A stretch of DNA of 64,000 nt from contig NC_017955.1 in the NCBI RefSeq assembly GCF_000306785.1, positions 3,658,001 through 3,722,000 of the forward strand. Reading direction: 5' to 3'. Made by a program: the position numbers and the translations under genes. This document shows positions 1 to 64,000 of this stretch, in pieces. Within the stretch, counting starts at the first letter, position 1. The number at the start of each line of letters is the position of its first letter. Below the pieces are notes generated by a model that saw only the letters and a program-made list of their open reading frames with translations, was not told where the DNA came from and searched no databases. Source of the DNA: Modestobacter italicus (GTDB lineage: Bacteria; Actinomycetota; Actinomycetes; Mycobacteriales; Geodermatophilaceae).

Positions 1-2
1 CC

Positions 3-1301
3 CGGCTGCAGCGCATCGTCGGCGACCTCGGGGGGGCGGGGAGTGCGGCAGTGCCCGCCGAGCAGGTCACCGAGGGGCTCGCGGAGCTGCTGGCCAGCTT
101 CCCGGTCTACCGGAGCTACCTGCCCGACGGCCGGGAGCACCTGGACGAGACGGTCGCCGCGGTCAAGCAGCGCCGCCCCGACCTGACCGCGGCCGTCGAC
201 GCCCTGCACCCGCTGCTGGGCACCGCCGGCACGGAGCTGGCCACCCGGTTCGAGCAGACCTCCGGGCCGGTCATGGCCAAGGGCGTGGAGGACAGCGCCT
301 ACTACCGGTGGGCGCGGTTCGTCGCGCTGAACGAGGTCGGCGGCGACCCGGCCCGGTTCGGGACGACGGTCGCGGGGTTCCACGCGGCGCAGCAGCACCG
401 GGCCGCGGTGAAGCCGGCGTCGATGACGACGCTGTCCACCCACGACACCAAGCGCAGCGAGGACGTGCGGGCGCGGCTCGCCGTGCTGGCCGAGCAGCCG
501 ACCGAGTGGGCGGAGCTGGTCCGCGAGCTGCTGGCCCGGCACCCGCTGGCCGACCGGTCGCTGGCGCACCTGGTGTGGCAGAACCTGGTCGGTGCGTGGC
601 CGCTGACCCGCGAGCGGGCGCACGCCTACGTCGAGAAGGCCGCCCGTGAGGCCGGCACCTCGACCACCTGGACCAACCCGGTGCAGGAGTTCGAGGACCA
701 GCTGCACGCGCTGGTCGACGCCGCCTTCGACGACCCGACGACGCACGCCGCGATCGAGGCGTTCGTCGCGCGCATCGCGCCGTCGGGGTACGCCAACTCG
801 CTGTCGCAGAAGCTGCTGCAGCTGACGATGCCCGGCGTCCCGGACGTCTACCAGGGCACCGAGCTGTGGGACTTCTCGCTGGTCGACCCGGACAACCGCC
901 GTCCGGTCGACTACGACCTGCGCCGCAGCCTGCTCGCCCGGCTGGACGAGGGCTGGGTGCCGCCGGTCGACGAGACCGGCGCGGCCAAGCTGCTGGTGGT
1001 CTCCCGGGTGCTGCGGCACCGGCGGGACCACCCGGAGGCCTTCGACGGGTACACCCCGCTCGAGGCCACCGGGGCGGCCGCGGACTCCGTCGTCGCCTTC
1101 GACCGCGGCGGGGTCGTCGCGGTGGCGACCCGGCTGCCGGTGCACCTCGCGGCCACCGGGTGGGGCGACACCGCGCTGCAGCTGCCGACCGGCGCCTGGC
1201 GGGACCTGCTCACCGGCGCGCGGGTGGTCTCCGCCGCCAACGGGGTCGCGCTGAGCGAGGTGCTCGCCCAGCTCCCGGTCGCCCTGCTCGTCCGCGGCTG
1301 A
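3..1301 (+). CDS. treY: Malto-oligosyltrehalose synthase, 3' part (5' end outside window)
   Basis: This is the C-terminal ~432 residues of TreY, the GH13-type enzyme that converts the reducing end of a maltodextrin into an internal trehalose unit in the cytoplasm. The frame is open to the window edge, so the start and the catalytic barrel residues lie upstream. Typical late TreY blocks are visible: VMAKGVEDSAYYR, TLSTHDTKRSEDVRARL and the MPGVPDVYQGTE segment, followed by a small beta domain. TreZ, the next enzyme of the TreY/TreZ pathway, lies on the same strand at 5116-6870, separated by an unrelated set of genes, which is unusual because the two are commonly adjacent. The identification is firm; only completeness is unknown. 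Confidence 0.93.
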   Translation, partial: RLQRIVGDLGGAGSAAVPAEQVTEGLAELLASFPVYRSYLPDGREHLDETVAAVKQRRPDLTAAVDALHPLLGTAGTELATRFEQTSGPVMAKGVEDSAYYRWARFVALNEVGGDPARFGTTVAGFHAAQQHRAAVKPASMTTLSTHDTKRSEDVRARLAVLAEQPTEWAELVRELLARHPLADRSLAHLVWQNLVGAWPLTRERAHAYVEKAAREAGTSTTWTNPVQEFEDQLHALVDAAFDDPTTHAAIEAFVARIAPSGYANSLSQKLLQLTMPGVPDVYQGTELWDFSLVDPDNRRPVDYDLRRSLLARLDEGWVPPVDETGAAKLLVVSRVLRHRRDHPEAFDGYTPLEATGAAADSVVAFDRGGVVAVATRLPVHLAATGWGDTALQLPTGAWRDLLTGARVVSAANGVALSEVLAQLPVALLVRG

Positions 1302-1304
1302 GAA

Positions 1305-1360
1305 GGGCCCCCTTCCTCCCCACCCTTCGCAGGTTCAGGGTGGGCCCCTGGAAGGGGGCC
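1305..1360 (+). terminator. Nested GC-rich hairpin after treY
   Basis: An outer stem GGCCCCCTTCC (1306-1316) pairs with GGAAGGGGGCC (1350-1360), and an inner stem CCCACCCT pairs with AGGGTGGG. It starts four bases after the treY stop. There is no T-run, as is usual for high-GC actinobacterial terminators. It could also be a dispersed palindromic repeat. Confidence 0.6.
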
Positions 1361-1575
1361 GCTCCAGCACGTCACGGAGCGCGCGGTGGTGGCTGTGGGG
1401 GATCCCACATCAACAGAGTGTCAGGGGCCGGGGACCCGCAGCTGTCCCCGGCCCGGCCTGTCGGGGGTCGTCGTGGTCCGGGTGTCGGAGCGCGGCTGAC
1501 TCGGGAAGCGAGACCCGCAGGTCTCGCTTACCGTTCTCGACGTCCCGGGCCGCACTGGCCGGGCACGAGGCGCCG

Positions 1576-3391
<1,816 letters not shown>

Positions 3392-3535
3392 CGCGCACCC
3401 CCTCGCTCTCGTCCTGCCCGTACCGACCCCGCGGGACGCCGGAACTGGTCGGTGCCGGCGAGCCCAGATCCCGCTGCGCCCGGTGTCAGTCCTGGTAGCG
3501 CGGGCACCCGGTCCGCGCAGAACGGAGACGACACC

Positions 3536-4267
3536 ATGTCGACGCACGAGGACCCCGTCCGCGACCGCACCGTCCTGGTCACCGGCGCCGGCCGGGGCAT
3601 CGGAGCCGCCCTGGTCGAGGAGCTGCTGCGGCGGGGCGCGCGCCGCGTCCACGCCGGCACCCGGGGCCGGCTGGTCCACCCCGACCCCCGCGTCTCGGCC
3701 CTGCGCCTCGACGTGACCGACCACGCCGAGGTCCGGGCGGCGGCCCGGGCGCTGGACACCCTCGACGTGCTGGTCAACAACGCCGGGGTGTCGCTGCCCG
3801 GCGAGCTCGGGGACGAGGAGCTCCTCGCCCGACACCTGGCGGTCAACCTCCTCGGGCCGCTCGCGGTCACCGAGGCGTTCCTGCCGCAGCTCACCCGGTC
3901 CCGCGGGCGGGTCGTCAACGTCCTGTCCGTGGCGGCGCTGGCGTCCGTGCCGGTCCTCCCCGCCTACTCGATCTCCAAGGCGGCCGCCTTCTCCCTCACC
4001 CAGTCGCAGCGGACGCTCCTCGCGCTGCGCGGGATCACGGTGCACGCCGTCCTCGCCGGTCCGGTGGACACCGACATGACCCGCGACCTCGACGTCCCCA
4101 AGGCCACGGCCGCGTCGGTGGCGCGGGCGCTGCTCGACGGGGTCGCCGCCGGGGAGGAGGAAGTGTTCCCCGACCCGTTCTCCCGGTCGCTGGCCCCGGG
4201 CTGGGCGGACGGCCCGGTCAAGCAGCTCGAGCGGGCGAACGCCGCGATGCTGGGGGCCCGGCGGTGA
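3536..4267 (+). CDS. SDR family oxidoreductase
   Basis: A 243-residue short-chain dehydrogenase/reductase. The cofactor site TGAGRGIG lies near residue 15, the NNAG motif (VLVNNAGVSLPG) near 80, the catalytic Ser is in the NVLSVAALASVP stretch, and YSISK supplies Tyr and Lys. The length is normal for classical SDRs. The substrate cannot be told from sequence. The ATG follows an ACGGAGACG site. Its stop overlaps the start of the next SDR by four bases, so the two are co-translated. The unit diverges from the ECF sigma gene. Confidence 0.9.
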   Translation: MSTHEDPVRDRTVLVTGAGRGIGAALVEELLRRGARRVHAGTRGRLVHPDPRVSALRLDVTDHAEVRAAARALDTLDVLVNNAGVSLPGELGDEELLARHLAVNLLGPLAVTEAFLPQLTRSRGRVVNVLSVAALASVPVLPAYSISKAAAFSLTQSQRTLLALRGITVHAVLAGPVDTDMTRDLDVPKATAASVARALLDGVAAGEEEVFPDPFSRSLAPGWADGPVKQLERANAAMLGARR

Positions 4268-4998
4268 CCGGCGACCTGGCGGGCACGACCGCCCTCGTCG
4301 TCGGGGCCGGCCGGGGCCTCGGCCACGGCATCGCCGCGGCGCTGGCCGGGGCCGGGAGCGCGGTGACCGGCATCAGCCGGCGCCCTCCCGCCCGGCCGAC
4401 CCCCGGCGTCCACCACGAGCAGGCGGACGCCGCCGACCCCGCGGGCGCCGACCGGCTGCTCGACCAGCACCAGCCGGACGTCCTCGTGCTCGTCGCCGGA
4501 GCCGGCCCGGTGCTCCGCCCGCTGCAGGAGCAGACGTGGGAGACGTTCTCGGTGAACTGGCACGCCGACGTCCGGATCGCCTTCACCTGGCTGCGCGCGG
4601 CCCTCCTCCGGCCGATGCCCCGCGGCGGCCGCGTGGTGGTCCTCAGCAGCGGGGCCGCGCTGGCCGGCTCGCCGCTGAGCGGCGGGTACGCCGGGGCGAA
4701 GGCCACCCAGCGGCTGATCACCGGCTACGCGCAGGAGGAGTCCGACCGCGCGGGCCTGGGTCTCGCGTTCACCGCCGTGCTCCCCCGGCTGACCCCGGCC
4801 ACCGAGCTCGGCGCCGCGGCCGTCGCGGCGTACGTGGCGCGCACCGGCCTGCCCGAGGATGAGTACCTGCGCCGGCTGGGGGGCGTGCTGACGCCGGAGG
4901 GCACCGGTGCCGCCGTCGTCTCGCTGCTGACCACCGCGACCGGCGACCTGGCGCCGGCGTACGTGTTGGGGGCCGCCGGGCTCGATCCGCTCCGGTGA
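4264..4998 (+). CDS. SDR family oxidoreductase, second of a coupled pair
   Basis: A 244-residue SDR-fold protein starting at a GTG that overlaps the previous stop. It has a VGAGRGLGHG cofactor loop, a VLVAGAG segment in place of the usual NNAG, and LSSGAALAGSPLSGGYAGAK, which keeps Ser, Tyr and Lys of the catalytic set. The C-terminal half is shorter and more Ala-rich than in classical members. It may act on the same pathway as, or pair with, the upstream SDR. The substrate is unknown. Confidence 0.85.
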   Translation: MTGDLAGTTALVVGAGRGLGHGIAAALAGAGSAVTGISRRPPARPTPGVHHEQADAADPAGADRLLDQHQPDVLVLVAGAGPVLRPLQEQTWETFSVNWHADVRIAFTWLRAALLRPMPRGGRVVVLSSGAALAGSPLSGGYAGAKATQRLITGYAQEESDRAGLGLAFTAVLPRLTPATELGAAAVAAYVARTGLPEDEYLRRLGGVLTPEGTGAAVVSLLTTATGDLAPAYVLGAAGLDPLR

Positions 4999-5115
4999 GC
5001 ACGGGCGGCGCGGGGTTCACCGGCCGACGGTTGACCGCAGCGGCTCGGGGCATGATCCCGCTGCCGCCGGGGTCGCCGGCCGGCCCAGCACCCGCACCGC
5101 CCAGGAGGCCCCTGC

Positions 5116-6870
5116 ATGTCCGAGCCCGTCGAGTTCTCCGTCTGGGCGCCGCTGCCAGAGCGGGTACGCGTGACCGTCGACGGCACGGTGCACGACATGC
5201 AGCGGGACGACGCGGGGTGGTGGCGCGCCACCGTCGACGCCTCCCCGGAGGCCGACTACGGCTTCCTGCTCGACGACACCGAGCCCGCCCGCCCCGACCC
5301 GCGCTCGCGCCGGCAGCCCGACGGCGTGCACGGCCTGTCCCGCCGCTTCGACCCGCGGGCCCACCGCTGGGGCGACGGCGCCTGGACCGGCCGGCCGCTG
5401 GCCGGCGGCGTCGTCTACGAGCTGCACCTGGGCACCTTCACCACCGAGGGCACGCTCGACGCCGCCGCCCGCAACCTCGACCACCTGGTCGACCTCGGCA
5501 TCGACTTCGTCGAGCTGCTGCCGGTCAACGCGTTCAACGGCACCCACAACTGGGGCTACGACGGCGTCGCCTGGTACGCCGTCCAGGAGAGCTACGGCGG
5601 CCCGGCCGCCTACCAGCGCTTCGTGGACGCCTGCCACCAGCGCGGCCTCGGGGTCATCCAGGACGTCGTCTACAACCACCTCGGCCCGTCCGGGAACTAC
5701 CTGCCGGAGTTCTTCCCCATCTTCGCCGAGGGCGGGGCGAACAGCTGGGGCAACTCGATCAACCTGTCCGGGCCGGACTCCGACGAGGTGCGCCGCTACA
5801 TCATCGACAACGCGCTGATGTGGCTGCGGGACATGCACGTCGACGGGCTGCGGCTGGACGCGGTGCACGCGCTGGTCGACGAGCGGGCCACCCACGTGCT
5901 CGAGGAGATGGCCGCGGAGGTGGAGAAGCTCTCGGTGGCCGAGGGCCGCCCGCTGACGTTGATCGCCGAGAGCGACCTCAACGACCCGAGCATGGTGACC
6001 CCGCGGGTGGCCGGCGGGAAGGGCCTGGACGCGCAGTGGAGCGACGACTTCCACCACTCGCTGCACACCCAGCTCACCGGCGAGGCCCAGGGCTACTACG
6101 CCGACTTCGCCGCCGGCGGCCTCGGCGGCCTGGCCAAGGTGCTCACCGGCGCCTACTTCCACGCCGGGGACTGGTCCAGCTTCCGCCGGCGGCACCACGG
6201 CCGGCCGGTCGACACGACCTCGCTGCCCGGCTGGAAGTTCCTGGGCTACCTGCAGGACCACGACCAGATCGGCAACCGCGCGGTCGGCGACCGGATCTCG
6301 GCCACCCTCTCCCCCGGCCTGCTGGGCGTCGGCGCGACGCTGGTGCTCACCAGCCCGTTCACGCCGATGCTCTTCATGGGCGAGGAGTGGGGCGCCTCCA
6401 CGCCGTGGCAGTTCTTCACCAGCCACCCGGAGCCGGAGTTGGGCCGGGCGACCGCCGAGGGCCGGATCGGTGAGTTCGCCGAGCACGGCTGGGACGCCGC
6501 CGTCGTCCCGGACCCGCAGGACCCGGAGACGTTCACCCGCTCCAAGCTGGACTGGTCGGAGCTGACCGAGGAGCCGCACGCCCACCTGCTCGCGGTGCAC
6601 CGGGCGCTCATCGCGCTGCGGCACGCGCACCCCGACCTGGTCGACCCCGACCTGACCGCGATGGCCTGCAGCTGGGACGACGCCGACCGCTGGCTCGTCG
6701 TCCACCGCGGGTCGCTGCGGGTGGTGGCCAACCTGTCCGACTCCGCCCGCGAGGTCGACCTGGACGTGCCGGCCCGGGACGTGCTGTTCACCAGCGGGGA
6801 GCTGCCCGAGCTCGACGGCGCGCAGGTCACGGTGCCGGCCGAGACGGCCGTGGTCCTCTCCACCCGCTGA
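5116..6870 (+). CDS. treZ: Malto-oligosyltrehalose trehalohydrolase
   Basis: A 584-residue GH13 enzyme that cleaves trehalose from maltooligosyl-trehalose made by TreY. An N-terminal CBM48-like beta domain (FSVWAPLPERVRVTVDG) precedes the barrel. Catalytic residues are visible: Asp248 in DGLRLDAVHAL, Glu285 in LIAESDLND and the transition-state pair His382-Asp383 in LQDHDQIGNR. The family block LPVNAFNGTHNWGYDG is present, and the length is typical. The ATG follows CCCAGGAGGCCCCTGC, a strong ribosome binding site. The RibD-like reductase gene follows one base after the stop, so they are probably co-transcribed although functionally unrelated. Confidence 0.96.
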   Translation: MSEPVEFSVWAPLPERVRVTVDGTVHDMQRDDAGWWRATVDASPEADYGFLLDDTEPARPDPRSRRQPDGVHGLSRRFDPRAHRWGDGAWTGRPLAGGVVYELHLGTFTTEGTLDAAARNLDHLVDLGIDFVELLPVNAFNGTHNWGYDGVAWYAVQESYGGPAAYQRFVDACHQRGLGVIQDVVYNHLGPSGNYLPEFFPIFAEGGANSWGNSINLSGPDSDEVRRYIIDNALMWLRDMHVDGLRLDAVHALVDERATHVLEEMAAEVEKLSVAEGRPLTLIAESDLNDPSMVTPRVAGGKGLDAQWSDDFHHSLHTQLTGEAQGYYADFAAGGLGGLAKVLTGAYFHAGDWSSFRRRHHGRPVDTTSLPGWKFLGYLQDHDQIGNRAVGDRISATLSPGLLGVGATLVLTSPFTPMLFMGEEWGASTPWQFFTSHPEPELGRATAEGRIGEFAEHGWDAAVVPDPQDPETFTRSKLDWSELTEEPHAHLLAVHRALIALRHAHPDLVDPDLTAMACSWDDADRWLVVHRGSLRVVANLSDSAREVDLDVPARDVLFTSGELPELDGAQVTVPAETAVVLSTR

Positions 6871-6871
6871 C

Positions 6872-7612
6872 GTGCGGCGACTGCTCCCCGCCGCTGACGG
6901 CGCGGACCTCGACGACGCCGGGCTGGCCGACGCCTACCGGGTGCCGGCCGGCCGGCACCTGCGGGTCAACTTCGTCGCGGCGCTCGACGGCGCGATCAGC
7001 GTCGAGGGGCGCAGCGGCGGGCTCGGCTCGGCCGGTGACCGCCGGGTGTTCCGGGTGCTGCGCGCCCTGGCCGACGCCGTCCTGGTGGGGGCCGGCACGG
7101 CGGCGGCGGAGGGGTACCGGCCGATCACCGCGGACTCGGCGGTCGGGCGGCTGCGGGCCGAGCTCGGCCGGCCGGCGGTCGCCCCGGTCGTCATCGTGTC
7201 CCGCCGGGCGTCGCTGGACCCGGCCGACCAGCTGGTCACCGGCGCCGTCACGCCGACGCACCTGGTGACCTGCGCGGCCGCCGACGGGGAACGCCGCGCT
7301 GCGCTGACCGCGGCCGGGGTCCGGGTGCACGTGCACGGCGAGGACGACGTCGACCTGCCCGCAGCTCTGGCCGCGCTCGCCGACCTCGGCCTCGGGCAGG
7401 TGCTCTGCGAGGGCGGACCGTCGCTGTTCCAGGCGGCGCTGGCCGCCGGCGTCGTCGACGAGCTCGACCTCACGATCGCCCCGCTGCTGGTCGGCGGCGG
7501 GCCCGGGCTGCTGACTCGCGCACTGCCCGACCCTGCCCGGGCGGAGCTGCTGCAGGTGCTCGGCGAGGACGACGTCCTGTTCACCCGCTACGGGCTGCGA
7601 GCCCCCCGCTGA
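6872..7612 (+). CDS. RibD C-terminal domain (pyrimidine reductase family) protein
   Basis: A 246-residue stand-alone reductase of the dihydrofolate reductase/RibD C-terminal superfamily. Visible blocks are LRVNFVAALDGAIS near the N-terminus, the NAD(P)H-binding DAVLVGAGTAAAEGYRP near residue 70, QVLCEGGPSLFQAAL near 175 and a DLTIAPLLVGGG strand near 200. In RibD this domain reduces the ribosylamino-pyrimidine of riboflavin synthesis; stand-alone actinobacterial copies have uncertain substrates. The GTG start lies one base after treZ. The 3' end overlaps the minus-strand VOC gene tail to tail by 25 bases, and part of it is duplicated at 8379-8490. Confidence 0.88.
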   Translation: MRRLLPAADGADLDDAGLADAYRVPAGRHLRVNFVAALDGAISVEGRSGGLGSAGDRRVFRVLRALADAVLVGAGTAAAEGYRPITADSAVGRLRAELGRPAVAPVVIVSRRASLDPADQLVTGAVTPTHLVTCAAADGERRAALTAAGVRVHVHGEDDVDLPAALAALADLGLGQVLCEGGPSLFQAALAAGVVDELDLTIAPLLVGGGPGLLTRALPDPARAELLQVLGEDDVLFTRYGLRAPR

Positions 7613-8319
7613 AGCACGGCTCGGAGCTCCGCTGCCTGCCGGCGCGCCGTCGTGCTGTCGCGGTCGTCCGGCAGCACCAACCCGTCGAGCTCGTCGAGCG
7701 CCGCGGTCGCCGTGGCCGGGTCGTCGACGCCGAGGGCCACCTCCGCCAGGTAGGCCAGCGCCTCGGCACGCTCGGTCGACGCCGGCTCCCCCGCCGCCCT
7801 GCGCAGTGCTCCGGAGAGGACCTTGACCGCTTGGGCGAGGTCTCCCTTGGAGTCGGCGAGCACCACCGCGTCGGCGAGGCTGCGGCCGAGCCGGCTCTCC
7901 TCCCCTGCGCCGTCCGGCAGCTCGCCGGCCCGGTCCGCGAGCACCCGGATCCAGTTGCCGCTGGGGTCGACGAGGGAGAAGCCGGTGTGGCCGTCGGCGT
8001 TCTTCCGCCGCCGCGGCCGGGTGATCCGGGGGAACCCGCGGAACGGCACGGACCCGTAGCGGCTGCGCAGGCCCGCGGCGAAGGCGTCGAACAGCGCGCC
8101 GGGGTCGGGCACCAGGACCAGGCAGCTGCCGTAGGAGTCCACGGCCCGGAAGTCGGGCAGGCCGAAGTAGTGCAGGTGCAGGTCCTCCCGGCGCAGTGCC
8201 AGGTAGAGGTTCGGCTTCAGTTGCCGGTACGTCGTCTCGAAGCCGAGACAGCCGGAGAAGTCGGCCATCTCGTCGATCGAGGCGCAGGGCAGCAGCGGGA
8301 CCGTCCGCTCTCCGGTCAT
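7588..8319 (-). CDS. VOC-family (bleomycin resistance-like) protein with C-terminal helical extension
   Basis: A 243-residue protein. Residues 1-125 look like a single glyoxalase/bleomycin-resistance (VOC) module: VPLLPCASIDEMADFSGCLG, LHLHYFGLPDF and a TGFSLVDPSGNWIRVL ending typical of the second beta-alpha-beta repeat. The remaining ~115 residues are Ala/Leu-rich helices resembling a TPR-like tail (AEALAYLAEVALGVDDPATA), unusual for the family. The ATG at 8319 is chosen because the module begins there. The gene sits backwards between the RibD-like gene and a stub of that gene's 3' end. Confidence 0.8.
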   Translation of the reverse strand: MTGERTVPLLPCASIDEMADFSGCLGFETTYRQLKPNLYLALRREDLHLHYFGLPDFRAVDSYGSCLVLVPDPGALFDAFAAGLRSRYGSVPFRGFPRITRPRRRKNADGHTGFSLVDPSGNWIRVLADRAGELPDGAGEESRLGRSLADAVVLADSKGDLAQAVKVLSGALRRAAGEPASTERAEALAYLAEVALGVDDPATATAALDELDGLVLPDDRDSTTARRQAAELRAVLQRGARSP

Positions 8320-8378
8320 CCCCGCAGCCAAGCACCTGGCCGGTCCGCGTGGACGGCACGGCGGCGCCGCTCGGCGTC

Positions 8379-8490
8379 CGCCCCGCTGCTGGTCGGCGGC
8401 GGGCCGGGGTCGCTGCCCGGCGACCTGCCCGTCGCCGCACGAGCGGAGCTCCCGCCGGTCCTCGTCACCCGTCACGCCGTGAGCCGGTGA
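8379..8490 (+). pseudogene. 3' stub of a second RibD-like reductase
   Basis: The translated stub (APLLVGGGPGSLPG, then ARAELPPVLVTRHAVSR) matches the last 40 or so residues of the reductase at 6872-7612, and the first 27 bases (8379-8405) are identical to 7477-7503. Nothing of the N-terminal three quarters precedes it. Its stop overlaps the GTG of the NUDIX gene by four bases, like an operon junction that has been preserved. Confidence 0.75.
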
Positions 8491-9098
8491 GCGGGCCCGT
8501 CGGAGTGGGTCGCGACGTGGCAGCGGCGCGGGTCGCCGGCTTCGCCCGGCGGGCGGTGGACCGGCCCGACCTCCGGCACGCCGGGGTGGCGGTCTGCGTC
8601 ACCGAGGACGACGGGCGGGAGTGCCTGCTGGTCACCCGCCGCGCGGCCGGGCTGCGGGCCCACGCCGGCCAGTGGGCGCTGCCCGGCGGCCGCATCGAGG
8701 CCGGGGAGACCGCGGTGGACGGCGCACTGCGGGAGCTGCACGAGGAGGTCGGTCTGGTCCTCGGCCCGGACGCCGTCCTCGGGCTGCTCGACGACTACGT
8801 GACCCGCTCGGGCTACGTGATCACCCCGGTGGTCTGCTGGGCGGGGCCACCCGGGGAGCTGACCCCGGCCGAGGCGGAGGTCGCCGCCGTCCACCAGGTG
8901 CCGCTGGCCGACCTCGACGTCCCGCCCCGCTTCACCCGCATCCCCGAGTCGACGGCACCGGTCGTCGCGCTGCCGCTGCTCGGCGGCCTGGTGCACGCGC
9001 CCACGGCCGCGATCGTCCACCAGTTCTGCCAGGTGGCGTGCCACGGGATCCCCACCCGGGTGGCGCACCTGGAGCAGCCCGTCTTCGCCTGGCGGTGA
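8487..9098 (+). CDS. NUDIX hydrolase
   Basis: A 203-residue NUDIX protein hydrolysing nucleoside-diphosphate-linked substrates; CoA-pyrophosphatase-like members look similar. The Nudix box begins at Gly68: GRIEAGETAVDGAL then RELHEEVGL, complete with the metal-binding RExxEE. Upstream, LLVTRRAAGLRAHAGQWALPGG is the usual beta strand and loop. The GTG at 8487 is chosen because it overlaps the stop of the reductase stub in the GTGA fashion of coupled genes; a later GTG at 8505 is possible. Confidence 0.88.
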   Translation: MSGPVGVGRDVAAARVAGFARRAVDRPDLRHAGVAVCVTEDDGRECLLVTRRAAGLRAHAGQWALPGGRIEAGETAVDGALRELHEEVGLVLGPDAVLGLLDDYVTRSGYVITPVVCWAGPPGELTPAEAEVAAVHQVPLADLDVPPRFTRIPESTAPVVALPLLGGLVHAPTAAIVHQFCQVACHGIPTRVAHLEQPVFAWR

Positions 9099-9123
9099 GC
9101 GCGGCGGGCGCTACGGTCCGGCC

Positions 9124-10164
9124 ATGACGCCCGCCACGGTGGTCCTGCCGCTCGACGTCCCGGGGGGCGCGCTGTCGGGGGTGGCCGAGGCCGCGCGGTC
9201 CGTGGAGGACGCGGGTCTCGACGGCGTCACCTCCGCCGAGCTCACCTCGGACCCGATGCTGCAGCTCACGGTCGCCGCCGGTGCGACATCGCGGATCGGC
9301 CTCGGCACCAACATCCTGGTCGCGTTTGCGCGCTCCCCCATGACGCTGGCGGTGCAGGCCCGCGCGCTGCAGGACTACAGCCAGGGGCGGCTGGTGCTCG
9401 GGCTGGGCAGCCAGATCAGGCCGCACATCGAGCGGCGCTTCTCGATGCCGTGGAGCTCCCCGGCCGCGCGGATGGCGGAGTTCGTCACGGCGCTGCGCAC
9501 CATCTGGGCGGCCTGGGCGACCGGCGAGCAGCTCGACTTCCGGGGCATGTTCTACCGGCACACCCTGATGACGCCGATGTTCACCCCGCCGACCCTCTCC
9601 CCCGACCCGGAGGTGCTCCTCGCCGGGGTCGGCCCGCGGATGACCGAGACGGCGGGCGCGGTCGCCGACGGGCTGCTCGTGCACCCGTTCACCACCGAGC
9701 GCTACCTGCGCGAGGTGAGCCTCCCCGCGCTGGCGCGCGGTGCGGCCGGGCGCACCGGCTCGCCCGCTTCGCAGGTCGTCGACTCCACCTTCCTCGTCAC
9801 CGGCCGCACCGAGGAGGAGCTCGCCGCCTCGACCCGGGCGGTCCGCCAGCAGCTGGCCTTCTACGGCTCGACGCCGGCCTACCGCCCGGTCCTCGACCTG
9901 CACGGCTGGGGCGACCTCGGCGACGAGCTGAACCGGCTGTCCCGGACCCGGGCGGACGACCGGTGGACCACCATGGGCGAGCTCGTCGACGACGAGGTCC
10001 TGCAGACCTTCGCCGTCGTCGGCGAGCCGGGGACCGTGGCGGCTCGGCTGGCCGAGCGGGGAGCCGGTGTCGTGACCCGCTTCGCCGTGAACGGCGTGGG
10101 CGTGCCCGACCGGGAGCTGCTCCTGCAGATCGCCACCGACGTCAAGCGCCTGACGTCCGGCTGA
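9124..10164 (+). CDS. LLM-class F420-dependent oxidoreductase (TIGR03617-like)
   Basis: A 346-residue luciferase-like TIM-barrel protein. Family landmarks are DGVTSAELTSDPMLQL near the N-terminus, RIGLGTNILVAFARSPMTLA, LGLGSQIRPHIERRF and VLLAGVGPRMTETAGAVADG. Such enzymes use F420 or FMN, and actinobacterial members are mostly F420-dependent hydride transfer enzymes of unknown substrate. The ATG lies 25 bases after the NUDIX gene on the same strand. It converges with the hydrolase gene, with only four bases between the stops. Confidence 0.88.
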   Translation: MTPATVVLPLDVPGGALSGVAEAARSVEDAGLDGVTSAELTSDPMLQLTVAAGATSRIGLGTNILVAFARSPMTLAVQARALQDYSQGRLVLGLGSQIRPHIERRFSMPWSSPAARMAEFVTALRTIWAAWATGEQLDFRGMFYRHTLMTPMFTPPTLSPDPEVLLAGVGPRMTETAGAVADGLLVHPFTTERYLREVSLPALARGAAGRTGSPASQVVDSTFLVTGRTEEELAASTRAVRQQLAFYGSTPAYRPVLDLHGWGDLGDELNRLSRTRADDRWTTMGELVDDEVLQTFAVVGEPGTVAARLAERGAGVVTRFAVNGVGVPDRELLLQIATDVKRLTSG

Positions 10165-10168
10165 CCGG

Positions 10169-10999
10169 TCAGCCGAGGACCTCGCGGAACCGGGCGGCGA
10201 AGGCGACCGGGTCCTCGAGGAAGCCGATGTGCGAGCCGGGGAACATCGTCGGGTTGACGCCGAGGGCGGCCGCCAGCGCCCGCGAGGTGCGGTCGCAGAG
10301 CTCCCCGCCGGAGGACCCACCGATCCCGACCACGACCCGGGTCGGCACCGCACGCAGCGCCGCGAGGTCCGGCTGCCAGGTGGTCGTGCCGCGCAGCTCG
10401 TGCAGGAAGAAGTGCCGCTCGTCGGCGACCGCCTGCGGGTCGGGCTCCCCCGCCGGCGGGGCCGTGTGCGCGTCGTCCTCGGGGACGACGATGTCACCGA
10501 CGGCCATGAACTCGCGCCACGCGGCGGCGGAGCCCTCGACCAGGTAGGTGGCGATGATCCGCTCGGTGCCCGCCCGCAGCCGGTCGCGGTCGTCGACCAG
10601 CTCCGACAGCGGCGGCTCGTGGGCGACGACGGTCGTGACCTGCTCGGGGTGCGCCTGCGCCAGTGCCAGCACGCTGACGGCACCGCCGCTGGAGCCCAGG
10701 GCCACGGCCGGTCCGGCACCGAGGTGGGCGATCAGCCGGGAGAGGTCGTCGGCCCGCAGCTCCGGGGTCGAGTCCTGCTCCGGGTCGTCGACCGGGCTGC
10801 GTCCGACGCCGCGGGGATCGGTGGTGAGCACCGTGTGGTCATTGGCCAGCAGCCCGGCCAGCGGGGCGAACGCATCGGCCCCCATCGGGGCGCCGACCAG
10901 CACCACCAGGGGCCCGGTGCCCCGGACCTCGTAGTGCAGCCGCGCACCCGGCACGCCGAGCGTCCCGGTGGTCACGGCGGTGGGGGCGGTGGCGGTCAT
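10169..10999 (-). CDS. Alpha/beta fold hydrolase
   Basis: A 276-residue cytoplasmic alpha/beta hydrolase. The oxyanion region is LVVLVGAPMGADAF, the nucleophile elbow is ALGSSGGAVSVL (GxSxG with a central Ser), the acid Asp is probably in the VVVGIGGSSGG region and the His is in FPGSHIGFLEDP near the C-terminus. Substrate unknown. The ATG at 10999 has an AGGAGGACCC site directly upstream and is preferred over the longer open frame. It is divergent from the DUF222-HNH gene. Confidence 0.88.
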   Translation of the reverse strand: MTATAPTAVTTGTLGVPGARLHYEVRGTGPLVVLVGAPMGADAFAPLAGLLANDHTVLTTDPRGVGRSPVDDPEQDSTPELRADDLSRLIAHLGAGPAVALGSSGGAVSVLALAQAHPEQVTTVVAHEPPLSELVDDRDRLRAGTERIIATYLVEGSAAAWREFMAVGDIVVPEDDAHTAPPAGEPDPQAVADERHFFLHELRGTTTWQPDLAALRAVPTRVVVGIGGSSGGELCDRTSRALAAALGVNPTMFPGSHIGFLEDPVAFAARFREVLG

Positions 11000-11123
11000 G
11001 GGTCCTCCTGGCTGGGACGGCGGTGCGCTGGTGCAGGGAGGACCCGCAGTGCCGCCGGAACTCATCGCAGGATCGGTGCCAGGACGGGCCGAAACTGTCG
11101 TACCCCGTACGTATGTTCGACGC

Positions 11124-12617
11124 GTGGAGACGACGGCGACGGCACCGGGGCCGCAGATGCCCGGGTCGTGGCGGTCGCGGATCGACGTGGTCTGGATCGG
11201 TGACGGGCATGCCCAGCCCGACCCGGTCGCCATGGCGAGGTCGTCGTCACCGGAGCAGGCGGCCGCCCGGTTGCAGGCCATCCACCGTCAGCGGGCCCAG
11301 GACACCGCCGAAGAGGCGGAGCTGATCCTGACCATGGCCGGTGCCCGCCCCGCCGACGCGGACCCGCAGCCGGGCACCCCGGGCGCCCGGAAGGGCGACT
11401 GGTCCGGCAACAGCCGTGGGGACGGGATCAGCGAGTTCTTCACCGCCGAGCTGGCCACCGTGCTCAACCTCGGCCGCACCACCGCAGCGAAGAAGCTCGA
11501 CCACGCCCTGACCTGGCAGAAGAAGCTGCCCGGCACCTTCGCCGCGCTGCGGGCCGGGGATCTGGACGAGCGCCGCGCGCAGACCCTGGCCGAGGTGCTC
11601 ATCCACACCACCGCCGCCGTGGCCGGGCAGGTCGAAGACGCGCTGCTCTCCGAGGCCTCGGATCTGTCGGTCTACCGGCTGAAGGACCGGGCCACCGAGC
11701 TGATGGTCCAACTGGACGCCGAAGCGGCCGACGTGCGCCGCGAGGAGGCCGAGAAGGCCGCCGACGTCCACGTCTACCCCAACGCCACCGACGGCCGGTC
11801 GACGCTGGCCGCGGACCTGCCCACCGACGAGGCGGTCGAGTGCTACGACATCGTCGACCAGCTGGCGAAGATGCTCAAAGCCGACGGTGACCCGCGGCGA
11901 ATCGGAGCGCTGCGCGCACACGTGCTGTCCCTGCTGATCCGCCGCCCGGGAGACCACGGGCTCCCGCCGGTGACGGCGAACCTGACCGTCACCGCCGACC
12001 TCGACGGGCTGGCCGGCATCAGCAGCCGGCCGGGTGAGGTGAACGGGCTGCCGATCACCGCCGCCCACGTCCGCGAGCTGCTCGCCCGGGTCAGCGCACT
12101 CGGCCTCACGCCGCCTGAGGGCGGGACGCTGACCTTCGCGATCACCGGCCCGGACGGCCAGCTGCTGGCCACGCTGACGCCGACCGACCTCGACCGGCTG
12201 GCCCGCCGCGGCTGCCTCGCCCATCCCGACAGGGAGTGCAGCTGCCCGATCGCCGGCCCGCCGCCCGAGACAGCAGCCTACGAACCCACAGACCGCCAGC
12301 GGGCCTTCAGCACCACCCGCGACCGGCGCTGCCGGTTCCCCAACTGCGGGCAACGCGTCGGCTGGGCCGACCTCGACCACGTCGTCCCCGCCGCGTGCGG
12401 CGGCGCCACGGACTGCGCCAACCTCTGCTGCCTGTGCCGCTCCCACCACCGCCTCAAGACCTTCGCCCCCGGCTGGCGGTTCACCATGACCCCTGACGGG
12501 GTCCTGCAGGTCACCACACCCTCCGGCGTCACCCGGACGACCCGGCCACCGGGCATGCGACCACCACCAGCGCCAGAACCCGAGCCGCCGCCGGACGACG
12601 ACCCGCCACCCTTCTAG
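11124..12617 (+). CDS. DUF222 / HNH endonuclease (13E12 family)
   Basis: A 497-residue protein with an N-terminal DUF222 helical region (~40-330) and a C-terminal HNH nuclease module: CRFPNCGQRVGWADLDHV, GGATDCANLCCLCRSHHRLK, with paired Cys and the catalytic DH. The tail is Pro-rich. These genes are abundant and variable in actinobacteria (REP13E12 family) and behave like selfish or mobile elements; their biological role is not settled. The GTG at 11124 follows TACGTATGTT by about ten bases, a -10-like box that would leave almost no leader, so a leaderless transcript is likely. An internal ATG at 11233 is the alternative start. Confidence 0.88.
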   Translation: METTATAPGPQMPGSWRSRIDVVWIGDGHAQPDPVAMARSSSPEQAAARLQAIHRQRAQDTAEEAELILTMAGARPADADPQPGTPGARKGDWSGNSRGDGISEFFTAELATVLNLGRTTAAKKLDHALTWQKKLPGTFAALRAGDLDERRAQTLAEVLIHTTAAVAGQVEDALLSEASDLSVYRLKDRATELMVQLDAEAADVRREEAEKAADVHVYPNATDGRSTLAADLPTDEAVECYDIVDQLAKMLKADGDPRRIGALRAHVLSLLIRRPGDHGLPPVTANLTVTADLDGLAGISSRPGEVNGLPITAAHVRELLARVSALGLTPPEGGTLTFAITGPDGQLLATLTPTDLDRLARRGCLAHPDRECSCPIAGPPPETAAYEPTDRQRAFSTTRDRRCRFPNCGQRVGWADLDHVVPAACGGATDCANLCCLCRSHHRLKTFAPGWRFTMTPDGVLQVTTPSGVTRTTRPPGMRPPPAPEPEPPPDDDPPPF

Positions 12618-12669
12618 TCCGGCGGAACTCGTTGGCCGCCCACGTCCCGGTCTCCCTACCCTGCGCGGC

Positions 12670-13068
12670 GTGGAGATCCGGTGGCGTGGGCCGTTCACCA
12701 GCAGCGAGGCCAACCAGCTGCACGCGGAGGCCTTCGGCACCCGCGTGTTCAGCGACGACGAGTGGAACTGGCGCGACCAGGTGGCCGCGCACAGTCTCGG
12801 CTGGGTCACCGCCCGGGACGCCGACGTCCTCGCCGGCTTCGTCAACGTGGTGTGGGACGGCGAGGTGCACGCCTGGTTGCAGGACCTGATGGTCGCCGCC
12901 GCCAGCCGGCACGCGGGCGTCGGGCGCCGGCTGGTCGAGGCGGCCCGCGACGGCGCCCGCGCCGCCGGGTGCGAGTGGCTGCACGTGGACTTCGCCGACG
13001 AGCTGGCGCCCTTCTACCTCGACGCCTGCGGCTTCCTCCCCACCCGAGCTGGGCTGATGGCGCTGTGA
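12670..13068 (+). CDS. GNAT family N-acetyltransferase
   Basis: A 132-residue GNAT protein. The acetyl-CoA loop is seen as LMVAAASRHAGVGRRLVEAARDGARAAG, fitting the R/Q-x-x-G-x-G/A consensus, followed by EWLHVDF and FYLDACGF of the C-terminal strand pair. Acceptor substrate unknown. The GTG at 12670 is the only early start. It lies between the HNH gene and ligC on the same strand, 52 bases before the next gene. Confidence 0.85.
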   Translation: MEIRWRGPFTSSEANQLHAEAFGTRVFSDDEWNWRDQVAAHSLGWVTARDADVLAGFVNVVWDGEVHAWLQDLMVAAASRHAGVGRRLVEAARDGARAAGCEWLHVDFADELAPFYLDACGFLPTRAGLMAL

Positions 13069-13120
13069 CCCGCTGCGGCGTTCCCGCACACCACCGGGCC
13101 GGACTGCTTGACTGACCGGC

Positions 13121-14194
13121 ATGGACCTGCCCGTGATGCCCCCGGTCAAGCCGATGCTCGCCAAGCCCGCGGCGGCGCTGCCCACCGGGGAGGGCTGGTT
13201 CTACGAGCCGAAGTGGGACGGCTTCCGCTGCATCGTCTTCCGGGACGGCGACGAGGTCGAGCTGGGCAGCCGCAACGAGCGCCCGCTGACCCGCTACTTC
13301 CCCGACGTCGCCGAGGCGGTCAAGGCCCAGCTGCCGGAGCGGTGCGTCGTCGACGGGGAAATTGTCGTCCCCCGGGGTGACCGGCTGGACTTCGAGTCGC
13401 TGCTGCAGCGCATCCACCCGGCCGCCTCGCGGGTGACCAAGCTGGCCACCGAGACCCCGGCGTCCTTCGTCGCCTTCGACCTGCTGGCCATCGGCGACGA
13501 GTCGCTGCTGGAGACCCCCTACGCCGAGCGGCAGGCCCGGCTGCGCGAGGCGCTGGCCGGCGCGAAGGCCCCGGTGTACGTCAGCACCGTCACCCAGGAC
13601 GCCGAGGTCGGGCAGCGCTGGTTCGCCGAGTTCGAGGGCGCCGGGCTCGACGGCGTCATCGCCAAGCGCGGCGACCAGGTCTACGCCCCCGACCAGCGGC
13701 TGATGACCAAGGTCAAGCACGTGCGGACGGCGGACTGCGTCGTCGCCGGGTTCCGCTGGCACAAGAGCGGACCGGTCGTCGGCTCGCTGCTGCTCGGGCT
13801 CTACGACGACGCCGGGAGCCTGCAGCACATCGGCGTCGCCGCCTCCTTCCCGATGAAGCGCCGGGCCGAGCTGGTCGACGAGCTCACCCCCTACCGGGCC
13901 GAGGCGCTCGACGGGCACCCGTGGCAGGACTGGGCCAACGCGCAGACCGACGCCGACGGCGAGCACCGGATGCCCGGCGCCACCAGCCGCTGGAACGCCG
14001 GCAAGGACCTGTCCTGGGTGCCGCTGCGCCCCGAGCTCGTCGTGGAGATCCGGTACGACCAGCTCGAGGGCAGCCGGTTGCGGCACACCGGGCAGTTCCA
14101 GCGCTGGCGGCCCGACCGGGAGGCCCGGTCGTGCACCTACGACCAGCTCGAGGTGCCGGTGAAGTACGACCTCGCCGAGGTGCTGGGCGGCTGA
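13121..14194 (+). CDS. ligC: ATP-dependent DNA ligase C
   Basis: A 357-residue ATP-dependent DNA ligase with adenylation and OB-fold domains and no extra nuclease or polymerase module, the size of mycobacterial LigC. The AMP-accepting lysine is Lys31 in EPKWDGFR. Other nucleotidyltransferase motifs are GSRNERPLTRYFP, VVDGEIVVP, ASFVAFDLLA, GLDGVIAKR and TKVKHVRTADCVVAG. In mycobacteria LigC works with Prim-PolC in gap filling and sealing during base excision repair. A Prim-PolC gene is present at 16985, two genes downstream, so the pair is probably functional here as well. Confidence 0.93.
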   Translation: MDLPVMPPVKPMLAKPAAALPTGEGWFYEPKWDGFRCIVFRDGDEVELGSRNERPLTRYFPDVAEAVKAQLPERCVVDGEIVVPRGDRLDFESLLQRIHPAASRVTKLATETPASFVAFDLLAIGDESLLETPYAERQARLREALAGAKAPVYVSTVTQDAEVGQRWFAEFEGAGLDGVIAKRGDQVYAPDQRLMTKVKHVRTADCVVAGFRWHKSGPVVGSLLLGLYDDAGSLQHIGVAASFPMKRRAELVDELTPYRAEALDGHPWQDWANAQTDADGEHRMPGATSRWNAGKDLSWVPLRPELVVEIRYDQLEGSRLRHTGQFQRWRPDREARSCTYDQLEVPVKYDLAEVLGG

Positions 14195-14291
14195 CGGTCC
14201 GGGTGGCAGCGGAGTTCCCGGCACCCGCTGAGCGGTTCCTCACGGGCCCGCGCGCTGCCGCATCCCGCCCGGGCTCCTACTCTGGTTGATC

Positions 14292-15866
14292 ATGAACGTG
14301 CACCGCCGACTGGCCGCCACCGGAGGAGCCCTCCTCGCCCTCGCCCTCGCGACGGCGGGCTGCACGTCGTCCGACGACGACGCGGCGACGGCCGCCGCCA
14401 GCTCGTCCGCGGCCGCCAAGAGCTCCGCGGAGGCCGCTGCGGCCAAGCCGATCGAGTGGCAGGACTGCAGCAGCCAGATCGACCCGATCATCGCCGGGCG
14501 TCCCGGAGCCGACCGCGACCTGGCGTTCCAGTGCGGCACGACGACGGTCCCGGTGAGCTACGCCGACCCCACCGGCGGCACCCTGCAGCTGTTCCTGGTC
14601 AAGGCCACGCTGGCCGGCCAGGCGAACCGGATCGGCTCGCTGGTCGTCAACCCCGGCGGCCCCGGCCAGTCGGCGACGGACGCGGCGATCCAGTCGGCGC
14701 TGACGCTGCCGACCGACGTCCTCGGCCGGTTCGACGTCGTCGGTGTCGACCCCCGCGGCGTGGGGCTCTCCGACCCGGCGGTCGAGTGCATCAGCGACCA
14801 GCAGAAGGACGAGCTGTTCGCCGCCGACCCCCGCGCGACCGACGCCGCGTCGCTGGCCACCGCGTTCGGCCGGGTGGACGCCGTCGCCGACGCCTGCGCC
14901 ACCAAGTACAAGGACGCGCTGGGCGCCTTCGACACCGTGGACACCGCCCGGGACATGGACCTGGTCCGCCAGTCCCTCGGCGACGAGCAGCTGACCTTCC
15001 TGGGCTACTCGTACGGGACGACGCTCGGCTCGACCTACGCCGAGCTGTTCCCCGACCGGGTGCGGGCGATGGTGCTCGACGGCGCCGTCGACCCCGACGC
15101 GGGGCTGCAGCAGTCCGCCGAGGCGCAGGCGCAGGCGTTCGAGGCCGCGTTCGACGCCTTCGCCGCCAACTGCCTCACCCTGGTCAGCGGCTGCCCGCTC
15201 GGCTTCGACCCGCGGCTGTTCGTCACCGACCTGCTCACCCAGACCGCGGCCGCCCCGGTCCCCAGCAGCCGCCCCGGTGAGATCCGGCAGGCCACCCCCG
15301 GCCTGGTCCTGGAGGCCGTCCGGTCGGCGCTGTACCAGCCCAGCGCGTGGCCCCAGCTGACCCAGTCGCTGGCCGCCGCCCGCAACGGCGACGCCGCCGG
15401 CCTGCTCACCCTCGCCGACTCCTACACCGGCCGGAACGACGACGGCAGCTACACCAACGTCGTCGACGCCAACGTGGCGATCACCTGCGCGGACACCGAC
15501 GAGGAGTTCACCCAGCAGCAGGTCAGCGCGCTGGTCACCGACTGGGGCACCCGGTACCCGCTGTTCGGGGCGGACGCGGCGCTGGGCCTGTACACCTGCT
15601 CGGCCTGGGACGCCCCGCGCACCCCGCTGCCGGACCGGGACGCCGCGGGCAGCGCGCCGATCCTGGTGATCGGCACCCAGGGCGACCCGGTGACCCCCGT
15701 GGTCGGCGCCGCGGACATGGCCGCGGACCTGACCAGCGGGGTGCTGCTCACCTGGCAGGGCGCCGGGCACACCGCCTACCCGAAGACCGAGTGCGTGACG
15801 GCGGCCGTCGACGCCTACCTGATCGACCTCGTCGTCCCGCAGGACGGACTCACCTGCCCGGCCTGA
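14292..15866 (+). CDS. Secreted alpha/beta hydrolase, tripeptidyl-aminopeptidase (TAP/SlpD-like) lipoprotein
   Basis: A 524-residue exported hydrolase. The N-terminus is a signal peptide ending LALATAGCTSS, a plausible though weak lipobox, followed by an Asp/Ala/Ser-rich spacer. Catalytic Ser is in FLGYSYGTTLGSTYA, the oxyanion block is SLVVNPGGPGQSA with DVVGVDPRGVG, and the His is in WQGAGHTAYPKTEC near the end. This arrangement matches Streptomyces tripeptidyl aminopeptidases and related extracellular peptidases with a TAP-like C-terminal domain. The ATG at 14292 is used; a TTG two codons earlier is possible. It lies between ligC and the partner primase gene, with which it has no obvious functional link. 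Confidence 0.88.
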   Translation: MNVHRRLAATGGALLALALATAGCTSSDDDAATAAASSSAAAKSSAEAAAAKPIEWQDCSSQIDPIIAGRPGADRDLAFQCGTTTVPVSYADPTGGTLQLFLVKATLAGQANRIGSLVVNPGGPGQSATDAAIQSALTLPTDVLGRFDVVGVDPRGVGLSDPAVECISDQQKDELFAADPRATDAASLATAFGRVDAVADACATKYKDALGAFDTVDTARDMDLVRQSLGDEQLTFLGYSYGTTLGSTYAELFPDRVRAMVLDGAVDPDAGLQQSAEAQAQAFEAAFDAFAANCLTLVSGCPLGFDPRLFVTDLLTQTAAAPVPSSRPGEIRQATPGLVLEAVRSALYQPSAWPQLTQSLAAARNGDAAGLLTLADSYTGRNDDGSYTNVVDANVAITCADTDEEFTQQQVSALVTDWGTRYPLFGADAALGLYTCSAWDAPRTPLPDRDAAGSAPILVIGTQGDPVTPVVGAADMAADLTSGVLLTWQGAGHTAYPKTECVTAAVDAYLIDLVVPQDGLTCPA

Positions 15867-15886
15867 TCGCGCCCTAGGGTCGGCTG

Positions 15887-16891
15887 ATGGCGGACCTCGA
15901 GGACTCTCTCGACCGGCTCGCGGCGGCGACCGGGTTCAGCGGGGTGGTCCGGGTCGACCGCGGCGGGCGGGTCGAGCTCGCCCGGTCGTACGGCCTGGCC
16001 CACCGCGGCCTGGAGCTGCCCAACACGGTCGACACCCGGTTCGCCGTCGCCAGCGGCACGAAGGGGCTCACCGCGCTGACCGTCGCGTCCCTCCTCGAGG
16101 AGGGACGCCTCGACCTCGCCACCACGGCCCGCTCGGTCCTCGGTGCCGACCTCCCCCTGGTCGACGACCGGGTGACCGTCGAGCAGCTGCTCGCCCACCG
16201 CTCCGGGATCGGCGACTACGTCGACGAGGAGACCATCGACTCGGCGACCGCCTACCTGCTGCCCGTTCCCGTGCACCGGCTGGCGGCGACCGAGGACTAC
16301 CTCGCCGTCCTGGACGGGCACCCGCAGGCGTTCCCGCCGGGTGAGCGCTTCGCGTACAACAACAGCGGGTTCGTCGTCCTCGCGCTGATCGCCGAGCGGG
16401 TGGGCGGTGCGCCGTTCGCCGAGCTGGTGCGGTCACGGGTCTGCGAACCCGCCGGCATGGGCGACACCGAGTTCCTGCGCTCCGACGAGCCGGCGGCACG
16501 CACCGCGCTGGGCTACCTCGACGCCGAGGGGCTGCGGACCAACGTCCTGCACCTGCCGGTCCGCGGCAGCGGGGACGGCGGGGTCTACACGACGGCGGCC
16601 GACGTCCACGCGCTGTGGTCGGCCCTGGACGCGGGGCGGATCGTGCCGGCGGAGCGGGTGGCGGACATGCTCCGGCCGCGCAGCGACGTCCCCGCCGAGT
16701 CGTTGCGGTACGGGCTGGGCTTCTGGCTGCACCCGACGAGCGACGCCGTCGTCCTGATCGGAGCCGACGCCGGGGTGTCGTTCCGGACCGTCCACGACCG
16801 GGCCGCGGGCGTGACCCACACCGTGCTGGCCAACACCACGGACGGCGCCTGGCCGGTGGCCCGCCTGCTGCAGGAGCTGCTCACCCCCTGA
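15887..16891 (+). CDS. Serine hydrolase, class C beta-lactamase/penicillin-binding-like
   Basis: A 334-residue protein of the beta-lactamase/DD-peptidase/esterase fold. The SxxK motif appears as ASGTKGLTALTVASLLEEG, the Tyr-x-Asn as FAYNNSGFVVLALIAERVG, and the block EQLLAHRSGIGDY is typical of family VIII esterase/AmpC-like proteins. No signal peptide is apparent, so a cytoplasmic esterase or amidase role is more likely than antibiotic hydrolysis. It follows the peptidase gene by 20 bases on the same strand. Confidence 0.87.
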   Translation: MADLEDSLDRLAAATGFSGVVRVDRGGRVELARSYGLAHRGLELPNTVDTRFAVASGTKGLTALTVASLLEEGRLDLATTARSVLGADLPLVDDRVTVEQLLAHRSGIGDYVDEETIDSATAYLLPVPVHRLAATEDYLAVLDGHPQAFPPGERFAYNNSGFVVLALIAERVGGAPFAELVRSRVCEPAGMGDTEFLRSDEPAARTALGYLDAEGLRTNVLHLPVRGSGDGGVYTTAADVHALWSALDAGRIVPAERVADMLRPRSDVPAESLRYGLGFWLHPTSDAVVLIGADAGVSFRTVHDRAAGVTHTVLANTTDGAWPVARLLQELLTP

Positions 16892-16901
16892 GGGTGGAGG
16901 T

Positions 16902-16923
16902 GCTGCCCAGCCGGCCGGGCAGC
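16902..16923 (+). terminator. Hairpin after serine hydrolase gene
   Basis: GCTGCCC (16902-16908) pairs with GGGCAGC (16917-16923) across an 8-base GC-rich loop, eleven bases after the stop. It separates the two-hydrolase insertion from the primase gene. Confidence 0.5.
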
Positions 16924-16984
16924 GGGCAGACTGCCGACGTGATCGACACGGTCGTCGTGGGCGGTCCCCGGAGATCGGAGCGGC

Positions 16985-18052
16985 ATGGCCAGCAGCAAGG
17001 ACGCCGTCGTCCTGGACGTCGCCGGGCACGAGGTGCGGGTCAGCAGCCCGGAGAAGCCGTACTTCGGTGACAAGGGCATCCGGAAGATCGACGTCGTCAA
17101 CTACTTCGTCTCGGTCGGCGAGGGCATCCTGTTCGCGCTGCGCGACCGGCCGACGACGCTGGAGCGCTGGCCCGGGGGCGTGTTCGAGGGCGCGCGGCTC
17201 TCCACCCGGATGGACAACACCGGCGACGCGTTCTACCAGAAGCGGGTGCCCAAGAACGCGCCCGAGTGGGTGCCGACCGCGCACATCACCTTCCCCAGCG
17301 GGCGGACCGCCGACGAGATCGCGCCGGACTCGGTCGCCGTCGTCGCCTGGTGCGCCAACCTGGGCACGCTGACCTTCCACCCGTGGCCGGTGTCGAAGAC
17401 CGACGTGGAGTCCCCCGACCAGATCCGCATCGACCTCGACCCGCAGCCGGGCACCGACTTCTCCGACGCCGTGTGGGTGGCCCCGCACGTGCGCGAGCTG
17501 CTGCACGAGTTCGGCATGGAGGGCTGGCCGAAGACCTCCGGCGGCCGCGGGGTGCACGTGTACGTGCCGATCCAGCCGCGGTGGACCTTCCCCGAGGTGC
17601 GCCGGGCGGTGATCGCCTTCGGCCGCGAGCTGGAGCGGCGCATCCCCGACCGCGTGACGATGAACTGGTGGAAGGAGGAGCGCGGCGAGAAGATCTTCAT
17701 CGACTACAACCAGATGGCCAGAGACCGGACGATCGCGTCGGCCTACTCGATCCGGGCGAAGTCGCACGCGCCGGTGAGCGCCCCGCTGGACTGGGACGAG
17801 CTGGGTGACGTCTCGCCGTTCGACTTCGACGTCCTCACCATGCCGGCCCGGTTCGCCGCCGTCGGTGACAAGCACGCCGGGCTGGCCGACCACGCGTTCG
17901 GCATCGAGCCGCTCATCGAGCTGGCCGACAAGCAGGAGCGCGACCTGGGGCTGGGCGAGATGCCCTATCCCCCGGACTACCCGAAGATGCCCGGCGAACC
18001 AATGCGGGTGCAGCCCAGCCGCGCCAAGCGTCCTACCAGCACGGATGACTGA
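16985..18052 (+). CDS. Prim-PolC: LigD-type primase/polymerase, stand-alone
   Basis: A 355-residue archaeo-eukaryotic primase-like polymerase of the LigD polymerase-domain family. Metal-binding Asp150 and Asp152 are in IRIDLDPQPG, the GGRGVHVYVPIQP block carries the SxH-type nucleotide-binding region, and RTIASAYSIRAK is conserved near residue 255. The C-terminal ~50 residues (EPLIELADKQERDLG) match the extended Prim-PolC type rather than LigD itself. In mycobacteria Prim-PolC and LigC are neighbours and cooperate in short-gap filling of excised ribonucleotides or bases. The ATG follows GGAGCGGC. Confidence 0.9.
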   Translation: MASSKDAVVLDVAGHEVRVSSPEKPYFGDKGIRKIDVVNYFVSVGEGILFALRDRPTTLERWPGGVFEGARLSTRMDNTGDAFYQKRVPKNAPEWVPTAHITFPSGRTADEIAPDSVAVVAWCANLGTLTFHPWPVSKTDVESPDQIRIDLDPQPGTDFSDAVWVAPHVRELLHEFGMEGWPKTSGGRGVHVYVPIQPRWTFPEVRRAVIAFGRELERRIPDRVTMNWWKEERGEKIFIDYNQMARDRTIASAYSIRAKSHAPVSAPLDWDELGDVSPFDFDVLTMPARFAAVGDKHAGLADHAFGIEPLIELADKQERDLGLGEMPYPPDYPKMPGEPMRVQPSRAKRPTSTDD

Positions 18053-18107
18053 GTTGGCCAATGCGGCAGGTCTAGCACATCGCTCACTCGCCGGATAACC
18101 TGCCTCC

Positions 18108-19031
18108 ATGGCGATCCGGCTGGACGACCTCCTTGCGTCATTTCGTCGGCACCTGCGAGCGGCCAGCAAGGCACCTCGGACGATCGAGCTGTACAGCCAG
18201 AGCGTCCGCTACTTCAGTCAGTGGCTGGTTGCCCATGACCGGCCGGCGACCTTGGACGAGTTGAGCCGGCATGCGATCAGCGCCTGGCTGGCCGAGCTGG
18301 CCGACACATGTGAAGCGTCCACCGTGGCCACGCGGATGCGCGGGATGCGCCGGTTCTGCCGCTGGCTGGTGTCCGAGGGAGAAGTGGACAAGGCGCCGAC
18401 CGACGGCATCGAGATCGCCACGGCACCGGACAAGCCGGTGCCCGTCCTGACGGACGTGGAGATCGCCGCACTGCTCAAGACCTGCACGGTCGGCCGCGGC
18501 CGCCCCGGCGTCTTCTCACGACCGATCTTCTTCGGGCGCCGCGACGAAGCCATCCTGCGGCTCCTGCTGGACACGGGCATCCGCGTGTCCGAACTCTGCG
18601 GACTGACACTGGACGACGTCGATCTCGAACGGGAGCTCGCCTACGTCACCGGGAAGGGGTCGCGACCTCGCGTCGTGCCGTTCGGCGCCAAGACCGGCCA
18701 GGCCATCGACCGCTACCTGCGGGTCCGAGCCCTGCACCCCTATGCCAGCTCACCGCGGCTATTGCTGGGCCTGCGCGGCCCCATGACCCCCGACGGCGCC
18801 CGCGAGGTGCTCAACGTCCGCAGCGCTCAAGCTGGCATCGAGGGCGTGCACCCGCACCGGTTCAGGCACACCTTCGCCCACCGCTGGCTCGCCGGCGGCG
18901 GCCAGGAGCGCGACCTCATGATGCTGGCCGGTTGGCGCAGCGACGACATGCTCTCCCGATATGCCGCCTCGACCGCGGTCGAACGGGCGCACGAGGCGCA
19001 TCGTCGTCTGAGTCTCGGCGACCGCCTGTAG
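18108..19031 (+). CDS. Tyrosine recombinase / integrase
   Basis: A 307-residue XerC/XerD-sized recombinase with a SAM-like N-terminal core-binding domain (residues 8-90, [17 protein letters not shown]) and a complete catalytic set: Arg159 (GIRVSEL), Lys183 (GKGSRPR), His250 and Arg253 (HRFRH), Trp276 replacing the second His (AGWRSDDM) and Tyr285 (SRYAAS). It lies 55 bases after the repair gene, and coding density and GC content drop right after it, so it is more likely an element integrase than the housekeeping Xer protein. No att repeats are visible around it. The element may be decayed, or the enzyme may be domesticated. Confidence 0.88.
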
Positions 19032-19038
19032 GCAGCGA

Positions 19039-19320
19039 TCAGGCCGCCCCACCACGGCGCGCCCTCGCCGATGCTCTGGCCAACCTCAGCATGTGAGCGG
19101 TCATCAGTGCGTCAGCACGCCGGGCCCGCTCTGCCTCGTCCAGGACGCCGTCCGGATCGGCCTCCCGCTCGAACCTCGCCCGGAGCCCCTGCCGCGCCGG
19201 TCGGGTGGCCGCACTCCGGTCGCCGGTCCGTGCCCAGCGCTCCGCGGAGGCTATGCGTGCGATCACCGCGCGGTCGCTGCACGTCCTGATCCGTGAGGAA
19301 CCTCGAGTCTTTCGGGACAT
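19039..19320 (-). CDS. Small basic protein of unknown function
   Basis: A 93-residue reading frame ending seven bases from the integrase stop. The C-terminal half has a natural-looking composition (a FEREADPDGVLDEAERARRA stretch followed by MTAHMLRLARASARARR), suggesting an amphipathic helical pair; the N-terminus is Arg/Ser-rich and less convincing. I do not recognise a family. Codon use in the second half looks like real actinobacterial coding. An internal start is possible. Confidence 0.5.
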   Translation of the reverse strand: MSRKTRGSSRIRTCSDRAVIARIASAERWARTGDRSAATRPARQGLRARFEREADPDGVLDEAERARRADALMTAHMLRLARASARARRGGAA

Positions 19321-20010
19321 ACGTCCTCCGCCGCTCAGGTGGCCACCAGGATGGCGGCTGTGTCAGCCCGACAGGCGTCAGGGACCCACCCGCACTGACA
19401 GGACAGCGTCTGTGCGCGGTCGACGATGAGGCGACCGGACTGGACGACAGCGGACTCGTCGGCTGATCGGTCAGCTCTGCCATTCGAAGTGCCTGCCGTG
19501 ATTGACCGCACGGGATCTCAACGACGTGGACAGGGTCCGGCTCTTGCGGCGCGCGGAGGCTTCCGGCTCAGCCTGACGGCGCCAATGCGGATATGGACGC
19601 CGATGTCCGGCTCGGCGTCGTCGTACTAGAGCAAGGAAGGTCGGTGATCGCAGAACTGCGGAACGACTGGGCCGTCCAGACACGTACGCACCGGAGCGAG
19701 CATCAGGAGTGCCGTTGACGAGTCGACAACTCATCGGCGGCGATCACCTCTGATGAGAGGTCGCGCCCATCGGTGCAGCGCTGGGTGGCTTTCGGGTGAT
19801 CAAGACGCCACGGTCGGTGACAGCTCGCAACGCCCGGACGCTCGGCCGTCCACCTGCGTTTACATCGTAAACGGACGAGGTAGGGAGGCCGAGCACTGCA
19901 CGGGCTCTCCGACCGCCGCGGTTCTGGAGCGCCTGCGCTTGGGCTGCATGCGCCGGCATTTGGCGCACAACCGCACGCCGCATATCGCGCGGCCCGTTCG
20001 AGGAGCTCCC
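19321..20010. other. Intergenic region, no convincing gene
   Basis: About 690 bases of mixed composition with only short overlapping frames of unnatural amino-acid make-up. It holds one palindromic site at 19858-19872 and the leader of the TM-helix gene. No tRNA, repeat array or terminator was recognised. Confidence 0.6.
19858..19872. promoter_or_regulatory. Palindrome GTTTAC-ATC-GTAAAC
   Basis: A perfect 6-3-6 inverted repeat about 140 bases upstream of the TM-helix gene. Near-identical sites occur at 30665-30679 and 30959-30973. The GTTT half followed 17 bases later by GGTAGG also resembles a SigB/SigF-type promoter, so it may be a stress-sigma promoter, an operator, or both. Confidence 0.45.
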
Positions 20011-20742
20011 CTGAAGAGCATCAGCCAGTCATTTCGAGACGTACTCGACACAGTCATCCAGTTCTTGCCGAAGCTGGTCGCCTTTCTGGTCATCCTGATC
20101 GTCGGCTATCTCATCGCCAAGGTCCTGCAGAAGGTCGTCAACAAGGTCCTCGAGCGAGTGGGTTTTGATCACGCTGTAGAGCGCGGCGGAGTCAAGAAGG
20201 CACTGGAGAGGAGCCAGTACGACGCTTCGGACATCCTGGCGAAACTGGTCTTCTACGCGGTCATGCTCTTCGTCTTGTCGACTGCCTTCGGTGTGTTCGG
20301 CCCCAACCCGATCAGTACCTACCTGACCGCGGTCATCGGCTACCTCCCGAAGGTCTTCGTGGCCATTCTGATCCTCGTGATCGCCTCTGCGATAGCTGCT
20401 GGTGTCAAGCTGTTGCTCGAGGGCACGCTTGGCGGGCTCTCTTACGGCAAGGTGCTGGCCAACGGCGCCTCCATCGTCATCATCGCGCTCGGCATCATCG
20501 CTGCGCTGAACCAGCTGCAGATCGCGCAGAACGTGGTCAACGCAGTGCTGTACGCCTCGCTCGCCGCATTGGTCGGGGTCGTCATCGTGGCCGTCGGTGG
20601 CGGCGGGATCGCCCCCATGCGCCAGCGTTGGGAGACCACGTTGGCCAAGGTCGAGAGCGAGGCGCCGCGGGCGAAGCAGGTCGCGTCGGGCACCGACCCG
20701 GTCGCGGCTGTCCGCAGCGAAGCTCGCCGGCACTCCGGCTGA
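20011..20742 (+). CDS. TM-helix-repeat membrane protein (mechanosensitive-channel-like)
   Basis: About 243 residues with four or five hydrophobic segments. Two copies of a conserved TM-helix pattern are clear: FLPKLVAFLVILIVGYLIAK near residue 20 and YLPKVFVAILILVIASAIAA near 120, each followed by an amphipathic helix. This is the conserved TM-helix family found alone or at the front of MscS-type channels; the MscS beta domain is absent. The start is taken as CTG at 20011 because GAGGAG sits six bases ahead, while the open frame extends upstream to an ATG at 19948 without a clear binding site. Likely an osmotic or envelope-stress protein, in keeping with its neighbours. Confidence 0.8.
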   Translation: MKSISQSFRDVLDTVIQFLPKLVAFLVILIVGYLIAKVLQKVVNKVLERVGFDHAVERGGVKKALERSQYDASDILAKLVFYAVMLFVLSTAFGVFGPNPISTYLTAVIGYLPKVFVAILILVIASAIAAGVKLLLEGTLGGLSYGKVLANGASIVIIALGIIAALNQLQIAQNVVNAVLYASLAALVGVVIVAVGGGGIAPMRQRWETTLAKVESEAPRAKQVASGTDPVAAVRSEARRHSG

Positions 20743-20831
20743 CGTAACGGGCCGGCGGACGACATGGGCGTCCGCTGGCTCGGTCGGCTGCCACCGACCG
20801 TTGTCCGCAGTGGCGACCTGCAGGGGAGATC

Positions 20832-21110
20832 GTGACTCGCCCACGCCGACACACCGATGAGAGCGCACGTCAGCGCACCTCAGTCCTCTTGTGGCAAGAC
20901 CGAGCACTGTGCGCGCAGATCGACCCGGAGGTGTTCTTCCCGGCCAGAGGTGAGTCGACTCGCACGGCGAAGGACGTGTGCGCCGCGTGCCCGGTCATGG
21001 GCCGATGTCTTGACCAGGCCCTCGCGGACGACGAGCGATACGGAGTCTGGGGTGGACTGTCCGAACGGGAGCGCCGAGCCCTCCAAAGACACCTGAGCTC
21101 CGGGGGATGA
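20832..21110 (+). CDS. WhiB-family iron-sulfur transcriptional regulator
   Basis: A 92-residue Wbl protein. The four cluster-binding cysteines are Cys27, Cys50, Cys53 and Cys59 (C-x22-C-x2-C-x5-C), and the GVWGG beta-turn lies at residues 71-75, followed by a basic tail (SERERRALQRHL). Wbl proteins bind a 4Fe-4S cluster and act with a primary sigma factor at target promoters in response to redox or developmental signals. The GTG start follows CAGGGGAGATC. Which Wbl subclass it belongs to is not resolved. Confidence 0.93.
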   Translation: MTRPRRHTDESARQRTSVLLWQDRALCAQIDPEVFFPARGESTRTAKDVCAACPVMGRCLDQALADDERYGVWGGLSERERRALQRHLSSGG

Positions 21111-21388
21111 CGCCTCCGACCGCATGTGCCGGCAGGAGGCCGGGCGGAGGCTCGAGGCCTGAACGATCCCGTCGACCGAGGACGGCGGTCTCATCCAGCT
21201 CCGGCATGGCCAGACTGAGCGACGTTCGTTCTGGGAACGGCTCATCGATCTTAAGGCCCGCGTGCCCCCAAGTGGGTAGTGGCAGGAACAGATGGGCACG
21301 CCGCGCTCCAGCCGCGCTGCCGTTGGGCCGACAGCTGAGTGGATGGGGCGCCAGCCCCGCCCGTTCATCGAGCGTTGAGGAGACAGGC

Positions 21389-22939
21389 ATGGCGAGGCGA
21401 TGCCCCGGCGTACCTCAATGGGTGCGTCGTCCCCCGGGTCTCGTCGCCCAGGCCCGTCAGGTCCTCCTCGGGTGCGCCCTTCTCGCTCTGGCGTTGACTG
21501 CGGTCGGGCAGGCGGTGTCCGGAGCTCGCGGTTCATCACTGACCCTCGTGTTGACGGCGACCGTCGTCTTGGCGGCCTCCTGGCTGTGGCGCTACCGAAC
21601 GGAGGCTGCGCCGCTTGCCTTGGACGCTGTCGAGATGCTCGCGACAGCAGCGTTCGCCGTCGCCTGCCCCGATCCCGCTATTGCCTTCGGTTTCGCCTTC
21701 TCGGCGTCCTGGCTGCGGATGCTCTTCGGCTCCTCGCGGCAGGCTGTGGTGTACGGCCTGGGGATTGTGCTCGCCATCGGCGCGGCCGTGCCCCTGTGGG
21801 AACACTTCCCGGGGCATGCCGGGACCTTCGTCAGGGCAGGTGCGCTGGGTGCACTGCCAGTGCTGTTCCTGACCATCACCGTTGCCCGCTACCTGGCCGT
21901 GATCCTCTTCAGCCATGAGCAGTCACAGGAGCGCGACGCGGCCTTGCTGCGGTTCGGCAACCGACTGATGGACGTCACCGAGCGCAGCGACATCATCAAG
22001 CACGCGTGGGTCGCCATCGAGCAGATCTGCCGGTCAACTCCAGGCCTGCGCGCGATCGTCGTTCGGCAGTCGACTCAGGACGTGATGGTGCTCGGCTCTG
22101 CCGGCGATCTGCGCCACCCGCCGACCGCCTTGCCGAGCGGACTGCTGCCCACGGCCGTCGCGCCCGGGGCCGTCCAGCCGTTGAACGATGTCGGGCCGCT
22201 GAGCCAGGCGGTCGGCCTCGCCGGGCACTGGGTGGCGATCGGCATGCCGAGACAAGCGGGGGATTTCGTGCTCCTCGGTTGTCCGGGACGGGTCCCGACC
22301 GACGGAGTGGTCGCCGTGCAGTCGTTGCTGAACCAGCTGGCTCTGGCATTGCAGGCGAGCGACGCGCATGAGGCGCTGTGGACGCAGGCACGCACCGACA
22401 GTCTCACCGGCCTGGCCAACCGTGCGGCGTTCTCGTCCGCCCTGGCATCCCATCTGGATCGGGGCACGAGCGCAGCGACGCTGTTGCTCCTCGACCTGGA
22501 TGACTTCAAGGCGGTGAACGACAAGTTCGGGCATGCCGTGGGTGACGAGCTTCTGCGTCATGTGGCCGATCGCCTGCGCGCGGCAACGCGCCCGACTGAC
22601 GTGTGTGCCCGCTTGGGCGGTGACGAGTTCGCCGTGCTGCTGACCGAGAGCAATGCGGCTTTCGCTCGCGCAATCGCGGAGCGCCTCATCGCACAGGTCT
22701 CCACGCCCGTCACGCTCTGCGGACGGGGCGTCCACATCGGTGTCAGCATCGGCGTCGCTTGTTCGACGCCTGGCATCACCGACCAGGATCTGGTTCATCG
22801 GGCGGATCTCGCGATGTACGAAGCCAAGGGCAAGGGGAAGAACCGAGTCCACACCTTCGATCTGTCGAATGTTCCGCTGTTCTCCACTGCCCTCGATCGG
22901 GCGCATGCGCCGGACCCGCTGTTGTCTCAGCTCCGCTAG
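21389..22939 (+). CDS. Membrane-bound diguanylate cyclase (GGDEF)
   Basis: A 516-residue protein with five or six N-terminal membrane helices (about residues 18-180, rich in Ala/Leu/Val), a GAF-like linker region (~190-330) and a GGDEF domain (~340-505). The signature is intact: RLGGDEFAVLL with GGDEF at 410-414, preceded by DSLTGLANRAAF and LLLLDLDDFKAVND. No EAL domain and no RxxD inhibitory site are obvious. It should make c-di-GMP from GTP at the membrane. The ATG is supported by TTGAGGAGAC nine bases ahead. It lies alone between WhiB and a gene-poor stretch. Confidence 0.9.
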   Translation: MARRCPGVPQWVRRPPGLVAQARQVLLGCALLALALTAVGQAVSGARGSSLTLVLTATVVLAASWLWRYRTEAAPLALDAVEMLATAAFAVACPDPAIAFGFAFSASWLRMLFGSSRQAVVYGLGIVLAIGAAVPLWEHFPGHAGTFVRAGALGALPVLFLTITVARYLAVILFSHEQSQERDAALLRFGNRLMDVTERSDIIKHAWVAIEQICRSTPGLRAIVVRQSTQDVMVLGSAGDLRHPPTALPSGLLPTAVAPGAVQPLNDVGPLSQAVGLAGHWVAIGMPRQAGDFVLLGCPGRVPTDGVVAVQSLLNQLALALQASDAHEALWTQARTDSLTGLANRAAFSSALASHLDRGTSAATLLLLDLDDFKAVNDKFGHAVGDELLRHVADRLRAATRPTDVCARLGGDEFAVLLTESNAAFARAIAERLIAQVSTPVTLCGRGVHIGVSIGVACSTPGITDQDLVHRADLAMYEAKGKGKNRVHTFDLSNVPLFSTALDRAHAPDPLLSQLR

Positions 22940-23757
22940 CTGTGCTCACCTGAGCGGTTATGACGCCACTGGCAGGCGGCCGACCGCCAAGTCCGGTGTG
23001 GCCGCGGTGATGGTTGTGACGGTGCAGTCAGGGACCGTAGGCCCCGGCGCGCTCGGCGTCGCCGTCGTAGGCGGCGGCGTAGGCCCACTCGTCGGCAGCC
23101 GCCGAACTCGGGAGAAATGCCCTCGGTGATCCGCCGGTCCAGGCAGTCCCACGTGCGGCGCGGTGAGCGGGGCCGGCTCGGGCGGTCGTGCATTCCAGCC
23201 TCGCCCTGTTCAAGGTAGCCATCGGCCCAGCCCCCGGCGTTGATGCCGAGATCTGCAACCGCTCGGCCGTCGGCGCCGAGCCCAGACTGCCTCGACGACG
23301 CAGCGGGCAAGCAGAAGTCGACCAGGAGGGATCAAGGTGGCCTGAGCGTGGGACACGAGGCCTCCAGGATGAGTAGCCGTTTCCTGAACAGCTCCATGTC
23401 TCACTCGGAGGTCTTCCTCCTGTCACCTGCCAGCGTCACCAGTGTCCGTCGTCAGTGCAGCTGGCGCTCCCTCGCCTTCCCAACGGGACCTCTGCAACGC
23501 CTGACGACATGCCGGTCCCGCTTCCTGAGCAAGTACGTCCTCCTCGTTCGGCACGACCGCGATCAGGACACCCCCGCTCAGCCGCTTCTCGGAAGAAGCT
23601 GGATTTGTCGTCGACGTTGAGCCGGCCTCGCGGCAATGCTGTTCGGGACGGCGTCGTCCACCCCGGGGCGGGGTGAGTCTCGCCCGTGCCTCCTCCGCGA
23701 GCTGGCGGGCCGCGATGACAGACGCCGGTTCGGGCAGCTTCGGAGAAGCGTCAGGCA
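22940..23757. other. Gene-poor stretch with decayed coding traces
   Basis: About 800 bases without an intact recognisable gene. Minus-strand fragments with natural composition appear in different frames (CLDRRITEGISPEFGG, then DEWAYAAAYDGDAERAGAY around 23030-23150), as expected from a decayed gene. The right part holds the possible coupled frame listed separately. Confidence 0.45.
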
Positions 23758-23758
23758 T
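23423..23758 (-). pseudogene. Possible decayed gene coupled to the anti-sigma-like gene
   Basis: An ATG at 23758 overlaps the stop of the gene before it (TGATG). Its first 31 residues (MPDASPKLPEPASVIAARQL and on) look like real protein. The frame then turns unnatural, while a neighbouring frame shows RGRLNVDDKSSFFREAAERG. This suggests a small gene broken by a frameshift near 23660. Family unknown. Confidence 0.3.
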
Positions 23759-24771
23759 CAGTAGCCGAGCTGTTGCATGCACTGCTGCTCAAAGGCTTGC
23801 ACCTGCGCCTGCTCGGCGCTGCTGAGCGGCTCGGGTCCGAAGGGGCCGTCGACCACCTCGTAGGCATCGGGACCGAACAGCTGAACGGTGAAGCCGAGTG
23901 GCTCCAAACAGGTCTTCATGCGCTCGCCGAACTGAGCCGGGTCCCCCGTAGGAGTTCGGGGTGCGGCCCGGTCGGCCAGCAGTCGACCGGGTGTGGTCGG
24001 GGTCGGCTTGGCAACCGTCTTTCCACCACGTAGGACGTGCAGCTCGCCGGCATCCGCGGTGAGGGGGGTCTGCACGGTGCCCATCAGTACGCCGTCCACG
24101 GCCGGAAGTGCGGTGAAGGTGCGGACGAGGGCGCCGGTGACGTCGCGGTCGAGGCTCGGCGAGTACTCGGCTCGGTCACCCGGCAGGCTCAGGACGAGCA
24201 AGGTACCGGCGAGTTGGCGTGAGTCGATCAACGTGATCGGTTGGCTGGCACCCCCGGGCGCCGGATCTGCAGCAAGGGCGAGTTCGTCGGGTGCGGCGTC
24301 GGCCTCACCGATGAACCAGGCCCACGCCTGTCGGCCGTCCACCTCTGCCATGACCACAGCCCACCGCTCTCCGGGCACCTCGCCGGCGAACACGACGTGC
24401 CTTGATGCAACGGGAGACGAGAGCTCGGCACCGCCGGCGCCGAGCGGGCCACTCCACTGCAGGTCCCGGACACCGGCCACGAACTGTGCGTCGTCGGCGA
24501 GGGAGCCCCGGACCGGTACGTCGTAGAGACCGTTGGCTCGCGTTGTCGGGGCCGCTACAGATCCATCGGTCCGGTCACCGGGGACCAGTGAGGCGACTCC
24601 CACCCCGATCAGGGCGACGGCTACGACAACCGCCGCCCAACTGGCACGAGCCCGACGTTCTCGGCGCACCTCGGCAATTGCCTGCTCGGCCGTCGCGGTT
24701 CCTCGCCCGTGACCCACCTGATCGGCGAGGCGAGCGAAGGCGGCGCGGATGTCGCTGTCAAGGTCGTTCAT
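23758..24771 (-). CDS. Single-pass membrane protein, probable anti-sigma factor
   Basis: A 337-residue protein with a cytoplasmic N-terminal segment (~50 residues, DLDSDIRAAFARLADQVGHG), one transmembrane helix (SWAAVVVAVALIGVGVASLV, about 44-63) and a ~270-residue extracytoplasmic domain without a motif I recognise, ending in FGERMKTCLEPLGF and QAFEQQCMQQLGY with two cysteines. Its start overlaps the stop of the ECF sigma gene by four bases (ATGA), the usual arrangement of a sigma factor and its membrane regulator. It has no zinc-binding HxxxCxxC motif. The anti-sigma role is inferred from context and topology. Confidence 0.75.
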   Translation of the reverse strand: MNDLDSDIRAAFARLADQVGHGRGTATAEQAIAEVRRERRARASWAAVVVAVALIGVGVASLVPGDRTDGSVAAPTTRANGLYDVPVRGSLADDAQFVAGVRDLQWSGPLGAGGAELSSPVASRHVVFAGEVPGERWAVVMAEVDGRQAWAWFIGEADAAPDELALAADPAPGGASQPITLIDSRQLAGTLLVLSLPGDRAEYSPSLDRDVTGALVRTFTALPAVDGVLMGTVQTPLTADAGELHVLRGGKTVAKPTPTTPGRLLADRAAPRTPTGDPAQFGERMKTCLEPLGFTVQLFGPDAYEVVDGPFGPEPLSSAEQAQVQAFEQQCMQQLGY

Positions 24772-25295
24772 GTCGGCCTCCGGGACGAGAGCGGTGTCTG
24801 GGGTCGTGCAGCTGCGGGCCGGAGCTGTGTCCGCAAGGCGGCGAGCCCGCGAGCAGCCTGGGTGCTGACCGTGCTGGTCGAGCAGCTCAGCACGCGCGCG
24901 GTCTCGGCCTCGGTGAGGTCTTCGTAGAAGCGCAGGACTAGGACGGCACGCATCCGCGGCGGAAGAAGTCGTAGAGCCGCGCGCAGCTCGTCGCTGACCG
25001 CGTGAGCCTGTTGAGGGTCGGCACCTGCTCGATCCGGGATGGTGTCGATGACCTGCTCCCCTGTCATCAGCCGACGCCGCCAGCTGATGTGCGAGGTGAC
25101 CACCACCCGGCGCACGTACGCCAGCGGCGACTCGGCCTTGGCCACCCGGGACCAGTGTCGGTGCGCCTTCACCAGCGCCGTCTGCACCAGGTCCTCGGCG
25201 TGGCCGTGGTCACCGGTCAAGAGATATGCGGTGCGTAGCAGTTGCCGTTCGTGCGCCACCACGAAGGCGGTGAACTCATCGTCCCGCGCGCTCAT
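24768..25295 (-). CDS. ECF sigma factor, SigE-family (SigE/SigM-like)
   Basis: A 175-residue two-domain sigma factor: region 2 (EFTAFVVAHERQLLRTAYLL, GHAEDLVQTALVKAHRHW) at about residues 6-70 and region 4 (LPPRMRAVLVLRFYEDLTEA, then TARVLSCSTSTVSTQAARGL) at about 105-160. The SRVAKAESPLAYVRRVVV block is typical of the actinobacterial SigE family (TIGR02983). The ATG at 25295 is preferred over a longer open frame with no family sequence. It is co-translated with the downstream membrane protein that probably holds it inactive. Confidence 0.9.
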   Translation of the reverse strand: MSARDDEFTAFVVAHERQLLRTAYLLTGDHGHAEDLVQTALVKAHRHWSRVAKAESPLAYVRRVVVTSHISWRRRLMTGEQVIDTIPDRAGADPQQAHAVSDELRAALRLLPPRMRAVLVLRFYEDLTEAETARVLSCSTSTVSTQAARGLAALRTQLRPAAARPQTPLSSRRPT

Positions 25296-25964
25296 CCCGC
25301 TCCCGTCTCTGTGTGCCCACACCCAGGAGACGCGGTGAGCGCGCTGAAAACCCGACACGGACTGAGTCACGAACAGGTAACGAAACACGCCGCACTCGGC
25401 CGTCACGTCGCCAGCTCGCCGTGGTCGACAGGGAGCCGGTTCCCCAGGCCCCTTCCTCAGCGCTGTACACATCGATGACGCACTCGAAGTGCAGTGGCCC
25501 GGTCTCTATGCCTTCCGTCTCATGCTGGCCGAGGCGACGACCTTGCGCGCGCAGTCAAAGGCGATGCACTGCTCACTCCGGTAAGACGCCGATCGACGTC
25601 ATGCCGACCTCCGCGACTGCGTGCTGCCTGAGCCCCGACTGACGCACGAGAGCGTGGCCAGCGGGGACAGATGACCCCGCTGCAGTGCGGATACTGCTCG
25701 TTCAGCGCCTCAATGCGGGGGCGGCGGTGACGGCACGGCTCGGTGGCCGACGGCCTCATGCGGCAAGAGGTGCGGACGACTGATGTCGAAAGGGAGATGT
25801 GCTGACTGAGATTGAGGACGAGGTCTAGTGCCATGCGCGAGTTCCGGTGGCGATCATGTCCACGCCGGCGCACCATCAAAGGCCTCAAGTGCGCATCAGC
25901 TGGCCTGCCATCACCAGATGTCTGCACATCCTCGACGATCCAGCTGACGTGTGCTTTGGGAGCA
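25296..25964. other. Intergenic region between divergent genes
   Basis: Roughly 670 bases separating the sigma gene (minus) from the kinase gene (plus). I see no natural-looking coding frame, repeat or RNA gene. It presumably holds both promoters. Confidence 0.55.
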
Positions 25965-26423
25965 ATGACCAGCGACCTGCCTGAAGCCTGGCCCCTGCAG
26001 CCACCGCCGGACACGAGCGGAGCGGCTCAGACGTGGCGTTGGCAGATCAGCAAGCCCGCTCAGCTGACAGCGGCGCGCAATCAGCTTCGCGAGGCGCTGG
26101 GCGTCGTCGCGATCCCCGCGAGCGCTGACCAGGACGACATCGACCGGCTGCTGCTCGCATTCGAGGAGTTGGCTTCGAACGGGCTTCGGCACGGTGGGCC
26201 GCCGGTGCGTGTGACCGTGGCCGATGGTGAGAACGGGTGGCTCATCGACGTCGACGACGATCGTGTCGATCACGCGCCGCTTCCCGCAGTCGATCGTGAC
26301 CCCGCCCTCGGGGGCCTCGGACTGCCGTTGATCTCCCGCTTGTCCGAGGAAGTCGGTTGGGCGGTGGTCGGCTCGCGAAAACACGTCTGGGCTCGTCTGC
26401 GAGCAACGCCCTCAGAAGCTTAG
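25965..26423 (+). CDS. RsbW-type serine kinase / HATPase (anti-sigma)
   Basis: A 152-residue GHKL ATPase-only protein. The N box is FEELASNGLRHGG, the G1 region is VDDDRVDHAPLP and the G2 region is LGGLGLPLISRLSEEVGW; the C-terminus ends with a KHVWARL strand typical of actinobacterial HATPase_c_2 proteins. In partner-switching systems such kinases bind a sigma factor or phosphorylate a STAS antagonist. No STAS gene is present in the window, though two PP2C phosphatases lie close by. The ATG at 25965 has GGGAGC upstream. Confidence 0.85.
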   Translation: MTSDLPEAWPLQPPPDTSGAAQTWRWQISKPAQLTAARNQLREALGVVAIPASADQDDIDRLLLAFEELASNGLRHGGPPVRVTVADGENGWLIDVDDDRVDHAPLPAVDRDPALGGLGLPLISRLSEEVGWAVVGSRKHVWARLRATPSEA

Positions 26424-26472
26424 CCTGCAGGCTCTCGCGACTACGGCCGATCGGTCAGCTGTCGACGGGTCC

Positions 26473-26910
26473 TCACGCGTGCGCTGACGGGCCTACGTCG
26501 AACTCCGCGAGCAGTCGCCGCAAGATCGAGACCCGCCGCGCACCGAGCGACTTCTCCAACGCCATCAACGTCCGATAGCCAGCGATCGCGAACTCACGGC
26601 CCTGCTTCGTGAGGGTGACCAGCCGTCCGTTACGCCGCGCAGGATCGTCTCCCACTTCGAGGAGGCCCACGCGGCACAGCCCGTTGACCAACTCGTGTGT
26701 CGCCTGGCGCGAGTTGCCGAGCCGTCGGGCCAGCTCCGACGGCGACACGCCGTCCTCCTCCAGGTATGCGAACACCAACGACTGGGCGGGACTGAGTCGC
26801 GGCCAGCCCTGGTGCTCGAGCTCCTGGAGCAGCTGGGCGTCGAACCATCGGCTCGCCAGCAGCAGCAGGCGAGCCAGGGGCGGCTCCGGACCGAACGTCC
26901 CATCCGACAC
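26473..26910 (-). CDS. MarR-family transcriptional regulator
   Basis: A 145-residue winged-helix protein: LSPAQSLVFAYLEEDGVSPS, the recognition helix region ELARRLGNSRQATHELVNGL, the wing (DDPARRNGRLVTLTKQG) and a C-terminal dimerisation helix. It belongs to the MarR superfamily but is not close to OhrR. It diverges from the PAS-GAF-phosphatase gene with 50 bases between, so it may control that gene. The effector is unknown. Confidence 0.85.
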   Translation of the reverse strand: MSDGTFGPEPPLARLLLLASRWFDAQLLQELEHQGWPRLSPAQSLVFAYLEEDGVSPSELARRLGNSRQATHELVNGLCRVGLLEVGDDPARRNGRLVTLTKQGREFAIAGYRTLMALEKSLGARRVSILRRLLAEFDVGPSAHA

Positions 26911-26960
26911 CTCTTCAGGCTAGTCACGGCCCCCAGGACGTCAGGGAGCCTGACGGTGAG

Positions 26961-29192
26961 ATGATCACAACAATGCATTGCGCACGACCCACCGAACCCT
27001 TCACACTCCCTCAAGCGCCCTGCCCAGGATCCGGCCAGGCCTCAAGATGTCACGTAGGGGATGCAGTGGACGAGCCTGTCGACTTGGCGCTCACCGAGGA
27101 CCATGAAGCCGAGCATCTACGAGGTGAACTGGCCATCGAGGCCGCCGGCATCGGCGCCTTCGACTGGGATCTCAGGAGCGGCGAGCTGGTCTGGGACGAC
27201 CGGCTGATGGAGATGTTCGGTTACGAGCCGTCCTCGTTCGACCGCAGCATCGACGGCTTCAACGCCCGACTGCATCCTGATGACCTCGACCGGGTGACCA
27301 GGGCACTGCAGTTGGCGATCGACAACTGCGGTGACTTCGAGTCCCTGTACCGGGTCTGCCTGCCCAACGGAGGGACGCGCTGGATCTCTGCCCGTGGGCG
27401 AGCTCTGTGTGACCCGCACGGCAACGCCAGCCGTTTGCTGGGCGCGGCCTTCGACGTCACGAGCCAGCACGAGACCGACCTGAGCGTCGCCCGCGTGCTG
27501 GAGGCCATGCCGGCCGCCTTCTTCTCCCTCAATCGCCGCTTCGAGTTCACGTATCTGAACGCCCATGCCGAACGCCTGCTCCAAGCCAACCGGTACGACC
27601 TTCTCGGCCGGGTGATCTGGGATGCGTTTCCGTCCGCGGTCGACAGCCCCTTCGAGTCCTACTACCGGCATGCCATGACCTCGGAGAAGAACGTCTCCTT
27701 CGAGGCGCACTACCCCGAGCCGCTCAACGCCTGGTACGAGGTGTTGGCCTGGCCGAGCGCAGAGGGCCTGTCGGTCTACTTCCTCGACGTCACCACTCGC
27801 CGCCGAGAAGAGGAGCGGGCAGCCCGTACCGCGGCCCGGTTGGAACTACTCGCCGCCGTCGCCGATGAGCTCACCGGCACGATCCAGGCCGAGCCAGCGG
27901 TCGCCCGGCTGGCCCAGCTCGTCATACCGATCCTCGCCGACTGGTGCGTGGTCACCTTGGTCGACGATCAAGCACCTCCCGGCTCACGCGCCGCCATCCG
28001 CGATGTGAGTTCATGGCATCACGACCCTGCACTGCGCCCACTCGTCGAGTCCTATGTCGACGTCCGCATTCCAGCGCTGCGCGATGACGCCTTCCTGTTC
28101 CAGTCGTTCGCCTCCGGCCAACGGACCATGAGGGCCGACGGCGCGACCGCTGCGATCCAGGCTGTACTCCACCCCGGCGAGGCCCAGGCTCTGATCGGCC
28201 GGCTTGCTCCTGAGTCCTTCGCCGTCCTGCCGCTGCGCGGCCGGGACCGCACTGTTGGTCTGCTGACCCTGTTCAACTCGGCTGAGCGAGGAGCCATCTC
28301 CTCCGCCGATCTGACGACGGCCGCCGAGGTCGCCGGGCGGGCCGGTCTGGCGCTGGACAACGCTCGTCTCTACCGGCAGCAACGACAGGTGGCCGAAGCA
28401 CTGCAGCGCAGTCTTCTCACCGCTCCCCCGGAACCCGACCATGCTGAGATCGTCGTCCGCTACCTCCCCGCAGCCGAGGCAGCCGCCGTGGGCGGCGACT
28501 GGTACGACGCCTTCATGCAGGTCGATGGCTCGACCGTCCTGGTGATCGGCGATGTCGCCGGCCATGACATCGCCGCGGCCGCGACCATGGGCCAGGTCCG
28601 CGGACTGCTGCGGGGCATCGCCACCAGCAACGACATCGGCCCTGCCGAGATGCTCACCCGTCTGGACAGCTCCATGGACCTGCTCCGGGTCAACACCCTC
28701 GTCACCGCAGCGGTCGCCCGCCTCGAGCAGGATCACGATCAGCGGCTCCGGGGTGTCACCCAACTGCGCTGGTCCAACGCGGGACACCCGCCGCCGCTGG
28801 TGCTGCAACCGGATGCCAGCGTCCTCGAATTGTCGACGCTACGAGCCGACCCGCTCCTCGGGGTGCTTCCGGGTGCCGACCGCTCCGAGTCGGTGGTCAC
28901 GCTGGACCGCGGAGCCACCGTGTTGCTGTACACCGATGGCCTCATCGAGCGCCGCGATGCTGACCTCGACAAGGGGCTCGACCGGCTGAAGACGGCGTTG
29001 GCCGAATTGGCGCACGAACCCCTGCAGGACCTGTGCGACCAGTTGATCGAGCGACTCGTGGACGGCCGGCCGGATGACGACGTCGCCCTCGTCGCCATCC
29101 GCCTGCACCGACAGGACCGGCCGCGCCCCATCGAGGCCGGGCCTCGGGTGCTACCTCGACCCATCCCGGACGAGGCGCCTCCCGACGATTGA
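26961..29192 (+). CDS. PAS-PAS-GAF-PP2C (SpoIIE) sensor phosphatase
   Basis: A 743-residue cytoplasmic signalling protein. Two PAS domains (about residues 55-165 and 170-280; GIGAFDWDLRSGELVWDD and AAFFSLNRRFEFTYLNAHAE), a GAF domain (~290-470) and a SpoIIE-type PP2C domain (~490-715) are in series. Metal-binding and catalytic blocks are complete: VGGDWYDAF, IGDVAGHDIAAA, WSNAGHPPPLV, LLYTDGLIERR and DDDVALVAI. It probably dephosphorylates a STAS-type antagonist to release a sigma factor when the PAS/GAF ligand state changes. The ATG at 26961 is used; a GTG near 27065 would drop about 35 residues of low-complexity sequence. Confidence 0.92.
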   Translation: MITTMHCARPTEPFTLPQAPCPGSGQASRCHVGDAVDEPVDLALTEDHEAEHLRGELAIEAAGIGAFDWDLRSGELVWDDRLMEMFGYEPSSFDRSIDGFNARLHPDDLDRVTRALQLAIDNCGDFESLYRVCLPNGGTRWISARGRALCDPHGNASRLLGAAFDVTSQHETDLSVARVLEAMPAAFFSLNRRFEFTYLNAHAERLLQANRYDLLGRVIWDAFPSAVDSPFESYYRHAMTSEKNVSFEAHYPEPLNAWYEVLAWPSAEGLSVYFLDVTTRRREEERAARTAARLELLAAVADELTGTIQAEPAVARLAQLVIPILADWCVVTLVDDQAPPGSRAAIRDVSSWHHDPALRPLVESYVDVRIPALRDDAFLFQSFASGQRTMRADGATAAIQAVLHPGEAQALIGRLAPESFAVLPLRGRDRTVGLLTLFNSAERGAISSADLTTAAEVAGRAGLALDNARLYRQQRQVAEALQRSLLTAPPEPDHAEIVVRYLPAAEAAAVGGDWYDAFMQVDGSTVLVIGDVAGHDIAAAATMGQVRGLLRGIATSNDIGPAEMLTRLDSSMDLLRVNTLVTAAVARLEQDHDQRLRGVTQLRWSNAGHPPPLVLQPDASVLELSTLRADPLLGVLPGADRSESVVTLDRGATVLLYTDGLIERRDADLDKGLDRLKTALAELAHEPLQDLCDQLIERLVDGRPDDDVALVAIRLHRQDRPRPIEAGPRVLPRPIPDEAPPDD

Positions 29193-29245
29193 TCCGGTCG
29201 CCGCCACCTTCAATGGTCGGCGTCGACAGGATCCTGGTGGCGGGG

Positions 29246-30643
29246 TCAGACCTGCAACTGCCGTTCGTCACCGGTGCGCCACTCGAGCATCACGACGCTG
29301 GCGTCGTCCTGCAGGTGATCCGCCTGGTGCTCCATGATGCGGCGCATCAACCGCCGCAGCGTCTCAGGTGCCGCGTCCCCCAACGCGTTGGCTCGGTGGA
29401 TGAAATCAACGAGTCGCTCTTCACCGAAGAACTCGCCTTCCGGTGAACGAGCCTCCACGATGCCGTCGGTGTAGAGCACCACCCGGTCACCGACGTGCAG
29501 CTGCGTCTCGCAGACCTCGGCCTTTCGCGTCTGCAAGCCCAGCGGCGGATGGGGTCGGCAGGTGCCCGGGGACACCATCGCACCGTTGCGGATGATGAGC
29601 GGGTCGGGATGGCCTGCGTTGACCCATCGCAGCTGGCCGGTGTCCAGGTGCAGGCGTGCGATGGCAGCGGTGGCGAACCGGCTGTCGGTGAACTGAGAAG
29701 CGATGACCTCGTTCACCGCCCAGGCGACGTCCGGCAGATCCACCATGTTGCGTCGAGCATGCCGATAAGTGCCCACGGCGGCAGAAGCCAGCAAGGCGGC
29801 CGGCAACCCGTGACCCACGGCATCCAGGACCATCCAGTCGACCACCGGCCCGTTGACGGCATAGTCGAAGGAGTCCCCTCCGATGTCGTATGCCGGCTCC
29901 AGAGCTCCCGCGATGACCACCCGGTCAGAAGCAAAGGTCAACGGCGGCAGCAGCTCCCACTGGATCTCCGCAGCCAAGCTCAAGGTCTTGCGACGACGCA
30001 GCCGGGAGAAGATGTCGGTGTAGTTGTCGGTGACCACGAGCAGCTCCGCCGCCAGAGCGACCAACGCCCGCGCCGCGTTCTGAAAAGCAGGCGTCGCCTC
30101 GCCGACGACCAGCTCCATCACGCCCAGCCGGTCGACACCATCAAGTAGCGGCAGCCACATGCGCTGGCCACGGGCATTCGTCGCGACGGTGACCACTTCT
30201 ACTCGCCGGAACGCACGTCCACCCAGCGATCCGTCGATGCTCAGTTCCTGACGGGCTGGCACACCTGCACCGCGCAACGGCTGTAGCAGGAGCTGCTCAT
30301 AGTCAGCCAGGTAGATGACGGCTTCTCGGGCCCCGAGTTCTCGAGCCCGCGCGGACACCACGGCCGCCAACTGGTCTGGCGCCAGCAGGTGCACTTCGCG
30401 AAGCAGCGCTCGTATCGGTGTAGATGAGCTCGGCGGGGAGTCAGCTTCTGGGTCCACCAGGGCAACGATCTCGGACTGAACAGCAAGGACCTGACGCAGC
30501 CGGGACTCCAGCGAGCCGGCTTCCCTGCTCAGCTGCCGAGCCTCACCGGGCGAGTCTTGACCAGTACGGTCGGCCGCGTCGTACAGCGAATCGACGGCAT
30601 CAACGAATTCGGAGGTGAGACGCGCGAGTTCCGGCAAGTCCAT
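29246..30643 (-). CDS. PP2C (SpoIIE) phosphatase with coiled-coil and GAF-like N-terminus
   Basis: A 465-residue protein. An N-terminal helical region (about 1-65, rich in Glu/Arg/Leu, likely coiled coil) is followed by a GAF-like domain (~85-215, AREAVIYLADYEQLLLQPLR, MWLPLLDGVDRLGVMEL) and a PP2C domain (~235-455). Active-site blocks are present: IGGDSFDYAV, VLDAVGHGLPAALLA, WVNAGHPDPLI, VLYTDGIVEAR and QDDASVVMLEW. It converges with the preceding sensor phosphatase and has a palindromic site (30665-30679) just ahead of its start. Two such phosphatases beside an RsbW-type kinase point to partner switching. Confidence 0.91.
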   Translation of the reverse strand: MDLPELARLTSEFVDAVDSLYDAADRTGQDSPGEARQLSREAGSLESRLRQVLAVQSEIVALVDPEADSPPSSSTPIRALLREVHLLAPDQLAAVVSARARELGAREAVIYLADYEQLLLQPLRGAGVPARQELSIDGSLGGRAFRRVEVVTVATNARGQRMWLPLLDGVDRLGVMELVVGEATPAFQNAARALVALAAELLVVTDNYTDIFSRLRRRKTLSLAAEIQWELLPPLTFASDRVVIAGALEPAYDIGGDSFDYAVNGPVVDWMVLDAVGHGLPAALLASAAVGTYRHARRNMVDLPDVAWAVNEVIASQFTDSRFATAAIARLHLDTGQLRWVNAGHPDPLIIRNGAMVSPGTCRPHPPLGLQTRKAEVCETQLHVGDRVVLYTDGIVEARSPEGEFFGEERLVDFIHRANALGDAAPETLRRLMRRIMEHQADHLQDDASVVMLEWRTGDERQLQV

Positions 30644-30980
30644 GAATCATGGGCTAGCCCAAGTATTTACATCGTAAACCGAATTGTCGACAAGCAACAT
30701 GGTTCGCGGTCCAACTGTGCACGACATGACAGGGAGCCTGACGGCCTACGAGGGGCATGCCGCGTTCACCCTTCGACTGCGACGCGCCCAGTGTCCGTGC
30801 AGCCAGTGAGCTCACCGCGCCTAACAGCTGGTCAGCCGTCCTTCATCGTTGCGACCCGCCGATCGTGGGTGTGGACGGGAGCAACGGCCGACCAGCGCCT
30901 CAGCGACGAGCCGCGGCAACTGGAGCCCATCCATGAACCAGAGGACTTGGACGGGAGGGTTTACGCCGTAAGCTCAGGCC
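30644..30980. promoter_or_regulatory. Divergent control region with two related palindromes
   Basis: The 337-base region between the PP2C gene and the ANTAR gene holds ATTTAC-ATC-GTAAAC at 30665-30679 and GTTTAC-GCC-GTAAGC at 30959-30973. Read on the minus strand, the first gives GTTTAC followed 13 bases later by GGGCTA, close to a SigB/SigF-type promoter reading into the phosphatase gene. Nothing else was recognised here. Confidence 0.5.
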
Positions 30981-31340
30981 ATGTCGGAGCAGGTCAGCAC
31001 ACTCGCTGCGGCCCTGCTCCGCGCCGAGAACCTGCAGATGGCGCTTCAGCACTGCCGCACGATAGGCATGGCCATGGGCATCCTCATTGAACGCCACAAA
31101 GTGACAGAAGATCAAGCCTTCGACCTACTGCGGGACGCCAGCAACCGGACCAACGTCAAGTTGTGGAAGATCGCCGACCAGCTGGTGCGCACCAGGGTGC
31201 TCACAGCCGACGTGCGACAGGCCGCCTCTCGGTCACCAGCTTTCGCGACGTCCGCACACGTCGAGCCTCGTCCGGCGCTCGACGGCCTTCGGGTATGCGA
31301 GGTGGCACCGGCCGGGATTGCCATCACCCATGGCGGCTGA
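30981..31340 (+). CDS. ANTAR-domain protein without sensor domain
   Basis: A 119-residue protein consisting of an ANTAR RNA-binding antiterminator domain (about residues 20-75; CRTIGMAMGILIERHKVTED, then AFDLLRDASNRTNVKLWKIA) and a short unstructured tail. ANTAR proteins bind paired hexaloop hairpins and prevent termination. No sensor domain is fused, so activity may depend on pairing with the GAF-ANTAR protein encoded immediately downstream, whose start lies 11 bases inside this gene. Confidence 0.85.
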   Translation: MSEQVSTLAAALLRAENLQMALQHCRTIGMAMGILIERHKVTEDQAFDLLRDASNRTNVKLWKIADQLVRTRVLTADVRQAASRSPAFATSAHVEPRPALDGLRVCEVAPAGIAITHGG

Positions 31341-32058
31341 ACCGCACGAGCAGCCGGACGAGGGTCGCCCAACGCCCCTCGGCGACGTCATGAGCAGCGT
31401 GGCCCGGCAGCTGCAGGAGGAACACGGCGACGTCGAGGCGACCCTGCAGATCATCACCGCAGTGGCTGCGGCGACCGTCCCCGGCGTGGACGAGTGCGGC
31501 ATCACCTACGTCGTCGGCCGCCAGCAGCTCGAACCCCGCGCGTGGACCAGCGAGCTGCCTCAGATGGCCGACGCGTTGCAGGACAGGCTGCGAGAGGGCC
31601 CGTGCCTCGACGCGGTGTGGGAGAACGCGGTCGTGCGCGTCGACGACCTCGAGACCGAGACCCGCTGGCCGCGGTTCACCCGCGAGGCTGGGGCGCTTGG
31701 TGTCGGCAGCATGCTGTGCTTCCAGCTGTTCGTGCAGGCCGACGTCCTGGGCGCGCTCAACCTCTACAGCCGGGGACCGAGCGCTTTCGACGACGAGTCG
31801 ATGGACGTCGGCCTGATGTTCGCCGGCCACGCCGCCGTGGCCCTGGCCGGTGCCGAACACGAGGCCGACCTCCGCGGCGGAATGACCCACCGCGATCTGA
31901 TCGGGCAGGCCAAGGGCATCCTGATGGAGCGGCACAGGCTGACCGCCGACCAGGCCTTCGGTGTCCTCGTACACACCTCGTCGGTCACCAACCGCAAAGT
32001 GCGCGACATCGCGGAGGAGCTCACCACTACAGGACTGCTGCCGCCGACGACCGGCTGA
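31330..32058 (+). CDS. GAF and ANTAR domain response regulator
   Basis: A 242-residue cytoplasmic protein with a GAF domain (~25-165, with a GPCLDAVWENAVVRVDDLET segment characteristic of actinobacterial GAF-ANTAR proteins) and a C-terminal ANTAR domain (~180-235, RDLIGQAKGILMERHRLTAD, then AFGVLVHTSSVTNRKVRDIA). It should sense a small ligand and act as an RNA antiterminator. The ATG at 31330 overlaps the previous gene; a TTG at 31318 is the alternative. The two ANTAR genes form one unit. Confidence 0.9.
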   Translation: MAAEPHEQPDEGRPTPLGDVMSSVARQLQEEHGDVEATLQIITAVAAATVPGVDECGITYVVGRQQLEPRAWTSELPQMADALQDRLREGPCLDAVWENAVVRVDDLETETRWPRFTREAGALGVGSMLCFQLFVQADVLGALNLYSRGPSAFDDESMDVGLMFAGHAAVALAGAEHEADLRGGMTHRDLIGQAKGILMERHRLTADQAFGVLVHTSSVTNRKVRDIAEELTTTGLLPPTTG

Positions 32059-32309
32059 CAGGCGCTCTCCGCGAGGCAGCTGGCGGGCAGGGAACCTGAC
32101 AGCTCGACCCACTGCGAACAACTCGACGAAGCGACCAAGCGCGGGCCATGGAGTTCCCAGTCACTCTGGTCGTCCGTCACCGTTCGCGGTGACCGTGTGT
32201 GTTCCGTCGCCCCGGCCAGATCCAGGACATCGTCATCTCGGTCTAGCCACGGTCGAGGCGGCAGTGCGAGGTGCTCGACGGCACCCACGTCGCCGGTCCC
32301 GGCACGAGG

Positions 32310-32980
32310 TCACATCGTTCCTCGCCGATGACCGCCGTGGCCTGCCAGAACTCTCTGCACGTCCATCGACAACGGCTCTCCGTCCACCCACACCGTGTCG
32401 ATGTCGGCGGGAGTCCCCAGTGCAAAGGCCCGCGCCACGGCGTCTTCAGGCCCGGCGGCTGTACGCAGCGCGATGTCCAGGGTGGTGCCCGGCCGCGGCC
32501 GGAGCCAGACCGCGTCGAATGGCTTGCCGACGCCCAGGTCACCCACCTCGTGGCCGAGTCCGAGGGCGTCGGCACCGGCAGTGGTCGCGAGGTGCAGCAG
32601 ATGGGCTGGGGTGAGGCAGTACCCAGCCTCCCCCAGCAGCTGCTGAAGGAAGTAGGCCTGCAGTCCCTCCTTGAGCAGCGAGAACCCGGTGCCGGCCCCG
32701 ACGTCGGAGCCCAGCGCCACCCACACCCCGGCGGTCACGTGCCGGGCGAGGGAGTAGATCCCGCTGCCCAGCGCGGCGTTGCTGGTCGGGCAGTGCGCGA
32801 TGCTGGTGCCCCGGCTGCGCAGCAGGGCCAGCTCGTCGTCCGTCGGGTGCACGTTGTGGGCCAGCACGCTGCTCCGGCCGAGCAGCCCATGACGGTCGTA
32901 AGTGTCGACGTAGCCGCTGCCCGCGAACAGCTGCGCGACAGCTGAGCCGACAGTCCGTCTGAGCTCGCCATCCCGAACAT
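32310..32980 (-). pseudogene. guaD: Guanine deaminase C-terminal fragment
   Basis: The frame encodes the last ~60 percent of a GuaD-type amidohydrolase: YVDTYDRHGLLGRSSVLAHN, the zinc-site region TSIAHCPTSNAALGSG, the conserved VALGSDVGAGTGFSLL with its metal Asp, and a C-terminal beta-barrel strand. Enzymes of this family are about 430-460 residues and need an N-terminal HxH zinc pair; here only ~220 residues remain and no start lies near a binding site. A neighbouring frame just upstream (LVIPADARMFGMASSDG) suggests scrambled sequence at the break near 32980. Almost certainly a relic. Confidence 0.75.
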
Positions 32981-33253
32981 GCGAGCGTCGGCCGGGATGA
33001 CCAGCGGTTCAGGATGCTCCTTCCGTCGCCTTCGTCTTGGGGGCCATCGCGATCACGTCAGGGCCGCCTTTCCCCGGGCACGGTGCTGGTCTTCCTGCGA
33101 GGACCCCAGCCAGATGCACGGGGTCAACCGAACGTGAGGCAATCCAGATTAGGACGTGAGCGTCTCGGTAGGGGACCATGCGGACGGGTCGGACGTCGGC
33201 ACCGTCAAGAAGAGACACGGTGCCTGTGCCGACGGCACGGCCCGGGAGTTCCG

Positions 33254-34288
33254 ATGGCGGAAACGCCGAGCCTGCAGCTGGCCAACGCCGCCTCCTCGAC
33301 CAGCTCCCTCGCCGAGCGCGCGCAGGAGATGCTGGAGGCGCTTCGGCACCTCGTGCCCTTCGACGCCGCGTGGCTGGCCCTCGCTGATCCGATGAGCAGC
33401 AGCTACAGCTCCCTGGCCAGTCGCGACCTCGACGAGGGCGTACTGCGGTACTTCAGTGGGCCGAAGATGGCGCATGACATCGAACTGACTCATACCAACC
33501 GTGCCCGCCCTCCGCTGAGCCCCTCCGATCTGCCCTACCCAGCCAGTGAACTGCGGACGTGGGCGGAATGCCTCATCCCCGCCGGCTTCCACGAGGCACT
33601 GGCTGTCGCCCTGTTCACCAGGGAGCAGCACCATGTCGGGTTCCTCGCGCTCCTGTCCGACAGCGCGGAGCCACCGCCCTTAGGCATGCGGCGTCGCTTG
33701 CACAGAGTCACCTCCGTCCTGGCGCGCGGAGCCGACCCGATGCGCTCGCTGGCCACGACAGCGCGAGTGGTGAAGGGCGCGACCGCCGGGGCGGTCCTCT
33801 GTTCCGATCGTGGCACCCGGCCCCTGCCCGGCCTCCACAGCGACACCCTTTTCGCCGATGGATCGCCGGTCGTGGCGATCGCCTGCTCGTGCATCGACGA
33901 CGGCCAGATCTTCGCGTCGTTCTTGTGGCCCCGCGGAGGCCGCTACGCCCCGGACGGGCACGTGCGCGTGACCATCCTGGCCAACGGGGAGCAGCCGTCG
34001 GCAGGCCTGCTCGGGACGGTCGTCATCTCCCCTGCGACCCATCTCCGCGGGTTGACGTCACGGGAGCTGGAGGTCCTCGGGTTGCTGGTCGACGGGTGTT
34101 CCAACCAGCAGATCGCCCAAGCGCTGGTCGTGGCGCCACGAACCGTGGCAACGCACCTCGAGCACATCCTCGCCAAGCTCGAAGCTCCCACGCGGACGCT
34201 TGCCGCGGTGCGGGCCGAGCGGGAGGGCCTCTACACCCCACCGTCGCCTCTCTACCGGGCAAGGATCACGCTGCCCTCGAGAACGTGA
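33254..34288 (+). CDS. LuxR-type transcriptional regulator with N-terminal sensor region
   Basis: A 344-residue regulator. The last ~65 residues form a LuxR/FixJ HTH: LTSRELEVLGLLVDGCSNQQ, IAQALVVAPRTVATHLEHIL, AKLEAPTRT. The N-terminal ~270 residues resemble a GAF-like sensor fold (LRHLVPFDAAWLALADP, EALAVALFTREQHHVGFLAL) but do not match a named domain with certainty. The ATG at 33254 has GGGAG eight bases ahead. It is divergent from the guanine deaminase relic. Target genes unknown. Confidence 0.83.
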   Translation: MAETPSLQLANAASSTSSLAERAQEMLEALRHLVPFDAAWLALADPMSSSYSSLASRDLDEGVLRYFSGPKMAHDIELTHTNRARPPLSPSDLPYPASELRTWAECLIPAGFHEALAVALFTREQHHVGFLALLSDSAEPPPLGMRRRLHRVTSVLARGADPMRSLATTARVVKGATAGAVLCSDRGTRPLPGLHSDTLFADGSPVVAIACSCIDDGQIFASFLWPRGGRYAPDGHVRVTILANGEQPSAGLLGTVVISPATHLRGLTSRELEVLGLLVDGCSNQQIAQALVVAPRTVATHLEHILAKLEAPTRTLAAVRAEREGLYTPPSPLYRARITLPSRT

Positions 34289-34823
34289 GCAGAGTGCGCT
34301 TCCCGGGCGATCCCGGGACGTCTGGCACACCGTGCGCGTCCCGATGCCGGACCGACCTCGTCGAGTCATCACAGCCATCGATGTCCTCCTGGTGACGACT
34401 GGTCGCTCTTCTCCGCGTTCCGCGCCCCATCGATGTGAAGCAGCCGTTGGCGCGGCGTGGACAGCCCCTGCCTTCGCGGATACGACGCCGGATGGCCCGG
34501 CTCCGCCGGGGGCATCAACCAGGGGTCCCGCTCTTTCGTCACCTGAACATGTGCCTCGCTGCTTCGAGCCAGAGTGCCTGCTCGGTCAACCAGTCGGCAT
34601 GCGTTCCGACAGGACGATGGCAACCTCGGTGCGCCAGCTGCCGTCGCCGGCCAAGCCGCGCGTGAAGCGACTTCGTCGGCGGTCCGCTCCGTGACCGCTG
34701 CCGTCGATCCGGGACGGTCACACGTTGCGGCGGCCATCGGTCAGCTCCGCCGCCGCGCCGTCGGCCATGAACGAGATGTAGACCCTGTGGTGACCTGGCC
34801 ACGTGGAGTCGGCGGCGGCCGCG
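34289..34823. other. Intergenic region with a short minus-strand coding relic
   Basis: About 535 bases. Nothing on the plus strand looks like a gene. On minus, 34718-34800 reads HHRVYISFMADGAAAELTDG in a frame different from the ABM gene and ends in a stop, which looks like the tail of a lost gene. Confidence 0.4.
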
Positions 34824-35150
34824 TCACCGTGGCTGGATCTCACCCATCGGGCCCCACCCGTTGATGTCCGGGGAATCCGTGTAGATGATCTGCGGCTGCT
34901 TCTCGACGAGCTCGGATGCCCGGTCGACGAATTCCTGGAAGTGAGCCGTGCCCACGTGAGATGCGCCAGCTGCAGCATCCCGGAAGCCCTCGACGCAGAC
35001 GAACGTGCCAGGTTCCTGCAGGCTCCGGGACCATTCGAAGAACAGACTTCCTTCCTCTACCTGTACCGCACCAGCGTAGTTCCCGGCGACCCTCATCCAT
35101 TCATCTATACGGTCGGGCTGGATGGGGAATTTGACGACGATCAGGATCAT
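34824..35150 (-). CDS. Antibiotic biosynthesis monooxygenase (ABM/quinol monooxygenase-like) protein
   Basis: A 108-residue single-domain protein of the dimeric alpha+beta barrel superfamily: ILIVVKFPIQPDRIDEWMRV, then EEGSLFFEWSRSLQEPGTFV and a FQEFVDRASELV helix, the standard ABM order. These proteins oxidise quinols or polyketides without a cofactor, or serve as small scavengers. The start is well supported by AAAGGAGGAGCAAC. It is last in the minus-strand order of the catabolic cluster but lies beyond a hairpin at 35399-35457, so it may be a separate transcript. Confidence 0.85.
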   Translation of the reverse strand: MILIVVKFPIQPDRIDEWMRVAGNYAGAVQVEEGSLFFEWSRSLQEPGTFVCVEGFRDAAAGASHVGTAHFQEFVDRASELVEKQPQIIYTDSPDINGWGPMGEIQPR

Positions 35151-35398
35151 GTTGCTCCTCCTTTGAGGCCGAATACGTTCAATCGCCTTGGGTCAGCCGC
35201 CCGCAGCGTGGAAACACCTACGTGCGTACCGGTGTGGCCGTCGGTTCCTGCAACGGAGTCGGCGATGTCTCGGGCGTCCGTACGGTCCATGGTGGCGCGT
35301 CCGCACAGAACCACAGGACCACCGTGGGCAGCGATCCCGGGAATGCGAATGCCGACAACGGCGAGTGCAGACCGGATGATGGATGGTCGCTGGTGCTG

Positions 35399-35457
35399 CG
35401 CCGTACCGTCTTCGCCAACCCAGCGCCCAGGCTGCGCGGAGCGAAGACGGTACGGCG
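35399..35457 (-). terminator. Perfect 17-bp inverted repeat
   Basis: CGCCGTACCGTCTTCGC (35399-35415) and its exact reverse complement (35441-35457) flank a 25-base loop. It starts 17 bases after the alcohol dehydrogenase stop on the minus strand, so it can act as that gene's terminator. It could equally be the remains of a mobile-element end or a DNA-binding site. Confidence 0.55.
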
Positions 35458-35473
35458 TCGTGATCGGCGGTCG

Positions 35474-36511
35474 TCAGGGGGAAGGAACGAGGATTCCGCG
35501 CCCGACCAGCCGTCCGGACTCGAGGTCATGAATGGCGTCGAGTACAGCATCAAGCGGATAGCTGGTGGTGTGCAGCGCGACCCGACCCGCCGACGTGAGG
35601 GTCATGAGCTCGACCAGGTCGTTGTAGGTGCCGACCAAGTTGCCCACCAGGCTGATCTCCCGCGAGATGAGCTCGATGGTCGGCACCTGCACCTCCCCGC
35701 CGTAGCCGATGGCGTAGTAGCTGCCGCGATTGCGCAGCATGGCGATCCCCTCAGCCGGGGTGCCGTGCTCACCCACGAAGTCCAACACGACGTGCGCGCC
35801 CGACTCGGTGATCTCCCGGACCTGGTCGACCATTGATCCCGCCCCGTCGGTTGGGTCGATGGTGTGATGGGCGCCGATCTTGGCAGCGAGTTCCAACGCC
35901 TGTGCTGATCGATCCACCACGGTGATCGTCGCGGACGTGATGGCGGCGAGGACCTGCACGCCGATGTGGCCCAGGCCACCGGCACCGATGACGACCGCAT
36001 GCGTGCCCGGCGTCAACAGTGGTTGAGCCTTTCGTACGGCGTGGTAGGCCGTGAGCCCCGCATCAGCCAGCGCCGCGACCTCCACCGGTTGCAGGTTGGG
36101 GCTCAGCTTCACGACGGATCGAGCGTTGGTCAGGAGCAGGTCGGCCATCCCCCCGTCGGCGTTGAGCCCAGGAAAGGCCGCGTTCGAGCAGTGTGAGTCG
36201 TCGCCTGTTCGACAGGCCGCGCACAGCCCACAAGTGACCAGTGGATGCAGGATGACTGCGTCGCCAGGCGTCACGGTGTGAACGGCGCTGCCCACCTCAC
36301 GTACCCAGCCGGCATTCTCGTGGCCGAGCGTGTAGGGAAGTGTTGGGTTCTGGATCGCCGCCCATTGACCCTCGATGACGTGCAGATCGGTGCGACACAG
36401 GCCTGCTGCTCCGACCTCCACGAGCACATCGAAGGGTCCGACGACACGAGGCTCTTCCACCTCGTCGATCGACGGCGGCCGACCATATGAGTGGACGCGT
36501 GCGGCCTTCAC
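35474..36511 (-). CDS. Zinc-dependent alcohol dehydrogenase (MDR family)
   Basis: A 345-residue medium-chain dehydrogenase. Catalytic zinc ligands are in GLCRTDLHVIEGQW (Cys), LGHENAGWV (His-Glu) and later; the structural-zinc loop CGLCAACRTGDDSHC has its four cysteines. The Rossmann motif is VVIGAGGLGHIGVQV, and VVDRS places an Asp at the end of beta-2, indicating NAD(H). Likely oxidises an alcohol or aldehyde intermediate of the pathway encoded by the neighbouring Rieske/permease genes. The substrate is unknown. About 105 bases separate it from the small membrane protein gene ahead of it. Confidence 0.92.
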   Translation of the reverse strand: MKAARVHSYGRPPSIDEVEEPRVVGPFDVLVEVGAAGLCRTDLHVIEGQWAAIQNPTLPYTLGHENAGWVREVGSAVHTVTPGDAVILHPLVTCGLCAACRTGDDSHCSNAAFPGLNADGGMADLLLTNARSVVKLSPNLQPVEVAALADAGLTAYHAVRKAQPLLTPGTHAVVIGAGGLGHIGVQVLAAITSATITVVDRSAQALELAAKIGAHHTIDPTDGAGSMVDQVREITESGAHVVLDFVGEHGTPAEGIAMLRNRGSYYAIGYGGEVQVPTIELISREISLVGNLVGTYNDLVELMTLTSAGRVALHTTSYPLDAVLDAIHDLESGRLVGRGILVPSP

Positions 36512-36616
36512 GATTTCCTCTTCTCGATGATGGTTCGTGGCCGCTCGGTCACCGAATGCGCCGTTGATCGACCTCGAATTTCAGGTGTGGACATCGAAGT
36601 CCTAAGGTGTCGCCGA

Positions 36617-36874
36617 CTAGGCCTGAGCCTCGGACGATGCACGCATGGTGCGGCCCAGCCGAAGCAACGAATGGAGGGAGACAAGTGCCCAGACGCCCTC
36701 GAGGAGGAGGAAGCCCCACTGATGGTCAACAGCGGCCAGGACGGCGAGTGTGCTCGAACCCAGTGCGTTGAAGGTGACGTATACGACGTTGTCCGGCCGG
36801 AGTCGCTCCATCTGGACGAGGATGAAAGGAATCAGGACGCACAACGAGCCGATGATCTGAATGGCCTGCCCCAT
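36617..36874 (-). CDS. Small membrane protein, CBU_0592 type
   Basis: An 85-residue protein with two or three hydrophobic helices: QIIGSLCVLIPFILVQMERL, VYVTFNALGSSTLAVLAAVD and GFLLLEGVWALVSLHSLLRL. The pattern fits the uncharacterised CBU_0592 family, usually paired helices of a small integral membrane protein. It lies in the same direction as the catabolic genes. No function is known. Confidence 0.75.
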   Translation of the reverse strand: MGQAIQIIGSLCVLIPFILVQMERLRPDNVVYVTFNALGSSTLAVLAAVDHQWGFLLLEGVWALVSLHSLLRLGRTMRASSEAQA

Positions 36875-36947
36875 CAGCAGTCCACACTCGGGACGGCGAC
36901 GCGGGCGACGGCGATGGTGCTCCCTGGCAGGAAATGCGTGATCACCA

Positions 36948-37196
36948 TCAGACCGGCCGGACCGGTTCGTCCGTCTCGGGATCTACGACCGCTGCGGTCG
37001 GTGGGCTCCCGATCCAGCGAATGGCCTTGATCGGGCAGCGGTCGATCGCCTTGGTGACAGTCGCCAGATGTTCGCCGTCGGCATCGATCTGCACGGCTTG
37101 GACGAAACCCCAGTCGTCGAACGTGAAGTGCTTGGGAGCCACCTCCACACACAAGGCGTACCCCTGGCATCGGGTCGGGTCCACGCGAGCTCTCAT
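36948..37196 (-). CDS. Ferredoxin, probable [3Fe-4S]
   Basis: An 82-residue ferredoxin. Cluster ligands are in RCQGYALC (C-x5-C) and DRCPIKAI (C-P), the single-cluster 3Fe-4S pattern of P450- and oxygenase-linked actinobacterial ferredoxins. The MRARVDPTRC start is normal. Its ATG overlaps the stop of the NuoF-like gene by four bases, so both are made together. It most likely carries electrons from the NuoF-like flavoprotein to the Rieske oxygenase at 40747-41961, an inference from position. Confidence 0.9.
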   Translation of the reverse strand: MRARVDPTRCQGYALCVEVAPKHFTFDDWGFVQAVQIDADGEHLATVTKAIDRCPIKAIRWIGSPPTAAVVDPETDEPVRPV

Positions 37197-38560
37197 CTCG
37201 CGCCCTCCAGGCTGTGCAGGGACATGGCGACGCTGCGGTCGGGAGCAGGAGTGCCAGGCATCGTCACGGTGAACCGCTCCCAGCGACGTCCGTCGACGGC
37301 ATGGGCGCACTGGGGGCAGCCGACGGCGATGTGCCGAGAGACCTCCCGGGGGTAGTACCGCAGCAGGGTCCGTAGCAGCAGGGCAACTCCGTCCGGGACC
37401 GCACAAGCGCCACGTCCGCGGAGCTGGGTGCTCCATCGCGCGAGGTGACGCTCGTACCCCTTCTCTCGTGCCGATGTCCCCAGTGATGCCAAGACGCTGG
37501 CAATCGTGTCGGTGGATGACATGCACGTTCTGCACTGCTTGGCGTTCGACGCGGAGTAGAACGAGGCAATGTCCGCCGCGGCCTTGACGGGACACTCGTC
37601 AGGAGCCAGCAGGTGCAGTGCCCCACAGCCCAGCGAACTCCCGCGGCTGTGTACGGCATCGAAGTTGAGCCGGAGGCTGGGCCAGGCCGGCACGATGCCG
37701 CCGAAGAAGCCGCCCATGATCACATTCGGTCGCGAGGATCGCTCTCCGGTCATCTCGCGGACGAGGTCGCCGAGCGGCAGGCCGTCCGGGACCTCGAGCA
37801 GCCGAGGAGCGATGCCCATGCCTGAGACGGTGACGAGGAGATCGTGCTGCACCGGCGTGGCGCCAGCCCGGACGGAACGGGCAAGCCGGGCCACCGTCTC
37901 CACGTTGATGACCAGCGTCGGGACGCCGTCGACACCGATTTGATACGGGCGCGGAGGCTTGTCGGTGGGTCGGGCGACTCCGGTCTGGATCGATCGGACC
38001 ACTGCGGACTCCTCACCAGCCACATAGGTGTCCTGAGCCGCGAAGATCCGCAGCTGCGGGCCTCCCTCACGATGGGCGTCCAGTTCCTCGACTGCTGCCG
38101 TCATGCTCGCCCGGGCGAGCGGGTCGGCGACGTAGACGAACGCCACGTCTGCGTCGACGGCGGCGGCGGCGAGCAGCAGCCCGTCTAGCACCGCATGGGG
38201 CCGGAAGCGCATCAGGTACCGGTCCTTGTAGCTGAGCGGCTCACCCTCGGCCCCGTTGGCCACGACTCGGGTGACTGATCCACCCGCTGCCGCCGACGCG
38301 ACAGCTCGCAATTTGGTCATTGTGGGAAACGCGGCACCCCCTCGTCCGCGGAGGGTGCTCACGCCGGTGGCGTTCTCCAGTGCGGCCAGCACGTGGGGGC
38401 CGTGGTCGTCGGTCAGGGTCCGTTGGTAACCACCGGTCTCCACGTAATCCTGCAAGGACTGCGGCTCCGCCGGCGAGGAGCCGAGAAGCCCGTCGGCGGA
38501 TCCCCATGCCCTGACGTTGTCCGGGATGAGAAGGGACGGCGAGACGGTTGGCGATGTCAC
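37193..38560 (-). CDS. NuoF-like NADH dehydrogenase flavoprotein
   Basis: A 455-residue protein of the complex I 51-kDa (NuoF/HoxF) family. The NADH/FMN site is visible as LRGRGGAAFPTMTK and NGAEGEPLSYKDRYLM, the AGEESA block follows, and an SLBB-like region (LLEVPDGLPLGDLVREMTG) precedes the iron-sulfur part. NuoF normally has CxxCxxC plus one later Cys; here the first position is Ala (NAKQCRTC), so only three of the four ligands remain, with CAVPDG the likely fourth, plus an extra CPQC near the C-terminus. No other complex I subunits are nearby. It probably feeds electrons from NAD(P)H to the adjoining ferredoxin. Confidence 0.88.
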   Translation of the reverse strand: MTSPTVSPSLLIPDNVRAWGSADGLLGSSPAEPQSLQDYVETGGYQRTLTDDHGPHVLAALENATGVSTLRGRGGAAFPTMTKLRAVASAAAGGSVTRVVANGAEGEPLSYKDRYLMRFRPHAVLDGLLLAAAAVDADVAFVYVADPLARASMTAAVEELDAHREGGPQLRIFAAQDTYVAGEESAVVRSIQTGVARPTDKPPRPYQIGVDGVPTLVINVETVARLARSVRAGATPVQHDLLVTVSGMGIAPRLLEVPDGLPLGDLVREMTGERSSRPNVIMGGFFGGIVPAWPSLRLNFDAVHSRGSSLGCGALHLLAPDECPVKAAADIASFYSASNAKQCRTCMSSTDTIASVLASLGTSAREKGYERHLARWSTQLRGRGACAVPDGVALLLRTLLRYYPREVSRHIAVGCPQCAHAVDGRRWERFTVTMPGTPAPDRSVAMSLHSLEGAR

Positions 38561-40098
38561 TTGACCTCCGCCTCCGATCGCACAGGGGCCGTCGCCTCGA
38601 GGGGAGGAGGGGCCGCCGGCCCGGGGATCACGGCGGATCCCACCCGTTCCGCTGAGCGGGCCGGGAGTACGCGGTCGGGCATGAGGAGCAGGAAGGCGCC
38701 GTAGATGAGGAAGGACAACGCAGAAGAAACGATGAAGCTGAGGTCGACACCGCCTGCGATGTTGCGAAGTGGGCCTTCCAAGACCGGCGGCGTGTTGGCC
38801 AGCAACATGCCGACGAGCACCGGGGGCAGCCAGGCAGTCAGCGCGTAGAAGTTCCAGCCGCCGTTGTACCAGTACGCCCCGCCGGTTCGACGGGCGTTGA
38901 AGACCTGGAGATCCTCGGGTGTGTAGCGACCTCGGACGGCCAGGTGTCCCATGATGATGATGACCAGCCAGGGCGCGGTCACCACGTTCAACAGGGTGAT
39001 GAAGGCGGACACCAGGTCAATTGCGTTCCACACCAGCGCCCCCAGGTAGACGAGCGCGAGGCTGACGATGCTGATGAACAGAGTCGCGTTGACCCGTTTC
39101 AGCTTGATGATCAGCGACGACGTGTCCAGGCCTGAGCCGTACAGCGCGATCGCTCCCTGGCCACAGCCGCCGAGGAGCCCGACGATGATCAGCGGGATCG
39201 CGAACCAGGTCGGTAGGCCAGCGACCATGCCGAAGACGAAGTCCCCTGTCGGGTCGGCGAACATCGTCGTGAAGTAGGCGGCGGCCATCATGCCGAACCA
39301 GCATCCGGCGAACACCCCGGCACTCGCGGTCCAGGCGCCGCGGCGCGCGGCCCCCACCGGCAGATACCGGGCGTAGTCATTGGCGAAGGGGCCGTAGGAG
39401 AGCGGCAGCCCCGCAGCCGTGACGGCAGAGAGGATCCACGTCGGCCAGAAGCCGCCTAGCAGATAGTCCCCTCCCGCGAAGCCGGCGTCGAAGTCAGGGA
39501 GTTTGATCAGCACGCCGATGAGGAGCAGCACGCCGAGCAGTGGTGCGAGGACCTTCTGTGCGACAACGACGGTTGCGTGCCCGACGAGCGCGACCATGAC
39601 CGTGATGGCACCGATCACGGCGAAGGCGATCGCGAGCTCGAAGTTGCCCTCCGGCATGCCGAACAGTCGGTGCCCTCCGGCCACGACGGCCTGGCCGCCG
39701 GTCCACACCGCCAGGGCGTAGAAGCCGATGGCGATGAACAGGACCACCACCGATCCGACGACTCGACCGACGACGCCGAAGAAAGCCCCGCTGCTGACCG
39801 CACTGTTGGTGCCGGTACGCGGGCCGACGGCAGCTACCGGGCCGAACAACAGCGTGCCGACGGCCGTCCCGATGGAGATCGCCGAGAATGCGGCCCACCA
39901 GCCCAGGCCGAACACGATCGGAAGGCTCCCGAGGACGATGATGCCGAAGCACATCTGCGCGCCGAAGAAGACGATGCCGGTCTCCTTGGGCGTCGAGTTG
40001 CGTTCCCCTGGAGGGATGTAGTCCACCCCTCGAGTCTCGACACGTCCGACTTCGTCGAGAGCCGCCCGGGCCGGGACCGAGGCAGATGCCGCGGTCAC
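38557..40098 (-). CDS. NCS1-family purine/cytosine permease-like transporter
   Basis: A 513-residue integral membrane protein with about twelve hydrophobic segments, beginning with the cytoplasmic GVDYIPPGERNSTPKETGIV typical of NCS1 permeases. Conserved features are FFGAQMCFGIIVLGSLPIVF (TM1), VGPRTGTNSAVSSGAFFGVV and PLSYGPFANDYARYLP. NCS1 proteins import nucleobases, hydantoins, allantoin, thiamine or pyridoxine with Na+ or H+. Its stop overlaps the NuoF-like gene's start by four bases. The substrate is presumably the compound attacked by the Rieske oxygenase. Confidence 0.9.
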   Translation of the reverse strand: MTAASASVPARAALDEVGRVETRGVDYIPPGERNSTPKETGIVFFGAQMCFGIIVLGSLPIVFGLGWWAAFSAISIGTAVGTLLFGPVAAVGPRTGTNSAVSSGAFFGVVGRVVGSVVVLFIAIGFYALAVWTGGQAVVAGGHRLFGMPEGNFELAIAFAVIGAITVMVALVGHATVVVAQKVLAPLLGVLLLIGVLIKLPDFDAGFAGGDYLLGGFWPTWILSAVTAAGLPLSYGPFANDYARYLPVGAARRGAWTASAGVFAGCWFGMMAAAYFTTMFADPTGDFVFGMVAGLPTWFAIPLIIVGLLGGCGQGAIALYGSGLDTSSLIIKLKRVNATLFISIVSLALVYLGALVWNAIDLVSAFITLLNVVTAPWLVIIIMGHLAVRGRYTPEDLQVFNARRTGGAYWYNGGWNFYALTAWLPPVLVGMLLANTPPVLEGPLRNIAGGVDLSFIVSSALSFLIYGAFLLLMPDRVLPARSAERVGSAVIPGPAAPPPLEATAPVRSEAEVK

Positions 40099-40101
40099 GG
40101 G

Positions 40102-40566
40102 TCAGTCCCGAACGGTGAAGCGGCCGGTGCCCTCGATGAAGGCCAGCCCCTTGACGGGAACTCCCGAGTTGAGGGGGATCTCCGGGTCCTGCGCACAGAA
40201 CTCCAGGTCAACGGCGATCTCGCCGGCGACACCCTTCCAACGGCCGGTGCCGTCATCGAAGGTGAACTGGCCCTTGTCCTTGCCGTCGACCATGAACCAG
40301 TCGACGTGACCCAGCAGCAGGTCACCTGAACGAGGGTCCTCGAGCCGCACGACGCCGTGGCCACGGGGTGTCGAGCCGTCCACGTCCACCTCGTCCATGC
40401 CGATGAACACGGACCTGAAGAAGGTGGGTCCCGCGTTCCCGGACAGGACGAGCTTGGTCATGAGGTCCGCCTCGAAGGTGACCGTTGTCATCTCTCCGCG
40501 CAAGGGCAGCGCGCGGCCCCACTGGGCGATACCGCCGGACGTCATCGTGACCTCGTGGTCTGTCAT
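40102..40566 (-). CDS. Unknown small protein of the Rieske cluster, possible beta-barrel
   Basis: A 154-residue protein without signal peptide or membrane segment. It is rich in beta-type repeats ending in Gly (GQFTFDDGTGRWKGVAGEIA, then LAFIEGTGRFTV), reminiscent of allene-oxide-cyclase-like or lipocalin-like barrels such as DUF3224-type proteins, but I cannot assign a family. It is followed three bases later by the permease gene, so it is part of the operon and could bind the substrate or an unstable intermediate. Confidence 0.72.
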   Translation of the reverse strand: MTDHEVTMTSGGIAQWGRALPLRGEMTTVTFEADLMTKLVLSGNAGPTFFRSVFIGMDEVDVDGSTPRGHGVVRLEDPRSGDLLLGHVDWFMVDGKDKGQFTFDDGTGRWKGVAGEIAVDLEFCAQDPEIPLNSGVPVKGLAFIEGTGRFTVRD

Positions 40567-40673
40567 GGCATGCCTTTCGTCTGTGTGTGGCGAGTCGTCT
40601 TGCGGACGTATCGGTGTGCTGTCGGGCGCACGCGGGAGAGCGACTACACGCGATGAGCGGAAGCCGCGGGGTG

Positions 40674-40701
40674 GTCGGACCCTGGATCAGGGACCGAGAT
40701 G
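40674..40701 (-). terminator. Imperfect hairpin between the Rieske gene and the 154-residue gene
   Basis: GGACCCTG pairs with CAGGGACC around GAT with one mismatch. It lies in the 180-base gap after the oxygenase stop and could attenuate transcription so that the oxygenase is made in excess of downstream genes. Confidence 0.35.
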
Positions 40702-40746
40702 AGCGCCTTGGACCTCGCCGGCTGGATCGGGCGGCGAGGGCAGTCC

Positions 40747-41961
40747 TCAGCGGCTCGTCGTCGAACCCGCCTCGGAGAGGCGGGAGGCCAGGTACTTCTG
40801 CAACTGCCAGATGGCCTGCTCGTGACGGTGCAGGACACCACCTGATGCATTCGCCGATCGCGTGGTCGACTGCACGAACTCGTTGATGCTGGCGTCTTCG
40901 CCCTGGAAGGTGCGGAAGAAGTCGGCTGCCTCTTGGACGCCGTCCTCACGACCCTCGAGGTCGAAGTGCTCCTGCGGGACCAACAAGGCGACCTCGAGCC
41001 GGTGGGTCTCTGGACCCGTGGGGATCGCCTTGAACCAGAAGGTGATGTCTGGGGAAGGAACGATCATGAACATGGGGAACTTGACCATCAGCAGAGACTG
41101 CGAGCGCTGGTACGGGGACAGGTCGCGCTGCGGCGGAAGCCAGCTCGGCTGCAGCAGGTGCCCGTCTTCTTCTCCTGCCGCGGTCTCGGCTCCAGCCTTC
41201 ATGCGGGAGAAGAACCAGTCGTCGCCCTGCTCGTCGCCGAGCTCGACGGTCCCGATGGGCCACAGTGGCTGCAGTGTCTCCTTGTGGATCCCGATGTGGT
41301 GATAGCACTCGGCGTAGTTCTCGACCATGATCTTCCAGTTGACCTTGGTCTCCCCCCAGTCGACGACGGTCGCGATCCGCCAGTTGGCGAGGTCGTACTT
41401 GTCGAGCACTCGCTCGAGTCCGGACATCTCCAGGGGCTCCGCCAGCCCGTCGAGGTTGACGAAGATGAAACCCTGCCAGATCTGCTGGTGGATGGGCCGC
41501 AGACCATAGGCAGCCTGATCGAAGCCGGGGCGGTCGAGCATCTCGGGAGCGTTCATGAGCGAACCGTCGAGCCGGTAGGTCCACGAGTGGTAAGGGCACT
41601 CGAACCACTCCGCGCAGCCACGCTCCTTCTGGCTGTCTTCCGTCTTGCCGCCGAGCAGATCCACGTACCGGTGACGACAGACCCGAGAGAAGACACGGAT
41701 CTCTTCGTCCTCTCCGCGGACGACCATCATCGGCTCGGCGGCGAGGTCGACAGCGAGGTAGTCACCTGCTGCTGGCACTTGCTCGACCCGTGCGATGCAG
41801 ACCCAGTCACCTCGGAAGATGCGCTCCAGTTCCAGCTCGTACAAACCGGGATCCCAGTAAGCCTGGGCCGGGAGTGGGATCGCCTCTGGCAGCGGAAGCT
41901 CTGCCTGGCGGGCGATCCGCTGCACCAGGTCGTTCACCGTCTGCACCGCGCGCTCTCTCAT
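40747..41961 (-). CDS. Rieske non-heme iron oxygenase, alpha subunit (quaternary-amine demethylase-like)
   Basis: A 404-residue ring-hydroxylating-type oxygenase. The Rieske 2Fe-2S ligands are Cys95, His97 (CRHRYVD) and Cys122, His125 (CPYH). The mononuclear iron site is NYAECYHHIGIH with His221 and His226, and Glu218 at the bridging position. A Glu bridge is the norm in the choline/carnitine/glycine-betaine/stachydrine group (GbcA, CntA, Stc2 relatives), so N- or O-demethylation is as likely as ring dihydroxylation. No beta subunit is present. The ATG at 41961 begins the natural-looking sequence; an upstream ATG at 42042 in the same frame is weaker. It is first in the minus-strand order, facing a TetR gene. 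Confidence 0.9.
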   Translation of the reverse strand: MRERAVQTVNDLVQRIARQAELPLPEAIPLPAQAYWDPGLYELELERIFRGDWVCIARVEQVPAAGDYLAVDLAAEPMMVVRGEDEEIRVFSRVCRHRYVDLLGGKTEDSQKERGCAEWFECPYHSWTYRLDGSLMNAPEMLDRPGFDQAAYGLRPIHQQIWQGFIFVNLDGLAEPLEMSGLERVLDKYDLANWRIATVVDWGETKVNWKIMVENYAECYHHIGIHKETLQPLWPIGTVELGDEQGDDWFFSRMKAGAETAAGEEDGHLLQPSWLPPQRDLSPYQRSQSLLMVKFPMFMIVPSPDITFWFKAIPTGPETHRLEVALLVPQEHFDLEGREDGVQEAADFFRTFQGEDASINEFVQSTTRSANASGGVLHRHEQAIWQLQKYLASRLSEAGSTTSR

Positions 41962-42226
41962 TCGGACTGACCAGCCTCTCTGAGGGATGTGGTCGGACGG
42001 CGACGCCGCCGGCGTGATGGGCGTCACGGACCATATATCCATAGGTCATCGAAAAACCAGAGACCGAAACAAGATCTTTTCAAGCATGTTGCGACGTGGT
42101 CCCACCCTCCCGACAGAGGTCCGGCGCCCACACGTCGGCCAGCGAGGTCTGCACCGCCAAGGGCTGACCGCGGCTTCGCCTGCAGTGCCAGCCGATACAG
42201 TCGCGTTGGACCGTCAGGAGGTGCAT
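41962..42226. promoter_or_regulatory. Divergent promoter/operator region of the Rieske cluster
   Basis: A 265-base region between the oxygenase and the TetR gene. Around 42029-42047 lies GGACCATATATCCATAGGTC, an imperfect inverted repeat (GACC/GGTC arms) in an unusually AT-rich patch of this GC-rich DNA, the kind of site a TetR dimer binds. Confidence 0.5.
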
Positions 42227-42955
42227 GTGCAAGGGACACCGCGAGACACGGGGCGCGGCAAGCGACGGCCCGGCCGTCCCCGCCACGACGGGTCGGTCGC
42301 CCAGGGGTCCGCCAGGGACACCATCATCCGTGTCGCCACTGCGCTGTTCGCGGAGCGTGGCTACGCATCGACGACGATCACAGAGATCGCGAGCGCAGCC
42401 GGACTGCAACAATCATCCTTCTACTACTACTTCCGCAGCAAGGAAGAGATCCTCCACGCGACCCTTGCGTTGAATCGGCAGGCGCTGGCCTTCGCTGACG
42501 ACCTCGCTGAGCGACCGGAATCAGCTGCGGTCAGACTCTACGAACTGTTGCGATACGACACGCTCCAGCTCTGCATCTCACCATTCGACTTCAACGAGAT
42601 CGAACGCCTGGCCGAAGCCCAACCAGCCGATTTCGTAGATTTCTGGCGTGATTATCAGAAGTTGCACGAGCACGTGCAGGCCTTGATCAACGCCGGCATC
42701 CAGTTGGGTGATTTCAACCCGTGCGACGCTGAACTCGCCGCCACGGCCGCACTGTGCCTGAACGAGGGGGTTCAAAAACGGTATCGCAGCAAGAATGCGC
42801 ACGATCCCGATTCGCTCTCGCCATTCAGCATCAAGAAGCGCACGGCAGAGGAATACGCGGACACAAGTGCAAAGACGACTCTGGCAGCTCTCGTGGTCAG
42901 CCCCGCCACGCTGTCGCTTGTGAGGGAACAGGTCATGCGAACCTCGCAGGCGTAG
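42227..42955 (+). CDS. TetR/AcrR-family regulator of the Rieske cluster
   Basis: A 242-residue TetR protein. The HTH is at about residues 30-75: RDTIIRVATALFAERGYAST, then TEIASAAGLQQSSFYYYFRS with the typical FYYYF K/E transition. The N-terminus is basic (GRGKRRPGRPRHDG). The C-terminal ligand domain is of the usual length. The GTG at 42227 is chosen because AGGAGG lies six bases ahead; the open frame continues upstream with unnatural sequence. The divergent position makes it the likely ligand-responsive repressor of the oxygenase operon. Confidence 0.87.
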   Translation: MQGTPRDTGRGKRRPGRPRHDGSVAQGSARDTIIRVATALFAERGYASTTITEIASAAGLQQSSFYYYFRSKEEILHATLALNRQALAFADDLAERPESAAVRLYELLRYDTLQLCISPFDFNEIERLAEAQPADFVDFWRDYQKLHEHVQALINAGIQLGDFNPCDAELAATAALCLNEGVQKRYRSKNAHDPDSLSPFSIKKRTAEEYADTSAKTTLAALVVSPATLSLVREQVMRTSQA

Positions 42956-43433
42956 CTCAGCCGCGCCTCGAGTCGCAGCGACAAGTCGCCCTGTTCGGGA
43001 CGCTGGGCCACGACCAGTCGCGATCCCTGTCGGCGTCCAGTGCCGATGCCTCGACAAGGCGGGAGCTGACCATCCGCGTCGCGGACACCTACCGGCCGAA
43101 GGGCAACTGTCGCCCGGCGACCCGTCACCTTCGACGACATCCCCGAGCCGCCGCGCGCCGATCTCGCCGTCGACCCGGCGACCGGACTGCTCCTTCGGGG
43201 CGAGGCGGCAACGCCGTCCAGCCTCATGGTCACCCTCGCCCTCCTCGAGGGCCTGACCGGGCACGGCATCGCTGCACAGCCCGCGGACGTGGATGGTCCG
43301 GCACACAGGCCCCGCGTCGACGAGCCCCGTAGCAACGCAGCGGCACTCGTCGTGTTGCCCAGATGCAGTGTCAGCATCCGCCGTCTTGTGACGCCTGAAC
43401 CGACTCCAGAACCGGGGGTCGGGAGGATCGTTG
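42956..43433. other. Intergenic region with decayed coding traces
   Basis: About 480 bases. Plus-strand segments with natural composition occur in two frames: RELTIRVADTYRPKG near 43070, then VTFDDIPEPPRADLAVDPAT and LMVTLALLEGLTGHGI at 43124-43275. They read like one gene interrupted by a frameshift near 43100. No family recognised. Confidence 0.4.
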
Positions 43434-43880
43434 ATGTCAAGCGGCGAGCAGAGGATCGCTCGTGACGAGGCCTGCTTGGTCGGGTCAGCGGCGCAGCCGC
43501 AGCAGGTATCGCGCTCGACCGAGCACCAGAGCTCAGGCCGCGCGGCCAGCAGGCAATGCGCTTGTGCCGCACTGGTCGCGGCACATGGCGGTGAGACCCA
43601 TGAACTGCTGACCGATGTGGCCGACCTGCTGCAGGCCAGCGTGGCCTACGTCGATCGCCTCACCGTCGAGGCGCACCTGGAGCGACCGCTCTCGACGACC
43701 GAGTGGACAGCGGTGGCCGCTTGCTTCACCGCGATGAGCTTCGACGAGCACGTTGGTGATGCGGGGAGCCTGCGCACCGATTGGATCGACGGCATCCTGC
43801 TGCTGGCCGGCATCGAAGGCGCGTCGGATGACGGCCGCTCGCTGGGCTCGTCCGCCGGCGCCGGCCGGCGATGGGCATGA
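43434..43880 (+). CDS. Unknown protein next to HTH mobile-element gene
   Basis: A 148-residue protein. The first 45 residues are Ser/Gln-rich and unremarkable; from HELLTDVADLLQASVAYVDR on, the sequence is helical with conserved-looking hydrophobic spacing (LSTTEWTAVAACFTAMSFDE, then WIDGILLLAGIEG). It overlaps the next gene by ten bases, so both form a unit. No family recognised. Confidence 0.6.
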   Translation: MSSGEQRIARDEACLVGSAAQPQQVSRSTEHQSSGRAASRQCACAALVAAHGGETHELLTDVADLLQASVAYVDRLTVEAHLERPLSTTEWTAVAACFTAMSFDEHVGDAGSLRTDWIDGILLLAGIEGASDDGRSLGSSAGAGRRWA

Positions 43881-44983
43881 GTCGCACCTGTTCGAGCTTC
43901 GGTCGGCCCGTCGACCAGGACGGAGCCTGGCGGCGTGACGCCGTCCCGTCGGCGCACCTGCCTGCGGAACAGCCGCTGGCCCAAGAGCAGGCCGCGCGCC
44001 GTGCGAATTCCGTGGTCTTGCGAGTCACCCGCAGCTGCACGCATGCCGGTCGACACGAGCACGGCACGAGGGCCGCGTACGTCAAGGACCGGTGCCGCTG
44101 CCCGGCCTGCACCGCCGCGAACACGGCCGCCTCTCGCCATGTCAGTCGGCAGCGCGCCTATGGCAGGTGGCAGCCCTTCATCGAGGTCGGTCCGGTCCGC
44201 GAGCACCTGACCGCGCTCCGACGTGCTGGCCTTGGGGTCGAGCGCATCGCCTTACTTGCGGACGTCTCGGTCAGTCACGTCCGCGACCTGGCCCGCCCCA
44301 GGATCGACGGCTCACCGGCTCAGCGGATCCGTCCAGCCACAGCGGCGAGACTGCTCTCGATCGACGTCCGAGATGCGGACCATGCCCCGGGCAGCCGGAT
44401 CGATGCGCCCGGGACCCGGCGCCGGCTACAGGCGCTCGTCGCGACCGGCTGGTCCGTGGAACTGCTCGCCGCCCGCCTCCGGCGCCGGCCGAGCAGCCTG
44501 CGGCGCACCATGACGAGCCCGACGGTCACCGCACGCACGGCCCAGGACGTCGAGGCGCTGTATGAGCAGTTGTCCGCCATACCGCCGCCGCATGGCACCG
44601 CTGAGGAATGTGCCCTGGTACTCATGACTCGAGCTGCCGCCGCAGCTCAGGGGTGGCAGCCTCCGCTGGCCTGGGACGACATCGACGCCGACCCCATGCC
44701 GGCCGAGGTCCACTCCGCTCCCCCGTTTCACTACCTCGATGAGATCGCCATCGAGCGTGCCGTTGCAGGTGATGGCGTTGGGTTCGACGATCTCACGGGC
44801 GCAGAACGAGACCGGGTCGTTGACGACCTCACGGCACGTGGCCGATCAATCCGCGACATCGCCGCTCAGCTCTCCACCACCAAGCGCACCATCTCGCGGC
44901 ACCGCAAGGTCACCGGAAGGGCATCGGCTCCAGCCAGCATCAGCGACCCCGACCATCGTGCGGCCGTCTTCCCAACGGTATGA
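43871..44983 (+). CDS. Helix-turn-helix DNA-binding protein of mobile-element type
   Basis: A 370-residue protein. Near residues 60-85 it has HGTRAAYVKDRCRCPACTAA, a Cys-containing module found in actinophage and integrative-element proteins that start with HGT..Y..GC.C..C. A first HTH-like segment (LGVERIALLADVSVSHVRDL) lies near 135, and a second C-terminal HTH (RGRSIRDIAAQLSTTKRTIS RHRK split by its turn) lies near 340. It probably binds DNA as a regulator or a transposition/replication accessory protein. The start is ATG at 43871, with an in-frame ATG two codons later as an alternative. Confidence 0.72.
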   Translation: MGMSRTCSSFGRPVDQDGAWRRDAVPSAHLPAEQPLAQEQAARRANSVVLRVTRSCTHAGRHEHGTRAAYVKDRCRCPACTAANTAASRHVSRQRAYGRWQPFIEVGPVREHLTALRRAGLGVERIALLADVSVSHVRDLARPRIDGSPAQRIRPATAARLLSIDVRDADHAPGSRIDAPGTRRRLQALVATGWSVELLAARLRRRPSSLRRTMTSPTVTARTAQDVEALYEQLSAIPPPHGTAEECALVLMTRAAAAAQGWQPPLAWDDIDADPMPAEVHSAPPFHYLDEIAIERAVAGDGVGFDDLTGAERDRVVDDLTARGRSIRDIAAQLSTTKRTISRHRKVTGRASAPASISDPDHRAAVFPTV

Positions 44984-45560
44984 GTCGCGCGGCACAGCAG
45001 TCATGAAGAACGCTGCCCGGGGTCGTCGGTCGTGACTGATCGACGGAGTCACCGGCCGCAATCCGAACTAGCTGTTGTTCAGCTGAAGGCCGACGAGTCC
45101 GTCCGTTGCTGTCGTCTCAACGGTTGGCATGGGTTTGACGAGCATGGCCGACGGACGAGGTTGATCACCGTGGCCGCGTTGTGGCTGGCGGCCACCATCG
45201 GTTGCGTCGTCCATTGCGCGGAGCGCGGCGTCGGGCAGCCTTCTGCGACGCCGTCGGGCAAGGCGACTGTCCTTACTGGCTTTGGCTCTCGCCGGCCACG
45301 GGGGCAACCGGCGAGAGCGTTCCCCAGGATGTCAGGTCATCGTCGCGTCGCACCAGCTCTCGTTGGGTACGCAGTGCGCTCATTCACACGATCGCATGGA
45401 GGCGGAAGGCCATAGGATGGCGATCTTCCGCGACCTCCCCTTACGGCCTGAGCTGCCGCGGGGCGCTGGAATCCTAGTAGCCGCCTGATCTGGCCGGCGG
45501 GCGGGTCGCCCCGCCGCCAGATGACATGCCGGACATCAAGTTCCGAGCCCGATGCCTTCG
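44984..45560. other. Intergenic region before ohrR
   Basis: About 580 bases without a convincing gene; short frames have unnatural composition. The only structured element is the hairpin at 45488-45522. Confidence 0.5.
45488..45522 (-). terminator. Strong hairpin downstream of ohrR
   Basis: ATCTGG-C-CGGCGGG pairs with CCCGCCG-CCAGAT across an 8-base loop, leaving one bulged base. It lies about 40 bases after the ohrR stop on the minus strand, the expected place for its terminator. Confidence 0.7.
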
Positions 45561-46013
45561 CTAGCGCGTCGGGGGGCTGAAGCTCGTTCGTTCGGTGATG
45601 AGTTCGAGCGTCTGCTTGAGGTCGGCGAACTGCTCCGACGTCATACCGAGGACGTCGATCATCATCTGCGACAGCCCGCACGCAGGTAGCTCCAACGCAC
45701 GCCCGGCGTCGGTGAGCCGGATCCGGACCGACCGCTCGTCCTCCGGGTCGCGCTCGCGGGTGATGACACCGAGAGCGGCGAGCCGCTTGAGCATCGGCGA
45801 CACCGTCCCAGAGTCCAGGTCCAGCCGGTCGCACAGCTCCCGGACGCTGAGGTCGTCGGTCTCCCACAGCACCATGAGCGAGAGCAGCTGCGGGTAGGTC
45901 AGACCCATGTCGTCCAGCATGGGCCGGTACCGCGCAGTGACCGCCTTGGAAGCGCTGTAGAGCGCGAAGCAGATCTGGTCATCGAGCAGGACGCTGGGCG
46001 CAGGTGTAGTCAC
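45561..46013 (-). CDS. ohrR: OhrR-type MarR regulator (organic hydroperoxide sensor)
   Basis: A 150-residue MarR protein matching the OhrR group: QICFALYSASKAVTARYRPM, LGLTYPQLLSLMVLWETDDL, and the recognition helix region LDLDSGTVSPMLKRLAALGV with wing RDPEDERSVRI. The peroxide-sensing N-terminal cysteine is Cys15 in QICFALY. OhrR represses ohr and is released when this Cys is oxidised. The GTG at 46013 gives the family-typical N-terminus. No ohr peroxidase gene is adjacent, which is unusual; the divergent neighbour encodes a secreted protein. Confidence 0.88.
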   Translation of the reverse strand: MTTPAPSVLLDDQICFALYSASKAVTARYRPMLDDMGLTYPQLLSLMVLWETDDLSVRELCDRLDLDSGTVSPMLKRLAALGVITRERDPEDERSVRIRLTDAGRALELPACGLSQMMIDVLGMTSEQFADLKQTLELITERTSFSPPTR

Positions 46014-46112
46014 TCCAGCGACGCTAGGACCTAATTCCGTTGCGCACCAGTGAGCGGGCAACTGCTATCACTTCCCACTCACCCGACCCCCTAGTCGTCA
46101 TCCCGGCATCGC

Positions 46113-46130
46113 CTCACCCCTTGGGGTGAG
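46113..46130. promoter_or_regulatory. Palindrome CTCACCCC-TT-GGGGTGAG
   Basis: A perfect 8-2-8 inverted repeat in the 242-base region between ohrR and the divergent secreted-protein gene. A second, weaker repeat ACAAC-N8-GTTGT lies at 46181-46198. Either could be an operator. Confidence 0.5.
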
Positions 46131-46255
46131 TGTGCGCAAGTGACTCTCAGGCAAGCGACTGGTGCACCCGTTCCTAGTACACAACGGGACGAAGTTGTTC
46201 CGCAGACACGATCACCCAAGGACCGGGTGACGCCAACCGGAACGGAGACCACCCC

Positions 46256-46807
46256 ATGTGCACCTGCACCGAGACCCACGCCCCCGCCGCCGCTCCTGCC
46301 GCCCGGAAGGGCCTCTCCAAGCGCAAGCGCGCCGCAGTCGTGTTCTCCGTCGGCACCCTGATGCTGGGCGGCGGCGTCGCCATGGCCGCCTGGACCCACA
46401 GCGGGACCGGCACCGCCAGGGCCCAGGCGACCACCGCCACCCCGATCACCGTCACCCCGGGGTCCCCGGTCGGGCTGCTCTACCCCAAGCCCGCCGGCGG
46501 CTACCCGAGCTCGGCGGTCGGCTCGATCTACGCCACCGTCGCCAACCCCAACGACTATCCGGTGCAGGTCACCTCGGTGACCGTCGGCACGGTCACGATC
46601 TCCCCGATGGCGGGCAAGACCTGCGCCGCTGGCAGCGTCCTCGCCTCGGTCGCCGGTCCGATGACCCTGGCCTCGCCGATCACCCTCGCCGCGAACTCCG
46701 GGCCCACCGCCCTCACCGTGCCCGGCGCCGTCGAGATGATCGCCGCAGCCGAGGACGGCTGCCAGGGCGCCACCTTCAGCGTGCCGGTCACCGTCACCGC
46801 CCTCTGA
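46256..46807 (+). CDS. Secreted or membrane-anchored protein of unknown function
   Basis: A 183-residue protein. After a cytoplasmic, Ala/Lys-rich leader beginning MCTCTET there is one hydrophobic segment (AAVVFSVGTLMLGGGVAMAA) and then an extracellular beta-rich, Thr/Val/Pro-rich domain (SIYATVANPNDYPVQVTSVT) resembling an Ig-like or camelysin-like fold. Two cysteines in the domain may form a disulfide. The CTC pair before the membrane segment is odd. It has GGAACGGAGACC ahead of the ATG. It is followed by a second exported protein gene 78 bases on; both are probably one unit. Confidence 0.75.
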   Translation: MCTCTETHAPAAAPAARKGLSKRKRAAVVFSVGTLMLGGGVAMAAWTHSGTGTARAQATTATPITVTPGSPVGLLYPKPAGGYPSSAVGSIYATVANPNDYPVQVTSVTVGTVTISPMAGKTCAAGSVLASVAGPMTLASPITLAANSGPTALTVPGAVEMIAAAEDGCQGATFSVPVTVTAL

Positions 46808-46885
46808 CCCAGCAACACCGCGGGGTCCGGGCCACTTGGCCCGGGCCCCGACCCACCAGCCAGCCAGCCACGAGAGGAGCCCGTC

Positions 46886-47374
46886 ATGCTGTACAAGGCC
46901 TTCAGCGCCGTCCTCAGCCTCGCCCTGCTCCTCACCGGCGCGCTGGCACTCGGCGGCACGTCCGCTGCCCAAGCCGGCTGGATGCTCACTACCACGGCCG
47001 CACCGGCCAAGGCCGCCGCCACGATGATGCCGACCGGCCAGGCCCCTACCGTCAAGGGCACGAATCTCGGCGTCCTCGGCTGGTCTTACACGATCACCTG
47101 GCCCAGCACTCCGATGCTCAACGGCCACCCCGTCACCGGCTACGTCATCGCCCGGACCTCCAGCACCGGTGGCGGCTCGGTGCTGGCCGGCGGCTCCTGC
47201 TCCCCAGTCAATCTCTTGGGCCTCGGGTTCCCGCCTGTCATCCCTGCCAGCACCACAGCTAGCCAGAGCTGCACTGACGCGTCCCTGCTCACCGGGGGCG
47301 TCCCCAAATACCAGGTCACCCCTGTCGTCGGGAATTGGCGCGGCACACCCTCGCCATGGACCACCGCCTCCTGA
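46886..47374 (+). CDS. Secreted protein, fibronectin-III-like
   Basis: A 162-residue protein with a clear signal peptide (FSAVLSLALLLTGALALGGT, cleavage near AAQAG). The mature part contains a segment like a fibronectin type III strand pattern (YTITWPSTPMLNGHPVTGYV, then PKYQVTPVVGNWRGTPSPW) and two cysteines that could form a disulfide. The GAGAGGAGCCCGTC site supports the ATG. It looks like a partner of the preceding exported protein. Function unknown. Confidence 0.78.
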   Translation: MLYKAFSAVLSLALLLTGALALGGTSAAQAGWMLTTTAAPAKAAATMMPTGQAPTVKGTNLGVLGWSYTITWPSTPMLNGHPVTGYVIARTSSTGGGSVLAGGSCSPVNLLGLGFPPVIPASTTASQSCTDASLLTGGVPKYQVTPVVGNWRGTPSPWTTAS

Positions 47375-47868
47375 GGCCACGCCCGACCTGCCGGGAGTCG
47401 AAGCCCACTTTGGTGTAACGACTACAGCCGGCGGCGTACCTCCGCTAGGTCACCCCGTGTCTGGCGGGGGTACGTCTTCGCGGCGACGGTCGTGCAAGGG
47501 GCTGTCGGCGCGAGTCCCAAATGACGCGCGCCTGTACGGCTTCAAAATCGGAGCCGAGCCAAGACGGCTCGACCCGCAAAGCTTCCAGGTATCAGCGACC
47601 CTGCGAATTGATCTTGACCTAGTTGATCAACGACGACAGTTGATGAATAGGCAAGCTGACCAGCCAAGACGCGTTGGCCGACGTTGACGGCATTCGGTCG
47701 TCACAGCACGTTTTCGATGAGTAAGCGATGCCTGGACGACAGGATTAATTGCACCGCCAGGCGTCGATCCGCTCCCAGCACGCAACCACTTGGATAAGGG
47801 AAGCGGGGGTCTGGACACGTCCAGAATCCTAAAATGGGGAGTGACGCCGCTAACTGCGTGCCAAGGGT
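47375..47868. other. Intergenic region, relatively AT-rich
   Basis: About 490 bases, with a local drop in GC around 47590-47720 that includes the palindrome TTGATCAA. No gene, tRNA or repeat array recognised. It may be the junction of an inserted segment. Confidence 0.45.
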
Positions 47869-48711
47869 CTAGCTTGCGGTGAGCGCGGCGATCGAGTCTC
47901 GGATGGGTCCTTCAACGTTGTGGTAACCGTTCGCGTGAAGGAAGTCTCGTAGAGCCAAGTCGCACAGCTCGGCCAGCGGTCGACGCATGCTCCAGCTCCG
48001 CAGCGCCTTCGCCGCGTACCCTTCCGGCGGCACGAAGGCCTGCTGGTCCCCCGCCGCCCGGGAGGGCACCGCGCCCGGGAAGGTCAACCGCTGCCAGGAG
48101 ACCGCCCCCTTGTCCGCAGTGCTGATGGTGGGACTGACGGTGAAGGTCCAGTCAAAGCGGCGAGGCAGATGGAACCGCCGATGTCCGAAGGCGGCGGCGT
48201 ACTCCGGACTTCCCACAGCGGCGTGCACCGCACCGAGCACCTCAAGGATGCTCATGACCGAGATGCCGACCTGCCCCGCTTTGGTGATGGTCGTCGGGAT
48301 GGCACAGCAGAGGTCAACCCGCCCCGCTGCGTGCGCCCACGCGTAGCCGTGAGCTGGCCCGTTCGGGGCGTCGAAGCGGACACCGTGCTGTTTCGAGGAG
48401 TGAGCAGGCTGGTCGCCGACCCAGCGACCGAAGGCGGTGCGCACTAGCTGCACTGCAAGGTCGGGGTTCCCTCCTGGTCTGCGCAGCGATCGGTCGGGTG
48501 CGCAGCACACCAGGACTCGCACCTGGTCGATCGACGAGTCCGCGCGAGCAGCGAGCCACCCCGCCCCGTCGGCGATGGGCCGATGGTCGGGGAGGACGTG
48601 ACTGCGCACAAACACCGGGAGCCGTGCCCCCCACTTGAGCAGCAACCCGACCACCGCGGTGACTGCCGAGCCGCTCGCCGCCGCGATAACAGCTGTCTGC
48701 ACGCCCGACAT
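47869..48711 (-). CDS. Unknown protein with N-terminal membrane segment
   Basis: A 280-residue protein. Residues 5-25 (QTAVIAAASGSAVTAVVGLL) form a likely membrane anchor; the rest is soluble, with segments such as RVDLCCAIPTTITKAGQVGI and WSMRRPLAELCDLALRDFLH. I do not recognise a family. The ATG at 48711 has GGGGAGAAGCC ahead of it and is preferred to a longer frame. The gene stands alone between gene-poor stretches. Confidence 0.68.
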   Translation of the reverse strand: MSGVQTAVIAAASGSAVTAVVGLLLKWGARLPVFVRSHVLPDHRPIADGAGWLAARADSSIDQVRVLVCCAPDRSLRRPGGNPDLAVQLVRTAFGRWVGDQPAHSSKQHGVRFDAPNGPAHGYAWAHAAGRVDLCCAIPTTITKAGQVGISVMSILEVLGAVHAAVGSPEYAAAFGHRRFHLPRRFDWTFTVSPTISTADKGAVSWQRLTFPGAVPSRAAGDQQAFVPPEGYAAKALRSWSMRRPLAELCDLALRDFLHANGYHNVEGPIRDSIAALTAS

Positions 48712-48938
48712 GGCTTCTCCCCTAGTCCGAGCCACCGACGGCACTCGCCATCGAACCCCACTTCCACCGCGCCCGCGCGAACACTGACGGTAGCTGCCCG
48801 TCATCATCGAGCTCCCCGACGAGCCAGCTCGTGACGCCATCCCACCGCGCAGCTTCAGCGGGCCACCGATCGGGACTGCCCAGGGTCCAGTTGACTCCTT
48901 GCCGATGAAGCTGCGGCCTCGCTACAAGGATCAGCACC

Positions 48939-49142
48939 GTGCCCAAGCCGTTGCCCGAGAAGTTCCGGGCTGACGTGGTTACCGTTGCCCGGCAAGGCGA
49001 CCAGTCGATCGCGCAGGTCGCGGGGAGCTTCGGGGTCTCTGAATCCTGCCTGGGCCGGTGGCTGAAGATCGCCGACCGCGAAGACAGCGTCTCCGGTCCA
49101 ACCTCACCGTCGACCATCCCCCGCACTGCCAGGCCGAGCTGA
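48939..49142 (+). pseudogene. IS3-type transposase OrfA remnant
   Basis: A 67-residue fragment whose first ~50 residues match the start of IS3-family OrfA: PEKFRADVVTVARQGDQSIA, then QVAGSFGVSESCLGRWLKIA, an HTH. Normal OrfA proteins are about 90-110 residues with a leucine zipper; here the sequence becomes unrelated after DRED and stops. No OrfB and no terminal inverted repeats are visible. A relic. Confidence 0.7.
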
Positions 49143-50103
49143 CGACGTTCCCCGATGTCCGCCGGAGTCCGGAAAGGGCTGGTGAGCAGGGGGTTTACCG
49201 ATTCGGCGAACAACGGCGAACGAGCCCGAAATAGGGTCGAACTGCAACCACAAGTGCAACCAAAAGTCCGGGTGGATAACGAGCCTCGATGGCACCGCTG
49301 AAGACATCTGCCCGCGCCCGAGCCCGCGCTCTTGCGCCGGGTCTACAGCTGCCGGCCCTGGACGGCCTAGACAGTCCCAGCCGACCGCTGGACTGCCGAT
49401 GAGACAGCGATGCGACCAGCCACGCCGCCACCGCGCTCGCAGCCTTCACCACAGGCCTCACCGTCGCGGCGACCCTGCGTCGGCACGCCGTGCACCGTCT
49501 GCCCGTGGAGCCGGGCGGGACCATTACAACCCTCGCCGCGATGGCGCCGGGCGCTGACTACGACGCCGTCGTGCTGCCCCTCACCCGTCCCGTCCCGTCC
49601 CGTCGCTGGACAGGCGCACCAGCTGCCAGAGTCGCCGGCCAAGTGAAGGGACAGCGGCGGCCTGACGAAGGCCGGTGCGCCGTGCGGGGCCCGGGCGAGC
49701 ACCGGCAGTCGCTGCCACCTTCACCCGATAGCCGCCTGAGCGCCGAAGATCTGCACCGCCTCGACATATCTGCACCGCCCCGACGCCCCGGAGCTCCTGA
49801 GGCCTCGCACCGGGTTCCATGCTGGCCATGCCGGTTCAATCCCGGTCACCCGCTTCACGCGATTCCGCAGGTGACCCGCCCCTCAGGCGTTGCGGAGAAG
49901 CTGTGGAGGAGCCTATGAAGCGGTCGTTTGAACCCCTTCATGACCCCTGCATACCGATGAACAGGTCACAATTGGTCACGGCGCCAGCCTGAATCCGGGC
50001 TGGTCCCGGCCCCTGATCGGCCCCCGACGGGGTCCGCCGTGACCACGGATGGGTTACGTCGCCTACTCATCGGGGTGGTCGGGCGACCGCCGCCGCAGGG
50101 CAG
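49143..50103. other. Gene-poor region containing a tRNA-like fragment
   Basis: About 960 bases with no convincing protein gene. The one structured feature is the tRNA T-arm/acceptor-like piece at 49831-49858. It lies between the IS remnant and the exonuclease fragment, as expected for an element boundary. Confidence 0.5.
49831..49858 (+). other. tRNA 3'-end-like fragment (possible attachment site)
   Basis: CCGG-TTCAATC-CCGG (49831-49845) is a canonical T-stem with a 7-base T-loop, followed by TCACCCGCTT, which resembles an acceptor strand. The 5' acceptor, D-arm and anticodon arm are absent upstream, so it is not a tRNA gene. Such 3' pieces are typical of att sites left by elements that integrate into tRNA genes. 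Confidence 0.45.
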
Positions 50104-50559
50104 GTGACAGGTGATGCCAGACCGTACCTGGACCGTTGGCGCCGGCGCTCGCCTGTTGCGCCCAACCCTCTCCTTGAAGCGGAGGGCTGCCCCTGCCACC
50201 TGCCGATGCCCCTCGCCGACCGGTGGGTGCACTCCGTTCTTAGGCATCACGACACGCTAGACAGGAACACGGAACGATCACTGACCGGAACTACCTTCCG
50301 GGTCATGACCGAGGTCCTCTCCTCAGCGGTCCTGCCCGCCGAGATCGCACACCGCTATCGGTACGGCTATGCGGTCGTGGACGGTGAGCCTCCGGTCTGC
50401 GCTGCCAGTGACCGGATCCTGCAGGTCGCGGTCACTCAGATGGCCGCCGCCAGGTCGATCGAGTCGATCTGGTCCACGCTGTTAGACCCTGGCTGCGATC
50501 CCGGCCCCACGCCAATCCACGACCTGACCCGCGCGAACATTGGTACAGAGTCATCATGA
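50104..50559 (+). pseudogene. Truncated DnaQ-like 3'-5' exonuclease
   Basis: From about residue 75 (AEIAHRYRYGYAVVDGEPPV) the frame matches the Exo I region of DEDDh exonucleases of the actinobacterial DnaQ-like type: the DxE pair is present (VVDGE, usually VVDVETTG), then DRILQVAVTQMAA, STLLDPGCDPGPTPIHDLTR. The Exo II and Exo III motifs and the rest of the ~180-residue domain are missing: sequence of this kind ends about 50540 and the frame stops nine codons later. The stop overlaps the STAND gene's ATG by four bases. It is most likely a gene cut by insertion of the defence cargo. The N-terminal 30 residues may not be coding. Confidence 0.65.
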
Positions 50560-53500
50560 TTAGTCTCTTAGAGATCCTTCCTTACGAGGGCTCCAGCGCC
50601 AAGTCGTGGGAGGAACTGTCTTATCAGGTCCGACCACGCAATGTAGGCGTCACCGAGACTCGCAAGACTAAGGCGCCGGACGGGGGCGTTGAGTGGTACG
50701 AACTGTACAGCGACGGCCACCACGAGGGCTTTCAAGGCAAATTCTACGAGAACCTTTCGAGAGCGATCGGCGACATGGGGCGGAGCGTCCGGACGGTAGC
50801 CACGGATCGCCCCGACATGACCGTTCTCACCTTTGTTGTCCCCTTCGACTTCACAGACACTGCGGGCAAGACGAAGTCGGACCAGGATCGATGGACGGAC
50901 GCCGTGGCACGCTGGAAGTCCACCATTGAAGGAGCAGACAGGCTCGACTTTCGTATCATCCGCGGGGGCGACGTCCTCGCAGAGTTGTCAAAGGCCGAGC
51001 ATGCAGGGCGCCGGGCATTCTGGTTCGGAGATGCTGAAATTTCGAGCGCTTGGATGACCAGTCTCGTGGCCGTCGCCAGGCAAGTCGCTGGCGAGCGGTA
51101 CACGCCCGAGGCTCACACGGACACAGACGTCGAGAACACTCTGCAGGGTCTAGCGGTCTCGAACAGCTACATCGCGGAGACGCAGGCTCGCTTAGTGCGC
51201 CTGTCTGCGGCGATGAAGACAGCTAGCTGGTCATCTCGTTCAGATTTGATAGCCGACCTCGACGGCAGCATCAGGAGCCTAGTATCGGACAGTCGTCCAG
51301 TGCATGCGTGGGCTCCGCATCTTCGGCAGTCACTCAGCCATATCCGTAACGCACTTGAACCACTGCCAACTAAGAACCATTCTCCCCTCAGGTACTCAGC
51401 CGACCTTGCGCAAAAGCGACTCGAGCAATCACTGAATGCTGCCGAGGACCACCTAGCCAACGCCGCATCTCTGGCCGCCGAGTCGCGAGAGTTGGGACTC
51501 CATGGCGAGGCCGGACAAGGTAAGACTCACGCCGTCCTACACTTTGCTGAGCAACTGCTACAGCAAGGGCAGCCCGTCATTACGATCATGGGCGAGGCGG
51601 TCACCGCAAGCGGTTGGTGGGCTGCCATCAAGGAGCAACTTCGTTCTGACGTATCCCTGGATGTTTTCCTGTCCGCTCTAAGTGCTCGCGCGGAAGCTTC
51701 CGGAACACAAGGCCTGATCGTCATCGATGGCTTAAATGAAAGCCAGGACGCCAGGCGCTGGCGCACGGACCTGCCGTCACTCCGCGCGGCGATGTCCACG
51801 CACGAAAATTTGTCACTGCTCGTGACCTGGCGCACTGACTACAGGAAGTTGATCGCCCCTCCACGCGACTTTCCGCTCCTTCGCCATCGCGGCTTTCGCG
51901 GGAACGAGCGCGAGGCCATACATAACTATGCCAGGCACTATAAGATCGCGGCGCCTGAACACTTCTCTGTGGACACAGCCTTCGACAATCCCTTGCTCCT
52001 GAAGCTCTATTGCGAGGTTCAGGCGCGTAATCCCCGCTTGCAGCGCACGGGCGCTTCACGCTCCGAGATATTTGGCGCCTTCGTTGAAATGCGTCTAGAG
52101 GACATCGGCGACAAGCTGGAGCTCAGCCCTGCCCGCCTGCAGGTCGTGCGGGAGGGTCTGAACGTCGTGTGTGATTTGCTCCTATCGGACAGGGCGCGCT
52201 TCGTCGACCGCACCCGCATAGAACCTCTAGTCGACGCTCTACTTCCAGAGCGGACTCTTTGGCCGAAGACTCTTTTTGCAAGCCTCGTGAGCATGGGCTT
52301 ACTCGAAATCCGACCACGGTATGACGGAGCAGAGGCCGTCAGCCTGCCGTTCCAGGCCTTCTCTGAGTTCGTCCTTTGTCGACGCCTCCTCGAGCGATTG
52401 GAAACGGATACGCCGACTACGGAGCAGCTAGCTGACGTCCTTGGATCACGGCATGACCTTTGGAGACCCGCAGCAACCCTTCTCCCCGAGCTGTACGCAA
52501 GAGAACTCCAGGACGTTCTGCCGGAGGCGTCAAGTCGAAACCGTGCGTCAGAGTTGCGGGAGTACACGCTCCGAAGTTTTGCGGAGCGATCCCGGGCGGC
52601 CTTTTCCCAGCGAGCACTTTCCCTGCTGGAGGCGTACCTACACGCCCCTGCGGCGCCTGACGAACTTAGTAATATCGCGGGCGACGTGTTCGTAGCTTTG
52701 AGTGTCAGGCCGGGGCACGCGGCGAATGCAGACTGGCTGCATGAAGCTCTCGCGAAACTGACGATGGCCGACCGTGACGCAAGCTTTGGTGTCATGACCT
52801 ACTTCGTTCTCGAAGAATCTGACGCCTTCGGTCGCCTCTTGGATTGGGCATCGGCGACCGCCGCGGATAGAGATTCCGAACACATTCGCCTGTCCGCGAA
52901 GATGCTGCTGTGGCTGGAGTCGTCACCGAACAGAAGCTTGCGCGACGTTAGTTTGCGAGCTCTCGTGAACCTGGGAACCGTTCACCCGGAAATGCTCTCC
53001 GACCTGATTGACGCCTTCCGTTCGAACAACGATGCCTACGTTGTCCAGCGCCTGGGGGCCCTAGTGTTCGGATGTCTACTTAGGGGATGCCCGTCCACCA
53101 GCGATGCGGCCATCATCGAGTCGTTGATTTCTTGGCGTGCCATCGGCCTACCGGTCGATGTTTTGGCCCGAGACAGCCTAAGGGGGTCAGCGTATGCGCT
53201 CGCACACCGGGGCGCCATAGACCAGGAGCGCGCGCGAGGATTTGACCCGCCGTATCAAGCTGACCCGCCGTCGGAACCAGACACGGCCGAAGCGCTCATG
53301 GAGCGACATCAGCGCGCGGAACAGGGTAACCCACGGGAAGCCGCAGCGATTATGCGTTCTTGCCTTAGCGAGTGGGGCGATTTTAACAAGTATGTGGTGC
53401 GCTCAGACGTCGGTACCTTTAGCTGGGCCCCTCTGACTGGCCCGCGGCCCACGTCGCGAGAGGATGTCGTGAGTGCCGATTGGGCTGGAAGGTGGATAGC

Positions 53501-54674
53501 TCAGCGGGCCGTCTCGCTGGGCTGGACAGCTGAGGCTTTCGAAGCATTCGAAGGCCATGCCCATGCGCACCGGGGCCGCGAGGGTCATAAGTCTGAAAGA
53601 TTCGGTAAGAAGTACCAGTGGATCGCATTGCACGAGCTACTTGCCCGGCTAGCTGACAACTATCACTTCGGGTCTCGGTGGTCAACCGATCCGGGGTCGT
53701 TTCAAGGCCCTTGGGAGTGGATGGGCCGAGACATCGACCCTGGACTGCCTCCCTCGAAGTCGGCACCCGATGGCCGCAAAGTTGAGCTAGACGTAGTGCA
53801 TGAGCCCACATGGTTAGGGTGCGATCCTCAGCTCGACGTGGAAATCGACGAACGCTCGTGGGTGAGTGCCGAGGAAGACTGGCCCCAAGGCCCCGTGCGA
53901 ATGGATGGACCAGGCGGACGAAAGCAGATAGCCCTGTATCGGTATAGCTCGTGGGGCAGGCCGGCTGCTGGTGACGGAACTGCCTGGGATCGCCGACAGT
54001 GGCTCATCACCACCTCGTGGCTGGTCAAGAGCGACGAGATGCATGACGCGCTGGAGACGCTGAGGTTGCGTTCGTTGCGAGGCAGGTGGATGCCTGAACG
54101 CCGTGCCACAACGTCTCGATACTTCGGCGAGGCTTCGTGGTCGCCGATCAATCTTGACCCCCTCGCTACAGCGACCTGGGAGCCCATAGACCGGGGACCC
54201 GGTGATGCCATCAATGTGTTGCCGGCCGTGGAACAGTATCTCTGGGAGGGAAACGTCCTCGACTGCTCCATAGATGAAAGTGTTGACGTACACAAACTCA
54301 TAGACCTACTGATGGTAGGTGCCGAGTGGGATGGAACTAGGGCCGTGTGGACTTTCCGAGGAGAGGTTATAGCCTGCGCGATACGGTCCAGATCAGAACT
54401 GTTCGCTGGCGAGCACTCGGCTTTGCTATGTGATGAGACGTGGCTACTGGCTCGTTTGGAAGCTTTGGGCCTAAGTCTCGTCATCGGAACGCTTGGCGAG
54501 AAGCAGTCAATTAGGGATGTGAGCCACCGAGCTAGGAGTATCTGGTGCACCATGAGCCAGATTGCGTCCCTCGACGTCACCGCCGGCTATCAATCCGAAC
54601 CATTACGAACCGAGACTGAGGACAATAGTGAGTGGACAGGCCCTTTGGATGGAAGCGGCGCTGGACCGGCGTAG
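50556..54674 (+). CDS. Avs-like STAND NTPase with N-terminal PD-(D/E)XK nuclease
   Basis: A 1372-residue protein with three parts. Residues 1-160 look like an Mrr/Cap4-type nuclease: PDGGVEW (Asp42) and GFQGKFY (Gln60-x-Lys62) fit the D...QxK active site seen in effector domains of antiviral STAND proteins. The STAND P-loop NTPase spans about 300-620: Walker A GEAGQGKT (317-324), Walker B LIVIDGLNE (Asp391) and a WRTDYR sensor-like segment. The remaining ~750 residues are helical repeats of the sensor type, with a beta-rich end. Avs proteins bind a conserved phage protein, tetramerise and degrade DNA. Codon use is distinctly less GC-rich than neighbouring genes, pointing to recent transfer. 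Close specificity cannot be assigned. Confidence 0.82.
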   Translation: MISLLEILPYEGSSAKSWEELSYQVRPRNVGVTETRKTKAPDGGVEWYELYSDGHHEGFQGKFYENLSRAIGDMGRSVRTVATDRPDMTVLTFVVPFDFTDTAGKTKSDQDRWTDAVARWKSTIEGADRLDFRIIRGGDVLAELSKAEHAGRRAFWFGDAEISSAWMTSLVAVARQVAGERYTPEAHTDTDVENTLQGLAVSNSYIAETQARLVRLSAAMKTASWSSRSDLIADLDGSIRSLVSDSRPVHAWAPHLRQSLSHIRNALEPLPTKNHSPLRYSADLAQKRLEQSLNAAEDHLANAASLAAESRELGLHGEAGQGKTHAVLHFAEQLLQQGQPVITIMGEAVTASGWWAAIKEQLRSDVSLDVFLSALSARAEASGTQGLIVIDGLNESQDARRWRTDLPSLRAAMSTHENLSLLVTWRTDYRKLIAPPRDFPLLRHRGFRGNEREAIHNYARHYKIAAPEHFSVDTAFDNPLLLKLYCEVQARNPRLQRTGASRSEIFGAFVEMRLEDIGDKLELSPARLQVVREGLNVVCDLLLSDRARFVDRTRIEPLVDALLPERTLWPKTLFASLVSMGLLEIRPRYDGAEAVSLPFQAFSEFVLCRRLLERLETDTPTTEQLADVLGSRHDLWRPAATLLPELYARELQDVLPEASSRNRASELREYTLRSFAERSRAAFSQRALSLLEAYLHAPAAPDELSNIAGDVFVALSVRPGHAANADWLHEALAKLTMADRDASFGVMTYFVLEESDAFGRLLDWASATAADRDSEHIRLSAKMLLWLESSPNRSLRDVSLRALVNLGTVHPEMLSDLIDAFRSNNDAYVVQRLGALVFGCLLRGCPSTSDAAIIESLISWRAIGLPVDVLARDSLRGSAYALAHRGAIDQERARGFDPPYQADPPSEPDTAEALMERHQRAEQGNPREAAAIMRSCLSEWGDFNKYVVRSDVGTFSWAPLTGPRPTSREDVVSADWAGRWIAQRAVSLGWTAEAFEAFEGHAHAHRGREGHKSERFGKKYQWIALHELLARLADNYHFGSRWSTDPGSFQGPWEWMGRDIDPGLPPSKSAPDGRKVELDVVHEPTWLGCDPQLDVEIDERSWVSAEEDWPQGPVRMDGPGGRKQIALYRYSSWGRPAAGDGTAWDRRQWLITTSWLVKSDEMHDALETLRLRSLRGRWMPERRATTSRYFGEASWSPINLDPLATATWEPIDRGPGDAINVLPAVEQYLWEGNVLDCSIDESVDVHKLIDLLMVGAEWDGTRAVWTFRGEVIACAIRSRSELFAGEHSALLCDETWLLARLEALGLSLVIGTLGEKQSIRDVSHRARSIWCTMSQIASLDVTAGYQSEPLRTETEDNSEWTGPLDGSGAGPA

Positions 54675-54937
54675 ATCGACATGAAGTTGCTGACCGGCTC
54701 AGCCGAGAAGCCGACTTGACGGGTGCGAGCGCCGATAGCTCAAGGCCTTGGAAACCTCCAGGAGTACATCGATGTCCTGATCTCAGGTGCCGGGACTCGT
54801 TGTGACCTGTCGCGGTACCGGCCGCAAGATAGGTCGTCGACTGGCCTTAAGCGGCCCACTATGGGGGAGTAAGCCCTTCGGCCGGGTCAGGGCTGGGGGC
54901 ATCAGCCGAGGCAGTTGGTGACCCTGGCGGTCGACGG

Positions 54938-56773
54938 GTGAGCCGGGGAATGGAAAGTCCAAACGGACAGACCGACGTACGACGGGACAGGCGAATGTCG
55001 ACAGGACGTGCCACGCGGCGAAGCACCAGGCCGCGGACCGCCCGCAGGGCCGCCGCACGGGCCGCGCGCAAGGGCGCCGACCGTGCCGAGCGACGTGGCC
55101 GTCAAGTCCCGCCGACCGTTGATGGGTTCAGCGCCGCGCTGGCTGACCGCGGGTACGACGGCGTGGCAGAGGCGCTCATCTCGCGACACAACCAGCGCAT
55201 GCAGCGCCTACATGAGGCCGCCGAAGTCCTGCAACAGTGCGCCTTTCCGGCGCTGTCGGGCTACTTGCCGATGCAGCTCGTGGCCCAAGAGCTCGGCGCC
55301 CATCCGGGGCGGTGGCCGTCCCACAGCGGCGGCACGTGGCCCGATCATCTGGCGTGGGGGTTGGACAGCGTCGCGGCCGCGGTCCGGCTCATGCTAGCGA
55401 TTCAGCCGGTTGGCGCGGCGGTCCTTTCCCGCACGCAACTGGAGCGATGGTCGTCGAACCTGCGGTTCAACAGCGCTCTCGCCCAGATCCAGGGCGAAGA
55501 CACTGCCGCGTGGCTGACGCGCCTGTGGACTTCGCCAGGCGTATCCCTGATCCCGCGCTCCTCGAGCGTGGGTGCACTGTTCGCCGACCTCAGCGAGGTG
55601 TTGCACGGCCGTGGACCGCTCATGCCCCTGGTCTGGCTCGACGTCGCCGACGTCACCGCACTCCCAACCGGCGACCAACTTCGGTTGATGGATACCCTCA
55701 CTGACGCTCAGCTCGTCAGCTTGACCCAGCTGCGCAACTGCCTTGCCACCGCGGCCGAAGAGAAGGACTGGCCGGTGCTCGCTGAGACCGCCGCGGCCAT
55801 CCGGCTCATCGAGCCCGCCCACAGCTGGACCCCCGACGTCGCCGCAACCGTCGTCCCCCTCATCCCGAGCCACTTCGCTGGTCTGGAAGGACAGCTCGGG
55901 GCGCTAGCCACCGGCCACGCCAAGAGCATGCACGCGCTGCGCCACGGTCAAGATCCCGAGTACCCATCCGAGACGTGGCCGCTGTTCGCGTTCGGTCAGC
56001 AACGCTTCCGCGCGCTCATCACCGCGAGGAGGGCGTTCGAGCATGAGCGGGAGCTTCTTGGTGAGCGCTTTGGCGAGCACGGCATCGAAGAGTTGGGAAC
56101 CGAGGCGGTCCTTTCCGGTGAAATGGCCGCGATGCTTGCGGTCTGGCTGCGCGAGCGCAACACCGCGCCGCTGGCTGCAGACGCATTTGCGGTCTGCGCC
56201 TCGGCACTACGGTCAGCGCACTGGCTGTGGCTTGAGGACGACGACCGAGCGATGGGATGCCTGCGGTGCGTGATTGAACAGCTCGCGCGCGCTCGGACCT
56301 GGCGGGTGAAGCCGGAACGGGCGACCAGGATTGAAGCCACCCAGAACGCCACTCCACGAGACTGGATCGAAGGCTCCGGCTGGCGGCGCCTCGGCCTGAT
56401 GAACAGAGCCCTCGGGGAGTTCGCGCACGGTTCGACCAGCGCGGACTGGTCTCTCGCCCGCGACGCGCTCGTCGCGCTGCAATCCGATCCGCAGGACGAG
56501 CTCGCGCGGTTCACCGGTCGAAGCCACGCCCTTTCCGCGCTCATCTTCATGGTCTCAGTGGAGTGCTCGGCGTGGGTGGACCAGTTCAGCACCGAACTAG
56601 GCGAGGCGTACCGCAAGGTCATCCGTATCAACGACGACCAGGCCAACCGAGCAATCGAAGCGCTGATGAACCGGGCGTGGAACGCGCGAGCCACCCCGTT
56701 GCGGCGCGAGCGGACTACCAGTCCCCACGACGACCGCGGAGCAGCGCCCGGCGGGTCCGGCGACGCCTCCTAA
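54938..56773 (+). CDS. Large unknown protein next to the STAND gene
   Basis: A 611-residue protein. The first ~60 residues are very Arg/Ala-rich and may be disordered or nucleic-acid binding; the rest is predicted helical, with no membrane segment and no motif I recognise (for example LSGYLPMQLVAQELGAHPGR, WRRLGLMNRALGEFAHGSTS). The base composition is that of the host, unlike the STAND gene. The start is uncertain: GTG at 54938, ATG at 54950 or ATG at 54995. It lies 263 bases after the STAND gene on the same strand, so it could be cargo or an accessory gene. Confidence 0.72.
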   Translation: MSRGMESPNGQTDVRRDRRMSTGRATRRSTRPRTARRAAARAARKGADRAERRGRQVPPTVDGFSAALADRGYDGVAEALISRHNQRMQRLHEAAEVLQQCAFPALSGYLPMQLVAQELGAHPGRWPSHSGGTWPDHLAWGLDSVAAAVRLMLAIQPVGAAVLSRTQLERWSSNLRFNSALAQIQGEDTAAWLTRLWTSPGVSLIPRSSSVGALFADLSEVLHGRGPLMPLVWLDVADVTALPTGDQLRLMDTLTDAQLVSLTQLRNCLATAAEEKDWPVLAETAAAIRLIEPAHSWTPDVAATVVPLIPSHFAGLEGQLGALATGHAKSMHALRHGQDPEYPSETWPLFAFGQQRFRALITARRAFEHERELLGERFGEHGIEELGTEAVLSGEMAAMLAVWLRERNTAPLAADAFAVCASALRSAHWLWLEDDDRAMGCLRCVIEQLARARTWRVKPERATRIEATQNATPRDWIEGSGWRRLGLMNRALGEFAHGSTSADWSLARDALVALQSDPQDELARFTGRSHALSALIFMVSVECSAWVDQFSTELGEAYRKVIRINDDQANRAIEALMNRAWNARATPLRRERTTSPHDDRGAAPGGSGDAS

Positions 56774-57003
56774 CGAACTCCGCACCTGTCGCTAATCCAG
56801 ACGGACGAAGCTCAAGAACCGCCTTTGGGACACCGGGAAGGTCGAGGCCTGAGCCGGCTCTCCCGCGAGGCATCGCCCGCGAACCGTCTATGCGGAAGAC
56901 CCAACCTGGCCGAGCAGCACTGGAGACTCCAAGATCGAGCGGCATCACACCTCATGCACTTCGGATGATCTTGATGTGGGACAGGGCTTCCTAGCGTCAG
57001 AGC

Positions 57004-60000
57004 GTGATGACGCTGCACAAGCTCACGGCAGGGAACGGGTACACGTATCTGACGCGCCAGGTGGCTGCGCAGGACGCCGCCGGGAGCAGCGGCCGAGGCC
57101 TCGGGGACTACTACAACGAGAAGGGCGAGTCTCCGGGAACGTGGATGTGTCGCGGGCTTGCCGGTGTGCCGGACTTCCCCGTCGGGAAGCAGGTCACCGA
57201 GGCGCAGATGGTCGCGCTGTTCGGCCGGGGACGTCACCCCAACGCCGTCCAAATAGAGCAGGCCGCACGCGCTGCGGGCATGGACGCGGAGCGCGTCGAT
57301 CAGGCCAGCAGACTCGGCCGGCCGTACCTGGTCTTCGAGCAAGGCAATGAGTTTCGGCGGCGCTGCGCGAGCAAATTTCGCGAGTACAACGCCTCTCGTG
57401 GGCTGGACGCCGCCGCTTCAGTCCCGGAGAAGGAGCGGGCCGCCGTCCGCACCGAGGCTGCCCGCGCCATGTTCGCCGAGCTGTACGGCCGTGCTCCTGC
57501 CGACGCACGTGAGCTGTCCGGCCATCTCGCCCGCATCTCCCGCCAGTCGACAACAGCCGTTGCCGGATACGACCTGACCTTCAGCCCGGTGAAGAGCGTC
57601 TCGACGCTCTGGGCAATCGCGCCACGCGGCATCGCCAGGGTCATCGAGAAGGCACACGACGATGCCGTCGCCGACACCCTGAGCTGGTTGGAAGACCACG
57701 CGACCTACACCCGCACCGGCCGCCACGGGGTCGCCCAGGTCAACGTGCGAGGGCTGATCGCTGCAGCCTTCACGCACCGCGACTCCCGCGCCGGCGACCC
57801 GGACCTGCACACGCACGTCGCAATCAGCAACAAGGTGCAGACCCTCGACGGTCGCTGGCTCGCTCTCGACGGGCGGCCGCTCTACAAGAACAACGTCGCT
57901 GCCTCCGAGCGCTACAACACCCGACTTGAAGCGTTCCTGGTGGAGCGTCTGGGAGTGCGCTTTGGCGAGCGCCCCGGCACTGATGCCGGTAAGCGGCCGG
58001 TCCGCGAGATCGTCGGCGTTGACGGGCCACTCCCCCGCCTCTGGTCGTCGCGGCGCGCAGCGATCGACGCTCGGCGGGCGGTGCTCTCGACTCGCTTCCA
58101 GACCGACCACGGGCGACCACCGACGGCCGTCGAGGCAATCGCGCTGGCACAGCAGGCCAACCTGGAGACGCGGCGGGCCAAGCACGAGGCTCGGTCCCGA
58201 GCCGAGCAGCGGTCCACCTGGCGCGCGGAGGCACTCGCCGTGCTGGGCGGGGAAAGACAACTGCGTAGCTACCTGGCCCGAGTGCTGGACCAGGCCACCG
58301 CGGGCGCGCCGGCCTTCCGACCCTCAAACGCCTGGGTGCTCCAGACGGCCACGCAGGTGATCTCGACGGTCTCCTCCACTCGAGCGACATGGCTGGAGAG
58401 CAACGTCCGAGCAGAAGCCGAGCGCCACGTCCGCACCGTCGGAATTCGGTTGGAAGATCTAAACCGCACCGTCGATGCACTCGTCGGGGCAGCGTTGTCA
58501 CCCCCGCTGTCGACTCGGCTCGACAAGCCCAGCAGGGCCACCGAACCGAGCGCCCTCCGTCGGCCGGACGGCTCGTCGGTCTACACCGTGGCCGGCTCGG
58601 CGATCTACACCTCCAGCACCGTCCTCGCCGCCGAGCAATCCGTGATTGCGGCCGCCGACCGGCGGGATGGACGTGTCACCCCGCCGTCATCCGTCGATCT
58701 CGCACTCTTGGAGTCTGTCGCCAACGGGGTGACGTTGAATGCCGGGCAGGAGCAGCTGGTCCGAGAGCTGGCCACGTCGGGTGCGCGAGTCCAGCTCGCG
58801 CTGGCACCCGCCGGCACAGGGAAGACGACGGCGCTGAGCGTCCTGGCAGCGGCCTGGCGGGCGGGCGGCGGAGACATCATCGGACTAGCTCCGTCCGCCG
58901 CGGCGAGCTCAGTGCTCCGCGACCAGCTGGGCACGACCACCGACACCCTCGCCAAGCTCGTTCACGCGCTGAGCACCGGGCATGACGTCCTTCCCTGGAT
59001 GGACACCATGGGTCCTGAGACGCTCGTCGTCATCGACGAGGCCGGTATGGCCGGCACTGCCGACCTCGCCAGCGTGGTCGAGTTCGTCACCGGTGCCGGC
59101 GGCTCCGTGCGGCTCATCGGCGACGACCGCCAACTTGCCGCCATCGGCGCCGGCGGCCTCCTGCGCGACCTGGCCACCCGATATGGCGCCGTCACCCTCA
59201 CCCAGGTCGTCCGGTTCACTCATCCGGATACCGGCGAGGCCAACCCCGCCGAAGGAGCAGCCTCCCTGGCGCTGAGGGAAGGCGATCCCGCCGCACTCGC
59301 CTACTACGTCGACCACGGCCGCATCCACGTCGGCGACGTCAGCACGGTCACCGAGGACGCCTACTCCGTCTGGGCGGCCGACCGGGCAGCCGGCCGCGAT
59401 GCCATCCTGCTCGCGCCCACTCGCGGCCTGGCCGCTGAGCTGAACACCCGCGCGCGCCACGACCGTCTGGCCAGGGAGGGACAACCCAGCGGACCAGAGG
59501 TCACGCTGGTCGACGGCTCGCGCGCCTCGGTCGGCGACGTGATCTTCACGCGCCGGAACAGGCGCAGGCTGCAGACGTCCGCGACCGACTGGGTGAAGAA
59601 CGGCGACCGCTGGACCGTCGCCGCCGTCGATCCATCCGGCGCCATCGACGTCGTCGACGAGCGCACCGGGAGGCAGGTCACCCTGCCGGCCGACTACGTG
59701 CACAGACACGTCGCCCTCGGCTACGCGACGACCGTGCACGCCGCGCAAGGCGTTACCGCGGACAGGTCCTACGTCCTCGCCACCGGCGTGGAGTCGCGCC
59801 AGCAGCTGTACGTAGCAATGACCCGCGGTCGACACGAGAACCACGTCTTCCTGGCCGTGGCAGGGGACGGCGACCCGCACAGCGCCATCACCCGCGATGC
59901 GCTGCTCCCGCCCACCGCCGTCGAGCTGCTCGGCCGTGTCCTCGACCGTGACGACGCGTCGATCTCCGCAGGAAGCTGGGCTCGGACGCTCGCCGACCCA

Positions 60001-62481
60001 GCCGCCCGACTCGGCAAGAGCAGCGACTGCTACCACCACGCCCTCACCACCGCGGCGGAGCAGCAACTCGGTCGAGCCGCGGTCGAAGCCATCGACTCGG
60101 CCAGCGAGGCGGCGGTCAGCGGCCTGACCCTGCACGACGCCTACCCCGCGCTGCGCGGGCGTCTGGCGCTGTGCGCCCTCGCCGGCCACGACCCCGCCGC
60201 ACTACTTCATGGGGCACTGAGGTCGCCGCGAGGGCTGGAGGACGCGCGGGACGTCGCCGCGGTCCTGGACTGGCGCATCGACCCTGGGAGCCTCAGCTCG
60301 ACCGAGGTTGCACCGCTGCCGTGGCTGCCCGGTGTGCCACAGACGCTGGCGGCCAACAGTGAATGGGGTCCCTACCTCGACGAGCGCCAGCGCGAGGTCG
60401 CGGCGCTGGCCGACGAGGTGTCGGAGCAGGCGCGCTCCTGGACGCCGGTGAGTGCACCGACCTGGGCCCGGCCGTTCCTCGATCGGGACGTTGCACTGGT
60501 CGCGGACCTCGCTGTCTGGCGGGCCGCCCACGGTGTCGACCACGGGGATCTGCGGCCCACCGGCCCGGCGCAACGTGCAGCGGTCGACGCCCGGGTGCAG
60601 CGCACGCTCGATGCCCGCGCCGCGCAATTGGTCGGTGAGGCGGGTTCGGCCACCGCACGGTGGCGACCTCTGGTCGACGGCCTTGACCCGCGGGTTGCAT
60701 CCGACCCGTACTGGCCGTTGCTCGCCGACCGGTTGAGCATCGCCGAACGCGCCGGTGTCGACGTCGCCGCAGTCCTCCGCGCCGCCGGCGGCCAACGGCT
60801 ACCCGACGAGCAGCCGGCAGCCGCGCTTTGGTGGCGCGTGTCCGCCCACCTCTCCCCCGCTGCTGCGACCGCCACGCAGCCATCCGCGCGGTCGCTGCGA
60901 CCGAGCTGGACTTCGGACCTGATCGACGTCCTCGGGGCAACAGCCGCCAACCGGGTGGCCGCCGATCCTGCGTGGCCCGGCCTCATCGCCGCCGTCGAAC
61001 GAGGCCGCGACGCCGGCTGGCAGCCAGCCGACCTGTTGTCCACAGCATTCGACCTGTTGCGGAGCGGTCAACCCGACGACGAGGAGCTGCGCCCTGAAGA
61101 GCTGGCCATTGCCATCGCGTGGCGCATCGGCCAGCTCCTCGAGTCAGACCGCCGCATCAGTAAGGAGCAGTCGACGACGGACGACGTCCCGGACTGGTCG
61201 ATCGGCCTGACCGAACCAGACGAGACCGAGCCAGCGCCTGAGCCGACGCTCGATCCCCTGCGGAGCCTTGCCGACGACGACGGCGAAGCACAGCCTGGCC
61301 GCGTTCGATTGCTCGAACTCAATGAGCAGGCCGCCGTCTTCTTCACCTCCCACTTCCGCGACGCCTGGGCCCCGGGCTATCTGGCTCGACGTCTCGGCAT
61401 GGATAAGACCGGAAACGTGGACGCTCTCGAGGGGTTCACCATCGGCTATGCGCCGGCCAACTGGACGGCGTTGACCGACCATCTGCGACAGCTAGGTGCC
61501 ACTGACGCCGAGATCGTCGCGGCCGGGCTGGGCAGCTACGCGTCGACCGGTCGGGTGATCGACCGGTTCCGGGACCGCCTCGTCTTCGCGATCCGCGGCG
61601 GCGACGGGATCCGCGGCTGGATCGGCCGCCGCAACCCCGCCCGCGACGACGACCGAGGACACGGATCTCCCAAATACCTCAACACCGCGCAGACGGAGCT
61701 CTTCACCAAGGGCAACGAGATGTACGGCCTCACCGAGGCGATGCCAGCCTTGGCCGCCGGCGCCACGCCGGTTCTGGTCGAGGGCCCACTCGACGTGCTC
61801 GCCGTGACACTGGCAGGCCGAGGCGCCTACGTCGGCATCGCGCCGTTGGGCACGTCATTCACCGACGCGCAGGCCGACCTCCTACGTCCTCACATCCAGC
61901 CGGGACGACGCGGCGTCATCGTCGCCACCGACGCGGACCGCGCTGGTCGGCTAGCTGCTGAAGGAGCCTTCTGGCGACTCACCGCTCGCGGTGACGATCC
62001 CGGTCAGCTGGTCAGCCCCGCCGGCAAGGACCCCGCTGAGGTCCTGGAGATGGCCGGGCCCGAGGCGTTGCGTCGCGCACTTGACTCATCGGCATCACTC
62101 GCTGCGTCCATCGTCCGAGCACGCGTCGACGACTTCGCGGATCGCTTGGACACAGTCGAGGGGCAGGTCTTGGCCACCCGCCAGGCGGCCGCGGTCATCG
62201 CCGCACTGCCGCCGTCCAGCTGGCCAGCTCACCTGGTGGACGTCATCGTGCGCACAGGCATCGCCCCCGACATCGCCGCCGCCGAGGTCATGGACGCGGC
62301 CTCGCGTAATGACCTCGCCAGCCCGGACGACGGAACGGCCAGCACCGGCGCCGCCACCGCACCTGCGGGTTGGCTGCCGAGGTCGACTGCGAACAGGGCG
62401 CTGGCGGTCAGCGACCGCGAGGCACTTGCCGCGGCTGGCCCACGGATCCTGGCTCCCATGGGAGCACCACTGCAGCGGTAG
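57004..62481 (+). CDS. MobF relaxase-helicase-primase fusion (TraA/TrwC type)
   Basis: A 1825-residue conjugation protein. The TrwC relaxase domain (about 1-400) has candidate catalytic tyrosines at 13 and 15 (NGYTYL) and the metal site DLHTHV (His269, His271). The RecD2/TraI-type helicase (~570-1000) has Walker A APAGTGKT (601-608), Walker B VVIDEAGM (Asp678-Glu679) and TTVHAAQGVTADRSYV. The C-terminal ~350 residues add a DnaG-like primase: a RLLELNEQAAVFFTSHF start and a TOPRIM with Glu1593 (VEGPLDVLAV) and Asp1643/Asp1645 (ATDADRAGR). It nicks oriT, unwinds and may prime the transferred strand. Start GTG 57004 or ATG 57007. Confidence 0.92.
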   Translation: MMTLHKLTAGNGYTYLTRQVAAQDAAGSSGRGLGDYYNEKGESPGTWMCRGLAGVPDFPVGKQVTEAQMVALFGRGRHPNAVQIEQAARAAGMDAERVDQASRLGRPYLVFEQGNEFRRRCASKFREYNASRGLDAAASVPEKERAAVRTEAARAMFAELYGRAPADARELSGHLARISRQSTTAVAGYDLTFSPVKSVSTLWAIAPRGIARVIEKAHDDAVADTLSWLEDHATYTRTGRHGVAQVNVRGLIAAAFTHRDSRAGDPDLHTHVAISNKVQTLDGRWLALDGRPLYKNNVAASERYNTRLEAFLVERLGVRFGERPGTDAGKRPVREIVGVDGPLPRLWSSRRAAIDARRAVLSTRFQTDHGRPPTAVEAIALAQQANLETRRAKHEARSRAEQRSTWRAEALAVLGGERQLRSYLARVLDQATAGAPAFRPSNAWVLQTATQVISTVSSTRATWLESNVRAEAERHVRTVGIRLEDLNRTVDALVGAALSPPLSTRLDKPSRATEPSALRRPDGSSVYTVAGSAIYTSSTVLAAEQSVIAAADRRDGRVTPPSSVDLALLESVANGVTLNAGQEQLVRELATSGARVQLALAPAGTGKTTALSVLAAAWRAGGGDIIGLAPSAAASSVLRDQLGTTTDTLAKLVHALSTGHDVLPWMDTMGPETLVVIDEAGMAGTADLASVVEFVTGAGGSVRLIGDDRQLAAIGAGGLLRDLATRYGAVTLTQVVRFTHPDTGEANPAEGAASLALREGDPAALAYYVDHGRIHVGDVSTVTEDAYSVWAADRAAGRDAILLAPTRGLAAELNTRARHDRLAREGQPSGPEVTLVDGSRASVGDVIFTRRNRRRLQTSATDWVKNGDRWTVAAVDPSGAIDVVDERTGRQVTLPADYVHRHVALGYATTVHAAQGVTADRSYVLATGVESRQQLYVAMTRGRHENHVFLAVAGDGDPHSAITRDALLPPTAVELLGRVLDRDDASISAGSWARTLADPAARLGKSSDCYHHALTTAAEQQLGRAAVEAIDSASEAAVSGLTLHDAYPALRGRLALCALAGHDPAALLHGALRSPRGLEDARDVAAVLDWRIDPGSLSSTEVAPLPWLPGVPQTLAANSEWGPYLDERQREVAALADEVSEQARSWTPVSAPTWARPFLDRDVALVADLAVWRAAHGVDHGDLRPTGPAQRAAVDARVQRTLDARAAQLVGEAGSATARWRPLVDGLDPRVASDPYWPLLADRLSIAERAGVDVAAVLRAAGGQRLPDEQPAAALWWRVSAHLSPAAATATQPSARSLRPSWTSDLIDVLGATAANRVAADPAWPGLIAAVERGRDAGWQPADLLSTAFDLLRSGQPDDEELRPEELAIAIAWRIGQLLESDRRISKEQSTTDDVPDWSIGLTEPDETEPAPEPTLDPLRSLADDDGEAQPGRVRLLELNEQAAVFFTSHFRDAWAPGYLARRLGMDKTGNVDALEGFTIGYAPANWTALTDHLRQLGATDAEIVAAGLGSYASTGRVIDRFRDRLVFAIRGGDGIRGWIGRRNPARDDDRGHGSPKYLNTAQTELFTKGNEMYGLTEAMPALAAGATPVLVEGPLDVLAVTLAGRGAYVGIAPLGTSFTDAQADLLRPHIQPGRRGVIVATDADRAGRLAAEGAFWRLTARGDDPGQLVSPAGKDPAEVLEMAGPEALRRALDSSASLAASIVRARVDDFADRLDTVEGQVLATRQAAAVIAALPPSSWPAHLVDVIVRTGIAPDIAAAEVMDAASRNDLASPDDGTASTGAATAPAGWLPRSTANRALAVSDREALAAAGPRILAPMGAPLQR

Positions 62482-62546
62482 CTCAGCGGTGTCGGGCGAC
62501 GGCGGGGTCCCGTCAGCCTCAGCCCGGAAGGACCTTCGGGAAGGGG

Positions 62547-63041
62547 TCAGGAGCCAGCGGTGCCGAGGAAGGCAACGTACCGGCTCTCCGCAGGCCAGGC
62601 TTGGTGCCGGCCGGTCCGGCAGGTGCTCTCCCCGAGACGCCCGACCATGCGGTCGCAGAACATCGGGAAGGCGTAGCGGTTCCACTCCTCGACCAGCTCA
62701 GGTCCAGTCGCGAGCTCCGCCTGCCAACGCAGCACCGTCAGCACGGGCAGCTCGCGGGCGATGTGCGGGTGGCTGCGCCAGCAGGCCGGGACCATGGCCG
62801 CGGGTCGCCAGGCGTACTCGTGGTTGATCCAAGCAGCGACGTCACCGCACCAGTCCCACATCGCAGCGCCCAGCTCGCTGCTGCACCCGGCCGGTTCCCA
62901 CGGCCGCTCGATGTCTGCCGCAACTCCTGACCTCGCTGAGCGCCCCGGCTCCCGGCGGCGGTCCTCTGCCAGCAGTTCGAGCGCTCCGAGCACGATCAGC
63001 GGTGGGGTGGGAAAGGGCAGCAGGATCACCAGGACCCCCAT
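62547..63041 (-). CDS. Conjugative-element protein of unknown function (DUF4913-like)
   Basis: A 164-residue protein. A short hydrophobic start (VLVILLPFPTPPLIVLGALE) is followed by a soluble region with WINHEYAWRPAAMVPACWRS, then HPHIARELPVLTVLRWQAEL and RYAFPMFCDRM, a Trp-rich pattern resembling small proteins carried next to coupling-protein genes on actinobacterial elements. Assignment to DUF4913 is tentative. It overlaps the coupling protein gene by 16 bases in the same direction, so it is translated after it. Confidence 0.72.
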   Translation of the reverse strand: MGVLVILLPFPTPPLIVLGALELLAEDRRREPGRSARSGVAADIERPWEPAGCSSELGAAMWDWCGDVAAWINHEYAWRPAAMVPACWRSHPHIARELPVLTVLRWQAELATGPELVEEWNRYAFPMFCDRMVGRLGESTCRTGRHQAWPAESRYVAFLGTAGS

Positions 63042-64000
63042 GCCGCCGGGTCGTCCCGTCCGGGGTCCAGCCGGTGGTCACGCGCGTAGGCCACCGCTGC
63101 CGCTGTTCGCACGGACAGGTCGACCTGTTCGATGCGGGCGGCCGCGACGTCGGCCCGGGCGGCATCCATCTCTGCTTTGAGCCGCGCGCCGTCCTTGCCG
63201 TCCAGGCAGCGTCGCAGCCGGGCGACGATGGGTGGCGCGGTGCCGGCCACCACCAGGGCGTGCCGCTCGGGCACCCGACGGATGTCCCCGGGACGCAGCA
63301 CCCGCACGTCCTCCCCGGACCGTGACGTGCCGACGCCGCCAGGGCCGTCGGTGACGGTCTGCCGGCTGATCCGCACGTCGTCCAGGAGCTCGGACAGCTC
63401 CCGGTAGAAGTGGACGTCCTTGCCCCCGCCGAAGACGACCAGCGTGTTGGTGAGCCCGAACAGCGAGCGGGCCTCGTCCTCTCCGTACGAGACGACCATC
63501 TGCTTCCAGGTCTGCGTGGCGTAGATGAACGACAGACCGAGAGCCCGCTCGTTGGCCATGCGCACTCGCAGGGTGGGCAGCGGCGTCGTCGACGGCAGCT
63601 CGTCCAGGCAGGCAAGAAAGCACGGCGTCATCCGGCCGTGCGCCGACGTCGTTGCGACGCTGAGCGCCGTATCGAGGACGTGCTCGGCGACGGCGGTCAT
63701 CAGCGGCGCCGCCGAGGCGTAGGGATCGTCGCGGCCGAGCAGGTAGACGGTTCCCTGTCGGTTGATCAGGTCGACCAGGTCGGTCGCAGGCCGTTGGGGC
63801 GACGGCACGCAGCGGGCACGAATGTCCGGCTGGAAGAACAGCGCCATCGCCTGCTGCACCGTCGTGACGGTGTTGCCGACCGTGTCCGCGCTGCCGTGCA
63901 GGGCACCGGCCAGCAGCCCGTCCCAGAAGCGGGCCGCATGCGGGTGTTGCTGGAGGATCTCGGCCGGCTGCTCAGCTGCCACCGGGTTGGCGACCCACTC
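63026..64000 (-). CDS. VirD4/TraG-type conjugal coupling protein, C-terminal part
   Basis: The last ~324 residues of a type IV coupling protein; the frame is open to the window edge, so the Walker A half lies outside. Visible are the Walker B CFLACLDELPSTTPLPTL and the helicase-like SFIYATQTWKQMVVSYGEDE with TNTLVVFGGGKDVHFYREL, the TraM-recognition/TraG C-terminal pattern. Coupling proteins feed the relaxase-DNA complex to the secretion channel. Together with the relaxase it identifies a conjugative or mobilisable element. Confidence 0.88.
   Translation of the reverse strand, partial: EWVANPVAAEQPAEILQQHPHAARFWDGLLAGALHGSADTVGNTVTTVQQAMALFFQPDIRARCVPSPQRPATDLVDLINRQGTVYLLGRDDPYASAAPLMTAVAEHVLDTALSVATTSAHGRMTPCFLACLDELPSTTPLPTLRVRMANERALGLSFIYATQTWKQMVVSYGEDEARSLFGLTNTLVVFGGGKDVHFYRELSELLDDVRISRQTVTDGPGGVGTSRSGEDVRVLRPGDIRRVPERHALVVAGTAPPIVARLRRCLDGKDGARLKAEMDAARADVAAARIEQVDLSVRTAAAVAYARDHRLDPGRDDPAAWGSW

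Follow-up and report, generated by a model that had tools for sequence, protein, structure and literature searches.

The window, a 64,000-nucleotide stretch of the Modestobacter italicus chromosome (a single 5.58-Mb contig), encodes a 1372-aa nuclease-STAND-sensor protein that we interpret, with a probability of about 0.85, as a single-gene immune receptor of the Avs2 lineage (AVAST type 2), carried as cargo of a conjugative element and working by the mechanism proposed below. Judged by its sequence, the protein is a divergent but ordinary Avs2 receptor, an intact member of a known family, and its frame opens with ATG and runs over 1372 codons with no internal stop. The gene, identified by ORF calling and family profiles, and the parts of its product are as follows.

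50556..54674, + strand: avs2-like gene, nuclease-STAND-sensor protein, 1372 aa
50556..51035, + strand: N-terminal PD-(D/E)xK nuclease domain, residues 1-160 (E19/E20, D42, E46, Q60-x-K62)
51411..52355, + strand: STAND/NACHT-like NTPase plus the helical region after it, residues 286-600 (9o4e match and fold matches)
51504..51527, + strand: Walker A, G317-T324, with K323 (26-row alignment)
51714..51740, + strand: Walker B region, residues 387-395, with D391, N394 and E395 (26-row alignment)
52356..54671, + strand: C-terminal sensor, residues 601-1372, a helical solenoid followed by an alpha/beta domain (9o4e profile match and predicted model)
53595..53660, + strand: highly conserved sensor stretch ERFGKKYQWIALHELLARLADN, residues 1014-1035

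Six PADLOC Avs2 models match the protein (E 3.8e-222 to 2.6e-93), followed by PDC-M54A at E 0.0046 and Avs1b at E 0.045, and a single-sequence search of solved chains at E up to 10 returned only Avs2 9o4e (E 3.2e-72), with a match that includes the sensor stretch 977-1317 (76 bits). Profiles built from 26 family proteins align with 9o4e at residues 165-636 (E 1.8e-95) and 625-1449 (E 1.9e-155). The initial annotation had proposed an Avs-like protein, and that assignment stands, since the search with Avs profiles did find similarity, to the six Avs2 models. The NCBIfam Avs2 equivalog NF041813 has a cut-off of 1000 bits, a naming rule stricter than the Avs2 lineage, which the window protein does not reach (509.4 bits); two relatives from its clade (562 and 552 bits) and two others (540 and 690 bits) also fall below it, and L044 (1695 bits) and L028 (1424 bits) lie above. 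Because the Avs2 models match while this cut-off is missed, we place the protein in an Avs2-lineage branch beyond the NCBI rule. The NF041813 match starts at residues 175 and 176 of L044 and L028, so the model leaves the effector out.

Comparison with known systems locates both the kinship and the divergence. Avs2 9o4e shares with the window protein its STAND core and almost all of its sensor, with the GKKYQWIA region included, whereas its first ~164 residues are unmatched by the profiles of the window family; by sequence, a 9o4e-type N-terminal domain was not found (the match of alignment A4 begins at 9o4e residue 165, and the 21-row alignment A5 did not return 9o4e at E up to 10). The PADLOC Avs2 model PDLC02164 matches window-protein residues 5-972, nuclease included, plus a second stretch (738.8 bits), although at 1372 aa the protein is shorter than the model (length 1504), lacking an insert of ~65-80 residues present after about residue 965 in L023, L024 and L027. 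The same type of nuclease stands ahead of the Avs2 core in the NCBI-named Avs2 of Rhodothermus marinus pRMAR01 (L028; 24% identity to the window protein), which also matches the Avs4 model over its nuclease. Likeness to Avs4 (8dgf) is confined to the nuclease domain, weakly by sequence, and to the N-terminal 600 residues by fold, and the sensor differs: the NCBIfam Avs4 model matches only residues 43-109 (E 0.029), no PADLOC Avs4 model matches at E up to 1, and a whole-protein match including the portal-sensing C-terminus was not found. The terminase-bound Avs3 (8dgc) is 11% identical to the window protein, and none of the PADLOC Avs3 models matches at E up to 1.

Relatives were recovered at 33 loci, some of them partial, in the named genome collection. 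Full-length ORFs were available for 26 of these, and the 26-row alignments comprise the window protein and 25 relatives, L074 being omitted for a start in another frame. Eleven residues (E19, E20, D42, Q60, K62, G317, G322, K323, D391, N394 and R426) are identical in 26/26 aligned proteins, and E46, T324 and E395 in 25/26. The positions named in the initial annotation (D42, QxK62, Walker A at 317 and Walker B at 391) are therefore present and conserved, and its call of a STAND nuclease is upheld by motifs kept in 25-26 of the 26 proteins and by a core that matches a solved Avs2. A wider alignment of 13 sequences keeps Q60 and K62 invariant, and D42 is not listed as such there, with L024 starting after D42 and L025 off by one residue. 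The predicted model of the nuclease (pLDDT 88.0 overall) has a core in the order alpha-beta-beta-beta-alpha-beta (H14-24, E32-37, E47-51, E56-61, H67-84, E90-94). Profile search weakly matches this region to Avs4 8dgf in catalytic register (E 0.19), and Foldseek with residues 1-600 finds Avs4 at E 2.1e-8. Pfam Mrr_cat or similar families match 2/21 family members at best E 0.052, and the window protein not at all; Pfam AAA/NACHT matches to the NTPase region fall below cut-off, and its fold matches are to NLRC4, NLRP3 and Avs4. By sequence and model, the catalytic residues of the PD-(D/E)xK nuclease and the Walker motifs of the STAND NTPase are intact.

The avs2 gene begins at the end of a truncated gene.

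50305..50559, + strand: 84-aa ORF, an N-terminal fragment of a DEDDh exonuclease (NCBIfam NF004719)

The NF004719 match (E 3.1e-16) covers residues 78-145 of a longer 151-aa ORF on the same strand (50104-50559), which has a distant relative (37% identity) in a longer open frame at position 4081620 of the same chromosome. The 3' end of the fragment overlaps the avs2 start by 4 bp, so that a promoter of its own may be missing, and avs2 could accordingly be an inactive remnant, an intact frame that lacks a working promoter or has decayed in function after capture beside the truncated gene. We regard this as improbable, given the uninterrupted frame with every catalytic position intact. Moreover, if the script-picked start is right, the Hoyosella relative has the same 4-bp overlap with its upstream brxL, and the arrangement may thus be a way of coupling translation.

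Two features attributed to the sensor in the initial annotation were rejected. It had been described as ~750 residues of sensor-like repeats, but an ungapped 34-residue self-match does not rise above chance (29/100 shuffles reach the best value observed) and Pfam contains no TPR match; in the predicted model the helical solenoid makes up only the first half (~598-952), the second half folding as a mixed alpha/beta domain. It had also been called unlike anything nameable, a view contradicted by the profile alignment over the sensor of 9o4e and by the resemblance of the predicted sensor model, in a fold search, to the terminase-bound Avs3 sensor 8dgc. The absence of 9o4e from the listed matches of the sensor and N-terminal fold searches has no bearing on fold, as the library may lack it. 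The sensor is not new in kind, and its lineage is little studied.

We propose a mechanism modelled on characterised Avs relatives, for which trigger binding, ATP-dependent oligomerisation, double-strand cleavage and an abortive outcome are described in passages of PMC12931631, PMC12724215, PMC13141931 and PMC9513070. By this analogy, the resting protein would be inactive until its sensor is bound by a conserved protein that the phage produces late in infection; the nucleases would then be brought together by ATP-dependent oligomerisation and would cut the double-stranded DNA of phage and host, so that the infected cell would die before phage release. In these passages, the Avs2 proteins with described triggers are proteobacterial (E. 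coli, Klebsiella, Alcaligenes), and the triggers of characterised Avs2s are terminase, Ksap1 or portal. For the window protein, we lean towards the large terminase subunit of tailed actinophages as the likeliest trigger, and consider portal or another protein, taken together, a possible but less favoured source. The latter is what would follow if the sensor of this Avs2-lineage nuclease had moved to a different phage protein, whether portal, Ksap-like or actinophage-specific. Such a shift is conceivable, in that characterised Avs2s differ in trigger and the clade is divergent, its three members tested falling below the NCBI cut-off. The sensor is, however, alignable to 9o4e over nearly its whole length and has the predicted fold of a terminase-bound Avs3 sensor, and its conservation among the five clade relatives (33-48% by segment) is close to that of the NTPase (37-42%), which does not suggest rapid retargeting. 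We accordingly hold this alternative with reserve, and retain a terminase-sensing receptor as our preferred reading.

The five nearest relatives come from two Nocardioides, Hoyosella, Corynebacterium glyciniphilum and an Acidimicrobiia MAG (39-42% identity), and group with the window protein at support 100 in a quick 36-row tree. The gene directly upstream is a recognised defence gene in three of the five (type I RM in L051 and L053; BrxL in L052, with PglZ further up), L054 starts 239 bases away from the end of its contig, and the upstream gene of L060 reads as a transposase. Including the window's own genome, relatives are present in 4/112 genomes of the family Geodermatophilaceae and in 5/396 of the phylum sample; they also occur in 73/72,556 plasmid records, every one below 60% identity. 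Among 50,697 phage records, two gave matches, both of them partial (31% and 20% of the query). A single-protein scan of genome contigs yielded one stretch and no relative, and the closer alignment run against viral contigs yielded 69 stretches and no relative, the wider alignment having found eight viral loci. Loci L043-L050 encode Avs2-core proteins on viral or prophage contigs, with a quite different N-terminus in L044, L045 and L049. The main text of a report on defence systems of Actinobacteria (PMC10482375) contains neither 'Avs' nor 'AVAST' as a whole word, a search that would miss 'Avs2'.

The surroundings of the gene point to a conjugative element.

49815..49860, + strand: 3' half of a tRNA-Gly(TCC) gene, probably left over from an attachment site (tRNA comparison)
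54938..56773, + strand: 611-aa protein, between avs2 and the relaxase
56946..57003, + strand: conserved non-coding patch immediately upstream of the relaxase gene, where the cargo slot ends on the right
57004..62481, + strand: MOBF/TrwC relaxase-helicase with a primase-like C-terminal part (Pfam and NCBIfam)
63026..64000, - strand: type IV coupling protein gene (TraG/TrwB-like), 3' part (TraG-D_C, E 1.9e-20)

The relaxase matches TrwC at E 3.5e-86 and MobF at 252.8 bits (cut-off 100), and continues into a fused primase part (DnaG-like N-terminal and Toprim). The coupling protein gene runs past the window, and beyond it lie an NlpC/P60 protein and a TrbL/VirB6-like protein (E 7e-10); a VirB4-like ATPase was read from motifs only, with no Pfam match. 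The relaxase and coupling protein found downstream bear out the conjugative setting proposed at the outset, and on this gene content avs2 is cargo on a conjugative element, a location that would account for its scattered occurrence. In L051 an avs2 relative likewise immediately precedes a relaxase of this type (49% identity across 1034 residues); the other relaxase matches among the 44 loci searched cover the helicase part only and lie on one Geodermatophilus contig (L022 and L073, the latter a Geodermatophilus poikilotrophus record). The patch before the relaxase may possibly be an oriT. Its core, ACACACCT (CACACCT in the window), precedes the relaxase in the window, L098 and L100-L102, and occurs also in L051.

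The tRNA-Gly half is 93.5% identical over 46 bp to the intact tRNA-Gly(TCC) beside two sibling elements. A 34-mer of it recurs with one base changed at chromosome positions 1559631 and 1683796, which flank a sibling relaxase at 1672167, and a further copy at 1561923 has three mismatches; the interval 1559631-1683796 looks like a ~124-kb element in that tRNA gene. For the window's own element, no second tRNA-Gly copy was found at this locus with up to three mismatches allowed; a tyrosine recombinase is encoded ~31 kb away (18108-19031). The 611-aa protein has no Pfam, PADLOC or NCBIfam match at E up to 1, and its relatives are found in two plasmid records, both Rhodococcus fascians D188 (29.9%), and in one other genome among 23 of the genus. 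That genus relative adjoins genes read by eye as type IV CRISPR-like, and its genome (G104) shows no match to other window genes, a weak negative given that the crude gene caller missed this known relative.

The DNA upstream of the relaxase (window 47594-56946) forms a cargo slot with counterparts at sibling loci L098-L104. These represent seven of the 13 other relaxase matches in the genus, the other six aligning with the query over part of its length. In 7/7 siblings, homology to the window sets in 17-58 bases ahead of the relaxase, and the DNA further upstream differs. Twenty of the larger upstream ORFs, spread over six of these seven siblings, were selected by eye; 18 of them have PADLOC family matches at E up to 1e-8, some of these families being candidates only (PDC names). 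The slots hold RmrA with a TIR-like candidate (L098), JetA-B-C-D (L099), type I RM (L101), SIR2/short-Argonaute (L102), type IIG RM with ThsB and a short-Argonaute-associated nuclease (L103) and LmuA-B-C (L104); in L100, outside the PADLOC scan, no defence gene was seen by eye. L102, L103 and the window lie on one chromosome, as three elements with different sets. In the family, 50/108 genomes have this relaxase. Fifteen further elements, the best-ranked with room upstream and read by eye without PADLOC, carry mostly metal-resistance, redox, transposition or other accessory genes before the relaxase, the exception being L135, in which an ORF begins like the RM gene of L103. The slot is therefore a general cargo site rather than one for defence only, and among the nearest kin it often holds defence genes. 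Defence hotspots of modular make-up are already known from islands (PMC12629846).

A STAND nuclease one gene upstream of a relaxase might instead protect its conjugative element from rival plasmids or ICEs, not phages, and the corresponding slot of a sibling element does hold a JetA-B-C-D set (Wadjet), a system that acts on plasmids. We consider this highly improbable: the remaining sibling cargo belongs to types generally classed as anti-phage, and those sequence and fold kin whose target is known sense phage proteins (8dgc, 8dgf and the Avs passages cited above).

The initial annotation had further taken lower GC as a mark of recent acquisition. GC in 1-kb bins is indeed 59-61% in the four bins of 51001-55000 versus 64-72% in bins on both sides. 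The avs2 genes of all five nearest relatives have 59.5-62.9% GC, one of them within 71% GC flanks, and because this range is common to the relatives, low GC is weak evidence of recent arrival and was rejected as proof of it. What supports mobility is the patchy distribution within the family.

We retain the reading of an Avs2-lineage receptor carried as conjugative cargo, and tentatively extend it to a more specific and doubtful proposal: that a distinct Avs2 lineage of actinobacteria, equipped with an Avs4-type nuclease, senses actinophage proteins new as Avs triggers, and is one of several interchangeable defence cassettes swapped at one relaxase-side slot by Geodermatophilaceae conjugative elements, siblings in one genome differing in theirs (Avs2; SIR2/short-Argonaute type; type IIG RM with ThsB and a short-Argonaute-associated nuclease). 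The clade includes intact actinobacterial members with a clearly recognisable nuclease, and lets the packaging-protein rule be asked for actinophages. The relaxase-side slot bears on how the conjugative elements of this family gain defence genes, and the three sibling elements in one genome provide a natural comparison.
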